This document shows positions 1 to 47,598 of a stretch of DNA of 47,598 bases, piece by piece (position 1 is the stretch's first letter; every line of letters begins with the position of its first letter). Under the pieces are notes generated by a model. The model did not search any database and was not told the origin of the DNA. It was given only the letters and a program-made list of their open reading frames with translations. Location: the NCBI GenBank assembly GCA_017483765.1, contig JAFUVE010000059.1:1-47598 (forward strand), read 5' to 3'. This DNA is from Bacteroidaceae bacterium. GTDB lineage: Bacteria > Bacteroidota > Bacteroidia > Bacteroidales > Bacteroidaceae. The translations under genes were made by a program, and so were the position numbers.

Positions 1-148
1 GACTTACTTTATGTATGTCCGTCCATGGTTCAGAGTACCCGTTTATGTATGTCCGTCAGTTGACTATCGTCTTGTCTTCTCGTCTTCCTTTCTTCTTGTC
101 TTCATCAAAACGAGGCAACTTATTTTTTAATTGTTACTAAAGTTTTGG

Positions 149-157
149 GCAAAGTTA
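149..157 (-). promoter_or_regulatory. leftward promoter -7 element
   Basis: The plus strand reads GCAAAGTTA, so the minus strand reads TAACTTTGC, an exact match to the Bacteroidota TAnnTTTGC element. No good TTTG is visible at the usual spacing, so only the -7 half is supported. It would drive a gene lying left of the window. Confidence 0.4.
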
Positions 158-436
158 AATTTTTTAATTTGTGCGAATTGTAATTAATTGGTGCAATATT
201 ATTGTAAATGATACATTTCGTCATGAGTGCAAATATTTGTAACAAACAGACAAACATACATTGTGCTTTCGAATTCATATAAAAAACGGTTTGTCGGCGT
301 CAGTCCAAGGTGAATACCATCATTGGCGTCGACACGGGGGGCATCTGCGACAAGTGAATCGTCCGTGCGAAGAAGCTGCTCCGCACCACCAGCAAGTCTA
401 TGAAATAATGAAAGGTGGCGCATTGACGAAGACTGG

Positions 437-477
437 AAAAGACCATTTACTTGCGTTGTGCATGTAAATGGTCTTTT
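437..477. terminator. symmetrical hairpin terminator
   Basis: AAAAGACCATTTAC (437-450) and GTAAATGGTCTTTT (464-477) form a perfect 14-bp stem with a 13-nt loop. The stem carries A-tract and T-tract ends, so it could terminate transcription from either side. It separates whatever lies to the left from the dcuB side. Confidence 0.7.
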
Positions 478-550
478 ATGTGTCAAGTTCTTTCTGCCGC
501 CACTGACGCACTGCTGAATACGGCATTCGGGTGGTGAGTGCTTTCGTTTT

Positions 551-747
551 AACCCAAATCGGTCATTGGAATTTATGTAAGAGTAGTTTTTGTTTTGAGT
601 AGATCGGTGTTGCGGTCATTGAAGGTGTAGCGGGCTACGTCGAAATGAATGCAGTGACAAGATTCCAAAAGAGAAGTCGCTATTACATGATAAGACCTCT
701 TGGGATGGATTGTTATGTGAAATTCGGTCTAATGACCGATTTGGGTT
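551..747. repeat. 197-bp element with 17-bp terminal inverted repeats
   Basis: AACCCAAATCGGTCATT at 551-567 is the exact reverse complement of 731-747. Inside the arms a weaker similarity continues (AATTT then TAA). The right end overlaps the first base of the dcuB stop codon. No transposase frame is present, so a MITE-like remnant is the best guess; the right arm also contains a small hairpin (CGGTC TAAT GACCG, 725-738) that might help end dcuB transcription. No clear target-site duplication was found. Confidence 0.5.
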
Positions 748-2195
748 TAGTAAAACACCATTGAGAGAACATATGCCACGAGGGTGGACACACATACGCT
801 GACGAGTCCCGGCATCATGAACGAGTGGTTGAGCAGGTATTTGCCGATCACGGTGGTGCCGGAGCGGTCGAAGTTCACGGTGGCGATGTCTGAAGGGTAG
901 TTCGGGATAAAGAAGTAGCCATAGACAGAAGGCAGCACACCGAGGAGCACCGGGCCAGGAATTCCGAGCTTGTAGGCCAATGGCAGCATGGCAACGACCA
1001 CAGCTCCCTGGGAGTTGATAAGTACGGAAACGAGGAAGAATACGATGGCAATGCTCCAGGGATACTGCGCCACGATGCTTTCCAGGCCTTGCTGCATGGC
1101 GTCCATATAATTGGAGAAATAGGTGTCGGCCAGCCAAGCGATTCCGTAGATGGCAACTACGGCCACCATGCCCGACTGCCATACTGGACCTGCCACGGCC
1201 TTCTTGGGGGATGCCTTGCAGAAGATGATCATCAAGGCGGCTGCCGTAATCATCACGATCTGGATAACCAGGTTCATCGCCAGCGGTTTGTCTATGGTTT
1301 CTGTCATTCCCTGCAACTCCACTTTGGCTTTCACGAGCTGGTCGGCGGTCAGGCTTACTCCGTCGGACAGCGCAAGGGGTGCGGCGTCCTTCACGGCTTT
1401 GAGCGTCTCATGATGAGGCAGGAGCGTTTGGAACGCAGCGAAGATGACGATAACGACGAGTGCCGCGAGGAAGATATATACAGCCAGTTTCGCCGATTTC
1501 GGAATTTCTTTGTCGAGCGTGGTGGCAGATGAGCCGTAGATATAAGCTTTCTGCTCCGGATTCTGCAGCTTGGCCTGGAATTCAGGGTCTTTGTCCAAGT
1601 CGAGGCCGCGTTTGTAGCTGGCGGTCGCTGCAGCCATCAGGCCGCAAAGGCAGGCGGGGATGGATATCATCAGTACCTGGGGAATTGTGATGTTGAATCC
1701 GTTGGCACCGGAGATGCTGACGAAGGCCACCACGGCGGCGGCGATAGGCGAGCATGTGATGCCCACCTGGCTGGCCACGCTGGCCACGGCGCAGGGACGC
1801 TCCGGACGGATGCCTTTCTTCAGGGAGATGTCGCAGATGATCGGCATCAGCGTATAGACCACGTGCCCTGTTCCAACGAGTACGGTCAGGAAGAAGGTGC
1901 AAAGCGGAGCGAGGAAGGTGATTCGCTCAGGATGTTTTCGTAGCAGTTTCTCGGCCAGCTGAATCAGCCAGTCCATACCTCCGGATGCCTGCATGATGCC
2001 GGCGCAGGTGACGGCGGCGATGATGATGTAGATGACGTCGGTCGGAGGACTGCCTGGTTTCAGTCCGAATCCGAAGACGAGGATGGCAAGTCCGATGCCG
2101 GATATGGCACCGAGCGCAAGGCTGCCGTAGCGCGAGCCCACCCAAAGTGCGCCCAGCACGATGAGCAGTTGGATTATCATTAGAAATGTAGCCAT
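747..2195 (-). CDS. dcuB: anaerobic C4-dicarboxylate transporter, Dcu family
   Basis: This is an integral inner-membrane protein of 482 residues with many hydrophobic segments, resembling the DcuA/DcuB family that exchanges fumarate, malate or aspartate for succinate during anaerobic growth. Family-like stretches include the N-terminal region ending GLKPGSPPTDV, the segment TVLVGTGHVVYTLMPII and the motif SQVGITCSPIAAAVVAF. It is somewhat longer than enterobacterial Dcu proteins because of a polar insertion at about residues 265-305, predicted to be outside the membrane. Succinate export through such a carrier suits an anaerobe with fumarate respiration. It is the last gene of a leftward run and follows the kinase-like gene after 103 bp. 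DcuA and DcuB cannot be told apart by eye. Confidence 0.88.
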   Translation of the reverse strand: MATFLMIIQLLIVLGALWVGSRYGSLALGAISGIGLAILVFGFGLKPGSPPTDVIYIIIAAVTCAGIMQASGGMDWLIQLAEKLLRKHPERITFLAPLCTFFLTVLVGTGHVVYTLMPIICDISLKKGIRPERPCAVASVASQVGITCSPIAAAVVAFVSISGANGFNITIPQVLMISIPACLCGLMAAATASYKRGLDLDKDPEFQAKLQNPEQKAYIYGSSATTLDKEIPKSAKLAVYIFLAALVVIVIFAAFQTLLPHHETLKAVKDAAPLALSDGVSLTADQLVKAKVELQGMTETIDKPLAMNLVIQIVMITAAALMIIFCKASPKKAVAGPVWQSGMVAVVAIYGIAWLADTYFSNYMDAMQQGLESIVAQYPWSIAIVFFLVSVLINSQGAVVVAMLPLAYKLGIPGPVLLGVLPSVYGYFFIPNYPSDIATVNFDRSGTTVIGKYLLNHSFMMPGLVSVCVSTLVAYVLSMVFY

Positions 2196-2231
2196 GGTAT
2201 GTTTTTGGTTTTAGTTGTTAGTCGTATGTTT

Positions 2232-2282
2232 TCCTGGATAGTCCGGAATTTCCGGAAAACCCGGATAATCCGGGAATTCCGC
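2232..2282. repeat. 9-bp-period CCGG repeat
   Basis: CCGG cores start at 2243, 2252, 2261 and 2270 with exact 9-bp spacing; a degenerate CTGG sits in phase at 2234 and CCGC at 2279. The units resemble TTCCGGAAN, so the tract can fold into small hairpins. It lies between dcuB and the upstream kinase-like gene. Confidence 0.8.
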
Positions 2283-2298
2283 AGAGTAAGTGCTTGTC

Positions 2299-2934
2299 TC
2301 AGAGTTTCAGATACTTTTTTGCGATGTCGAGCAACAGGTCAGCCGTGCCTTCGATGCCCAGCAGCGATGAGTTGATACAGATGTCGTACGAACGGCTGTC
2401 GCCCCAGTTGTTCTCGCTGTAGAAGTTGTGGTAGTCAGAGCGAAGCGCGTCGGTCTGCTCTATCAGGTCCTTGGCTGTGTCGGCAGAGATGTCGTTGCGG
2501 TCCATCAGGAACTTCACACGCTTGTCGTAGTCTGCACGGATGAAGATGCTGAGATGGCGTGGATGGTCGCGGAGGATGTACTCGGAGCAGCGGCCCACGA
2601 TAATGCAGTCCTCGGTCTCGGCTTTCTCGCGGATGATGTCTGACTGGAACTTGAACAGCGACTCATGGCTCATGCTGTTGCGGTAGAGCGTGCCGTAAGA
2701 GGCGAAGGGCGAGGCCAGGGTGCGCATCAGGTAGGAGAAGGTGCCTTTGTGGGGAACCTCGTCTGCTTTCTTGAACACTTTGGGTGAGATACCGCTTTCC
2801 TCCGCTGCCATCTGGATGAGGCTGCGGTCGTAGATGGGGATGTTCAGCTGTTTGGCCATCAACTCGCCGATGGCTTTTCCACCACTGCCGATTTCACGGC
2901 CGATGGTGATCACATATTTTGATTTCTCTTCCAT
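2299..2934 (-). CDS. cytidylate kinase-like family protein
   Basis: A 211-residue cytosolic protein starts with a nucleotide-binding P-loop, GREIGSGGK at residues 12-20, followed by a helix and then PIYDRSLI, as in the cytidylate-kinase-like (AAA_26) family. Family members have the P-loop kinase fold, but their substrate is generally unproven; this is not the canonical Cmk. An IIVGRCSEYIL segment in the middle fits the Walker-B-like strand of such kinases. It sits 71 bp downstream of the MATE gene and 103 bp upstream of dcuB, all leftward, so one transcript is possible. No promoter was seen in either gap. Confidence 0.75.
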   Translation of the reverse strand: MEEKSKYVITIGREIGSGGKAIGELMAKQLNIPIYDRSLIQMAAEESGISPKVFKKADEVPHKGTFSYLMRTLASPFASYGTLYRNSMSHESLFKFQSDIIREKAETEDCIIVGRCSEYILRDHPRHLSIFIRADYDKRVKFLMDRNDISADTAKDLIEQTDALRSDYHNFYSENNWGDSRSYDICINSSLLGIEGTADLLLDIAKKYLKL

Positions 2935-3005
2935 AATGAATATGTTTGGTTATTTAATGCGGTTAATATATTATGGTGTTGTCAGTCTAATGTCTTATTC
3001 TTACA

Positions 3006-4394
3006 TCAGTCCAGCATCTCGGCCGCTCTCAGACCGCCCTTGTGGTGGAAGCGCCAGAGAACGTAGGCTGAGAAGAGGACGGAGATAAAGTCGGATACGG
3101 TGATGCTCAGCCACACACCTTTCGTCCCCCACAGTCCGGGGAAGATGAGCAGGAAGGGGATGAGGAAGATGAGCTGGCGGCTCAGCGACAGGAAGATGCT
3201 GGTCTTCGCCATTCCGATGCTTTGGAAGAAATGCCCCACGACGATGGCGAATCCGATAAGCGGTGCCACCAGCTGTATGAGCCGCATACCCTCTACGGAG
3301 AGCTCCGTCAGCTTGGGGTCGTCGGTGAAGAGGCATATGGGCAGGGTGGGGAAGAACTCGCAGACGATGAATGAGAAAACCATCACGATGGTGGCATACA
3401 GGATGCAGTAACGCAACACCTTCGTCACGCGGGGATAGAGTTGCGCGCCGTAGTTGTAGCCGGCTATAGGTTGCATGCCCTGACAGATGCCCATCACGAT
3501 CATGAGGAACAGGAATGTGATGCCGTTGATGATGCCGTAGGCGGCGATGGCGATGTCGCCTCCGTGGGTCGACAGCCCTTTGTTGATGAGAATCACCACC
3601 ATGCAGGCGCAGAGCTGCATGCAGAAGGGGGAGAGGCCGATTTTCAGGATGTTCTTCACGATTCGGCTTTTCAGACCGTAGATGCCACGGTGGAGATGGA
3701 TGAGGTCGTTCTTGTTGCTCATCACAATCCACACGAACGCCAGGGCGAACACCTGTGCCAGGATGGTGGCGATGGCGGCACCACGGATGCCCATGTCGAA
3801 GGTGAAGATGAATAGGGGGTCGAGGATGGAATTGACGATCACCGTGCTGATGGTGGCTATCATCGCGGTGCGGGGATGACCCGTGCTTCGCAGTGTGGCG
3901 TTCAAGCCAAGATAGAGATGGGTCACGGCATTGCCGAGGAGTATCACGAACATATATTCGCGGGCATAACCCACGGTATTCTCGCTTGCTCCGAAGAAAT
4001 AGAGAAGCTGGTCGATGTAAATAATTCCGAAAACGGCGAGCAGTAATCCCACGATGATGTTGAGCGTCACGACGTTGCCCAGGGTGTGTTCTGCTGCCTG
4101 GTTGTCTTTCTGCCCGAGTTTCACCGACATATAGGTGCTTCCTCCCACGCCCACCATCGCGCCGAAGGCGGCGCTGAGGTTCATGATGGGGAAGGTGACG
4201 GCCAGGCCCGACAGGGCCAGGGCTCCTTCGTTGGTGTCTGTGCCTATATGTCCGATGAAGATGCGGTCCACGATATTGTAGAGCGACGATGCGGTCATCG
4301 CCACTACGGCTGGCAACGCATACTGCATCAGTAGCTTGCCCACGTCTTTGGTGCCTAATTCCTTTGTCCTGTCTATCGTCTTGGTTTCTGTCAT
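3006..4394 (-). CDS. MATE family efflux transporter
   Basis: This 462-residue polytopic membrane protein has the two-lobed hydrophobic pattern of MATE exporters (about 12 helices). The N-terminal stretch KLLMQYALPAVVAMTASSLYNIVDRIFIGHIG is diagnostic for the family and is echoed near the middle. Such proteins export cationic drugs or metabolites using a Na+ or H+ gradient; the substrate cannot be read from sequence. It lies in a leftward series, separated from the upstream peptidase gene by a 149-bp spacer made of 9-bp and 7-bp tandem repeats. Confidence 0.9.
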   Translation of the reverse strand: MTETKTIDRTKELGTKDVGKLLMQYALPAVVAMTASSLYNIVDRIFIGHIGTDTNEGALALSGLAVTFPIMNLSAAFGAMVGVGGSTYMSVKLGQKDNQAAEHTLGNVVTLNIIVGLLLAVFGIIYIDQLLYFFGASENTVGYAREYMFVILLGNAVTHLYLGLNATLRSTGHPRTAMIATISTVIVNSILDPLFIFTFDMGIRGAAIATILAQVFALAFVWIVMSNKNDLIHLHRGIYGLKSRIVKNILKIGLSPFCMQLCACMVVILINKGLSTHGGDIAIAAYGIINGITFLFLMIVMGICQGMQPIAGYNYGAQLYPRVTKVLRYCILYATIVMVFSFIVCEFFPTLPICLFTDDPKLTELSVEGMRLIQLVAPLIGFAIVVGHFFQSIGMAKTSIFLSLSRQLIFLIPFLLIFPGLWGTKGVWLSITVSDFISVLFSAYVLWRFHHKGGLRAAEMLD

Positions 4395-4417
4395 GTTCCC
4401 TTTTTTCTTTCTGAGTG

Positions 4418-4477
4418 TTCTAGATGTTCTAGAAATTCTAGATGTTCTAGTTATTCTAGATGTTCTAGATATTCTAG
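4418..4477. repeat. 9-bp-period TTCTAG repeat, seven copies
   Basis: TTCTAG occurs at 4418, 4427, 4436, 4445, 4454, 4463 and 4472, exactly every 9 bp, with variable trinucleotides (ATG, AAA, TTA, ATA) between. The core CTAG is palindromic. The tract lies just upstream of the MATE start codon, within its probable 5' leader. Confidence 0.92.
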
Positions 4478-4509
4478 TTATTAATACTTATTGTGCCGGA
4501 TGGCTAAAT

Positions 4510-4543
4510 AAATTTCAAATTTCAAACCTCAAATTTCAAATTC

Positions 4544-4544
<1 letters not shown>
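4510..4544. repeat. 7-bp-period AAATTTC repeat
   Basis: AAATTTC, AAATTTC, AAACCTC, AAATTTC and a partial AAATTCT follow one another in exact 7-bp register, ending at the stop codon of the peptidase gene. This is a second repeat class in the same spacer as the 9-bp TTCTAG tract. Confidence 0.8.
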
Positions 4545-6937
<2,393 letters not shown>

Positions 6938-6961
6938 TTTCTTATGGTAGGTGTGTATGTG

Positions 6962-8653
6962 TTATTTGCTTTCTTTTGCTTTGGGGGTGGCGCCGGTCGT
7001 GCCGTCAGCACTTTTTCCTTTGGCTTGTGGGGAGGCGCCGGTGGTGCCGTCGGAGGCTGGCTGGCTCCCGGTCTGCTTGAATTTCACATTCTCTGCTTCG
7101 CCCATGGCCACGTCGCGGAACTCCTGTGCGCTGATCTTCACGGGCTCCACCATGAACTCAGGCACGTTGTACGACTTCAGCTGGTAGCGGTAGAAGTCGG
7201 GGTCTTCCTGCGGCAGCTCGAACGGCTTGTGGGCGTTGCCGTTCTTGTCGAAGTAGGAGATGTAGAGCCGGCTGTAGTTGCCGTCGTCTCTCCTCGAGGC
7301 GAACAGAATCCAGCGTCCGTTGCTCGACCATGAGTGGTAGCTGTCGGCTTGCATGCTGTTGGCCTCTTTCAGCGGACGGCTCTCCATCGTGCGCAGGTCG
7401 GTCACGTAAAGGTCGGATTCAGGGTGCCAGATATGGAACACGCCGAAGTTGCCGAGTCCGTAGAGCACGTAACGGCCGTCGGGGCTGACGCGGGGAATCG
7501 TGGCGCTCTTGTTCTGAGCGGCGGCGTCGAACACCATCTCTTTCGGACCGAAGGTCTTCGTCTTGCGGTCGAAGGGCTTGCGGTACACGTTATATTTGAT
7601 GTCCATGTATTTCTCGATGATTTGGCTCTGTTGGCGTGCCAGCTTGTCGTCCTTCTTGTCTGTCTTGTTGCCATAGACATCCTCAGACTTCGACTCTGTC
7701 ACCACCTTCGCTGTGTCGCTGAACTCGAAGTGGGCGGAGCAGTAGTAGAGGGTGTCGCCTTCGGGCGACCACCATGGGAACACCTCGAACTCGGTGCTGT
7801 CGTTCTCTATGTTCGTGATGGTGTTCGACTCGATGTCGTAGAGGATCAGGTCGCTGGCTGCGTCCTGCACTTCGATTTTATTGCGCTCCTTCGTGTGGAA
7901 CGACTGTCCCGTGCTGTTCGTGGAGTAGGCGATGAGAGGAAGGGTGGGATGCCACGAGGGGTAGACGCCGGCGCTGATGACTTCAGGTGTCTTCAGGTTG
8001 ATTTTCTTTGGCTTTCCGTTGTACACGAGCATCGTACCGCCATGGGCCTGACGCATATGGAACTGCATGTTGTCCGTCTTGTAGTTCTGGTAGGAGTGGC
8101 AGTTGATGCACTGGCCTTCTGCCTCTGTGCTGATGATCATGTTGTTGTAGATGTCTTTCTCCTCGTAGTTCGTCAGGTTGCGCTCGCAGATGCGAAGCTC
8201 CTCATAGGCCACGTACGACGGGTTGATCAGACGGTAGGAGATGTAGGGGTCGATCTCCTCCTGCGCGACGCTGATGTTGAAGGCCTTGAATGCTGTCCAC
8301 GCCCCTTTGTCGCAGGCAAATATTTCCACCTTGATGTCCTTCCCCTTGCTTGACGCGAGGATTTCTTTCCATTCGTCCTCTGGAATCTGCACTTTGGTGC
8401 CGTCGCCGTACGTCTGTTGGTTTCCTCCGCCGTAGGTCAGTAGTGCCACTACTTCCTCGCAGTGGTCAGTCACCTTGAAGTTGAGAGGCGCGATGTTGGA
8501 CGGAACGACCACGTCTCTGTAGTCCGGGAAGATATTCGGCGCTTTCTTCGATGCCGTGGCATTGGCCGGTACCTCCGGGTGTTTGTTCTTGCATCCCGTC
8601 ATTGTCAGGCACATCATGCCAACGCCGAATATGATTGTCATTAATTTTTTCAT
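6962..8653 (-). CDS. beta-propeller lipoprotein with single haem-c motif
   Basis: A 563-residue exported lipoprotein (lipobox ending at C21). Residues 182-186 read CINCH, the CxxCH attachment motif for a covalent haem c, followed by conserved-looking histidines in QFHMRQAHGG. The rest has TolB/PD40-type propeller repeats, for example SAGVYPSWHPTLPLIAY, FPWWSPEGDTLYYC, IPRVSPDGRYVLY and YHSWSSNGRWILF. The C-terminus ends in a low-complexity Gly/Thr/Ala/Lys tail. Function is unknown; the motif suggests an electron-transfer or redox-sensing role on a periplasmic or outer-membrane lipoprotein. It lies between the DUF6057 gene and the DPP-IV-type gene, all leftward. A cysteine pair used structurally rather than for haem is the alternative. 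Confidence 0.75.
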   Translation of the reverse strand: MKKLMTIIFGVGMMCLTMTGCKNKHPEVPANATASKKAPNIFPDYRDVVVPSNIAPLNFKVTDHCEEVVALLTYGGGNQQTYGDGTKVQIPEDEWKEILASSKGKDIKVEIFACDKGAWTAFKAFNISVAQEEIDPYISYRLINPSYVAYEELRICERNLTNYEEKDIYNNMIISTEAEGQCINCHSYQNYKTDNMQFHMRQAHGGTMLVYNGKPKKINLKTPEVISAGVYPSWHPTLPLIAYSTNSTGQSFHTKERNKIEVQDAASDLILYDIESNTITNIENDSTEFEVFPWWSPEGDTLYYCSAHFEFSDTAKVVTESKSEDVYGNKTDKKDDKLARQQSQIIEKYMDIKYNVYRKPFDRKTKTFGPKEMVFDAAAQNKSATIPRVSPDGRYVLYGLGNFGVFHIWHPESDLYVTDLRTMESRPLKEANSMQADSYHSWSSNGRWILFASRRDDGNYSRLYISYFDKNGNAHKPFELPQEDPDFYRYQLKSYNVPEFMVEPVKISAQEFRDVAMGEAENVKFKQTGSQPASDGTTGASPQAKGKSADGTTGATPKAKESK

Positions 8654-8668
8654 TGCTTTATATGCTGG

Positions 8669-8825
8669 AAAATGATAAAATAATCAAATGCCTAAATAAA
8701 TCGTAAATCGTTAAATTGTCAATTTTCTTTCTTCAGCTGGTTTGTCCCCTGCCGTGTAGAAAAATGATAAAATAACCAAATGCCTAAATAAATAGTAAAT
8801 CGTAAATAGTAAATCGTAAATATCA
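8669..8825. repeat. duplicated AT-rich spacer with 7-bp repeats
   Basis: The spacer between the propeller lipoprotein and DUF6057 genes contains two versions of the same block, from about 8669 and 8761. Each reads AAATGATAAAATAA, then CAAATGCCTAAATAAAT, then TAAATCG/TAAATAG units in 7-bp register. The second copy has at least five 7-bp units running up to the DUF6057 stop codon. Related blocks recur at 11015-11142 and 43540-43808. Confidence 0.8.
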
Positions 8826-10949
8826 ATAAGTGTGTACACCTCTGGAGAAGTAGTAGAACCACCAGTAGGTGTCGCCGAACTGTGCAAAACATTCCTCACC
8901 CACTTTCCTTGTGAGCGCGTCGCCTTTCAGCTGTCCGCTGTATTGCTGAAGCAGCTGGCCTGTCACATTCTTGAAGCTGGCGTAGCGGTTGACAATCAGG
9001 TTTTTGTCGAACGGCATATGGCTCGTGTCCACTTTCTTCTCCAGGTCGCCGAAGAGGTAGGCTGCCTCCTGATAGTGGATGGGCATGGCTTCCTTCTCGT
9101 GCAGGTCTGCATATTTGAAGAAGCGTGGCCAGAAGAGGCTGATGTCCTTCTGGATGAGGGCGAATGCCAGGCATGCCTCCTGGAATTTCGGGTCACTGAG
9201 GTTCATGTGGCAGAAATAGCTGATGAGGTACACCTCCACGAGTCCCTGGTCGCCGTCAAGCGCGTTTTTGAAGGCATCGTACATAGGCCTGACGCACTTG
9301 TACTCATCCGTGGCCTCGTAAGCCTTTCGGTTGCGTAGCAGTTCCAGACGCTTCTCTGCCCATTCCTTATGGAAGGTGGTAGAGCGCAGGATGTCAATAT
9401 ATTTTGCGGCCACATTCTCCTCGCCTGCCATCATGGCGCAGCGGATCAGGTTCTTGTAGTCGTCAACGCGGAAGCCGTATTCCACACCGTTCTCGATACA
9501 CCAGCGGGTGGCGAAGTTGGTCTTTCCGTAGTAGAAGTAGTAGAGCGGTCCGCACGTGTTGCACAGGTTCACGTGGACGGAGTCGCGCTCCAGGTTTCCG
9601 AGGATGTCCTTCGGGTCCTTGTCCTTGTATTTCTCGTCGTCGTATTTCTTCTTCTCCTCAGTCTTCTTGTAGGTCCACACGGTCGGTTGGATGGTGCGGT
9701 TGTCGTATTTGAACATCGTGTTGCCTATGTTGCCGAGATGGAGGAGGGCAATGTTCTGGCCCATGATCATCTGGCGGGTGTGCGGTCCCTGCGACTCGCG
9801 GCTGGCTTCCAGTGCTCCTTCCCAGTCGCAGTCGGCGAGCTTGCGGTACATCTTCAGCTCGGTCTGGAAGTTCGTGTCGTCGAAGTGGTTGTAGTTGATC
9901 AGCAGGAAATAGCCGGCAAGCAGGACTACCGTGGCGATGGCGGCGAATGCAGGGGATTTGCCTGCGTCCCATTTTTTCTTTCCAGTGATGACGTTTAGAC
10001 TCATCGGCAGGATATAAGCCAGCGGCACCAGCGCAATGGCGACAAACAAGGCCCGTTTGGATCCTTCGATATACTTGTCGTTCTGGAAGATGGGCAGCAT
10101 CGCATAGTAGACGTCCTCCACACGTCCTGCCGTGTAGTGCTGGTAGTACATCTTCGGCACGATGATGATGGCGGCTACGGCAAGGATGACGGCCAGATAG
10201 CGGCTGATGTCTTTCCAGTTCGGCTGCTGGTCCTCTTCCGTTCCGATGAGCTGCTGCAGTGCCAAATAGCCAGCTCCGCAGAAGCTCCAGAATCCGATGA
10301 GCGGATAGAGCCCGACCACATAGAGGGCGATGAGCACGGCGCGGACGTAGCCTTTGTAGAGGTTGCAGATGTACATGCCTAACAACATGATGAGGATGGC
10401 CACGGTGTAGGTGAACCAGTAGCCGGGCAGTTTGATGTAGTACATCCAGTAACCCAGGCAGATTTCCGAGCAGAGCAGCAGCACCACGGGTGCCAGTGCG
10501 ACGGCGCTCCATCGGTTGCCGATGTGGAACACTTTCAGCGTAAGCAGGTAAATAAGACCCCACAGTGCTATAAGTATGAGTGAGCCGGCCCAGGGATAAT
10601 AGAAATACTGGGTGAGATAGCAGCCCAGCCACTGGCTGAAGCCGCCGACCACGCGCATACGGTCGTCAAAAAACTCTTGGTTGTTCTGCCAGATGGAATG
10701 CTCCTGGCATCCGTAGAGGTACTCGCTGTTCAGCACGGCCAGGTAGACAAATGCCACCACTGCGAACAGCAGGAAGCAAATCCATGGAATGAACTTTTCC
10801 ATCTTCGGGCTGAACGTGAAGAATGGCTTCTTCTCGCCTCCTTTGTTTTTTGATGACGAAGACGCTGTATGCACTGCCTTGGCTGTCGTCTTCGGCCCTT
10901 TCTTGTTGTTGGACTTCACGTTGCGGAAATCCGTTTTCTTTGTTGACAT
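8823..10949 (-). CDS. DUF6057-like membrane protein
   Basis: A 708-residue protein with a basic, Ser/Lys-rich cytosolic N-terminus (about 1-50), a cluster of about 10 transmembrane helices between residues 55 and 365, and a soluble C-terminal half of about 340 residues rich in aromatic and charged residues with helical-repeat character. It resembles the uncharacterised DUF6057 family; no catalytic motif is recognisable. The start chosen (MSTKKTDF) is 14 codons inside a longer frame because the extension looks like leader sequence. It lies upstream of the haem-motif lipoprotein, separated by the duplicated AT-rich repeat block. The membrane-plus-repeat layout might suit a scaffold or transport role, but that is a guess. 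Confidence 0.7.
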   Translation of the reverse strand: MSTKKTDFRNVKSNNKKGPKTTAKAVHTASSSSKNKGGEKKPFFTFSPKMEKFIPWICFLLFAVVAFVYLAVLNSEYLYGCQEHSIWQNNQEFFDDRMRVVGGFSQWLGCYLTQYFYYPWAGSLILIALWGLIYLLTLKVFHIGNRWSAVALAPVVLLLCSEICLGYWMYYIKLPGYWFTYTVAILIMLLGMYICNLYKGYVRAVLIALYVVGLYPLIGFWSFCGAGYLALQQLIGTEEDQQPNWKDISRYLAVILAVAAIIIVPKMYYQHYTAGRVEDVYYAMLPIFQNDKYIEGSKRALFVAIALVPLAYILPMSLNVITGKKKWDAGKSPAFAAIATVVLLAGYFLLINYNHFDDTNFQTELKMYRKLADCDWEGALEASRESQGPHTRQMIMGQNIALLHLGNIGNTMFKYDNRTIQPTVWTYKKTEEKKKYDDEKYKDKDPKDILGNLERDSVHVNLCNTCGPLYYFYYGKTNFATRWCIENGVEYGFRVDDYKNLIRCAMMAGEENVAAKYIDILRSTTFHKEWAEKRLELLRNRKAYEATDEYKCVRPMYDAFKNALDGDQGLVEVYLISYFCHMNLSDPKFQEACLAFALIQKDISLFWPRFFKYADLHEKEAMPIHYQEAAYLFGDLEKKVDTSHMPFDKNLIVNRYASFKNVTGQLLQQYSGQLKGDALTRKVGEECFAQFGDTYWWFYYFSRGVHTY

Positions 10950-11014
10950 TGTTTCGTTAGCTGATGATATGCTCGTCAAATTAAGCAACAATGAAATTGC
11001 AATATGACATAATA

Positions 11015-11142
11015 ATTAAATATCTAAATAAATCGTAAATCCTTTGATTTCAGTCAGTTTAGACTTTCATCGCGTGGAAAAATGATAAAATATCAAAATA
11101 TCCAAATAAATAGTAAATAGTAAATCGTAAATAGTAAATTAA
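11015..11142. repeat. AT-rich spacer with 7-bp repeats
   Basis: The spacer between the DUF6057 and nuclease genes again carries two related blocks: TAAATAAATCGTAAATCC at about 11024 and, from about 11080, AAAAATGATAAAATATC followed by TAAATAG, TAAATCG and TAAATAG units up to the nuclease stop. It is the same family as the block at 8669-8825. Confidence 0.75.
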
Positions 11143-11144
11143 TG

Positions 11145-12104
11145 TTAGTTCCACGACCAAGCGTCCGGGTTGTATCCTTTCTCCACGTTGTCCTCCAGCT
11201 TGTCGGTCAAGTTGCAGAAGAAGTCGATATCTGTGAATTTCTCCAGCTCGTCTATGGACATGGCGTGCTGCTTCATCTGCTGCATGGCGGGGTAGGCGGC
11301 GGCATAGTTGCCGTGCTGTTCCAGCAGGAATCCGATTGACTGGTAGGTGTTGTTCTTGGTTACGGCAAGGATGGCCATGAAGTAATATTTCGGAACCGCA
11401 ACCTTCACCGCGTCTCCTCTCACATTGGTCGTCTCGAAATAGCCTTTGCCCTGGAATCGCTGACCTTCCTTGATGGTGCCGCCTTTGCAGACGTAGAGCT
11501 TCTTGAACGTGGACGACTTGCTCCAGTTGCGGATGAGCAGCTCGAGCTCAGCCCAGTAGTAGCTGTTGAAGTTGTAGAGCTGCGGCGACATGTTGCTCAT
11601 GTAGAAAGTCTGCATGTTGGCCTGGGTGGAGTAGAGTCGGTCGGCCGATGCGCAGAGGTGGCCGCGGGTGTAACCGCTCCCGCTGTAGGAGGTGGGGGCA
11701 AGCTGACAGGCTGACGGCAGGTTGACGTCGGCGCTCCATGCGTCGCTGCGGCTGCCGCTACCCACTTTCGTCGTGTCGTCGAAGGTGAAGGCCACCCACC
11801 GGCTGTGACACCACGCCGAGTCGTACTCGAAGCAGTAGTTCATCACGGTTTTGCTCGCCAGATCGTTCATCTTCGCCCAGTGGGAGACGAAGAGTAGGCC
11901 TTTACCTGTTCTTACGTGGGGCACTTCCAGACGCATTACGTCGCTGTTTGTTGTCCGAAGTGCTAAGTTGCTATTTTTGTTCGACTTGTCTTTCACTTCT
12001 GTCGTGCTCTCTCCGTCTCCGTTATCGTCGCTACACGACGCAAGCATGCCCGGCATGAGGATGCCGAGCATGACAAGCAGTATCAGATAATATAGCTTAT
12101 TCAT
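11145..12104 (-). CDS. DNA/RNA non-specific endonuclease, lipoprotein
   Basis: A 319-residue lipoprotein (lipobox LASC, mature Cys24) with the NUC1/EndoG beta-beta-alpha-metal fold. The active-site motif is RGHLCASADR, with catalytic H149 and D155 nearby, and the metal-ligand region NMSPQ...N...W..LE follows at about 171-188. Such enzymes cut single- and double-stranded DNA and RNA with little sequence preference. Lipidation should tether it to the outer membrane, possibly facing out. It follows the five-unit OB-fold lipoprotein gene by only 9 bp, so the two are almost certainly cotranscribed with the TonB receptor. That context suggests degradation of extracellular nucleic acid for uptake rather than a toxin or defence role. 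Confidence 0.88.
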   Translation of the reverse strand: MNKLYYLILLVMLGILMPGMLASCSDDNGDGESTTEVKDKSNKNSNLALRTTNSDVMRLEVPHVRTGKGLLFVSHWAKMNDLASKTVMNYCFEYDSAWCHSRWVAFTFDDTTKVGSGSRSDAWSADVNLPSACQLAPTSYSGSGYTRGHLCASADRLYSTQANMQTFYMSNMSPQLYNFNSYYWAELELLIRNWSKSSTFKKLYVCKGGTIKEGQRFQGKGYFETTNVRGDAVKVAVPKYYFMAILAVTKNNTYQSIGFLLEQHGNYAAAYPAMQQMKQHAMSIDELEKFTDIDFFCNLTDKLEDNVEKGYNPDAWSWN

Positions 12105-12113
12105 TGTTGTGGG

Positions 12114-14303
12114 TTATCGTCTTTTAACGTCTGCAGTGCCTATCGTTTTGTTTCCCCAGGATGCGTAGGTCGGGCTCTTGAGGCCGCACACGCCGAAGTA
12201 TTTTTCGATTGAGCCATTTATGATTACTTGTTGTTTATAAGTTGCTCCTTGGTTTGTGTAAATGCTAAGTGCACTACGGAAATCTCCAGAAGGGAGCTGA
12301 ACTAATAGACAATTAGTATAATCATTTTCAAGTATATCATCGGCAATAAGTATCACAGCCTCTTCTTTTTCTGACTTGTCATCAAATTTTACTGTATTTA
12401 TGGAGTTACCGCTTAAGTAGCCCACAATATAACCACTTACATAGGCTTTAGTTTTTGCATCTGGATTATTAGTAAAAATTGCCTGTGCGTCAGCTACGGT
12501 ATAAGGATAGTGCAACGTTCCGTCGCCTTCTGTGTCCGTCGGAGAGGGTGTGGGGGTATCGCCGCCACTGGTCGATCCGTTGAGTGAGTAGAGATATGCC
12601 TCCTTCTGTGAGGTTTCGGGCGTGTTGCCACGGAAGTTCATCAGCTTGCCGCAGAACACCACCTCGTCACCTACTTTTGGCATCGTGCCCTCTGTGTAGG
12701 GCTGGTTGCCGAAGTACAGTGCGCGGTAAATCTGGAACTGGTTGGTAGTGGTTCCGTCGTCGGAGATGTAGCAGGTGATGTTACCAAAGTATTCTCCTGT
12801 GCTGTTGTTTACAGTGTTGTAGTTCTCCTTGATGCTCACCACTTTGCCTTTCACGTATACGTCCTTGTCGGTCTTGGTGTCTGATGCCAGGGCATTACAT
12901 ACCTTGATGGCAGCCACGCAGTTGTAAGGGCTGTTGACGGTTCCGTCGCCAGTGGCCTCACCGGAGGGCTCTTCGTTACCGCTGCCTTCCACCACCTTAC
13001 CGTTCAGAGAGTAGAGGTATGCCTCTTTCTGCACGGTCTCCAAGGTGGTGCCATAGTTGCTGACGTATTTCGTCACCTTTCCGCAGATAACCACGTCGTC
13101 ACCTGGCTGCAGCAGGTCGCCGGTGCCGTCATACTCTTTGTTTCCAAGATAGAGGGCGCGGAAAATGTAGAACTGGCCGTTGCTGCTTCCGTCGTCTGAG
13201 ATATAGTAGGTGGCGTTGCCGTAGTATTGGCCGGTATTTGGGTTCTTGGCGTCGTAGTTCTCCTTGATGGACGACACTTTACCTTTGATATACACCACGT
13301 TGGAGTTGGTGTTGTCCGCCAGGCTGTTGGCCAGCTGGTTGGCAGCCACTGCGTTGTAAGGATTGTCCTTGGTTCCGTCGCCGGTGGCCTCGCCAGAAAC
13401 AGGGTCGCTCGGTTTTGATGCCTGACCGTTGAGGAAAGCCAGCTGGCTGTCCTGAGTAAACTCCTTTATCGAACCAGAGAATAAAGTAAGCTCACCATAG
13501 ACAATGACCTCATCGCCAACTTTCAAATCATCTTTATTTTCGAAATCAGCACCTCCTAAACCTTTTCCACGGTAAACTTCAAGCTGCCCGGCTGAGGTGC
13601 CGTCGTCTGAAATGTAGTAAGTGAGGTTGTGGTATCGGTTGAATTGTTCGTCGTCTATATCGTCGACTCTTGATACGATACCTTTTACAAAAACTTTTTT
13701 ACCAGCATAGTCGCCTTTGTCAATAAAGTCGTTTGCGGCTGAAACGTTATAAGGATCTTCAAACGTACCACTTCCTTTAGGTTCGGCCTGGCTGTCGAAC
13801 GGACTGCATTTCTGGTCATTGAGCTGAAGAAGCCAGCTGCCTTGTGTCACCTCTGCGAAAGAGCCGTAGAGTGTGAGCTTCCCCCATACGATGACGTGGT
13901 CGCCCACTTTCAAGTCTGAAGGACTGTTGAAATTGGCACCTGCCAGTCCCATTCCGCGGTAAACCTCCAGTTGGTCGCTTGCCACTCCCTCTTCATCAAT
14001 CGAGCTTTCGTCGGCGATGTAGTAGGTGAGGTTGTGGTAGCGTGAGAACTGCTCAGAGTCGATGTCGTCAATCTGCACTACGATACCCTCCACATACACG
14101 TTGGAACTGCTGTAGGTTCCGCCGTTGATAATATTCAAGGCGTCAGCTACGGTGTAAGGCTTTTCGGCCGTACCCTCTCCTTCGATGGTTGTGTTGGCTT
14201 CCTCGGGGCTTAACACATAATATGGTGACGGCACGTCGTCGCATGCGGCGAAGAGCCCGATTGCCAGAATCGGCAACATCAGTTTTAAGAAATACTTTTT
14301 CAT
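12114..14303 (-). CDS. lipoprotein with five OB-fold-like units, ending in DUF6359
   Basis: A 729-residue lipoprotein (lipobox FAAC, Cys21). It consists of five related units at about 42-165, 177-293, 308-435, 452-576 and 592-715. Each begins G(D/E)GT...PY.V..A and continues with a Y/V-x-G-x-V strand, YYI(A/S)DDG and VGDxVIxxGKL, a pattern like YhcR-type OB folds. Units 1-2 resemble each other (EQFSRYHNLTYYI, LEVYRG), as do 3-4 (KENY, GQYYGNATYYISDD), and unit 5 is a DUF6359-type module ending SIEKYFGVCGLKSPTYA. OB folds commonly bind nucleic acid or oligosaccharide; next to the nuclease gene, surface capture of nucleic acid is the likeliest role, though unproven. Spacing is 9 bp to the nuclease and 64 bp from the DUF5689 gene. 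Confidence 0.78.
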   Translation of the reverse strand: MKKYFLKLMLPILAIGLFAACDDVPSPYYVLSPEEANTTIEGEGTAEKPYTVADALNIINGGTYSSSNVYVEGIVVQIDDIDSEQFSRYHNLTYYIADESSIDEEGVASDQLEVYRGMGLAGANFNSPSDLKVGDHVIVWGKLTLYGSFAEVTQGSWLLQLNDQKCSPFDSQAEPKGSGTFEDPYNVSAANDFIDKGDYAGKKVFVKGIVSRVDDIDDEQFNRYHNLTYYISDDGTSAGQLEVYRGKGLGGADFENKDDLKVGDEVIVYGELTLFSGSIKEFTQDSQLAFLNGQASKPSDPVSGEATGDGTKDNPYNAVAANQLANSLADNTNSNVVYIKGKVSSIKENYDAKNPNTGQYYGNATYYISDDGSSNGQFYIFRALYLGNKEYDGTGDLLQPGDDVVICGKVTKYVSNYGTTLETVQKEAYLYSLNGKVVEGSGNEEPSGEATGDGTVNSPYNCVAAIKVCNALASDTKTDKDVYVKGKVVSIKENYNTVNNSTGEYFGNITCYISDDGTTTNQFQIYRALYFGNQPYTEGTMPKVGDEVVFCGKLMNFRGNTPETSQKEAYLYSLNGSTSGGDTPTPSPTDTEGDGTLHYPYTVADAQAIFTNNPDAKTKAYVSGYIVGYLSGNSINTVKFDDKSEKEEAVILIADDILENDYTNCLLVQLPSGDFRSALSIYTNQGATYKQQVIINGSIEKYFGVCGLKSPTYASWGNKTIGTADVKRR

Positions 14304-14367
14304 ATTGTTGTCTTTTTTATTTCGTTGTTAATATATATGATGTATATGATGTGTTGTGAGTTGACGG

Positions 14368-15711
14368 TTAACGTTGCTTTGCCGCTGCGGTTCCAATCTC
14401 GGTGCCGCCCCATCTTGCGTAGGTGGGGGACTTGATTCCGCAGACGCCGAAGTATTTCTCGATAGACCCGTAGATGAGGACTTTCTGTCCCAGGATGGCT
14501 CCCTGGCTGGTGTAGATGTCGAGTCCTTCGCGGAACTCGCCTTTCGGCAGCTGCACGGGCACGCATTTCGTGTAGTCTGTCTCCTCCGCGCTGTCGGCAA
14601 TCAGGATTTCGGTCTCCTGGGCTGTCGGCACGCCGAAGGTGGCTGTGCTTTCGTTCAGGCCGTTGCCCCCTACGTAGCCCACCACATAGCCGCTGACGTA
14701 GGCTTTGGTGGCTGTTCCGCCGTTATTTTCGTATAAGGCCTGGGTCTCGGCGATGTTAAAAGGATTGTCGATCGTGCCGTCACCGCCTTCGTCGGGTGTC
14801 GGCTGGGGGGTAGGCTCAGGTTCTGGATCATCCATCACCTCAATCACGTCTCTTTCGGAGCGCAGGGAGAACTGCCATGTGTTGCTGTAGCGGGTGAGCA
14901 CGGCGGTTACGTTGACTTTCCCGGTCGGGATGGGCTCGCTGGAGAAGTCGCTCAGGGCGCTCTGGCGCAGGATGTACTTGGTGCCGTTGACATAGATGGT
15001 GTCGTTCACTCCGTTACCTGCGTCGCGGTCGCTGTAGACAGCATAGACCTTGCGCTTGCGGTAGCCGTGGATCTCGGCATTTTTCACTGTCACAAGCATC
15101 GGACACCATTTGTGCATCATGTCGTTGCTGCTGTTCTGGTCGAGCCAGGCCTTGTTGATTTCTACGGGCATCAACTCTTCGGCGTTGTCAGTGAAGCCAA
15201 TCACCTCGATGTTGCTCTCAGCCTTGAACTTGGGCATGCCTCCCAGGCGCTTGTTGCCGCCAGAGGTGGTGTAGGGGGTGCCTATCTTGGCGAGGTTTCC
15301 GTAGGAACCGATATACAGTCCGTTCAGGTTCACTCTCACGTGTGTGCCGACGGGGTAGGTGCACCAGAGCGAGTTGTCGTTGATGCCCACCACGATGCAG
15401 TCGTCGCCTTTACGCACGTAGATGGACTGGTAGAGGTTTCCGCTGATGTCGTTGGCGCAGACATAGCCGTCGAAGATGACGTCTTGTTCGATTGCCACCC
15501 AACGGTTGCGGTTGTTGGCATCGGCGATGACGTTCTTGTACATCTCCTTCAGTTCTCCCAGTGTGGTGTTGCAGCCCGTGGCCTGCTGGTCGGCGTCATA
15601 AAGGTCTAAGTCCGCATTGGGATCGTCGTAGTCAAACTTGTTGCACGACTGCAGTACGGCAAGGCCCAGCGCCAGTCCACATATCAGTATATATATTGAT
15701 TTTGTTTTCAT
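14368..15711 (-). CDS. DUF5689 + DUF6359 lipoprotein
   Basis: A 447-residue lipoprotein, starting at MKTKSIYILICG with lipobox LQSC (Cys23); an upstream in-frame ATG would add a charged, non-signal extension and was rejected. The N-terminal part (about 35-290) looks like DUF5689, an OB-type domain, and includes the strands VIFDGYVCANDISGN and YQSIYVRKGDDCIVVGIN. After a Pro/Glu-rich linker (about 293-305) comes a DUF6359 module whose end, SIEKYFGVCGIKSPTYA, nearly matches the end of the next protein. It lies 51 bp downstream of the TonB receptor gene, where SusD-type partners often sit, so it may be the surface lid or binding partner of that receptor. Confidence 0.78.
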   Translation of the reverse strand: MKTKSIYILICGLALGLAVLQSCNKFDYDDPNADLDLYDADQQATGCNTTLGELKEMYKNVIADANNRNRWVAIEQDVIFDGYVCANDISGNLYQSIYVRKGDDCIVVGINDNSLWCTYPVGTHVRVNLNGLYIGSYGNLAKIGTPYTTSGGNKRLGGMPKFKAESNIEVIGFTDNAEELMPVEINKAWLDQNSSNDMMHKWCPMLVTVKNAEIHGYRKRKVYAVYSDRDAGNGVNDTIYVNGTKYILRQSALSDFSSEPIPTGKVNVTAVLTRYSNTWQFSLRSERDVIEVMDDPEPEPTPQPTPDEGGDGTIDNPFNIAETQALYENNGGTATKAYVSGYVVGYVGGNGLNESTATFGVPTAQETEILIADSAEETDYTKCVPVQLPKGEFREGLDIYTSQGAILGQKVLIYGSIEKYFGVCGIKSPTYARWGGTEIGTAAAKQR

Positions 15712-15762
15712 CTTCTTCTGTGATTTTTGGTGTTTACTTTTCCTTTCCTTCTCCACTGGGGC

Positions 15763-18396
15763 TTAGAAGCGGTAGCCTATGTTCAGGAATGCGGTAATGG
15801 GATAGGCGTAGGCGTACTTGGAGTTATAACCGAACTGATAGGAGCGTACCTTGTTGGTCTTGTCGAAGTCGTCGTTACGGCTCTGCTCCGATCCGCGCAG
15901 CTTCATATTCTGGTTGTTCGTCACGTTGTTCACGTTCAGGTTGAAGTTCAGGGAGCGGCCGTGGCGCAGGTTGATCATCTTGCCGATGGAGATGTCGAGC
16001 ATGATGGCGTCGTCGAACTCCTCCTGGCTCTTGGCCCTGTAGCCGGCGATGTTGCCGTTCTCGTCCTTCAGCACGGCGCCTTTCATCTTGTCCACTGCCC
16101 ACGACGCGTTGCCGTTGGAGTCATAGGTCTTGGTCACGTCGGGCATCACGTCGGTCAGACGGAGGTAGGGAGAGAAGTAGATGTAGTTGCGGTCGTAGTA
16201 ATTGGCGCGGGCCTCGAGAAACCAGCCTTTGATACGGTATTTGGCACCGATGCTCAGGGCGGTCAGAGGGGTGCATCCCACCTTCATGCCGTCGGTCACC
16301 ACCTGCAGTTTCTGATGGTGGACGGCATCCCACCAATGGGGTGTCTGCTCTGCGTCCGACTTGTCGTAGCAGATGACGGCGTCGGCGTTGTTGGCGTACT
16401 TGGCGTCGGAGATGGTTCCTACGAAGTCAACGGAGAAGTCGGAGGTGAAGCGGTATTCTGCCGTCAGCTCCACGCCGTAGTGGCGCTTCTTGATGTTGGT
16501 CATCGACAGGTAGCTGTATTCCTGCTTGATGTCGTCGAAGAACTGTGACTGCTCGGTCACGTCGTCGAACTGGGTCAGGAATCCTTTCACTTGTCCGCGA
16601 AGTTTGCCGAAATTGAATTTGTAAGAGGCTTCGGCAAACATGTCGAACTCGTCTTTCAGGTCGAACACGAAGGCGTTGCGGGTCTGAACGTTCAGGAAGC
16701 TGACGTTGGCAACGGGCGGACGGAACTCGAATCCTCCGCTGAGGTTGAATAAGTGGTGGGCACCGGCCGACACACCGAGCTGGGCCTTCATGCCACCGCC
16801 CAGGAACTTGGCCGTCCCGCTGCTGCCCTTCGAGTGTTCAGGAGCACGTCCGTTGCGCATCTTGCCCACGCGCTCTATGGTCGTTCCGTTGATGTTGGCG
16901 TTGAACACTCCCGACACATTATTTTTGGTGAAGGAGTAGGATGTCCATGCCTGGCCGCGGTTCACGTTGATATGGTAGTTGTAGCCGAACTTGTCGCCTT
17001 TGCGGATCCTGCGGTTGGGGTGGTCGAGGTCGTTCTGTGCCTCGTCGCTGTACGTTCCGTAGTCGCTGGAGGCGAAGCGGTCGATGTCGGTATGGTAGTT
17101 GGCGCCCAGCAGGTCGTTCATGGTCTTGTAGAACATGCCGGTTGTGTGGTTGAGGTTGATTCCGGCGTTGACGGTGGTGTAGCGGTCGATATTATGCTTG
17201 AGTGTGGACCCCAGGTTCCATGCGAACTGGTCCTGGTGTGACTCCTCGAGATAGTAGACGGCCTCTCCGCCATTGTGCACGCTGGTGCGGTTAATCAGGT
17301 ACATCTTGTCCCAGTTAATCTGGCGGTTCCGCTCGCTGGCTCTCCAGTGGTCCACGTAGTTGCTCCACTCGTTGTACTCCCATTCGTTGGGGACTACGCC
17401 GCTGTAGACGTTGAACACGTTGCTCGGCATGTAGTGGTAGTAGTCGGGGCGCGGGTCGGCTGCGTTGTTCGTACGGTTGATGTAAGTCTGGCCGTACTTG
17501 GCGTAGCGGAAGATGTTGGTGGTGGTCAGCTTTGTCTCTGGGCTGATGTTCCAATCCCAGGTCAGAATGGCTGTCGGCTCCATGGTTTTACGTACTCGTG
17601 AGCTGCGTTTCTTTCCATTTTGATAACCCCAGAACGGGTTGTAGTAGTGGGAATTGGCAAGCCAATAGGCCTCTTCCGTGGTCCAGCTCGATGTGGCCTG
17701 TTCGGTTGGGGCGAAGAGAAGGGAGAGTGAGAGGTTGTGATAGCGGTTGAAGAAACGCTCCGCTCCGAGGTAGACCGCTGCGGCATGCATGTAGGTTCCT
17801 TTCTGCTGGCCTTCCTCGCCGTAGCGGATGTTGGCAGCACCGGCAAACGCCCATCCGTTTTTAATTCCGGTGGAGTGTGCAAACATAAGACGGCCGATGT
17901 AGTTGCGGTTGGTCAGTGCAAGCGACAGACGGGAACCGGTTCGCATCAGGCTCGGACGGATATTCAAGTTGGCACCGCCGCCCAAATCGTAGTAGTTGAT
18001 GCCATTTTGCTCGAACGGGGTGATACCCTGCTGGTTGCGTGTCACGTCGGACAGGCCGCCAAAGAGCGAGGAGAAGCTGAACTGCCCGCGGATCACGTCG
18101 TTCACCTGAGCGCCGTTCACTGTTGTCGTACGATAGCGCTGCTCATAGTTGTGAGGACTGTAGTAGGAATGACCAAACCGGAAGTTGGTCTTCGTCAGGT
18201 ACAGGTCGTCATTGTAGGATGCCGTGGACGATGCGCTCTGGGTCACCGTGGACTCTTCGTCTAAGTCGAAGTCCGTGATGCCAAATGCCTCTATGTCGTC
18301 GTCATCATCTGCAGGAATACTGTCGGCGGGGGTCTGGCCCCAGGCCGACAAGCTCAGATACAGAAGCGGCATGATTAACAATTGTCTCTTTTTCAT
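15763..18396 (-). CDS. TonB-dependent outer-membrane receptor
   Basis: An 877-residue outer-membrane protein with a signal peptide (about 1-20, ending AWG), a strongly acidic mature N-terminus (DDDDDIEAF), a plug-like region (about 60-190; NGAQVNDVIRGQFSFSSLFGG) and a long beta-barrel of alternating aromatic strands ending LNIGYRF, the C-terminal aromatic signature. It lacks the N-terminal carboxypeptidase-regulatory-like domain of SusC proteins, and no SusD gene is nearby. TonB-ExbBD would power import of a ligand; the neighbouring nuclease and OB-fold lipoproteins suggest nucleotides or oligonucleotides. It is the first gene of the leftward unit, about 110 nt after an exact TATATTTGC promoter element shared back-to-back with the rightward nuclease gene. 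Confidence 0.85.
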   Translation of the reverse strand: MKKRQLLIMPLLYLSLSAWGQTPADSIPADDDDDIEAFGITDFDLDEESTVTQSASSTASYNDDLYLTKTNFRFGHSYYSPHNYEQRYRTTTVNGAQVNDVIRGQFSFSSLFGGLSDVTRNQQGITPFEQNGINYYDLGGGANLNIRPSLMRTGSRLSLALTNRNYIGRLMFAHSTGIKNGWAFAGAANIRYGEEGQQKGTYMHAAAVYLGAERFFNRYHNLSLSLLFAPTEQATSSWTTEEAYWLANSHYYNPFWGYQNGKKRSSRVRKTMEPTAILTWDWNISPETKLTTTNIFRYAKYGQTYINRTNNAADPRPDYYHYMPSNVFNVYSGVVPNEWEYNEWSNYVDHWRASERNRQINWDKMYLINRTSVHNGGEAVYYLEESHQDQFAWNLGSTLKHNIDRYTTVNAGINLNHTTGMFYKTMNDLLGANYHTDIDRFASSDYGTYSDEAQNDLDHPNRRIRKGDKFGYNYHINVNRGQAWTSYSFTKNNVSGVFNANINGTTIERVGKMRNGRAPEHSKGSSGTAKFLGGGMKAQLGVSAGAHHLFNLSGGFEFRPPVANVSFLNVQTRNAFVFDLKDEFDMFAEASYKFNFGKLRGQVKGFLTQFDDVTEQSQFFDDIKQEYSYLSMTNIKKRHYGVELTAEYRFTSDFSVDFVGTISDAKYANNADAVICYDKSDAEQTPHWWDAVHHQKLQVVTDGMKVGCTPLTALSIGAKYRIKGWFLEARANYYDRNYIYFSPYLRLTDVMPDVTKTYDSNGNASWAVDKMKGAVLKDENGNIAGYRAKSQEEFDDAIMLDISIGKMINLRHGRSLNFNLNVNNVTNNQNMKLRGSEQSRNDDFDKTNKVRSYQFGYNSKYAYAYPITAFLNIGYRF

Positions 18397-18444
18397 ATAT
18401 GTTTCGATTAGTTAGTATATCCTTGTTTGGTGGTTGTGTCGCTG

Positions 18445-18489
18445 ATTTTCAGACCTTTTTGTCGAAGCGGGATTACCGCTGCTGAAAAT
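18445..18489 (-). promoter_or_regulatory. nested hairpin in TonB-receptor 5' leader
   Basis: AGCGG (18466-18470) and CCGCT (18476-18480) flank a 5-nt loop. An outer pair, ATTTTCAG (18445-18452) and CTGAAAAT (18482-18489), encloses it. Both would form in the leader RNA about 50-90 nt before the receptor start codon. There is no following T-run, so it is not an obvious terminator. Confidence 0.4.
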
Positions 18490-18506
18490 GCGTAATATGA
18501 ATTATT

Positions 18507-18541
18507 GCAAATATACAAATAATTTCTTTAGACTTAACAAT
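18507..18541 (-). promoter_or_regulatory. promoter for the TonB/OB-fold/nuclease unit
   Basis: GCAAATATA at 18507-18515 reads TATATTTGC on the minus strand, an exact TAnnTTTGC. A weak ATTG at 18538-18541 is the nearest upstream element, at a slightly long spacing of 22 nt. It predicts a leader of about 100 nt before the receptor. Confidence 0.6.
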
Positions 18542-18577
18542 ATTTTCATAAAATTTGAAAATTTTTTCAAAAATTAC

Positions 18578-18608
18578 TTGTTTTCTAAATAATATTTCCG
18601 AACTTTGC
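18578..18608 (+). promoter_or_regulatory. promoter for the secreted nuclease/dockerin unit
   Basis: A TTG at 18578-18580 (in ACTTG) precedes GAACTTTGC (18600-18608) by 19 nt, one mismatch from TAnnTTTGC. The leader to the ATG at 18741 would be about 125 nt. Confidence 0.55.
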
Positions 18609-18740
18609 ATTATTAAGTCAAATTGTGGGTTCGCCACAAGTGCCATTGGCCGTTCTTTCATGCCGACATGAAGCGGGTCAATATAACGCTTACAAAATAA
18701 CTAAAAACTGAATTATTCATACTCTAACACCCATACCCCT

Positions 18741-19838
18741 ATGAAAAACTTGAGATATATCATCGTGCTGGCGGCACTGACGGCCGTGGCTGGACTCCTG
18801 TCGTTCACTCCCAAGCCGGCGGCTAAGCAGATTGTAGTGCCTATCGCGTTCTATAACCTCGAAAACCTGTTCGACACCATACACGACGAGGTGTGGGACA
18901 CGGTGGACGGAGTGCCGGTGAAAATTGCCGACAAGAACGACTATGAATACCTGCCAGACGGGACAAACAGCTGGAGCTCCATGAAATACTGGGCAAAGCA
19001 GAAGAACATGTCGTATGCCCTCTCGCAGCTGGGAATTGACAGACAGGTCAACGGACCGGCCATCATCGGCGTATCGGAAATCGAGAACCGCAGGGTGCTG
19101 GAAGACCTCGTGAAGCAGCCGGCGCTGAAAGACCGGGGCTACAAGATCATCCATGAGGAGGGCCCCGACCGACGTGGTGTGGACTGCGCGTTCCTTTACA
19201 ACCCACGTATGTTCAAATACCAGCGGCATAAACTCATACCTTATATATATCCGGACAACGACACCACTCACGCCACACGTGGATTCCTGCTCGCCACGGG
19301 CACCATCCTGAAAGAAGAGGTGAACGTCATCGTCAACCACTGGCCGTCGCGTTTCGCCGGGTCTTTCTTCCGCGAGCATGCAGGCAAGCAGGTGCGAGCT
19401 ATCGTGGACTCACTGCAGCGGCAGAATCCGGATGCCAAGATCATCATCATGGGCGACATGAACGACGACCCCGACAACAAGTCGATGGCGGAGGCACTGG
19501 GTGCCAAGCGCAGCGAGAAAGACTGTGGGCCTCAGGACCTCTGGAACCCCTGGTGGGACCATCTGCGCAAGCGCGGAGTCGGCACACTCAAGTACGACGG
19601 GGCATGGAACCTCTTCGACCAGATTGTGTTCACCGCCAACTTCCTCAAAAACGTGAAGAACGACGGATATAAGTCGCTTACATACTTCACGCATGAGGTC
19701 TTCAACCGCGACTTCCTCATCCAGCAGGAAGGGGCATACAAGGGAAATCCTCTACGCACCCATGCCGGCGGTACCTGGCTCAACGGCTACTCCGACCACT
19801 TCCCGACTATCGTCTACTTCGCCAAGGAAGTGGAGTAG
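18741..19838 (+). CDS. exported endonuclease/exonuclease/phosphatase-fold enzyme
   Basis: A 365-residue protein with an N-terminal hydrophobic export segment (about 5-22) and all the landmarks of the EEP (DNase I-like) fold: YNLENLFD (38-45), GVSEIENR with metal ligand E113, RRGVDCAFLYNP (144-155), VNHWPSR with H200, GDMNDDP with D239 and N241, and YSDHFP with D352/H353. Such enzymes hydrolyse phosphodiesters in nucleic acids, phospholipids or small molecules; the NLENLFD form is common in bacterial secreted nuclease-like members. It is transcribed away from the TonB receptor from a shared regulatory region and precedes the dockerin protein gene by 102 bp. I infer a periplasmic or extracellular nuclease or phosphatase that complements the NUC1 enzyme. 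Confidence 0.88.
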   Translation: MKNLRYIIVLAALTAVAGLLSFTPKPAAKQIVVPIAFYNLENLFDTIHDEVWDTVDGVPVKIADKNDYEYLPDGTNSWSSMKYWAKQKNMSYALSQLGIDRQVNGPAIIGVSEIENRRVLEDLVKQPALKDRGYKIIHEEGPDRRGVDCAFLYNPRMFKYQRHKLIPYIYPDNDTTHATRGFLLATGTILKEEVNVIVNHWPSRFAGSFFREHAGKQVRAIVDSLQRQNPDAKIIIMGDMNDDPDNKSMAEALGAKRSEKDCGPQDLWNPWWDHLRKRGVGTLKYDGAWNLFDQIVFTANFLKNVKNDGYKSLTYFTHEVFNRDFLIQQEGAYKGNPLRTHAGGTWLNGYSDHFPTIVYFAKEVE

Positions 19839-19858
19839 GGACACCACAACCAGAATGA

Positions 19859-19898
19859 CTGGATACTCTAGAATCTCTAGAATATCTAAAACCTCTTT
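19859..19898. repeat. 9-bp-period CTAG repeat
   Basis: CTGG (19859), CTAG (19868), CTAG (19877), CTAA (19886) and CTTT (19895) follow a strict 9-bp step with AAT/AAA spacers. It lies between the EEP gene and the dockerin protein gene. Confidence 0.7.
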
Positions 19899-19940
19899 AG
19901 ACGTTTCGCTATCTACTAACAACTTAATATCAAAAACATT

Positions 19941-22538
19941 ATGAAAAGACATCTACAACTGATTTTTTCTTTTGCCCTGATGGCGTTTTTTGCTATCGGT
20001 GCGAATGCGGAGGAATTCTCGTGGGATTTCTCTAAAAAAACTTATTCTGAGGCATCGGAAACTAAGGTCGTATGGGAAAGCGACTATGCCACACTGGTGT
20101 CGGAACAGACTGATAAAGACGGCACAAAAGCTAATAACTATCTGGGCGGTGATGAGAACAACCGTACCAGCAGTCGTTTCTACAAAGGGTGTGTGGTGAC
20201 AATCACTCCTGCAGATGGTTATGAAATTTCTTCAGTGGTGTTTGAATGCACGACCAACGCATACGCAAAGGCGTTGAAGGATAGCGCATGGGAAAACGCT
20301 GAAGCGGGACAGGCTGATGCCATTGTCACGGTGACTCCGACGGATGGCACGAAACCCTTCTCTGTCACTATGAGCGGTACTTCTGGCTTAAAAACAGTGA
20401 CCGTCAACTACAATCAGGCTGGTGGCGTCAAAGCTCCTGATATCTCACCTGTGACGGGAACATATGAAGAAGACCAGACCGTTACGATCACTGCTGAAGA
20501 GGGACTGACCGTATATTATTCTTTAGACGATGGTGAGTTCCAGGCTTATTCTGCGCCGTTCACTGTAAGTAAAACCACAAAGGTGAGCGCTTATGCAACA
20601 GATGCAGCCGGAAATCAAAGTCCTACAACAGTCAGCACCATCACTATCGGAGCTTATATCTATCAGGCTGAGTTCAAGAACAACCCGGGCGATTTCACCA
20701 CCAACAACGTGACGATGTCTTCGTCAATGACATTCGTCTGGACAAACAACAGCTATGGATGGGTAGCTTCTGCTTTTGTTGGAGGCGCTGCGCAGCAGGC
20801 TGAGTCCTGGTTGATTTCACCTGCATTCAAGACTGAGGCCGGTGGCGAAATAATTCTTTCGTTCATGCATGCGCTGAATAAGGGCTCAAAGGATGCTTGC
20901 GGACTGTATGTGTCAGAGGACAAGACGAACTGGACTGAGGTGACCGTGCCTAACTGGCCGGCTGGAACCAACTGGGATTTCATTTCCTCAGGCGATATAG
21001 ACCTCTCATCCTATGCGGGAAAGACCATTTATCTGGGCTTCAAATACACCAGCACTACTTCAAACGCACCTTCTTGGGAAATCCAGGAACTGCAACTTAA
21101 GGGTAAGGGCAGCTATAATCAGGCTGAGGCACCTGAATACACCACTATCGCTGCAGCAAAGGCAGCCGCTACTGTCGACAAGATTACTTCTGTCCTGAAG
21201 CTGAAAGGTGTGACTGTGGTTTATGTGAACGGATCGTCCACATACATCACCGACGGAACTGACGGATTCCTGCTCTATGGCTCTTCACTCGGACTGAAAC
21301 AGGGTGAGAACGTGGACGTCACCGTCACTGGGCAGCTCTATCTCTACAATGGTCTGCCGGAACTTTCTGTATCCAAGGTGGATCAGACGACTGTCAACTC
21401 TGAGAACAACGTGGTGGAGCCGATGGTAGTCGAGGTGGCTGAGCTCCTCGCTAACCCGATGAAATACTCCAACCTGCTTGTGAAGCTTGAAGGCGTCGGC
21501 ATTGAGAATGAAACATGGACCGAGCGTAATGTGACGTTGATCCAGGACGGTGAGGAATGTGGTATGCGTGACAACTGGAATATCGCTACCGACATGACGT
21601 TCAAGACCGATATGGATTATAACATCACCGGCTTCGTGTCTATCCACAACGCTGATGTCCAGCTCTATCCCCGCACCACCGACGACATCGAGCTCATCAC
21701 CTCTCAGGCTAAGCCGGCTTCCGCATGGAAGGACGGCGAGACTGAGGTGACATCTCTTGAGTTCTCGTCTCTCGACGACGCGGTGAGCGCTGTATTCAGC
21801 ACGGACACTGACGGCGCGGTGACATTCTCCTCTTCCGACGAGAGCGTGGCTACCGTAGACGAGCAAGGAAAGATCACATTGGTGGGTGCCGGCTTGTGTA
21901 CTATAAAAGCAGAGACCGCTGAGACCGCTGCCTTCCAGGCTTCTACTGCTTCACTCGACATCAAGGTGATGATTCTTCAGGGCGACGGAACGAAGGAGAA
22001 CCCGTACACCATCGCCGACGTTCAGCTGCTTTACGACGAGACCACGCCGTCTGAGCCCGTTTGGGTCACCGGTTATATTGTAGGCTGCGTGAACGGAGCT
22101 CTCAGCAAGCCGGCTTGGACTGCCGACAGCGAGAACATCACGAAGACCAACTTCATCATCTCCGACAACAAAGATGCCGAGAGCGTGGACGAGTGCATCC
22201 CGATGGAGCTGGCAAAGGGCGAGATCCGCGACAACAACAACCTCGCTGATCATCCGGAGAACCTGGGTCAGCAGATGAAGGCGCTTGGCGTCATCACGAA
22301 GTACTTCTCCGTTTGCGGTATCAAGAGCGTGACCGAGCTCATCATCGGCGAAGAGCAGCAGCCGGAGACGAAGAAGGGCGATGTGAACGAGGACACGAAG
22401 GTGGATATCTCTGACATCGTGGCTGTCATCAACCAGATTGCCGGAACTGCCACCTACAAGAACGCTGACGTGAACGGTGACAACAAGGTGGATATCTCCG
22501 ACATCGTGGCCATCATTAACATCATCGCAGGACAATAA
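19941..22538 (+). CDS. secreted multidomain protein with DUF6359 and C-terminal dockerin pair
   Basis: An 865-residue exported protein with a signal peptide (about 1-23, ending ANA). Visible modules in order: an N-terminal beta domain (25-155); a chitobiase/hexosaminidase C-terminal-type Ig module (about 160-235; VYYSLDDGEFQAYSAPF); a jelly-roll of choice-of-anchor-J type (240-390; WLISPAFKTEAGGEIILSF); an OB-fold-like unit (400-545); a bacterial Ig (Big-2-like) unit (about 550-675); a DUF6359 module (677-800; KYFSVCGIKS); and two dockerin-like repeats near the end (GDVNEDTKVDISDI and ADVNGDNKVDISDI), each with a calcium-loop pattern. No catalytic residues are recognisable, so it is probably a binding or scaffold protein. 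Its DUF6359 links it to the lipoproteins of the divergent unit. Confidence 0.78.
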   Translation: MKRHLQLIFSFALMAFFAIGANAEEFSWDFSKKTYSEASETKVVWESDYATLVSEQTDKDGTKANNYLGGDENNRTSSRFYKGCVVTITPADGYEISSVVFECTTNAYAKALKDSAWENAEAGQADAIVTVTPTDGTKPFSVTMSGTSGLKTVTVNYNQAGGVKAPDISPVTGTYEEDQTVTITAEEGLTVYYSLDDGEFQAYSAPFTVSKTTKVSAYATDAAGNQSPTTVSTITIGAYIYQAEFKNNPGDFTTNNVTMSSSMTFVWTNNSYGWVASAFVGGAAQQAESWLISPAFKTEAGGEIILSFMHALNKGSKDACGLYVSEDKTNWTEVTVPNWPAGTNWDFISSGDIDLSSYAGKTIYLGFKYTSTTSNAPSWEIQELQLKGKGSYNQAEAPEYTTIAAAKAAATVDKITSVLKLKGVTVVYVNGSSTYITDGTDGFLLYGSSLGLKQGENVDVTVTGQLYLYNGLPELSVSKVDQTTVNSENNVVEPMVVEVAELLANPMKYSNLLVKLEGVGIENETWTERNVTLIQDGEECGMRDNWNIATDMTFKTDMDYNITGFVSIHNADVQLYPRTTDDIELITSQAKPASAWKDGETEVTSLEFSSLDDAVSAVFSTDTDGAVTFSSSDESVATVDEQGKITLVGAGLCTIKAETAETAAFQASTASLDIKVMILQGDGTKENPYTIADVQLLYDETTPSEPVWVTGYIVGCVNGALSKPAWTADSENITKTNFIISDNKDAESVDECIPMELAKGEIRDNNNLADHPENLGQQMKALGVITKYFSVCGIKSVTELIIGEEQQPETKKGDVNEDTKVDISDIVAVINQIAGTATYKNADVNGDNKVDISDIVAIINIIAGQ

Positions 22539-22561
22539 TCTGAAATAAAAACTAACACAAA

Positions 22562-22593
22562 AAAGGGATGCACCTGTTTGGGTGCATCCCTTT
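22562..22593. terminator. strong terminator between convergent genes
   Basis: AAAGGGATGCACC (22562-22574) pairs perfectly with GGTGCATCCCTTT (22581-22593) across a 6-nt loop. The A- and T-rich ends suit both directions, fitting the convergent dockerin-protein and clpB genes. Confidence 0.9.
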
Positions 22594-22670
22594 ACTGTTG
22601 TTTTTTGTCTGTCTTATGCGGTTGGTCTGATCCGGCAGGGACACTGCCGTCTCGTCTTCAGTCGTCGCGC

Positions 22671-25337
22671 TTAATTCCTGAACACCAGTCCTTCTGCCTC
22701 GGCGTCCACCACGATTTCGTGGTCGCGGTCCACTTCGCCGGACAGGATCTTCTTCGACAGGTCGTTGAGCAGGTAGCGCTGGATGGCCCGCTTCACTGGC
22801 CTTGCTCCGAACTCGGGGTCGAAACCGGCCTTGCCCAGGAACTTGATGGCGGCATCGGTCAGACGCATCTTGATGCCGTTGTCGGAGAGCATACGTGCCA
22901 CACCGTCCACCTGCATCCTGACGATGTCGTTGATCTGCTGCTCGTTCAGTGGGGTGAACATGATGATCTCGTCGATTCGGTTCAGAAACTCCGGACGGAT
23001 CTGCTGCTTCAGCATCGTCAGCACCTCTTTCTTGGTCGACTCCATCAGTTCGTCGCGCTTGGTGCGAAGTGTCTGTTCGCTGGCGGCTCCCGACTTCTCC
23101 AGATTGTATAGTCCTTCGAAGCGCTCCTGAATCAAGTGGCTGCCCATATTCGAAGTCATGATGATGATCGTGTTCTTGAAGTTCACCGTACGTCCCTTGT
23201 TGTCGGTCAGACGTCCGTCGTCGAGCACCTGAAGCAAGATGTTGAACACGTCGGGATGGGCTTTCTCGATTTCGTCGAATAGGATGACAGAGTAGGGCTT
23301 ACGCCTTACGGCCTCGGTCAGCTGTCCGCCCTCGTCGTAACCCACGTATCCGGGAGGGGCTCCGATAAGCCGGCTGACGCTGTGCTTCTCCTGATACTCG
23401 CTCATGTCGATACGTGTCATCATGCTGTCGTCGTCGAAGAGGTAGTTGGCCAGGGCCTTCGCCAGCTCCGTCTTTCCCACACCGGTGGTGCCGAGGAAGA
23501 TGAACGACCCAATCGGTCGCTTAGGGTCCTGCAGTCCGGCACGGCTCCGTCGTACGGCGTCGCTCACGGCGAGGATGGCCTCATCCTGACCTACCACGCG
23601 CTTATGCAGCTCTTCCTCCAGGTGGAGCAGCTTCTCGCGCTCGCTCTGCTGCATCTTCGTCACAGGGATGCCGGTCCAGCGGCTCACAATCTCGGCGATG
23701 TCGTCGCTCGTCACCTCCTCCTTCACCATCGCGTCGCCGCTCTGAGTGCGGGTCAGCTCCTCGTGGATGGACTGGTTCTGAGCCTCCAGCGACTGGATTT
23801 TTCCGTAGCGGATCTCAGCCACCTTGCCGTAGTCGCCTTCGCGCTCGGCACGGTCGGCCTCGAATTTCAGCCGCTCAATCTCCTGTTTGTTGTGCTGGAT
23901 CTTGTTGAGCAGCGACCGCTCTGCCTCCCATTTCGACTTGTACTGCTTCTCTTCTTCCTTGAGGTTGGCTATCTTCTCTTCCACGTCCTTCAGACGCTGG
24001 CTTGCGCCCTTGTCCTTGTCGGTGGATGCGCCTGCCGCGCTGTCAACGTCGCGCTTGATGGCCTCACGCTCGATTTCCAGCTGTTTCAGCTGACGGCTGA
24101 TGTTGTCAAGCTCCTCTGGCACAGAGTCACGCTCCATCCTCAGCTTGGCGGCGGCCTCGTCCATCAGGTCGATGGCCTTGTCAGGCAGGAATCGGTCGGT
24201 GATGTAGCGGTTCGACAGCTCCACGGCGCTGATGATGGCCTCGTCCTTGATACGCACCTTGTGATGGTTCTCGTACCTTTCCTTCAAGCCTCGCAGGATG
24301 CTGATGGAGTCTACCACGTCCGGCTCATCCACCATCACGGTCTGGAACCTCCGCTCCAGCGCCTTGTCCTTCTCAAAGTATTTCTGGTACTCGTCGAGGG
24401 TGGTGGCGCCGATGCTGCGCAGCTCTCCACGGGCCAGCGCCGGCTTCAGGATGTTGGCGGCGTCCATGGCGCCCTCGCTCTTGCCGGCTCCCACCAGCGT
24501 GTGGATTTCGTCGATGAAAAGGATGATGTTGCCTTCGCTCTTCACCACTTCGTTCACCACGCTCTTCAGACGCTCTTCAAACTCGCCCTTGTATTTCGCA
24601 CCGGCAATCAGCGCGCCCATGTCGAGTGAATAGAGTTGCTTGTCTTTCAGGTTCTCCGGAACGTCGCCACGCAGGATCCTGTGGGCCAGACCTTCCACGA
24701 TGGCGGTCTTACCGGTTCCCGGCTCACCAATCAGGATCGGGTTGTTCTTTGTACGACGGCTCAATATCTGAAGCACACGGCGGATTTCCTCGTCACGACC
24801 GATGACCGGGTCCAGCTTGCCGCTCCTGGCTGCGTCTATCAGGTTGATGGCGTATTTCGACAGGCTCTGGTAGGTGTCCTCGCTGCTCTGACTCTGCACT
24901 TTCTGGCCGTTACGCAGCTCGAAGATGGCCTGCTTCAACGCCTTCTCGCTCACGCCCATGCCCTTCATCATCTTCGACACGCTCGTGTCGACCAAGAATA
25001 AGGCAAGCAGCATGGCCTCGAGCGACACGTACTCGTCACCCAACTCTTTCGACAGGGTGATGCTCCGCTGCAGCACCTCGTTGGTCTCACGGCTTAGATA
25101 GGGTTCGCCGCCGCTCACTTTCGGGAACGACTGCGACTCGCGCAGGATAATGTCGGAAAATGACTGGGCATTGATACCCAGCTTGCTGAACAGGAAGTTG
25201 GTGACGTTCTCCCCAACGTTCAGGATTCCGCTCATCAGGTGGACTGGCTCCACGCTCTGCTGACCGTTACGCTCCACCAGGCTGATGGCTTCCTGAAGTG
25301 CCTCCTGCGATTTGATTGTGAAATTCTTGAAGTTCAT
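22671..25337 (-). CDS. clpB: ATP-dependent chaperone ClpB
   Basis: An 888-residue cytosolic AAA+ disaggregase that, with DnaK, rescues aggregated proteins after heat or other stress. It has the Clp N-terminal repeat domain (1-145), a first AAA module with Walker A GEPGTGKT at 204-211, a long coiled-coil middle domain (about 400-545, Lys/Glu-rich), a second AAA module with Walker A GTTGVGKT at about 614-621, and the C-terminal D2-small domain. The start is set at [13 protein letters not shown]: just before it the minus strand reads AAGGAGGAAAATT, a strong Shine-Dalgarno rarely seen elsewhere in this window. A longer frame 15 codons upstream is rejected on that ground. It appears monocistronic, ending at the bidirectional terminator. 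Confidence 0.96.
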
Positions 25338-25461
25338 AATTTTCCTCCTTTTTTTTTTTAGTTTCTGACTTCTTTCCATCAAGATTTGTTCCTTTATGTT
25401 ATAAATGTCATTTTGGCATTGTTTTCTGTCAAATTGACTGCTTTTCTCGGGGCAGTTTTTA

Positions 25462-25572
25462 TAGTTTCTATAGTTGTCCTAGTTGTCCTAGTTGTCCTAG
25501 TTGTCCTAGTTTTCCTAGTTTCCCTAGTTATCCTAGTCTCCCTAGTCTCCCTAGTTTCCCTAGTTATCCTAG
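25462..25572. repeat. 9-bp-period TAG repeat, 13 copies
   Basis: TAG occurs at 25462, 25471, 25480 and so on to 25570, exactly every 9 bp. Units are TAGTTGTCC (three consecutive identical copies), then TAGTTTTCC, TAGTTTCCC, TAGTTATCC and TAGTCTCCC variants. Most junctions read CCTAG. It is the longest intergenic member of the 9-bp family here. Confidence 0.95.
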
Positions 25573-25654
25573 TCTGACGATATAAAAATCCAATCTTTTG
25601 TCTGCTTGCTTTCACTTTTAACTGATTCGTTTCTTTTTTCTCGCTTTTTTTCCG

Positions 25655-25663
25655 TAACTTTGC
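25655..25663 (+). promoter_or_regulatory. capsule-locus promoter -7 element
   Basis: TAACTTTGC is an exact TAnnTTTGC match about 108 bp before the sugar-transferase ATG. The region at -33 is T-rich (TTCTTTTTTC) without a clean TTTG. It leaves a leader long enough to hold the inverted repeat at 25720-25760. Confidence 0.6.
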
Positions 25664-25719
25664 AAAGTTTTTGCGTGGACTGTACACGCGACTTAAACTA
25701 TCTTAGCTTTTTTAGGTTT

Positions 25720-25760
25720 TTTTACAATAAAAAATGTTAACATACGTTATTATTGTAAAA
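25720..25760 (+). promoter_or_regulatory. hairpin in capsule-locus leader
   Basis: TTTTACAATAA (25720-25730) is the exact reverse complement of TTATTGTAAAA (25750-25760), with a 19-nt loop that includes the palindrome ATGTTAACAT. It ends 10 bp before the first capsule start codon. It could control transcript elongation or translation, or be an operator; an invertible-promoter end is less likely because only one side of the promoter carries the arms. Confidence 0.45.
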
Positions 25761-25770
25761 GAACTGGAAA

Positions 25771-26433
25771 ATGATGACAAATACGACTGCAATTACAATG
25801 AATATAGATAAGAGAGAAGAGACTATCGACACCATCGACAACATGAACGCCCTGCAAAGAGGACTGAAGCGTTTCGGAGACGTTTTTTTCTCTTTATTCG
25901 GCCTTATATGTCTCTCGCCGGTGTTCCTCGTCATCTACATCATTCAGAAATTTACGTCCGAAGGACCTGCCATCTTCTCACAGGAACGGATAGGCTACAA
26001 GGGTAAACCCTTCAAAATCTACAAGTTCCGGTCTATGATTGTGGCGGCTGAGGAAAACGGGCCGGAGCTGGCATGTAAGGAAGACAACCGACTCACCAAA
26101 TTCGGCAAATTCCTGCGAGAGCACCATCTCGACGAGCTGCCACAGCTCTGGAACGTGCTAATCGGCGACATGTCGTTCGTGGGATACAGGCCCGAACGGA
26201 AGTTCTATATCGACCAAATCATGCAGCACAACCCTGACTACCAGCTGCTTTACTGCAGCCGTCCCGGTGTCACATCCTACGCCACCATCTACAACGGCTA
26301 CACCGACACGATGGAAAAGATGCTCAAACGACTTGACTACGACCTTGAATATCTCCGCACGCGGACAATCATGTTGGACTTCAAAATCATCTTCAAGACC
26401 GTCTTCTCCATCGGTAAAGGTGACAAGATTTAA
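25771..26433 (+). CDS. initiating sugar transferase (WbaP/PglC type)
   Basis: A 220-residue monotopic membrane enzyme of the bacterial sugar transferase family, which moves a sugar-1-phosphate from a nucleotide sugar onto undecaprenyl phosphate to start a capsule or O-antigen repeat. Signature parts are the basic RGLKRFGDVFF entry, a hydrophobic re-entrant helix (about 36-60), KIYKFRSM, the catalytic Asp-Glu pair D121/E122 in HHLDELPQLWNVL, and GDMSFVGYRP. It is shorter than WbaP and lacks the extra N-terminal helices, so it is PglC/EpsL-like. It is the first gene of the rightward capsule unit and defines the locus as an undecaprenyl-linked, Wzx/Wzy-type pathway. Sugar specificity cannot be read. 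Confidence 0.92.
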   Translation: MMTNTTAITMNIDKREETIDTIDNMNALQRGLKRFGDVFFSLFGLICLSPVFLVIYIIQKFTSEGPAIFSQERIGYKGKPFKIYKFRSMIVAAEENGPELACKEDNRLTKFGKFLREHHLDELPQLWNVLIGDMSFVGYRPERKFYIDQIMQHNPDYQLLYCSRPGVTSYATIYNGYTDTMEKMLKRLDYDLEYLRTRTIMLDFKIIFKTVFSIGKGDKI

Positions 26434-26463
26434 GGTATTTGACATTATTCAGACAGACAAGTA

Positions 26464-26488
26464 GTAGAGACGCGCCGTGGTGCGTCTT
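26464..26488. repeat. GTAGAGACGC palindrome
   Basis: AGACGC (26468-26473) and GCGTCT (26482-26487) form a GC-rich hairpin within GTAGAGACGCGCC...GGTGCGTCT. It sits in the spacer between the sugar transferase and the exporter gene. The wording looks like a short interspersed palindrome rather than a terminator, since no T-run follows. Confidence 0.45.
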
Positions 26489-26532
26489 CATACGTTTAAA
26501 AAATCATCAAAAAATACATCAAATTCAACAAT

Positions 26533-29043
26533 ATGAATTCCTTGTACAAGAAATTATTTATTCTCATTGCGTTCTTATCGCTCGGCATCCAGGCGTTCGC
26601 ACAGGTGGGCATGTCCGACGAGCAGCTCATCCAATTCCTGATTGAGCAGAAAAACGCAGGTGTGTCCGAAAGCCAGCTTGTGCCTAAGCTGCTTGAGAGA
26701 GGTGTGAGGATTGAGCAAATCCAGCGAGTCCGCCAGATGTATGAACGACAGAAGAACGGGGTCGGCGCAGTAAACGGAACCAACGGACCACAGGCACAGG
26801 CAGACCAGCGACAGCGCGGACTGAACCGCGCCGACGACAATAATTTCGTGCAGCCCAACAATGTCACATCGGAGGAGACGGTGCAAGACGAACTCTCTTT
26901 TATGGACATGGACTCCCTCGTGAGGGTAGAAAGACTGAAGAAGGAATTCCAGCAGAACCAGATTTTCGGACATAACATCTTCAATAACAAGAATCTTACT
27001 TTCGAACCTAGCCAGAATATGCCCACGCCGTCGAACTACCGTATCGGAGCAGGCGACAAGGTGTTCGTTGATGTGTGGGGCGCGTCCCAGAAGACTTTCG
27101 AGGGGACTGTCTCGCCCGACGGTACCATCACCATCGAAAACGTGGGGCCAGTGAAGCTGGCTGGACTGACAGTCCGGGAAGCCACGAAGAAGTTGCGTGG
27201 TGTGCTCGGACGCTATTATTCCTCATCGCAAATCAGCCTCACCCTGGGTGAGACACGCTCCATTCAGGTGCAGGTGATGGGTGAGGTCAAAACACCAGGA
27301 ACATACACGCTCAGCGCGCTCTCCACTGCCTTCAACGCACTATACGCTGCGGGCGGAATCGGTGAACTCGGTACACTCCGCGATATCAAGGTGATGAGAG
27401 GGGGACGACAGATTGCCACCATCGACATCTACGACTTCATACTCAACGGGGTGCTCTCGGGCAACGTCCGACTTCAGGACAACGACGTCATCGTCGTAGG
27501 CTCATACAAGACGCTCGTCTGCCTGCGCGGAAAAGTGAAGCGCCCTATGTTCTACGAGATGCGCAAAAACGAGACGCTCTCCATGCTCATCGACTATGCT
27601 GGAGGATTCTCCGGAGATGCCTACCGCAAGAACGTCCGCCTCATACGTCCAACCGACAAGGAATACGCCATCTACAACGTCGACGAGTTCGACATGCCCA
27701 GCTTCACCATGCAGGACGGCGACTCGGTTTACGTCGACAGTGTGTTGCAGCGGTACTCCAATATGGCCGAACTGAAAGGGGCCGTCATGTATCCGGGTAA
27801 CTACCAAATCAACGGCACCGCATATACCCTCCGCGGCCTCATCGAGGCGGCCAGCGGGCTACGGGAGGACGCTTATGCAGAGCGGGTGGTCATCTACCGA
27901 CAGAAGGAAGACCTCACCACCGAGGCAATTTCTGTCAACCTGAAGAACGTGCTCAGCGGAGTGGATCCCGACGTGCCACTGAAGAAGAACGACAAGATTG
28001 TGGTGCAGAGCAAATTGGAACTCATCGGCCGGCAGACTATCGAGATTCTCGGAGAGGTGAACTTCCCAGGCGAATACCTGTATGCCGACAATATGTCCAT
28101 ACGTGATGTCATATTGCAGGCGGGAGGTACAACCGACGCAGCTTCTCATGCACGTGTGGATGTCTACCGCCGTGTCACCAATAAGAACGCCATGCAGGCA
28201 ACTGACACCATCGCACAGGTGTTCAACCTCGACATGGCAGACGGACTCTCTGGGAAGGACGGAGGATTCGTGCTGCAACCCAATGACAAGGTGATGGTTC
28301 GTAAGAGCCCTGACTATATGGAGCAGCAGACCGTCACCGTCAAGGGATGCGTCAACTTCGAGGGTACTTTCGCCATGGAGTCCAACAACTACAAACTCAC
28401 CGACATCATTGCGGCTGCGGGTGGACTCACTGATGTGGGATATGCCAAAGGTGCCAGACTTGAAAGACGACTCACATACGAAGAGCGAAAACAGCGGCAG
28501 ACCGCCTTGCGTGCACAGCAGATTGCGCTCTATGAGGAGAGCATGACCAACACGGATAAGAACTACGACATGAGCCGTGCGGACTCACTGCTTACCATGA
28601 AGCTCGGACTCGGTAACACTTACTATGTGGCTATCGACCTCGATGCGGCTATGAAGAATCCGAATGGAGCAGACAATATCGTGCTCAGAAACGGAGACGT
28701 GCTTACTATTCCGCAATATTCAAGTACCGTCAAAATCAGTGGTGACGTCATGTATCCGTCGTCCATCAACTTCAAGGAGGGAGAACCCCTCTCTTACTAC
28801 ATCGACCGTGCGGGAGGTTACGGAGAAAGCGCCAAGAAGCGAAAGACTTACATCATCTATCAGAACGGCTCCGTGCAGATGGCCAAGCGACACTACAAGA
28901 AAGCTATACAGCCGGGATGCGAAATTGTCGTCCCGTCGAAGAACAACCCGAACAAGATGACCATACAGGAGTCTTTGTCTATTGGTACGACATCAGCTTC
29001 CATCGCCACGATGATGGTCTCCATTGCCAATATGCTTAAGTAA
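26533..29043 (+). CDS. Wza-type polysaccharide export protein, multi-SLBB
   Basis: An 836-residue exported protein with a signal peptide (about 1-24, ending AFAQ), a helical N-terminal region, a polysaccharide-export domain (about 170-250; YRIGAGDKVFVDVWG, SPDGTITIENVGPVKLAG) and about six SLBB beta-grasp modules, recognised by repeats such as VMGEVKTPGTY, LRGKVKRPMFY, LKGAVMYPGNY, ILGEVNFPGEY, VKGCVNFEGTF and ISGDVMYPSSI. The C-terminus ends in a hydrophobic segment. It is about twice the size of enterobacterial Wza because of the SLBB array, as is usual in Bacteroidales. It should form the periplasmic and outer-membrane channel through which the polymer leaves, working with Wzz encoded 19 bp downstream. 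Confidence 0.92.
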   Translation: MNSLYKKLFILIAFLSLGIQAFAQVGMSDEQLIQFLIEQKNAGVSESQLVPKLLERGVRIEQIQRVRQMYERQKNGVGAVNGTNGPQAQADQRQRGLNRADDNNFVQPNNVTSEETVQDELSFMDMDSLVRVERLKKEFQQNQIFGHNIFNNKNLTFEPSQNMPTPSNYRIGAGDKVFVDVWGASQKTFEGTVSPDGTITIENVGPVKLAGLTVREATKKLRGVLGRYYSSSQISLTLGETRSIQVQVMGEVKTPGTYTLSALSTAFNALYAAGGIGELGTLRDIKVMRGGRQIATIDIYDFILNGVLSGNVRLQDNDVIVVGSYKTLVCLRGKVKRPMFYEMRKNETLSMLIDYAGGFSGDAYRKNVRLIRPTDKEYAIYNVDEFDMPSFTMQDGDSVYVDSVLQRYSNMAELKGAVMYPGNYQINGTAYTLRGLIEAASGLREDAYAERVVIYRQKEDLTTEAISVNLKNVLSGVDPDVPLKKNDKIVVQSKLELIGRQTIEILGEVNFPGEYLYADNMSIRDVILQAGGTTDAASHARVDVYRRVTNKNAMQATDTIAQVFNLDMADGLSGKDGGFVLQPNDKVMVRKSPDYMEQQTVTVKGCVNFEGTFAMESNNYKLTDIIAAAGGLTDVGYAKGARLERRLTYEERKQRQTALRAQQIALYEESMTNTDKNYDMSRADSLLTMKLGLGNTYYVAIDLDAAMKNPNGADNIVLRNGDVLTIPQYSSTVKISGDVMYPSSINFKEGEPLSYYIDRAGGYGESAKKRKTYIIYQNGSVQMAKRHYKKAIQPGCEIVVPSKNNPNKMTIQESLSIGTTSASIATMMVSIANMLK

Positions 29044-29062
29044 CTCAAACGGACTGAAAAAA

Positions 29063-30457
29063 ATGAGAAAGAATAAAGATAAAAACATTAAGGAGAACCA
29101 ACCCTTGGAGCAGACACCTTCCAATGAACAGACTGGAAACGTGGAAACTCCAGCATTGGCAGATGCGGCTGACGCTGTCGCAGATGAACCCTCCACAACT
29201 GAGGTTTCAAACGCAGAAAACAAGTCTGCTGTTGCAGACAGCCACGCTCGTGTCTATGTCGACAATGAGGGAGAACCATTGGTTCAAGAACAGGAGGAGG
29301 ACACCTTAGACAAGCGGCAAACGGACTACGCCGACAATGATGCTGATGACGTGGAGGAATATGACGAGGAAGATGAAGAAGATGATGAAGGAGTCAGAGT
29401 AGATGACGATGGAAGACTTGACCTGGTCAAAATTTACAAGACTCTGAAAAAATACTGGTGGATGATAGCACTGAACTGTGTTATTATCGGCGTCATAGCT
29501 GCACTGCTTATTGTGGAGGAGCCAAGAACGTATCAGTCTTCTGTGTCGCTTGCACCTGAGTCTGAGTCATCTCCTACAGGAGGCTCTCTCTCTTCACTTG
29601 CATCTTCTTTCGGTATTGACATAGGTAGTTTCTCTTCTTCCGACGCTATCCGTCCAGACCTCTATCCTGACTTGGTAGCATCGTCTGATTTTATCTTCGA
29701 TTTGTTTAAGATTCCTGTCAAATCGCTTGATGGAAACATCTTTACTGACTACTACACATACATGAGGAAGTATCAACGCAGCTCATGGTGGAGAAAAGAC
29801 ATGCAGGAGTTCATGAGAAAGTTCAAAGATAAGCCAAACGATCCAAAAGCCATTGCTGCCGGTGGAAATGGTTTGTCGGCTGACGGACAGCCAACAAGCA
29901 ATGTGAGACTGCTCTCCTATGATGAACAATCCATCTTGGATGCCATAAAGGGGGCTGTCACCTGTACTGTCGACAAACAAACCTTTACTGTGACTATCAA
30001 TGTGATTGATCAGGATCCCTTGATTTGTGCTACTGTGGCGGATTCTGTGCGTTCAAAGATTCAGGCCTTCATCACAGACTACCGAACAAAAAAAGCGACA
30101 AAAGACTATAATTATTATTATAAACTGCTTGTACAGGCTAAAGATGAATATGAGAAAGCCTGTGCAGCATACGCAAAGTATGTGGACTCTCATCGTGACA
30201 TCATTTTGCAAGCCTATATTTCCGAACGCGACCAGCTGGAAAACAATATGCAGCTGAAGCTGAACACATACAATGCTATGCTCACTCAAGCACAGAATGC
30301 AAAAGCTAAAATTCAGGAATACACACCTGCTTTCACTGTGCTGGAGAATGCTGTCGTTCCAGTAAAGCCGTCAGGACCAAAACGGATGCTGTTCGTGCTG
30401 GGCTTTGTTTTTATGACATTTATCATCACATCTGTGATGATTGTGATGAAGGGCTAA
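29063..30457 (+). CDS. Wzz-type chain-length regulator
   Basis: A 464-residue inner-membrane protein of the Wzz family with two helices: TM1 in KKYWWMIALNCVIIGVIAALLI (about 133-154) and TM2 near the C-terminus (FVLGFVFMTFIITSVMIVM). Between them lies a periplasmic domain with a helical region around residues 345-415. The start at MRKNKDKNIKEN is taken rather than an ATG 13 codons earlier that overlaps the previous gene. The roughly 130-residue N-terminal cytosolic extension is extremely acidic (runs such as DADDVEEYDEEDEEDDEG), which is unusual. No tyrosine-kinase domain is fused or encoded nearby, so the extension may dock another factor. It sets polymer length together with Wzy. Confidence 0.85.
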   Translation: MRKNKDKNIKENQPLEQTPSNEQTGNVETPALADAADAVADEPSTTEVSNAENKSAVADSHARVYVDNEGEPLVQEQEEDTLDKRQTDYADNDADDVEEYDEEDEEDDEGVRVDDDGRLDLVKIYKTLKKYWWMIALNCVIIGVIAALLIVEEPRTYQSSVSLAPESESSPTGGSLSSLASSFGIDIGSFSSSDAIRPDLYPDLVASSDFIFDLFKIPVKSLDGNIFTDYYTYMRKYQRSSWWRKDMQEFMRKFKDKPNDPKAIAAGGNGLSADGQPTSNVRLLSYDEQSILDAIKGAVTCTVDKQTFTVTINVIDQDPLICATVADSVRSKIQAFITDYRTKKATKDYNYYYKLLVQAKDEYEKACAAYAKYVDSHRDIILQAYISERDQLENNMQLKLNTYNAMLTQAQNAKAKIQEYTPAFTVLENAVVPVKPSGPKRMLFVLGFVFMTFIITSVMIVMKG

Positions 30458-30469
30458 AACTTGCTGGTA

Positions 30470-32002
30470 ATGGATAGAAACAAGCGGACTTTCATTAATG
30501 TGTTTGCGCAATATGTGAGGACTGTCATCAACATCTGCCTCTCATTATATACCACCAGACTGGTTACGCAAGCACTTGGAGAGTCTGATTATGGCCTTTT
30601 TATGGTTGTGGCCGGGGTCGTCACCATGCTTGCATTCCTTACGAATGCAATGGTCGTGACCACTCAGAGGCATCTCTCATTCTTTTATGGAAAGAACAAT
30701 CTAAGAAAGGTTAAGTCCATCTTTTCTAATACGCTTTTTCTGCACATCACACTTGGCGTTTTGTTGGTGTTGCTTTTTTGGGCTATGATGCCTTTTCTTA
30801 TTAATGAGAAGGATGGTTTTCTGAATATTAAGCCCGACAGGATTGAGGTGGCAAAATACGTGTTCCTGCTTGCTGTGGCCAATATGTTCATTTCTTTTCT
30901 AACCGCACCTTTCAGGGGGTTGTTTATCGCAAGAGAAAATATTGTCTATATTTCTGTAGTCGACGTTTGTGATGGAATCTTAAAGGTTATACTGGTGCTT
31001 TTCATGCTCGTTTCCGATGCGGATAAGCTTTTGCTTTATGCTTTCATTCTTCTTTGTGTGCAATTACTTAATTTGCTTGCTTTTTCTTTGTTTGCCAAGT
31101 ATAAATACGAAGAGTGTTCCTTGTTGCCAAAGATTAAGGATGTGAAAGGCGGTGAGATAAAACGTATTTTCAGTTTCGCAGGATGGACGATATACAGTAC
31201 TGCTTGCATCATTTTCAGAACTCAGGGAATAGCTGTTCTTCTGAACCGTTTTTTTGGTACAGTCATCAATTTTGCCTATGGCATTGCATCACAAGTGGCT
31301 GGGTCGGCTGCTTTTCTGGCTCAGGCGATCCTAAACGCCATGAGCCCTCGGGTTATAAAGGCTGAAGGGGCAGGCGACAGAGAGGGTATGCTCAGATTGG
31401 CTGGAGTAACCAGTAAATTCTGCTTTCTTCTGCTTTCTATGTTTGCCATTCCACTTTGCTTCGAAATGATGACGATTCTGTCCTTATGGCTTGGAGAGGA
31501 GAGAGCGTCCGCTAATACCGTGTTCTTCTGTCAATGTGTGGTGATTGCGGCTATGTGCGACCAGTTGACGATTGGACTTGGTATCGCTAATCAAGCCATT
31601 GGGCGAATCCGAAACTACTCTTTGCTTGTCAATACGACCAAGGTCCTGACTTTGCCCCTCGTTTGGATGGCATTGACTTTGGAAATGAACGTCAAAGTGG
31701 TGATGTATATTTATATTATCATGGAATGTGTATGCCTCATATTGCGCCTTTTCTATTTGAAGGCTACGACAACTCTTTCAATTGCGGCATATTCCAAACA
31801 AGTCTTTCTCAGAGTGATGCCACCAACACTTGCTTTGGTCGTTGTCTGCTTTCTATGTACGATATTGCCACATACAAGCTATAGATTTGTCATCACATTC
31901 ACGGTGGCGGTCATTGTCGATGTGATAGTAATATATTTTGCCTCGCTTGATTCCTCAGAGAAACAAATTGTCATCAATATTTTTAAGAAGTTAAAAAAAT
32001 GA
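30470..32002 (+). CDS. Wzx-type polysaccharide flippase
   Basis: A 510-residue polytopic membrane protein with about 12-14 helices, resembling MATE/MVF-superfamily polysaccharide transporters that flip undecaprenyl-linked repeat units across the inner membrane. The N-terminus (NKRTFINVFAQYVRTVINICLSLYTTRLVTQALG) has the family's typical entry. The ATG at 30470 is preferred over an upstream TTG. The stop overlaps the next start by 4 bp (ATGA), so the downstream ATP-grasp gene is translationally coupled. Codon use is richer in A and T than in the upstream export genes, as expected for the exchangeable centre of a capsule locus. Confidence 0.9.
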   Translation: MDRNKRTFINVFAQYVRTVINICLSLYTTRLVTQALGESDYGLFMVVAGVVTMLAFLTNAMVVTTQRHLSFFYGKNNLRKVKSIFSNTLFLHITLGVLLVLLFWAMMPFLINEKDGFLNIKPDRIEVAKYVFLLAVANMFISFLTAPFRGLFIARENIVYISVVDVCDGILKVILVLFMLVSDADKLLLYAFILLCVQLLNLLAFSLFAKYKYEECSLLPKIKDVKGGEIKRIFSFAGWTIYSTACIIFRTQGIAVLLNRFFGTVINFAYGIASQVAGSAAFLAQAILNAMSPRVIKAEGAGDREGMLRLAGVTSKFCFLLLSMFAIPLCFEMMTILSLWLGEERASANTVFFCQCVVIAAMCDQLTIGLGIANQAIGRIRNYSLLVNTTKVLTLPLVWMALTLEMNVKVVMYIYIIMECVCLILRLFYLKATTTLSIAAYSKQVFLRVMPPTLALVVVCFLCTILPHTSYRFVITFTVAVIVDVIVIYFASLDSSEKQIVINIFKKLKK

Positions 32003-32895
32003 TAAATAAATACTTGCGTATTATCAGATACCACTTTTACAGGTTTTTATATCGGAATTCTCCACAGAAGTGGGCTGGTGTACTTTATGAGCATTTACTC
32101 GGAAAAAAAATTGACTGGGAACATCCCAAAGACATCAACGAGAAAATCAACTGGCTCAAGTTCAATCATGACACAAGTTTGTGGACGCGATTGTCGGATA
32201 AGTACTTAATGAGAGAATACGTGGAAAGTTTGGGATACGCTGATAACTTGCCCATTCTTTACGGAAAGTGGGACAGGGCTGAGGATATTCAGTGGGAACG
32301 CCTTCCTGACTCTTTTGTGATGAAGGTGAATAACGGTAGTGGGGATGTTGTGATATGCAAGGACAAGTCTCAGCTGGATATCCCGGCGGTTCAGGCTAAA
32401 ATGAAGGAATTGCTTCAACTGAAGTTTGGCGACAGGTTGGTCGAGCCTCATTATAACAACATAAAACCTTGTGTGATTGCAGAGGAGTTTCTCAACCCTA
32501 AATCACAAAATGTGGTGTCCGATGTGTTGGTCGACTATAAGATTTGGGTGCTCAGTGGGAAGGCTGAATATATCCTGGTTTGTTCTGACAGGACGAAAAG
32601 CAGCCTATGCCTTTCGATTTATGACAAGGACTGGAATTTCTATCCGCAATATACGATTGAAACCAGCCATTCTACCACAACAACTAATAAACTACCGAAA
32701 CCACAATCTCTGAATAAAATGCTGGAAATGGCTGTACGGTTAGCAGGAAATGAACCGCAGGTAAGAGTCGATTTCTATGAGATAGGAGGAAAACCATACG
32801 TTGGTGAGTTGACTTTTACATCATGTGCCGGTTTTCATGACTACTATTCTCAAGAGTTTCTGGATATATTAGGCAGTAAATGTGTGATTCAATAA
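31999..32895 (+). CDS. TupA-like ATP-grasp protein (first copy)
   Basis: A 298-residue protein resembling TupA-type ATP-grasp proteins, which in cell-wall and capsule pathways are thought to link acidic or amino groups using ATP. Family-like stretches are KDINEKINWLKFNHD, LSDKYLMREYV, LPDSFVMKVNNGSGDVVICKDK, IAEEFL, DYKIWVLSGKAEYILVCSDR and VRVDFYEIGGKPYVGELTF. The last two contain the acidic residues that usually hold Mg-ATP. It starts inside the wzx stop codon (4-bp overlap). A likely role is decorating the polymer with an amino acid or similar group. A paralogue, encoded on the other strand at 34998-35882, shares the same blocks. Confidence 0.8.
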   Translation: MINKYLRIIRYHFYRFLYRNSPQKWAGVLYEHLLGKKIDWEHPKDINEKINWLKFNHDTSLWTRLSDKYLMREYVESLGYADNLPILYGKWDRAEDIQWERLPDSFVMKVNNGSGDVVICKDKSQLDIPAVQAKMKELLQLKFGDRLVEPHYNNIKPCVIAEEFLNPKSQNVVSDVLVDYKIWVLSGKAEYILVCSDRTKSSLCLSIYDKDWNFYPQYTIETSHSTTTTNKLPKPQSLNKMLEMAVRLAGNEPQVRVDFYEIGGKPYVGELTFTSCAGFHDYYSQEFLDILGSKCVIQ

Positions 32896-32990
32896 GGCAT
32901 CACGTTTCATCTGCCATGACGATTGTCCTAAAGCATGGGAAATAACATATAAATGCATGCCGAAAATAATTGACTTCAACAGAAAAACAT

Positions 32991-33797
32991 ATGACTATGA
33001 AAAGAGTAACTGTTGTCATACCCACATATAAGCCAGGGGAATATCTTGAGGATTGCGTGAAATCTTTTGCCAGGCAAACTCTGGATAAGAATCTCTTTGA
33101 AGTCATTATTGTGCTGAATGGGTGCCGGCAGCCCTATGACGACTATATTGCACATCTCATAGATCAGTATTCAGACTCGTTGGATGTCAGGATGATTCAT
33201 ACGGATACGGCTGGGGTGTCTAATGCAAGAAATATTGGATTAGAACAGTCTGACGCTGATTATGTTACTTTTATGGACGATGATGACTGGGCAACCGATG
33301 ACTATCTCGCTCTCTTGCTTGAAAAAGCAGATAATCATTCGATTGTGGTAACTAATATGATAGATTTTTCTGAGGTTGATGGATCGCAGAAAAAAAGCTG
33401 GATGGCACAGGCATATGAGAATAACAAGAAAAGGAAGAATGTCACGATTATGTCTGCAAGAAGTTTTTTCTCGTCGGCATGCGGTAAGTTATTGCCGAGG
33501 GAGGTTATAGGGAATTGCCGGTTTAATACGAATTTCAAGCTTGGAGAGGACTCTCTGTTTATGGCCACCATCTCAAAGAATATTCAGGAAATCAAACTGG
33601 CTGAGCAGAACGCTGTATATATGAGAAGGGTCAGGGCCAAGTCGGCAGGGCGCTCCAAACCCAAGTTTATGAGCAGGTTGGCCAATGTGAGCAGACAAGT
33701 GGGGGCATATGTCTCAACCTATCTGAAATCGCCATTCAAGTATAATTTTTTGTTTTTCCTGTCAAGGATTGTGGCTGTTATCATCCGTTTTAAGTAA
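32991..33797 (+). CDS. family 2 glycosyltransferase
   Basis: A 268-residue cytosolic GT-A enzyme. It has the opening RVTVVIPTYKPGEYLEDCVKSFARQTL, an acidic EVIIVLNG strand where DDGS would normally be, VSNARNIGLEQSDADYVTFMDDDDWATDDYL with the divalent-metal acidic motif, and a KLGEDSLFM segment typical of the catalytic base region. It would add one sugar of the repeat unit using a nucleotide-sugar donor. Two ATGs, at 32991 and 32997, are possible starts; an upstream TTG is rejected. Its 3' end overlaps the oppositely oriented polymerase gene by 36 bp, so the two transcripts are complementary at their ends. Confidence 0.88.
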   Translation: MTMKRVTVVIPTYKPGEYLEDCVKSFARQTLDKNLFEVIIVLNGCRQPYDDYIAHLIDQYSDSLDVRMIHTDTAGVSNARNIGLEQSDADYVTFMDDDDWATDDYLALLLEKADNHSIVVTNMIDFSEVDGSQKKSWMAQAYENNKKRKNVTIMSARSFFSSACGKLLPREVIGNCRFNTNFKLGEDSLFMATISKNIQEIKLAEQNAVYMRRVRAKSAGRSKPKFMSRLANVSRQVGAYVSTYLKSPFKYNFLFFLSRIVAVIIRFK

Positions 33798-34997
33798 GAC
33801 TGGGTCGCCTTTCGACTTTTCATTGACGATTTCTTTATAGTAATATGCCAATGACAATAAAAACATGATAAAGAACACGTGATAGAATTCCATTACCATG
33901 ATAAACATAAGGGTGGTTATTCCCATCAGTATATAGCTGGCATAAGAGTCAAAGTGGTTCAACAATCTTTTGATGGCTACCACACATATTGCCAAATACA
34001 CACCAAGCAGAAGGATACCTCCCTCCAGCAGTTGCCCCAGAATGAAGTCATGAGGACCGATGGCCTTGGCATGTAGGTAGGTGGTGAACCACTCCTTGTC
34101 CACACATCCATATCCGATGATTGGTGATTCACCTATCAGGGTCACTGACCTGTCCCATAGATATGTACGGCCCGTGAAGGTGATGTCTTTACCCAGCACG
34201 TCTTCAATTATGTAGACTGCAAATTCGTTGTGATGGATGCCCTCACCATAAAACACAATAAAAACCTGAAAAAACAGGAATACGGAGAATAGGCCCACAA
34301 TGGCCATTTTCCTCAACTTCAGTGAGGGAATAAGGCAGAACAGGGAATACACCAATATGTTGGCGATAGATGTCATAGAGCCCACGATCAGAAGGGTGAA
34401 GACTGAGACTATAACGAGTAGCACAGTATTGAAAACCCACCATTTACTGTATCTCACGCAGGCGACACTCGCAACAATCGCACACATCATTCTCGCGCCC
34501 ATCTGATTATAATTTCCACCAAGAAGAAAGGCATCGCCAACTCTTACGGCTTCGAACATCCATCCGGGAAACAATACCATTACAGCCAGATTGGCATAGA
34601 TAATAAAGGAAAATACAAAACCGCAGGATTTTATGATGACGGAAATATGGTCTTTATAAAAAGCGAAGAGACATAAAGGCAGCAATACCTCAATGGTCAT
34701 ATAAATCACTGTCAGAATATTCATGCCGTTGAAAAGGGTGGATATAAATAAGACGGCAAAATATAAGATGGTCAATGCACCAAATACGGTTATTTTCTTT
34801 TCAGTGAGGTATAGTACACCCAAAAACACGAAACTCAATATGCTTAATCCTAACACTGCGTATGACAACATCTGAGTCGCAGGAAACAGATACAATGATA
34901 CGCAAGCCCTTATCAATAGGACCGCGCACATGCAGAATGGTATCCATTTTATTTCCTTCAGATATAAATGCATAGAATTACTATCGTTTAAATCCAA
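33762..34997 (-). CDS. Wzy-type polysaccharide polymerase / O-antigen ligase family
   Basis: A 411-residue membrane protein with about 10-12 helices and a large extracytoplasmic loop. The stretch TFTGRTYLWDRSVTLIGESPIIGYG matches the conserved region of Wzy_C/O-antigen-ligase proteins, and a later LGQLLEGGILLL segment fits the family. It would join undecaprenyl-linked repeat units on the periplasmic face. It is transcribed leftward, opposite to wzx, and follows the second ATP-grasp gene immediately (stop and start adjacent). Low GC and rare-looking codons match the rest of the locus centre. Polymerase rather than ligase is favoured because the other Wzx/Wzy-pathway genes lie alongside and no other polymerase is present. 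Confidence 0.82.
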   Translation of the reverse strand: MDLNDSNSMHLYLKEIKWIPFCMCAVLLIRACVSLYLFPATQMLSYAVLGLSILSFVFLGVLYLTEKKITVFGALTILYFAVLFISTLFNGMNILTVIYMTIEVLLPLCLFAFYKDHISVIIKSCGFVFSFIIYANLAVMVLFPGWMFEAVRVGDAFLLGGNYNQMGARMMCAIVASVACVRYSKWWVFNTVLLVIVSVFTLLIVGSMTSIANILVYSLFCLIPSLKLRKMAIVGLFSVFLFFQVFIVFYGEGIHHNEFAVYIIEDVLGKDITFTGRTYLWDRSVTLIGESPIIGYGCVDKEWFTTYLHAKAIGPHDFILGQLLEGGILLLGVYLAICVVAIKRLLNHFDSYASYILMGITTLMFIMVMEFYHVFFIMFLLSLAYYYKEIVNEKSKGDPVLLKTDDNSHNP

Positions 34998-35882
34998 CTA
35001 TAATACTAATTTCTTTCCCATTGCCTTGTCAAAAGCATCAGAGAAATAGGGGAAAACGCAGCATGCAGGAGAAAAGGTCATTTCACCAAAGAGAATTTTC
35101 CCTTCGTATTCATATAAATCAATCCTGACAAACTTGAAGTCTTTCGACAATTCTGCAGCGATTTCTTTCATCCTGTCAAATTGTTTGGGTTTTGGTATGT
35201 CGGAAGGGCCTCTTTTCTCATTTTTGTAATCTACGATTTCATCAATGAAGTTCCACTCCATGTCAAAAAGACTTAAAAGAACTCCCATGCTCTCACCCTT
35301 TTTGTCGCTCCTGCCAGAACAAACAAGGCAAAACTCGGGCTTGCCGTTGAGACAATGGAACTTATAGTCTATAAGTCCGTTCATGTCCTCTATATACTGC
35401 TCTGCATAAATTCTTGGAGGAATACTTAAATAATGGGGCTCCATTGAATATGTGCCGTATGTGGTCTGCAGCCATTTTCTCATTACTCCCTTGCATTCTT
35501 CCTCGTCTAACCTGTTCTTGTCCTTGACGATATAGTTCATTCTGCATCCATGGGTGGCTTTTAATATGAATGTTTCAGGAAGTTTTTTGAAGTCTATCTT
35601 GTCAACCGAGTCTGTCGGTTCTAAAATAATGGGAATCAGGATGTCTTTAAAACCTTTTTGGACTACGTATTTCCTCACTTCTGCTTTGTCTGTACACATT
35701 GGGGCTAATGGTGACTGATCATGCAATTCGATATACGATACTTTGTCGGACAGTGACTCGGGATTCTTCAAATTGATTTTTCTGTGGAATCTTAGTTTTG
35801 AATCAAATTGTTTCGCAGCATTAATCCCTGCTATTTTGGTTATCGCAGAAAGGAGCCATCCATATATTTTTTTTACATTCAT
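34998..35882 (-). CDS. TupA-like ATP-grasp protein (second copy)
   Basis: A 294-residue protein of the same family as the one encoded at 31999-32895, with matching blocks in the same order: NLKNPESLSDKVSYIELHD, CTDKAEVRKYVVQKGF, LPETFILKATHGCRMNYIVKDK, EPHYLSIPPRIYAEQYIED, DYKFHCLNGKPEFCLVCSGR and VRIDLYEYEGKILFGEMTFSPACC. The two are clearly diverged, not a recent duplication. It starts a leftward pair with the Wzy-type gene, which begins one base after its stop. A leftward promoter is visible at 36037-36068. A role in modifying the repeat unit is inferred from family and context. Confidence 0.8.
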   Translation of the reverse strand: MNVKKIYGWLLSAITKIAGINAAKQFDSKLRFHRKINLKNPESLSDKVSYIELHDQSPLAPMCTDKAEVRKYVVQKGFKDILIPIILEPTDSVDKIDFKKLPETFILKATHGCRMNYIVKDKNRLDEEECKGVMRKWLQTTYGTYSMEPHYLSIPPRIYAEQYIEDMNGLIDYKFHCLNGKPEFCLVCSGRSDKKGESMGVLLSLFDMEWNFIDEIVDYKNEKRGPSDIPKPKQFDRMKEIAAELSKDFKFVRIDLYEYEGKILFGEMTFSPACCVFPYFSDAFDKAMGKKLVL

Positions 35883-36036
35883 ATTCTTTAAATATCAAGT
35901 TCACAACACTTTACATCTTTTATGTAAATATTTTTGAGTCCTTGAACAACAATGTGCTGCTGAAGGCTGAACTTTGCTATTTCTTTTGCCATGCTTTGTC
36001 ATGTCTATAAAGCTGGGAAAAAATACAAAAATCAAA

Positions 36037-36068
36037 GCAAAGATACAAAAAAAACATGAAATGCCAAC
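36037..36068 (-). promoter_or_regulatory. promoter for ATP-grasp/wzy pair
   Basis: The minus strand reads GTTG (36068-36065), a 19-nt spacer, then TATCTTTGC (36045-36037), an exact -7 element and a 3-of-4 -33 match. It predicts a leader of about 150 nt. Confidence 0.65.
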
Positions 36069-36238
36069 ATTTTTTGCAGGATTATTTATCACATTATTGA
36101 ATGTTGCCATTTTTATTCCTGGTGTATTGCAAAATGTGCCAGGACTCTTCTTTTTGTTCAATTTTAAGCCCATAATGGCAGTCTGATGAGGAAAAGGTTT
36201 GTTTTTTTTGCCTTTTCTGTTTTTTTTTGCAATTTTAT

Positions 36239-36270
36239 TTTGTCATCATGTACTTCTTTTTGTAACTTTG
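36239..36270 (+). promoter_or_regulatory. promoter for the GH16 gene
   Basis: TTTG (36239-36242), a 20-nt spacer and TAACTTTG (36263-36270) match both halves of the Bacteroidota consensus. It lies downstream of an earlier in-frame ATG, so translation should begin at 36294, about 20 nt after the expected transcription start. Confidence 0.75.
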
Positions 36271-36293
36271 TATTCCACATAATTGAAGTTGTT

Positions 36294-37160
36294 ATGAGTA
36301 GAAAAAATACCTTTTGGGCCTTTTTGATAGTATCCCTATTTCTCTTGGGCGGGATTGTCGTGAAGTTGACGGCATCCGACAACACAATTGTAATCTCTAG
36401 TCAACGACCTTATTCATCGCCTGAGTATCGGCTGGACTGGGAAGAGAATTTCGACGGAAAAAAACTGGATGAGACAAAATGGAGCAAATGCAAACGCCGC
36501 ACTAGCCAGTGGAACCGCCACATGTCGAACGAGGACCGTCTGTATCAGCTGAAGAAAGGGCGTCTGCGCCTTTACTGTATGAACAACACAGGATGGGCGA
36601 AGGGGGACACTGCAAGAGTTGTGACTGGCGGCATTACCACAGAGAATAAATACACGGTTCTTGAGGGAAAGGTCGAGGTACGCGCGCGTATGTCGAGTGT
36701 GATGGGCTGTTGGCCTGCGATTTGGATGGGACACAACAAGAACACAAAGGGAGTGACCGACCCGAAATATGCTGAGATTGACATTATGGAGCATTTCAAT
36801 CTGGACAAGAAGATTCAGCATAACACACACAACGCACACTTGTACAACAGGAAGAAGGCTAACTCAAGGGAGAGCCTTAAGTTTGTTGATGTGGATCCCG
36901 GCAAATGGCACGTATATTCAGTTGAGATTCTGAAAGATGCGTTAGTTTTCAGAGTGGATGATAACGTCACGTTTACATATCCTCGTAAGTTGGAGTATGT
37001 GTCCGAGGGGCAATATCCTTACACTGTATATCCTGAGTTTTTGATTTTGAGTATGCAGTGGGGGACGAAGTCTGCAAAATATCTTGACACAAAATCTCTT
37101 CCAGCTTATATTGAATTTGATTGGGTGAGAGTGTATAAGCCTAAGAACCAAAGGAGTTAG
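36294..37160 (+). CDS. GH16-family glycoside hydrolase
   Basis: A 288-residue exported or membrane-anchored enzyme with one N-terminal hydrophobic segment (about 7-24) and the GH16 beta-jelly-roll. The catalytic motif EIDIME gives nucleophile E161, assisting D163 and acid/base E166; upstream WPAIWMG and the C-terminal IEFDWVRVY are also family-typical. GH16 enzymes cut beta-1,3 or beta-1,4 glucans and galactans such as laminarin, lichenan, agarose or carrageenan. Inside a capsule locus and with its own promoter, it is more likely to trim or release the cell's own polymer than to digest food, but substrate is not readable. An upstream ATG adding 36 hydrophobic residues is rejected because the promoter lies inside that extension. 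Confidence 0.88.
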   Translation: MSRKNTFWAFLIVSLFLLGGIVVKLTASDNTIVISSQRPYSSPEYRLDWEENFDGKKLDETKWSKCKRRTSQWNRHMSNEDRLYQLKKGRLRLYCMNNTGWAKGDTARVVTGGITTENKYTVLEGKVEVRARMSSVMGCWPAIWMGHNKNTKGVTDPKYAEIDIMEHFNLDKKIQHNTHNAHLYNRKKANSRESLKFVDVDPGKWHVYSVEILKDALVFRVDDNVTFTYPRKLEYVSEGQYPYTVYPEFLILSMQWGTKSAKYLDTKSLPAYIEFDWVRVYKPKNQRS

Positions 37161-37243
37161 TTCTTATGCATTTATTCCTATGTACCATCCTTCTGATGCG
37201 GACGGAATAAAAAAACTTTGAATACTCAATTTGCGGATTCTGG

Positions 37244-38137
37244 TTACTGCCTGAGACTCTTAAGGTAATCCATGTAGGATTTGAGTTGATCGTATAGTTC
37301 TTGGTTACCCTTGCCGAGTTTTAGCTTCAGCCATTCTCGGAAGAGTAACATCCGGTTGTTACGGATGCGGTTCTTCACGGTTTTTGTTTTCGAGTAACCT
37401 TTTTTCTCGTTTTGACGTATTGCCACCTCAACCAGCTTCTTTTGATAAGAGAGCGTTGGCTTTCGCTCGAGGGTCTGATGGATGTATCGAAGGCTGGGGT
37501 TATATACCATGTTGGCTCCATGCTTCTGTTTCATCCTGTAATGGATGTCATCCTCTTCGCCGTACATGAAAACACTCTCATCGAATAGGCCGATGGATTC
37601 GAAGAGGGATTTACGGATAAAGAAACAACTTCCTGAGAAATGCATGTACTTGGGGTTGAAATAGTCCCGTCTGTTGGCGAGTGCTGTCATGATGGTGTAG
37701 ACGTAGCCATTCATCATATAGGTGCAGCTGATGGAATTATGGCTCGGTATGTTCTTCGTCAGCATTTGTTTCATGCCGTACATGCTGATATTTGGTTGAG
37801 CCTCCATGTGCTCTACGGCTGTCCTAAAGACCGGCTCTATCAGCCTGATATCGGGATTCATGATGAGGATGATTGGAGCCTCTGCCTCCTTGATTCCAAC
37901 ATTGTTTCCTTGGCCATAGCCACCGTTTCCTTTGGAATTTTTTATCAGCCGGATATTACTGGGATAGCCGGTTCTGATTTTCGAAAACATCTCATCTACG
38001 AGTTTGCTGTCGTTATCAACAACGATAATCTCGAATTCATCATGTGATAAGTCGGATTGTGAATATATAGAATCGAGACATTGGAAGATGTCTTTTTCGG
38101 AATTATAAGTTACAATTATGATGGAGAGCCTTATCAT
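37244..38137 (-). CDS. family 2 glycosyltransferase, rhamnosyltransferase-like
   Basis: A 297-residue GT-A enzyme. It has IRLSIIIVTYNSEKDIFQCLDSI at the start, VVDNDS, the GNGGYGQGNNVGIKEAEAPIILIMNPDIRL block with the acidic NPD metal site, and MHFSGSCFFIRKSLFESIGLFDE followed by MYGEEDDIHYRMKQ, a layout close to rhamnosyltransferase-type GT2 enzymes. A basic C-terminal region (about 240-297) may contact the membrane. Its start overlaps the preceding glycosyltransferase gene by 4 bp, so the two are coupled. Donor and acceptor sugars are not deducible. Confidence 0.87.
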   Translation of the reverse strand: MIRLSIIIVTYNSEKDIFQCLDSIYSQSDLSHDEFEIIVVDNDSKLVDEMFSKIRTGYPSNIRLIKNSKGNGGYGQGNNVGIKEAEAPIILIMNPDIRLIEPVFRTAVEHMEAQPNISMYGMKQMLTKNIPSHNSISCTYMMNGYVYTIMTALANRRDYFNPKYMHFSGSCFFIRKSLFESIGLFDESVFMYGEEDDIHYRMKQKHGANMVYNPSLRYIHQTLERKPTLSYQKKLVEVAIRQNEKKGYSKTKTVKNRIRNNRMLLFREWLKLKLGKGNQELYDQLKSYMDYLKSLRQ

Positions 38138-39171
38138 GCGTCATTTTTGTGTTCTCGTTCTAATTTGTTTATTTTTTTCTTGATTGCCGTGGAAGTTCTG
38201 ATAAGGAAAGGCAGAAATGCCAGTTGTCTTGCCCTCTTCCAAGGTATCAGATAATTCAGCATCTGGCAACATTTTACTTTAATGATAAACGATAAAGCTT
38301 TTTGTTTATTATATTTTCGGATGCAATTTGCCATGTCGGTGGCAAATTGCTTGTCGAGTTTTGCTCTTATGACGCTATAATATATCTTCAAGGCTCCTTC
38401 TGTGATGTCCTTGTCGTATTTGTGGCCATATTGGGCAATGATGGTGCTGAAAAACTTGTCTATGGCGTAGATATGACTTTTTTTGTGTGCATCGGAAATG
38501 ATCCCTGACGAGACTGACGATGAATTGGATACTATTCTGTAGGCATAGTCCGGACGGACCTGTGCATAGTCGTATTTTAGACCTTTGAGCAGGGCCTGGA
38601 GATTGAAGTCTGCGTCTTGAAGTGACTTGAGGTGGATGTCCCACCTGATGCCGGATTTGATGAGGCTGTCGTGGCGGTAAATATTGTTCCAGACAATAAA
38701 GGGGAGATTTCTCCGGGCGAACATCTGCAAGTCGTTGTCATAGAGTTTGTGCCCGAAAACCATTGCGTCGGAGGTTGGGTCGAGTTCACCTTCTGTCAGC
38801 CTTCCCGATGGGAAAACCATAAAGTCTAGATCTGGCCTTGACTTGATGGCTTTGACGCGGTTCTCAAGGCATGTGGGGGTGACTAGGTCGTCCGAGTCAA
38901 AGAAGATGATGAACTGTCCATGAGAATGGTCAAGACCTTTATTCCGGCAGGTCTGGGGACCTTTGGGCTCGTTGGCCTCCCGCCTTATCACTTTTACTCT
39001 GGAGTCTGACTCCTGGTAGGACTGCAGTAAGTTGAGGGTGGCCTTGTCTGAACCGTCGTCTACAGCGATAAGCTCGAATGCCTTATAGGTGTTTGAAAGG
39101 ATGCTGTCAATCATCACCTTGGTAGTGTCTGGATGATTGAAGACGGGCATGATTATGGACAATTCACACAT
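38134..39171 (-). CDS. family 2 glycosyltransferase
   Basis: A 345-residue GT-A enzyme with SIIMPVFNHPDTTKVMIDSIL, VDDGSD, a PQTCRNKGLDHSHG block and the metal motif FFDSDD, followed by a long C-terminal half with a basic, Lys-rich end. It should add a sugar to the growing repeat unit at the inner face of the membrane. It is second of three clustered leftward GT2 genes, 31 bp after the upstream one and overlapping the next by 4 bp. Confidence 0.88.
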   Translation of the reverse strand: MCELSIIMPVFNHPDTTKVMIDSILSNTYKAFELIAVDDGSDKATLNLLQSYQESDSRVKVIRREANEPKGPQTCRNKGLDHSHGQFIIFFDSDDLVTPTCLENRVKAIKSRPDLDFMVFPSGRLTEGELDPTSDAMVFGHKLYDNDLQMFARRNLPFIVWNNIYRHDSLIKSGIRWDIHLKSLQDADFNLQALLKGLKYDYAQVRPDYAYRIVSNSSSVSSGIISDAHKKSHIYAIDKFFSTIIAQYGHKYDKDITEGALKIYYSVIRAKLDKQFATDMANCIRKYNKQKALSFIIKVKCCQMLNYLIPWKRARQLAFLPFLIRTSTAIKKKINKLEREHKNDA

Positions 39172-39202
39172 ATTATCACAATGTCTGGCTATGCAGGAAT
39201 TA

Positions 39203-40018
39203 CTATTTCTTTTTCTTCTTTCCTCCCAGCTTCTTCAGCAGCTTCATCGAGTGGTATTTGATGCGCATCTGCTTGGCCAGGTAGCTGGGCATGAAGCAGA
39301 AATAGAGGTAGGAGTAGGCTTTGAACTTGGAGTAGCCGAAGATGCTTTGGTAGACCTCGGCGTTGTATTTGATCAGCGTGTGCTTGCTCCGCGAGATGCT
39401 GTTGTCCAGGATGCGGTAGTAGGCCAGCTCGCCGGTGATGCCGTAGGCTATCTTGCATTTCTTCAGAATGTTCAGGAACATCGCCCAGTCTTGACGCTTG
39501 CGGATGGGGGGCATATAGAACTTGCCGAACTTCGTCGTGTCGTAGATGCCGGTGAGGCAGCCAATCTTGTTGTCGTGCTTCATGTCCTTCAGCGTCAGCG
39601 TGGGGGGCACTTTCACCACGCCCGTCAGTTCCGACTGCTCATTGCAGGTGTAGTAGCTGCTGTAGCACAGGCAGCAGTCTTTCTCCTGCATGAAGGACAG
39701 CTGACGTTCCAGCTTTTCCGGTGCCCAGCAGTCGTCGCTGTCGCAGAAGGCGATATAGCGGCCACGGGCGTGCTTGATGGAGTTGTTGCGGCAGTAGCCG
39801 GCTCCTGAGTTCTGATAGAGGAAGAATATCTTGATTTTTTTGTGTTCTGCTGCGTAGCGCTGAAGGATGGCGCGCGTGTTGTCGCTCGAGTTGTCATCTG
39901 TGATAATTAGCTCCCAGTTCGGATAGGTCTGGCTGAGGATGCTTTCTATGCTTTCCTCAACGAACTTCTCCGAATTGTATGTCGGCATGATGATGGATAC
40001 GAGCTCTTCTTTGATCAT
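39203..40018 (-). CDS. family 2 glycosyltransferase
   Basis: A 271-residue GT-A enzyme with VSIIMPTYNSEKFVEESIESILSQTYPNWELIITDDNSSDNT, GAGYCRNNSIKHARGRYIAF and the metal-binding CDSDD motif. RKRQDWAMFL near residue 170 corresponds to the ED/QD acceptor-binding region of small GT2 enzymes. The C-terminus ends in GGKKKKK, a basic tail that may hold it at the membrane. It lies 15 bp after the small lipoprotein gene and 31 bp before the next GT2. Confidence 0.9.
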   Translation of the reverse strand: MIKEELVSIIMPTYNSEKFVEESIESILSQTYPNWELIITDDNSSDNTRAILQRYAAEHKKIKIFFLYQNSGAGYCRNNSIKHARGRYIAFCDSDDCWAPEKLERQLSFMQEKDCCLCYSSYYTCNEQSELTGVVKVPPTLTLKDMKHDNKIGCLTGIYDTTKFGKFYMPPIRKRQDWAMFLNILKKCKIAYGITGELAYYRILDNSISRSKHTLIKYNAEVYQSIFGYSKFKAYSYLYFCFMPSYLAKQMRIKYHSMKLLKKLGGKKKKK

Positions 40019-40033
40019 GTGGGTTTGTCTGCT

Positions 40034-40477
40034 TTAGAATTTCTTGAAACTGAGGCGTAACTCCTCGGTGCTGAGCGTCATCACACGGTGGGTGAGGTGA
40101 TCGACTTTGAAGGTCTCCGGCTGGTGATTGATGCCGTAAGGACTGAGAACTGACGGGTCGTCCACGTCCACATTCCCGTTGGTACGGTCGTAGCGCTGCC
40201 CTTCAGAGAGTATGAGGGTTCCTTCGGAACGCTGGAACCGGAAGACGTACTCGCGGTTCGTCGGGTCGTTGTTGTCGCGCACCGTCAGCAGGTCTTTCTG
40301 GACGGACCAGAATATGCTGGCGTCTTTCAGATTGTTGACGCCGCCGGTAGTGAGCGAGTCGATGGTGGTGAGCTTCCAGTAGCCGTCGAGCGCACCGTTA
40401 TGCGATGTGTCCATCGAACAACTGGCCAGCACAACCGTTACCATTACAACGGCCAAATATGTCAGTTTATTATTCAT
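40034..40477 (-). CDS. small lipocalin-like lipoprotein
   Basis: A 147-residue lipoprotein (lipobox LASC, Cys20). The mature part begins NGALDGYWKLTTIDSL, the GxW opening typical of small lipocalin-like beta-barrels in Bacteroidales, and continues in short beta strands (YVFRFQRSEGTLILSEG). No catalytic residues are recognised. It sits between the methyltransferase and glycosyltransferase genes within the capsule operon, so it may bind or help place an envelope component; function is otherwise unknown. Confidence 0.7.
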   Translation of the reverse strand: MNNKLTYLAVVMVTVVLASCSMDTSHNGALDGYWKLTTIDSLTTGGVNNLKDASIFWSVQKDLLTVRDNNDPTNREYVFRFQRSEGTLILSEGQRYDRTNGNVDVDDPSVLSPYGINHQPETFKVDHLTHRVMTLSTEELRLSFKKF

Positions 40478-40534
40478 GTTTCAAAATTAGTCATTTTTTT
40501 TCACTTATCCAAATTCTTTTTTCACTATTCACTT

Positions 40535-41431
40535 TCATGTTTTCTTCTTCATCCACTTCTTCAGTTTCGCCTTGAACTGCGGCGACACCCAGCGCATCAT
40601 ATGTTGCACGATGATGTAAAACCGCCGTTTCGTGTGGTATTTCATCGCGAATCCGAAGCTGTTGAAAACCTCCGCGGTCTGGGCCTGCAGTTCACACACC
40701 TCACGCAGGTTCTTGCTGTCGTCATAGAGCGAGGTCGGCACGTCTCCGGTCTTCGTGATGACAGCGATGACCTCGCCGATGTCGGAGGTCGTCACTTCAA
40801 TCTTGGAGAATCCATCCAGCATCCGGTTGATGTTGTGCCGTTCTGACTTGTTCCAGATGGTCAGCTCGCCGTTTTCCGTGTCTATGTTATATTGGTGGAA
40901 TCCGCGGTAGTTCTCGCGTTCTGCCTCGTTGGGGAAGTGCTTCAGGTAGAGTATCCCGCCCTGTGCCAGACAACGCATACATTCCACGATGCCCTGAACG
41001 GGCTGGCGACTGTGGTCCAGCGCATTCTGCACGTGGATGAACGCCACGTCGCCTTCGGGATAGAAGGCCGAAAGCTGCTCGATGGCGCCGAATTCCACGA
41101 GTGGAAAATGCTGTGGGCGTGTCTTGCGGATCACCTTGTTGTAGTAAGCGGCGAGTGGATCGATGCAGTGGAGGTCTATCTCTTTCCCGTGGGCCAGGTT
41201 GCCTGTGCAGAAACTGGCGCCTGCTCCCACATCGAGCACTTTGGGGCGGCTCCCATGTGTCTGCTCCCATTCGTCAAGAAAACTCACGATATCGAAGTTT
41301 TTCAGCATGATCTCACGCCCATAACGACTCCAGGCATAGAGCCCCTTACGGGCACGCTTCACGCCGAACTGACTTCGCCAGAAAGCCTCTTCGTAGGCGA
41401 TGCCTAATATCCGTTCTTTCAGTGAGTTCAT
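40535..41431 (-). CDS. class I SAM-dependent methyltransferase
   Basis: A 298-residue protein. The Rossmann motif I is VLDVGAGASF (65-74), an acidic residue ending strand 2 is D91 in HCIDPLAA, and VAFIHVQNALDHSRQPVQGI and GGILYLKHFPNE match later family motifs. It probably methylates a sugar or terminal group of the polysaccharide. The ATG at 41431 overlaps the Wzi stop codon (ATGA), so translation is coupled; a 39-codon upstream extension, arginine-rich and read out of the Wzi gene, is rejected. The basic C-terminus (KAKLKKWMKKK) suggests membrane contact. Confidence 0.82.
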   Translation of the reverse strand: MNSLKERILGIAYEEAFWRSQFGVKRARKGLYAWSRYGREIMLKNFDIVSFLDEWEQTHGSRPKVLDVGAGASFCTGNLAHGKEIDLHCIDPLAAYYNKVIRKTRPQHFPLVEFGAIEQLSAFYPEGDVAFIHVQNALDHSRQPVQGIVECMRCLAQGGILYLKHFPNEAERENYRGFHQYNIDTENGELTIWNKSERHNINRMLDGFSKIEVTTSDIGEVIAVITKTGDVPTSLYDDSKNLREVCELQAQTAEVFNSFGFAMKYHTKRRFYIIVQHMMRWVSPQFKAKLKKWMKKKT

Positions 41432-43020
41432 TTCTTCCTCCGTTTTCCGCCTGTCAGCAGTCCTTGCTTCCTGACGGCTACGTTCAGACCGAAGTTGTCG
41501 CCGATGATGTCGCCGATGTCGAGGCCTATACCCACCGTGGCGGACCACCCGCGCAGCTTGGGGTTGAGCGGCTGGTAGGTGCCTTCAGCGAGGAAGTTCA
41601 GCTGGTGCTCCTTCTGGGAGAACGGTTTCCGGTAGGTGCCGAGGCCTTCCTCCCATGTGCCGAGCAGGCGGTAGCTGATTTCCTTGGTGGGCTGGCCGCC
41701 GATGCCGATGTGGAAGGCCATGAACCGGTTGTTCATGAAGCTCACCTCACCGTTTTCGTTGAAGATGGGGGAGTAGAACAGGGGATTGCCGATGGCCTCG
41801 CCCCAGTGCTCCCAGCCGGGATAGATATGGTGGTTGTAGTAGTTGTCGTTTCCGCCGATGTGGTCGGACCGCCCTTTGTTGTGGTCGTGGTAGACGGGGC
41901 CGCTCTGGTATTTCGTGTAGAGATACTCCACGACGAGATTCCTGAACCATGTGCCGTCCTTCTGTTCATATTCCAGTCCCAGAAGCATGTCCTTGAAGTC
42001 GTAAAGCAAATATTTCCGTCGACTTTTCGAATTCCAGTTCTCGCCGCTCCCGTAGCCGTCGTAGTCCACTTGGAACATGCCCGACTGGTCCTCGAAGTAT
42101 TTCTCGAAGTAGATGGCGCCCCGCCAGTATTTTTTGTTGCAGTTCAGCCGGAAGAGGTAGCTGCCCAGGTTGTTGCCCTCGGTGTTTTCGAAGGCGGTAC
42201 CCTGTTCCTGCACCTCGCCGCCACCGGGCACAAACGCATGCCAGAAGGCGGAGAAGCCCTTGCTGTTCTTGATTTTGTTCATGCCTCCTTCGTTGTTCGG
42301 CGTGTAAGTGGTGCCTCCGAACTGGCAGGCCATCTGCAGACCGGCCTCAAACGACAGCGGGTAGTCGTAGTCATCGTTCTGGATGCGCAGATAGCCGGCC
42401 TTGCTGTGGAAGAGGGCGTTGTCGGTATAGCGGTGGGTGCGGTGAGTGAAGTCGTGCTGCCAGTTCTTGTCGGTCATCATGCCGTAGGCGATATGGCCTT
42501 TCAGCTGAAGCCATCCTTTGGTGTAGGGGATAGTCCACCAGTCTTTCAGCTCCAGACGCACCTGAGGAACGGGCCTTGCGTTTATGCCGTGGGTCAGACC
42601 GCCACTGCTGAAACGGCCGTCTTTCATCTCCAGCGGCTGCTCTTTGGCTCCGATGGTCAGCAAGCCTTTCTTCCAGGCAATGTCGGCGTAGAGCTGTTGG
42701 ATGATGAGGGTGGATGCGTGGTTAGCTGCCACTGCGATGTCGGCTCCGTAGCCATAGCGCCACTGATAGAGCGAGTCGGCGCTGTAGGGGCGGAACACGC
42801 CGCCACGAAGGTAGCCCGAGTTCGTCTCGCCCGAGGCGATGCCATGGCGGTTAGAGTGCAGCCACAGGGCTGAATGGTCACCACCGCCCACGGTCCCGCT
42901 CAGCGTCGCGTCGTAGCTTATGTCGCTGAACAGGCGGCTGTCAACGCTGTCGCGAAGCGCCTGGCCGCGCATGCCGCTGGTCAGCAGGGATAGGGTAGCA
43001 AATAGTATAAATTTTCTCAT
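41428..43020 (-). CDS. capsule assembly Wzi family protein
   Basis: A 530-residue outer-membrane protein with a signal peptide (about 1-20, ending RGQA) and an amphipathic beta-barrel pattern throughout. Landmarks include SALWLHSNRHGIASGETNSGYLRGG, the segment WKKGLLTIGAKEQPLEM, and C-terminal strands near ATVGIGLDIGDIIGDNFGLNVAVRKQG. Wzi proteins act as outer-membrane lectins that anchor capsule at the cell surface. It follows yraN after a 69-bp spacer containing a CCGG-type 9-bp repeat and is the first envelope gene of the leftward arm of the locus. Confidence 0.88.
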   Translation of the reverse strand: MRKFILFATLSLLTSGMRGQALRDSVDSRLFSDISYDATLSGTVGGGDHSALWLHSNRHGIASGETNSGYLRGGVFRPYSADSLYQWRYGYGADIAVAANHASTLIIQQLYADIAWKKGLLTIGAKEQPLEMKDGRFSSGGLTHGINARPVPQVRLELKDWWTIPYTKGWLQLKGHIAYGMMTDKNWQHDFTHRTHRYTDNALFHSKAGYLRIQNDDYDYPLSFEAGLQMACQFGGTTYTPNNEGGMNKIKNSKGFSAFWHAFVPGGGEVQEQGTAFENTEGNNLGSYLFRLNCNKKYWRGAIYFEKYFEDQSGMFQVDYDGYGSGENWNSKSRRKYLLYDFKDMLLGLEYEQKDGTWFRNLVVEYLYTKYQSGPVYHDHNKGRSDHIGGNDNYYNHHIYPGWEHWGEAIGNPLFYSPIFNENGEVSFMNNRFMAFHIGIGGQPTKEISYRLLGTWEEGLGTYRKPFSQKEHQLNFLAEGTYQPLNPKLRGWSATVGIGLDIGDIIGDNFGLNVAVRKQGLLTGGKRRKK

Positions 43021-43041
43021 ATATGCAGCGCGTTATTTGGT

Positions 43042-43089
43042 GTTCGGAGATTCCGGATTTTCCGGCCTTTCCGGTTTTTCCGGATTTTC
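43042..43089. repeat. 9-bp-period TTCCGG repeat
   Basis: TTCCGGATT, TTCCGGCCT, TTCCGGTTT and TTCCGGATT (43051-43086) stand in exact 9-bp register after a degenerate GTTCGGAGA. It occupies most of the 69-bp spacer between yraN and wzi. Confidence 0.9.
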
Positions 43090-43488
43090 TCAGCTTTTCT
43101 TCTTTCTCCGGCTGGAATAGCCGTAGTCGGTCATGTTGTTGTGGACATCGGGAATCAGGTGAAGGTCGTAGTCCGTCTCGGATCGGAACACGATGCCTAT
43201 CGCGTCGATATGCGTGTCGTAGGTGTAGCCGTAAAAGCGTTTGTATTGCAGTGCGGCACGTCCCACGTGGCGGATCTTCTCCATGTTCACGGCCTGAAGC
43301 GGGTCGGCGAAGGTGGTGGTGCGGGTCTTCACTTCCACGAAGTGCAGGGCATTGTCCTTGAACGCCACGATGTCTATCTCGCACCCTCCTTTCAGTCGCC
43401 AGTTGCGGTGGAGCAGACGGTAGCCCGAATGCATCAGATAGTTCGCGGCGAGTTCCTCGCCTATTTCACCCAGCTCCTTGTTTGTCAT
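43090..43488 (-). CDS. yraN: YraN family (UPF0102) endonuclease-like protein
   Basis: A 132-residue protein of the YraN family with a restriction-endonuclease-like core: GExxAxxYLxxxGYRLLHRNWR at the N-terminus, then E37-I-D39 in GCEIDIVAF and E52-V-K54 in FVEVKTRT, the acidic/lysine set typical of PD-(D/E)XK nucleases. The family is widespread and its biological role is not firmly known. It starts a leftward unit; a promoter-like pair lies at 43575-43606. The capsule gene wzi follows after 69 bp, but functional linkage is not implied. Confidence 0.9.
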   Translation of the reverse strand: MTNKELGEIGEELAANYLMHSGYRLLHRNWRLKGGCEIDIVAFKDNALHFVEVKTRTTTFADPLQAVNMEKIRHVGRAALQYKRFYGYTYDTHIDAIGIVFRSETDYDLHLIPDVHNNMTDYGYSSRRKKKS

Positions 43489-43574
43489 GACGTTCTAAAA
43501 TAGTTGTTAATCTCTTTTATTTCTACTTCAGAAACTTGAGAAATATAATAAAATAACCAAATAAATAGTTAATT

Positions 43575-43606
43575 GCAAATGTCAATTTGTTCGTCACCTT
43601 TGCAAA
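43575..43606 (-). promoter_or_regulatory. possible yraN promoter
   Basis: On the minus strand TTTG (43606-43603), a 19-nt spacer and GACATTTGC (43583-43575) resemble the consensus with one mismatch in the -7 element. The leader would be about 80 nt. Confidence 0.45.
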
Positions 43607-43639
43607 TGGCCAAATAACTAAATATCCAATTAAATCGGA

Positions 43640-43790
43640 AAACTTTGGAGCAGCGAACACAGAGCCAAGCTTGCTTGAGCTATGTTGAAATCTCCGTTTG
43701 AGCCAAATGAACAAAGCAGAACTTGTTCTAGCTTTGTCATGGCGTAGGAGATTCGATGTAATCAGTCGTGACAAAGTTCATGAAATAAAT
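43640..43790. repeat. folded, repeat-like intergenic element
   Basis: AATCTCC (43689-43695) and GGAGATT (43747-43753) enclose a near-perfect hairpin, ACAAAGCAGAAC (43711-43722) with GTTCTAGCTTTGT (43725-43737). The nested symmetry and the unusually conserved-looking sequence suggest a dispersed palindromic repeat rather than ordinary spacer. Confidence 0.5.
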
Positions 43791-43809
43791 AGTCAATCGT
43801 AAATAATAA

Positions 43810-43852
43810 AAATCCCTTTCCCAACCTTTCATAAGGCAGGGGAAAGGGATTT
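43810..43852 (-). terminator. rny operon terminator
   Basis: AAATCCCTTTCCC (43810-43822) pairs perfectly with GGGAAAGGGATTT (43840-43852), a 13-bp stem with a 17-nt loop, starting 9 bp past the rny stop. The minus-strand product ends in a T-rich run. Confidence 0.85.
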
Positions 43853-43861
43853 ATTTGCTAT

Positions 43862-45400
43862 TTACTTGGCGAAGCTGATAGCTCGTGTCTCGCGGATGAC
43901 GGTGATCTTCACCTGTCCAGGATAGGTCATCTCGTCCTGAATCTTCTTGGCGATTTCTGCGCTCAGTGTCTCGGTCTCGGCGTCGCTGATCTTGTCGGCA
44001 CCGACAATCACGCGCAGTTCGCGGCCTGCCTGGATGGCATAGGTCTTGGTCACGCCCGGATAGGAGAGGGCAAGCTGCTCAAGGTCGTTCAGACGTTTGA
44101 TGTAGGCCTCCACGATTTCGCGGCGTGCTCCCGGACGGGCACCGCTGATGGCGTCGCACACCTGGACAATCGGTGCCAGCAAAGTGGTCATCTCGGTCTC
44201 GTCGTGGTGGGCTGCGATGGCGTTCACGATATCGGGTTTCTCCTTGAATTTCTCAGCCAGCTTGGCACCATAGGTGGCGTGCGGCATCTCAGGCTCCTCG
44301 TCTGGCACCTTGCCGATGTCATGCAGCAGGCCGGCACGGCGTGCCTTCTTCGGGTTCAACCCCAGCTCGCTGGCCATCACGGCGCACAGGTTCGCGGTCT
44401 CGCGGGAGTGCTGAAGCAGGTTCTGGCCGTAGCTCGAGCGGTATTTCATCTTGCCTATCATGCGGATAAGCTCTGGATGGAGTCCGTGGATACCGAGGTC
44501 GATGGCGGTGCGCTTGCCGGTCTCGATGATCTCTTCCTCCACTTGCTTCTTCACCTTGGCCACCACTTCCTCGATGCGGGCGGGGTGGATGCGGCCGTCG
44601 GCCACAAGTTGATGAAGGGCCAGACGGCATATCTCGCGGCGGACGGGGTCGAAGGCGGAAATCACAATGGCTTCAGGGGTGTCGTCCACCACGATCTCAA
44701 CGCCTGTGGCGGCCTCAAGCGCGCGGATGTTGCGACCCTCGCGGCCGATCACGCGGCCTTTCACCTCGTCGGAGTCGATATGGAACACGGAGACGGAGTT
44801 CTCGATGGCAGTCTCTGTGGCCACGCGCTGGATGCTCTGAATCACGATGCGTTTTGCCTCCTTCGTCGCGGTCATCTTGGCGTCGTCCACGATCTCGTTG
44901 ATATACTGCATCGCGTTGGTGCGGGCCTCGTCCTTCATGCTCTCCACAAGCTGATTCTTGGCCTCCTCAGCAGTCAGACCGCTGATGGTTTCCAGTTTCG
45001 TACGCTCCTGGGCCACCATCTTGTCCAGCTCGCCCTTCTTGCTGTTGTAGCTCTGGATCTGCTTCTCAAGGTTGGCTTTCAGAGTGTCGTTTTCGGCCTT
45101 CTTCTTCTGAAGCTCCTCGTGGCGCTGGGTCAGCGACAGCTCGCGCTGCTTCAGCTTGTTCTCGTGCTGCTGAAGCTTCTGGTTGCGCTGGGCAACCTCC
45201 TTCTCCAGCTCTGACTTCTTGTTCAGAAATTTTTCCTTCACTTCCAGCAGCTTATCCTTTTTTATGTTTTCGGCCTTCGTCTCGGCCTCTTTCATCATTT
45301 CTTGATATTTCTGCTTAATCACATACCTGAAGAGGATGTAGCCCAAGGCCAGACCTACAATCAGGCAAACCAATGCGATAACAATCGTCAATGCATCCAT
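43862..45400 (-). CDS. rny: ribonuclease Y
   Basis: A 512-residue membrane-anchored endoribonuclease that starts mRNA decay. It has one N-terminal transmembrane helix (about 4-26), a long charged coiled coil (about 30-190), a KH domain (about 200-270; [27 protein letters not shown]) and an HD phosphohydrolase domain with [11 protein letters not shown] (H and D near residue 360) and IAAHHDE. Length matches the family norm of about 520. It is the last gene of the operon with zapA and is followed at once by a strong terminator. A 146-bp structured spacer separates it from zapA. Confidence 0.97.
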
Positions 45401-45546
45401 TTTTATAAGAATTAGTTGTTAATATTTAAAGTGTTATAAAATAAATTACGCACAATAACCACATCCGTCTCAAGGCGGAAGAGTCAATGTGCGTGAAATG
45501 TTTTTTCCGATAATTGATGCGGGAATAACTCCTACAATCCAGGCTT
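45401..45546 (-). ncRNA. structured zapA-rny spacer RNA, possible 6S RNA
   Basis: In this 146-nt spacer ACGCACA (45448-45454) and TGTGCGT (45488-45494) form an outer stem around an inner hairpin, CCGTC/GGCGG with a TCAA tetraloop (45465-45478). Read leftward the core is GCCTTGAGACGGATGTGG followed by an AU-rich tail. In other bacteria the 6S RNA gene lies beside zapA, so an ssrS-like RNA is plausible here, but I cannot trace the full 6S fold and saw no dedicated promoter. An rny leader element is the alternative. Confidence 0.4.
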
Positions 45547-45840
45547 TTATTCGCCCAACGCGTCGGCTATTTCCTTGCTGAGCTCAGAGATGGATTTCTT
45601 GTAGGGCTCAACACTCGTGTTGTTGGATATGCTCACGCCTTTCGTGGCAAGCTCCAACATGACGATGGCTGTATAGTATTTCTCGGAAGGAACAGTAGGG
45701 TATTTCTGCTTTACGCTCAGTATACGCTTGTTGATATGCGAGGCGGCGTCACGATAGAGTTTCTCTTCGTCGGCACTGCCCACGGCCATGGGGAGTTCCA
45801 CGCCGTCTATGCGTATGCGTATTTTCTGTCTCTGTTCCAT
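45547..45840 (-). CDS. zapA: cell division protein ZapA
   Basis: A 97-residue cytosolic protein that binds and bundles FtsZ protofilaments at the division ring. The N-terminal globular part begins IRIRIDGVELPMAVGSADEEKLYRDAASHINKRI, the typical ZapA opening, and is followed by a helical, coiled-coil-prone C-terminus. Size matches the family. It lies 47 bp after the coiled-coil protein gene and upstream of rny, the usual Bacteroidales arrangement. Confidence 0.93.
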   Translation of the reverse strand: MEQRQKIRIRIDGVELPMAVGSADEEKLYRDAASHINKRILSVKQKYPTVPSEKYYTAIVMLELATKGVSISNNTSVEPYKKSISELSKEIADALGE

Positions 45841-45887
45841 AGGAGTATGGCTTTGAAGGGTGAGTGTGAAAACGAAAAACTATCCCG

Positions 45888-46661
45888 TCATTTCTTTGTG
45901 GACGGCTCTTCGTCGGAGAATAGCGGCAGCATCCCGAAGTCGGCCCACAGGTCGGGCTCGTTTGCCTTGGGGGAGGCAGGGGATTCCAGTTCCATCGTCA
46001 GCGGCTCCGGTTGAGTCTCTGCCGGCTTTGCTGAATCTGATGGCTGCTCTGGGCTTTCCGGTTGTTTCGGACTTTCCGGCTGTTTCGGACTTTCCGGCTG
46101 TTTCGGACTTTCCGGCTGTTCCAGCTTCTCCGAATTTTCCGGTTTTTCCGGTTTCTCCGGGCTTTCCGGCTTCTCCGGCTGTTCCAGCTTCTCCGAATTT
46201 TCAGGCTGTTCCAGCTTCTCTGGTTTATCCTGTTTTTCGGGCTTTTCCGGCCTTTCCGGTTTTTCCACGTTTTCCGGTTTCTCCAGATTTTCCGGTTTCT
46301 CCAGGCTTCCTGGAATCTCCGGACTTTCCGGTATCTCCGGCTTCTCGGAAGCGTCTATGTCACCCATTTCGGCACTTAATAGCCTAATGCATTTGTTTAC
46401 TTCACGCACTAAGCGAGTGATGCGGAGGCGCCCAGAACGAAGGTCTGTGTCGCTCACCTCTATCATTCGCGCTAGTTTCAGGTTGGAATAGGCTCGCTCT
46501 CTCGAACGCAACTCGGACTGCAGACGCTCTATCTCCTCTTCTTTTGAAGACAAGAGCACACGAAGGTCCGTCAACTCGCTCTGCTGCTTGCGGTAGGCTT
46601 TCAGCAACTGGCGGACATCGCTTTCAAACGAGCGTAATTGTTGCAGGTCGGATGCATCCAT
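45888..46661 (-). CDS. coiled-coil protein with Pro-Glu-X repeat tail
   Basis: A 257-residue predicted cytosolic protein. Residues 1-70 form a heptad-rich coiled coil (LRVLLSSKEEEIERLQSELRSRE), followed by a short basic helical region (75-97, LRITRLVREVNKCIRLL). Residues about 107-208 are a low-complexity tail of PEK, PEN, PES and LEQ triplets, encoded by a DNA repeat with a 9-bp period; a Glu/Pro-rich end follows. Its position directly upstream of zapA suggests a division-related partner comparable in layout to ZapB-type coiled coils, but no family signature proves this. The tail length is probably variable between strains. Confidence 0.65.
   Translation of the reverse strand: MDASDLQQLRSFESDVRQLLKAYRKQQSELTDLRVLLSSKEEEIERLQSELRSRERAYSNLKLARMIEVSDTDLRSGRLRITRLVREVNKCIRLLSAEMGDIDASEKPEIPESPEIPGSLEKPENLEKPENVEKPERPEKPEKQDKPEKLEQPENSEKLEQPEKPESPEKPEKPENSEKLEQPESPKQPESPKQPESPKQPESPEQPSDSAKPAETQPEPLTMELESPASPKANEPDLWADFGMLPLFSDEEPSTKK
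46049..46340. repeat. 9-bp-period TTCCGG repeat inside a gene
   Basis: CCGG and near-variants recur in one 9-bp register from 46058 through 46328 and 46337, about 32 units, with an in-phase CTGG at 46049. Plus-strand units look like TTTCCGGCT and TTCTCCGGN. Because 9 is a multiple of 3 the tract stays in frame and encodes P-E-X triplets in the coiled-coil protein. It matches the intergenic family at 43042 and 2232. Confidence 0.93.
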
Positions 46662-46677
46662 CGAGTGGGGGGCTTTC

Positions 46678-47328
46678 CTATTTTTTGTTCATCATGTCCT
46701 TGGCCTTCGCCATGTCTTCTTTCGAAGGCTTCTCACGCTTGGCCAAAACGATGAAATTGTATACGTATTCCACGGTCCATGGCTCGCTGAAGCCCAGCGT
46801 CTGCTGGTAGCGGCGGACGGAGTAGGCCGACTTGCGCTGGGCCTCGTCCTTCCATGTCTCTTTCGTCAGAACGTCGTGGACAGTGCTCGTCACCATGGTT
46901 TTCATCGCTTTCTTCAGGAACGAAGGAATGCGGAATCGCCATTTCAGCATCGTGCCTACGAGCATCACCAGTTCCTGGGAATAACCCTGGAACATCACCA
47001 TGTAGCTCTGAACGTCTGTAATCTTTTTGCAGCGTTTCTTCACGCTGGAGTCTATCTCGTTGAAGAATGAGTCGTCTATCTGGTATAGGTCCTGCATCAG
47101 CTGCTTGCAGGCTTTCTTCTCGCCAACGCCAAGCTTGTTGTTCACCGTCGCCACCTTCAGGCTACGCTTGAAGGCCAACAGGTCGGGAAGCATGCCGATG
47201 TTGGAGATGCCTACCTGAGCAGCTATGGCGCTCTGGAAGTATACACGGATAAGCGTCATGAAGTCCTCCATGCCGCCTACCTTCTTCTCCTCTTTCTTCT
47301 TACCGAATAATCTTGAAAAAAATCCCAT
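46678..47328 (-). CDS. conserved protein of unknown function
   Basis: A 216-residue protein that I do not recognise. It starts with MGFFSRLFGKKKEEKK, a short amphipathic or basic segment that could touch the membrane, followed by a mostly helical body rich in Lys, Met and Val without an obvious catalytic motif or signal peptide. It is the first gene of the zapA-rny operon, 16 bp before the coiled-coil gene, and sits about 27 bp after a near-perfect Bacteroidota promoter. The position hints at a division or RNA-turnover connection, which is inference only. Confidence 0.7.
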   Translation of the reverse strand: MGFFSRLFGKKKEEKKVGGMEDFMTLIRVYFQSAIAAQVGISNIGMLPDLLAFKRSLKVATVNNKLGVGEKKACKQLMQDLYQIDDSFFNEIDSSVKKRCKKITDVQSYMVMFQGYSQELVMLVGTMLKWRFRIPSFLKKAMKTMVTSTVHDVLTKETWKDEAQRKSAYSVRRYQQTLGFSEPWTVEYVYNFIVLAKREKPSKEDMAKAKDMMNKK

Positions 47329-47354
47329 TTTGTCGTTTATATTGTTTCAATTAT

Positions 47355-47387
47355 GCAAAGGTAAGCATTTTTATTGAATTTGCCAAA
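47355..47387 (-). promoter_or_regulatory. strong promoter of the zapA-rny operon
   Basis: On the minus strand TTTG (47387-47384), a 20-nt spacer and TACCTTTGC (47363-47355) match the consensus exactly. The predicted leader before the first ATG is about 20 nt. Confidence 0.85.
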
Positions 47388-47415
47388 ATTTTATATGTTT
47401 ACTTCAACCCAGCAA

Positions 47416-47453
47416 GCCTATTTTGCCCATTCAGCCTATTCTGCCCATTCTGC
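47416..47453. repeat. 9-bp-period GCC repeat
   Basis: GCCTATTTT, GCCCATTCA, GCCTATTCT and GCCCATTCT lie in exact 9-bp register, followed by GC. The core differs from the CCGG/CTAG tracts but the period and spacer position are the same. Confidence 0.75.
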
Positions 47454-47487
47454 ATTAAGGCAGGTTCTAAAAATTAGCTTTAGGCTG

Positions 47488-47596
47488 TGTTTAGACTATT
47501 TTTGAGCAGATTTGCTCGCAAACTCGCAGAAGCGTAGCGAGCTACGGTTCAAGAGGTTAAGAGCAAAGATGCCAAAAAGAGACAAACACAGGCAAA
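47488..47596. repeat. large imperfect palindrome
   Basis: The left arm (about 47488-47530, with CTGTGTTT, TTTTTG, GCA, TTTGCTC) is matched in inverse order by the right arm (about 47550-47596, GAGCAAA, TGCC, AAAAA, AAACACAG), roughly three-quarters paired. The centre has its own hairpin, CTCGC/GCGAG. No gene is present. It looks like a dispersed, hairpin-forming repeat or MITE remnant cut by the window edge. Confidence 0.55.
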
Positions 47597-47598
47597 GA

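Follow-up and report, generated by a model that had tools for sequence, protein, structure and literature searches.

We propose that a six-gene locus of a Bacteroidaceae bacterium encodes an outer-membrane importer of nucleic acid, most likely DNA, together with its nucleases, a reading that we regard as probable. The locus lies in a window of 47,598 nt, the whole stretch of DNA analysed (contig JAFUVE010000059.1, assembly GCA_017483765.1), and has the following features.

11145..12104, minus strand: NUC1 nuclease lipoprotein (PF01223, 143.9 bits)
12114..14303, minus strand: OB-fold lipoprotein with DUF6359 (PF01336, 48.8 bits; DUF6359, 91.3 bits)
14368..15756, minus strand: DUF5689 and DUF6359 lipoprotein (169.6 and 94.6 bits)
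15763..18396, minus strand: TonB-dependent-receptor-like outer-membrane barrel of family 1, assigned through its relatives
18397..18740: divergent intergenic region between the receptor and EEP genes, 344 bp
18741..19838, plus strand: exported EEP-fold enzyme without a lipobox (PF19580, 330 bits)
19941..22538, plus strand: secreted DUF6359/dockerin protein (DUF6359, 93.8 bits; Dockerin_1, 35.4 bits)

The ORF list and the Pfam matches agreed with the preliminary description, which had placed six genes here in two divergent arms, with a gap of 344 bp between the arms and only 9 bp between the NUC1 and OB-fold genes (12104 / 12114). A domain search of the six proteins gave matches above the Pfam cut-off for five, and all matches listed for the NUC1, OB-fold, DUF5689, EEP and dockerin proteins exceeded it. 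The assembly (3.1 Mb, 70% complete) carries one copy of PF19580 and one of DUF5689, and since both are at this locus, a chance grouping is unlikely. These results confirm that the six-gene grouping is real. The ending KYFxVCGxKS, previously thought to tie the two arms together, is common to three of the proteins; as it lies within DUF6359 in each, it marks a common domain and not a separate tag. An Rfam search of the 344-bp gap for RNA elements returned three matches, all below gathering scores and at chance level. Across 47 EEP/receptor gaps, the AT-rich words GATNNTTG/CAANNATC were present in 23/47 versus 9/84, and the AT-rich CAAATATC in 16/47 versus 3/84. Because the compared loci are related, this enrichment is unconvincing, and a conserved promoter motif was rejected.

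The identification of the barrel as a probable TonB-dependent receptor comes from its relatives. Neither the Plug nor the barrel model of Pfam matched the window protein itself, a point against the import model, whereas the family-1 relative L086 matched PF00593 (32.8 bits, cut-off 27). Plug scored slightly below cut-off in four further relatives (L308, L091, L093 and L097), and the receptors of L102, L105 and L309 had neither domain. The N-terminal CarboxypepD_reg domain found in L042, L045, L091, L102, L105 and L308 is absent from the window receptor. In a quick tree, the window receptor fell within a clade of 38 receptors (SH-aLRT 100), 36 of which have DUF5689 at most three genes away; L106_5 was left out as a copy of a receptor already present in L093. 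Profile searches of the PDB with the receptor, DUF5689 and EEP proteins gave weak matches only. The phage collection yielded two weak, partial receptor matches, and seven plasmid records matched a family-1 receptor, of which four were inspected. Receptors of 1,100 aa beside DUF5689-EEP fusions in the f39/f42 genomes were set aside, being of the PF25183 type and unmatched by the family-1 profile.

To what extent the receptor keeps the same neighbours was surveyed in named loci, the best 80 of 577 relatives and thus biased to near kin; loci with short flanks were excluded from each denominator, as was L305, which lacks a called receptor gene. The recurrent order was EEP enzyme, receptor, DUF5689 lipoprotein, OB-fold lipoprotein and NUC1 nuclease. 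Among these best 80 of 577, DUF5689 was found within 2.5 kb downstream of the receptor in 68/75 loci, EEP within 4 kb upstream in 57/70, an OB/DUF6359-matching gene in 47/57 and NUC1 in 31/48. In a second set of 34 other family-1 loci, which includes the window and seven same-genus loci, the counts were 33/34 for DUF5689, 27/34 for EEP and 11/34 for NUC1. EEP or NUC1 was present in 39/39 of the named loci flanked by 8 kb on either side (again among the best 80 of 577) and in 27/34 of the second set, the other 7/34 having no nuclease within 8 kb. The survey therefore found the opposite of a receptor mostly without nucleases, the outcome that the preliminary description had held against its own model. 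Sister family-2 receptor loci had DUF5689, EEP and NUC1 in 1/19 each, and EEP or NUC1 in 2/19. L106 was left out of this control since the EEP gene of a nearby family-1 locus lies within its 8 kb; its inclusion would give an EEP count of 2/20. Against the import model, adjacency is not universal: besides those 7/34, L049 and L229 have no partner genes near the receptor.

The association extends to whole genomes and to single proteins. In a draw of 148 genomes, PF19580 and DUF5689 were both found in 22/22 family-1 genomes, and in 60 and 53, respectively, of the other 126. That PF19580 also occurs in these 60 genomes, which have no family-1 receptor, counts against nucleic-acid import. Fusions of DUF5689 to nucleases were found: in a sample of 20 DUF5689 proteins whose loci lack such a receptor, 17 matched Exo_endo_phos (EEP) and 2 matched Endonuclease_1, two counts that may overlap. 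At the locus itself, the unrelated nucleases NUC1, endonuclease I and EEP substitute for or join one another. Aureibacter has the receptor, two DUF5689 proteins, endonuclease I, PF19580 and EEP; Flammeovirga has EEP, PF19580, the receptor, DUF5689/DUF6359 and a DUF5689-endonuclease I fusion; and B. finegoldii has a NUC1-matching gene, another gene, the receptor, DUF5689 and EEP.

The catalytic residues of both window enzymes appear to be conserved. The nearest solved relatives of NUC1 are NucA and EXOG, and His149, Asn180 and Glu188 were invariant in 10/10 aligned sequences; we take the His of the (D)RGH motif and the later Asn to be the active-site residues of PF01223 nucleases. In 4/10, namely the window protein and three close relatives, the motif opens with Thr ahead of Arg. 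In the EEP enzyme, E41, D239, N241, D352 and H353 were invariant in 16/16, and these are presumably the catalytic-type residues of the fold. The best PDB match of its profile was weak (nocturnin, E 0.0034), and the window enzyme scored 19.2 bits against NF033681 (cut-off 300). EEP-fold enzymes act on many phosphoesters, which counts against specificity for nucleic acid. The dockerin protein has choice-of-anchor J, Ig-like, DUF6359 and type I dockerin domains and a weak DUF5689 match under the cut-off (25.2 bits, cut-off 28.6). A 72% identical copy is present in L035, and weaker matches occur beyond EEP in several same-genus loci.

The DUF5689 lipoprotein gene lies directly downstream of the receptor gene, an adjacency conserved in the relatives. 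Its called ORF begins with GTG; translation likely starts further in, at an ATG at about 15711, the position at which the alignment to NF052645 sets in. Choice-of-anchor J was found in the DUF5689 proteins of L102, L097, L091 and L308, and DUF5017 above cut-off in L091 and below it in L105 and L308; the window protein has DUF6359 in their place. A search for DUF5017 in 12 genomes of the f39/f42-related set gave no match, and its controls were silent too. Gene content and kinship labels suggest that the genomes of this set, f38 among them, belong to classes other than the flavobacteria, and their ComEC regions yielded no lead. The second lipoprotein does have an OB fold, as described earlier, but not clearly in five units: Pfam accepts two OB stretches, and by eye there are four units plus DUF6359. 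It may bind nucleic acid. Its strongly acidic character (pI 4.37, about -45 at pH 7) counts against the nucleic-acid model, as does the mostly neutral or acidic nature of the DUF5689 domains (pI > 8 in 4/46). Among the named loci, at least two acidic residues follow the Cys in 34/45 NUC1, 46/65 OB-matching and 39/71 DUF5689-matching proteins, counts that use a loose lipobox pattern with some sites misplaced. In the window's NUC1 lipoprotein the Cys is followed by SDDNGD, similar to SDDDD, which PMC5080379 proposes as a signal for surface export in B. fragilis.

In our model, a TonB-driven barrel would cooperate with the surface DUF5689 and OB-fold/DUF6359 lipoproteins, which would hold or guide a nucleic-acid polymer while NUC1, a lipoprotein on the cell surface, cuts this polymer outside the cell. 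The barrel would carry pieces or strands into the periplasm, and the exported EEP enzyme may trim strands there or outside. In a rumen/gut-type organism such as this one, the system would most likely serve to scavenge P, N, C or bases from nucleic acid. The earlier nucleic-acid reading is partly supported: a receptor/lipoprotein locus built around nucleases without SusD, and aimed at nucleic acid, stands (Pfam, at E 0.1, detected SusD in none of the six proteins). Substrate binding and import of fragments we infer, as we do the substrate, the direction of transport, TonB dependence, the step taken by each protein and the physiological use.

The window locus is likely kin to a pair of Riemerella anatipestifer genes, a kinship that the preliminary description missed and that points to DNA, perhaps to uptake of long DNA. 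According to PMC8459023, RA0C_RS04915 and RA0C_RS04920 are each essential for natural transformation. The former encodes a CarboxypepD_reg protein of the outer membrane, and the next gene of the operon encodes a surface protein with DUF5689; the paper offers a speculative model and reports the receptor in Flavobacteriaceae only. Family-1 loci L102, L105, L091 and L308 match this layout by published domains and order. Family-2 receptors were discarded as the counterpart of the Riemerella receptor, since 18/19 lack DUF5689 nearby and the neighbour is a PF01663 phosphodiesterase in five of the nine loci in which it was scanned. In the literature consulted, which includes PMC8383284 and PMC11495043, a tonBA mutant had lowered transformation without an iron defect, and a tonBB mutant, also lowered, had its effect attributed by its authors to iron. 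In a rival reading, the receptor and DUF5689 lipoprotein would be the part of natural transformation in Bacteroidota that takes DNA in across the outer membrane, replacing type IV pili and secretin, with the nucleases only processing incoming DNA. Besides the Riemerella pair, an intervening gene reported for F. columnare is also present in L092 and L095, DprA was found in 22/22 family-1 genomes (once split in two pieces), secretin in just 4/22, and the window's genome has ComEC. However, DprA and ComEC are each present in 10/14 control genomes and so are little informative, a DNA-destroying surface NUC1 suits nutrition better, no transformation of F. johnsoniae was obtained under the conditions of PMC7965970, and our literature search turned up no competence assay in any of the window's relatives. 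The transformation role is known from Riemerella only, and we consider this rival reading rather unlikely.

A less probable alternative is that the nucleases break down DNA outside the cell, whether to gain phosphate or nucleosides or to loosen biofilm, and that the receptor imports a small product and not the polymer, such as a nucleotide, an oligonucleotide-metal complex or a phosphate ester. TonB receptors usually carry small ligands, and a PF01663 phosphodiesterase adjoins the receptor in five of the nine family-2 loci with a scanned neighbour. For Flavobacterium, PMC8115612 describes SusCD-like and TonB systems of low phosphate, as well as two phosphate-induced endonuclease I genes, though listed as orphan. 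The OB-fold and DUF5689 surface lipoproteins beside the receptor argue instead for handling of polymer, and the Riemerella genetics for DNA itself. A ligand other than nucleic acid, with EEP being a phospholipid or inositol phosphatase beside which NUC1 lies by chance, would fit the broad EEP fold, the acidic lipoproteins and a receptor without recognised domains, but is very improbable given that nucleases of three unrelated families turn up repeatedly here or in fusion with DUF5689, NUC1 alone in 31/48 named loci (best 80 of 577).

Returning to nucleic-acid import, we tentatively extend it across Bacteroidota: DNA may pass the outer membrane via a TonB-driven receptor with DUF5689/OB-fold lipoproteins and not via a pilus and secretin, a single gate serving feeding and transformation, of which the window would be a nuclease-rich rumen version. 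Pairs of this kind, accompanied by conserved nucleases, are now placed in Prevotella, Segatella, Bacteroides and Cytophagia, and hence in much of the phylum, which makes the matter accessible in harmless laboratory strains. If this is true, TonB receptors import nucleic-acid polymers, with a bearing on gene transfer and nucleic-acid turnover in gut and rumen.

Like a polysaccharide utilisation (Sus-like) locus, the window clusters a TonB-type barrel, surface lipoproteins and surface and exported hydrolases; it has nucleases in place of glycan enzymes. In ExeM/NucH-type extracellular nucleases, and presumably in YhcR, an OB-fold-like domain is joined to the nuclease, whereas in the window they are separate proteins beside a receptor. 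The Flavobacterium PusCD phosphate systems share TonB transport and phosphoesterases but, according to PMC8115612, employ SusD-like proteins and phosphodiesterases, their two nucleases being orphan genes. In L102 and L105, the DUF5689 lipoprotein that adjoins the family-1 receptor belongs to the NF052645 (M949_1556) family (717 and 753 bits), and the window protein falls under the cut-off of this family (101.9 bits, cut-off 475); we take M949 to be a Riemerella locus tag. Compared with the Riemerella pair, the window has the same gene order and DUF5689, a receptor without CarboxypepD_reg and a lipoprotein ending in DUF6359 where the counterpart has choice-of-anchor J/DUF5017, and it adds the OB-fold lipoprotein, NUC1 and the dockerin protein.

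The preliminary description had placed six genes in two divergent units at 11145..22538, and an ORF check found all of them there, separated by the 344-bp divergent gap and, between the OB-fold and nuclease genes, by the 9-bp gap it gave. The genes and their Pfam status are as follows.

Leftward strand: NUC1 (PF01223) nuclease, Pfam identity
Leftward strand: OB-fold + DUF6359 lipoprotein, Pfam identity
Leftward strand: DUF5689 + DUF6359 lipoprotein, Pfam identity
Leftward strand: 877-aa protein, the receptor, without Pfam identity
Rightward strand: PF19580 EEP enzyme, Pfam identity
Rightward strand: DUF6359/dockerin protein, Pfam identity

The ending KYFxVCGxKS common to three of the six proteins is part of the DUF6359 domain. 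No Pfam receptor domain model matched the 877-aa protein. PF00593 was passed by one relative, L086, and several relatives carry CarboxypepD_reg, and some have a Plug match just below cut-off. By eye, a short perfect inverted repeat (TTGTGG/CCACAA) was seen in the EEP gene leader at 18623-18639. The locus is bordered by a DUF6057 gene (8823-10991) and a ClpB-like gene (22671-25382). Since these flank genes were matched in 5/7 and 6/7 same-genus loci (L035-L041), respectively, this genomic position is stable within the genus. The source assembly is 3.1 Mb and 70% complete.

The locus is real and conserved. In a scan of named genomes, the best 80 of at least 577 relatives, mostly from rumen and gut Prevotellaceae/Bacteroidaceae, were kept, so near kin are over-represented in the counts: the receptor gene was called in 79/80, DUF5689 lay within 2.5 kb downstream of it in 68/75, EEP within 4 kb upstream in 57/70, an OB/DUF6359-matching gene within 6 kb in 47/57 and NUC1 within 9 kb in 31/48. 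EEP or NUC1 was present in all 39 of these loci with 8 kb on both sides. In L229, which has a short upstream flank, no partner gene was found among the genes nearest the receptor. NUC1-matching proteins near the receptor include L311:713-2317, annotated as a fimbrillin family protein, and L044:817-2460.

A quick tree divided 63 receptor relatives into a group of 38 (family 1, support 100) and a group of 25 (family 2). DUF5689 was within three genes of the receptor in 36/38 family-1 members versus 1/25 of family 2. In a second set, 34 family-1 loci (the window and seven same-genus loci counted in) carried DUF5689 in 33, EEP in 27 and NUC1 in 11, versus one each in 19 family-2 loci. No nuclease was found within 8 kb of the receptor in 7/34 family-1 loci, and PF19580 was present in all seven genomes, at ~9 kb (one), 16 to 41 kb (four), ~320 kb (one) or on another contig (one). 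A PF01663 nucleotide pyrophosphatase/phosphodiesterase gene adjoins the family-2 receptor in L116, L119, L120, L121 and L122, perhaps a second receptor-phosphoesterase pairing. L155 and L160 encode a different, PF25183-barrel receptor, with genes for a DUF4397 lipoprotein and a fusion of DUF5689 to EEP after it. Judging from gene sizes, most of the other L156-L162 loci appear to share this order, which is a parallel arrangement.

In a sample of 148 genomes from across the phylum, a strong family-1 receptor match was present in 22, one of which is the window's. PF19580 was present in 22/22 of these versus 60/126 others, and DUF5689 in 22/22 versus 53/126; among 36 same-class genomes, PF19580 was present in 21/21 with the receptor versus 3/15 without. 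Since PF19580 is found in many other genomes, the enzyme is not confined to the window-type system. The 29 listed PF19580-carrying genomes coded f32, a putatively Chlorobi-like family from reading one locus, include none with a strong family-1 receptor match.

We scanned DUF5689 proteins outside family 1 from 20 loci hand-picked among DUF5689 matches; they carried Exo_endo_phos (17/20), Endonuclease_1 (2/20) and a type IX secretion tail (14/20). After the Aureibacter tunicatorum receptor come two DUF5689 proteins, endonuclease I, PF19580 and another EEP gene. Flammeovirga kamogawensis carries two EEP genes before the receptor and, after it, a DUF5689/DUF6359 protein and one combining DUF5689 with endonuclease I. 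In Bacteroides finegoldii, a NUC1-matching protein is encoded two genes ahead of the receptor, and DUF5689 and EEP after it. The order in Prevotella oral taxon 299 is receptor, DUF5689, OB/DUF6359, NUC1; the 20 kb covered there gave no EEP match. That unrelated nucleases occupy one place points to nucleic acid as the substrate.

In both NUC1 and EEP, the residues of catalytic type are conserved. By a loose pattern in the named loci (best 80 of at least 577), a lipobox followed by acidic residues occurs in 34/45 NUC1, 46/65 OB-fold and 39/71 DUF5689 proteins, resembling the surface-export signal proposed for B. fragilis in PMC5080379; a lipobox is present in 9/63 EEP proteins, most lacking one. 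The OB-fold lipoprotein is strongly acidic, and most DUF5689 domains are either neutral or acidic; binding of nucleic acid is therefore not predicted from charge. Phosphoesters other than nucleic acid could also be EEP substrates.

The locus probably imports DNA. A serious alternative to a nutritional use is natural transformation; nutrition is the likelier use in the window's organism. DprA was matched in 22/22 family-1 genomes and a secretin in 4/22, a pattern compatible with a transformation role. Two DprA matches (G000:C1 and G000:C90) lie in the assembly that contains the window.

Among openly licensed PubMed Central papers, we found none describing this locus in Bacteroidales, and the only one found there to name DUF5689 was a Riemerella transformation study (PMC8459023). 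In that study, RA0C_RS04915 is an outer membrane protein with CarboxypepD_reg, and the next gene, RA0C_RS04920, encodes choice-of-anchor J, DUF5689 and DUF5017; markerless deletion of either took natural transformation below detection. There the authors offer the speculation that the two proteins bind DNA and bring it into the cell, and report RS04915 homologues in Flavobacteriaceae only. Riemerella tonBA and tonBB mutants are both reported to be reduced in transformation, with an iron defect only in tonBB. The Riemerella-type make-up was seen in family-1 loci labelled as the same class, not the same order. L102 and L105 have receptors with CarboxypepD_reg-type matches (plus sub-threshold SdrD_B) and DUF5689 in the next protein; choice-of-anchor J follows DUF5689 in L102, L097 and L091, and DUF5017 is above cut-off in L091 and below it in L105. 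The same pair occurs in Aureibacter, and the extra gene inside the pair that is reported for F. columnare has a counterpart in L092 and L095. Judged only by architecture and gene order, the family-1 pair may be kin to the Riemerella pair.
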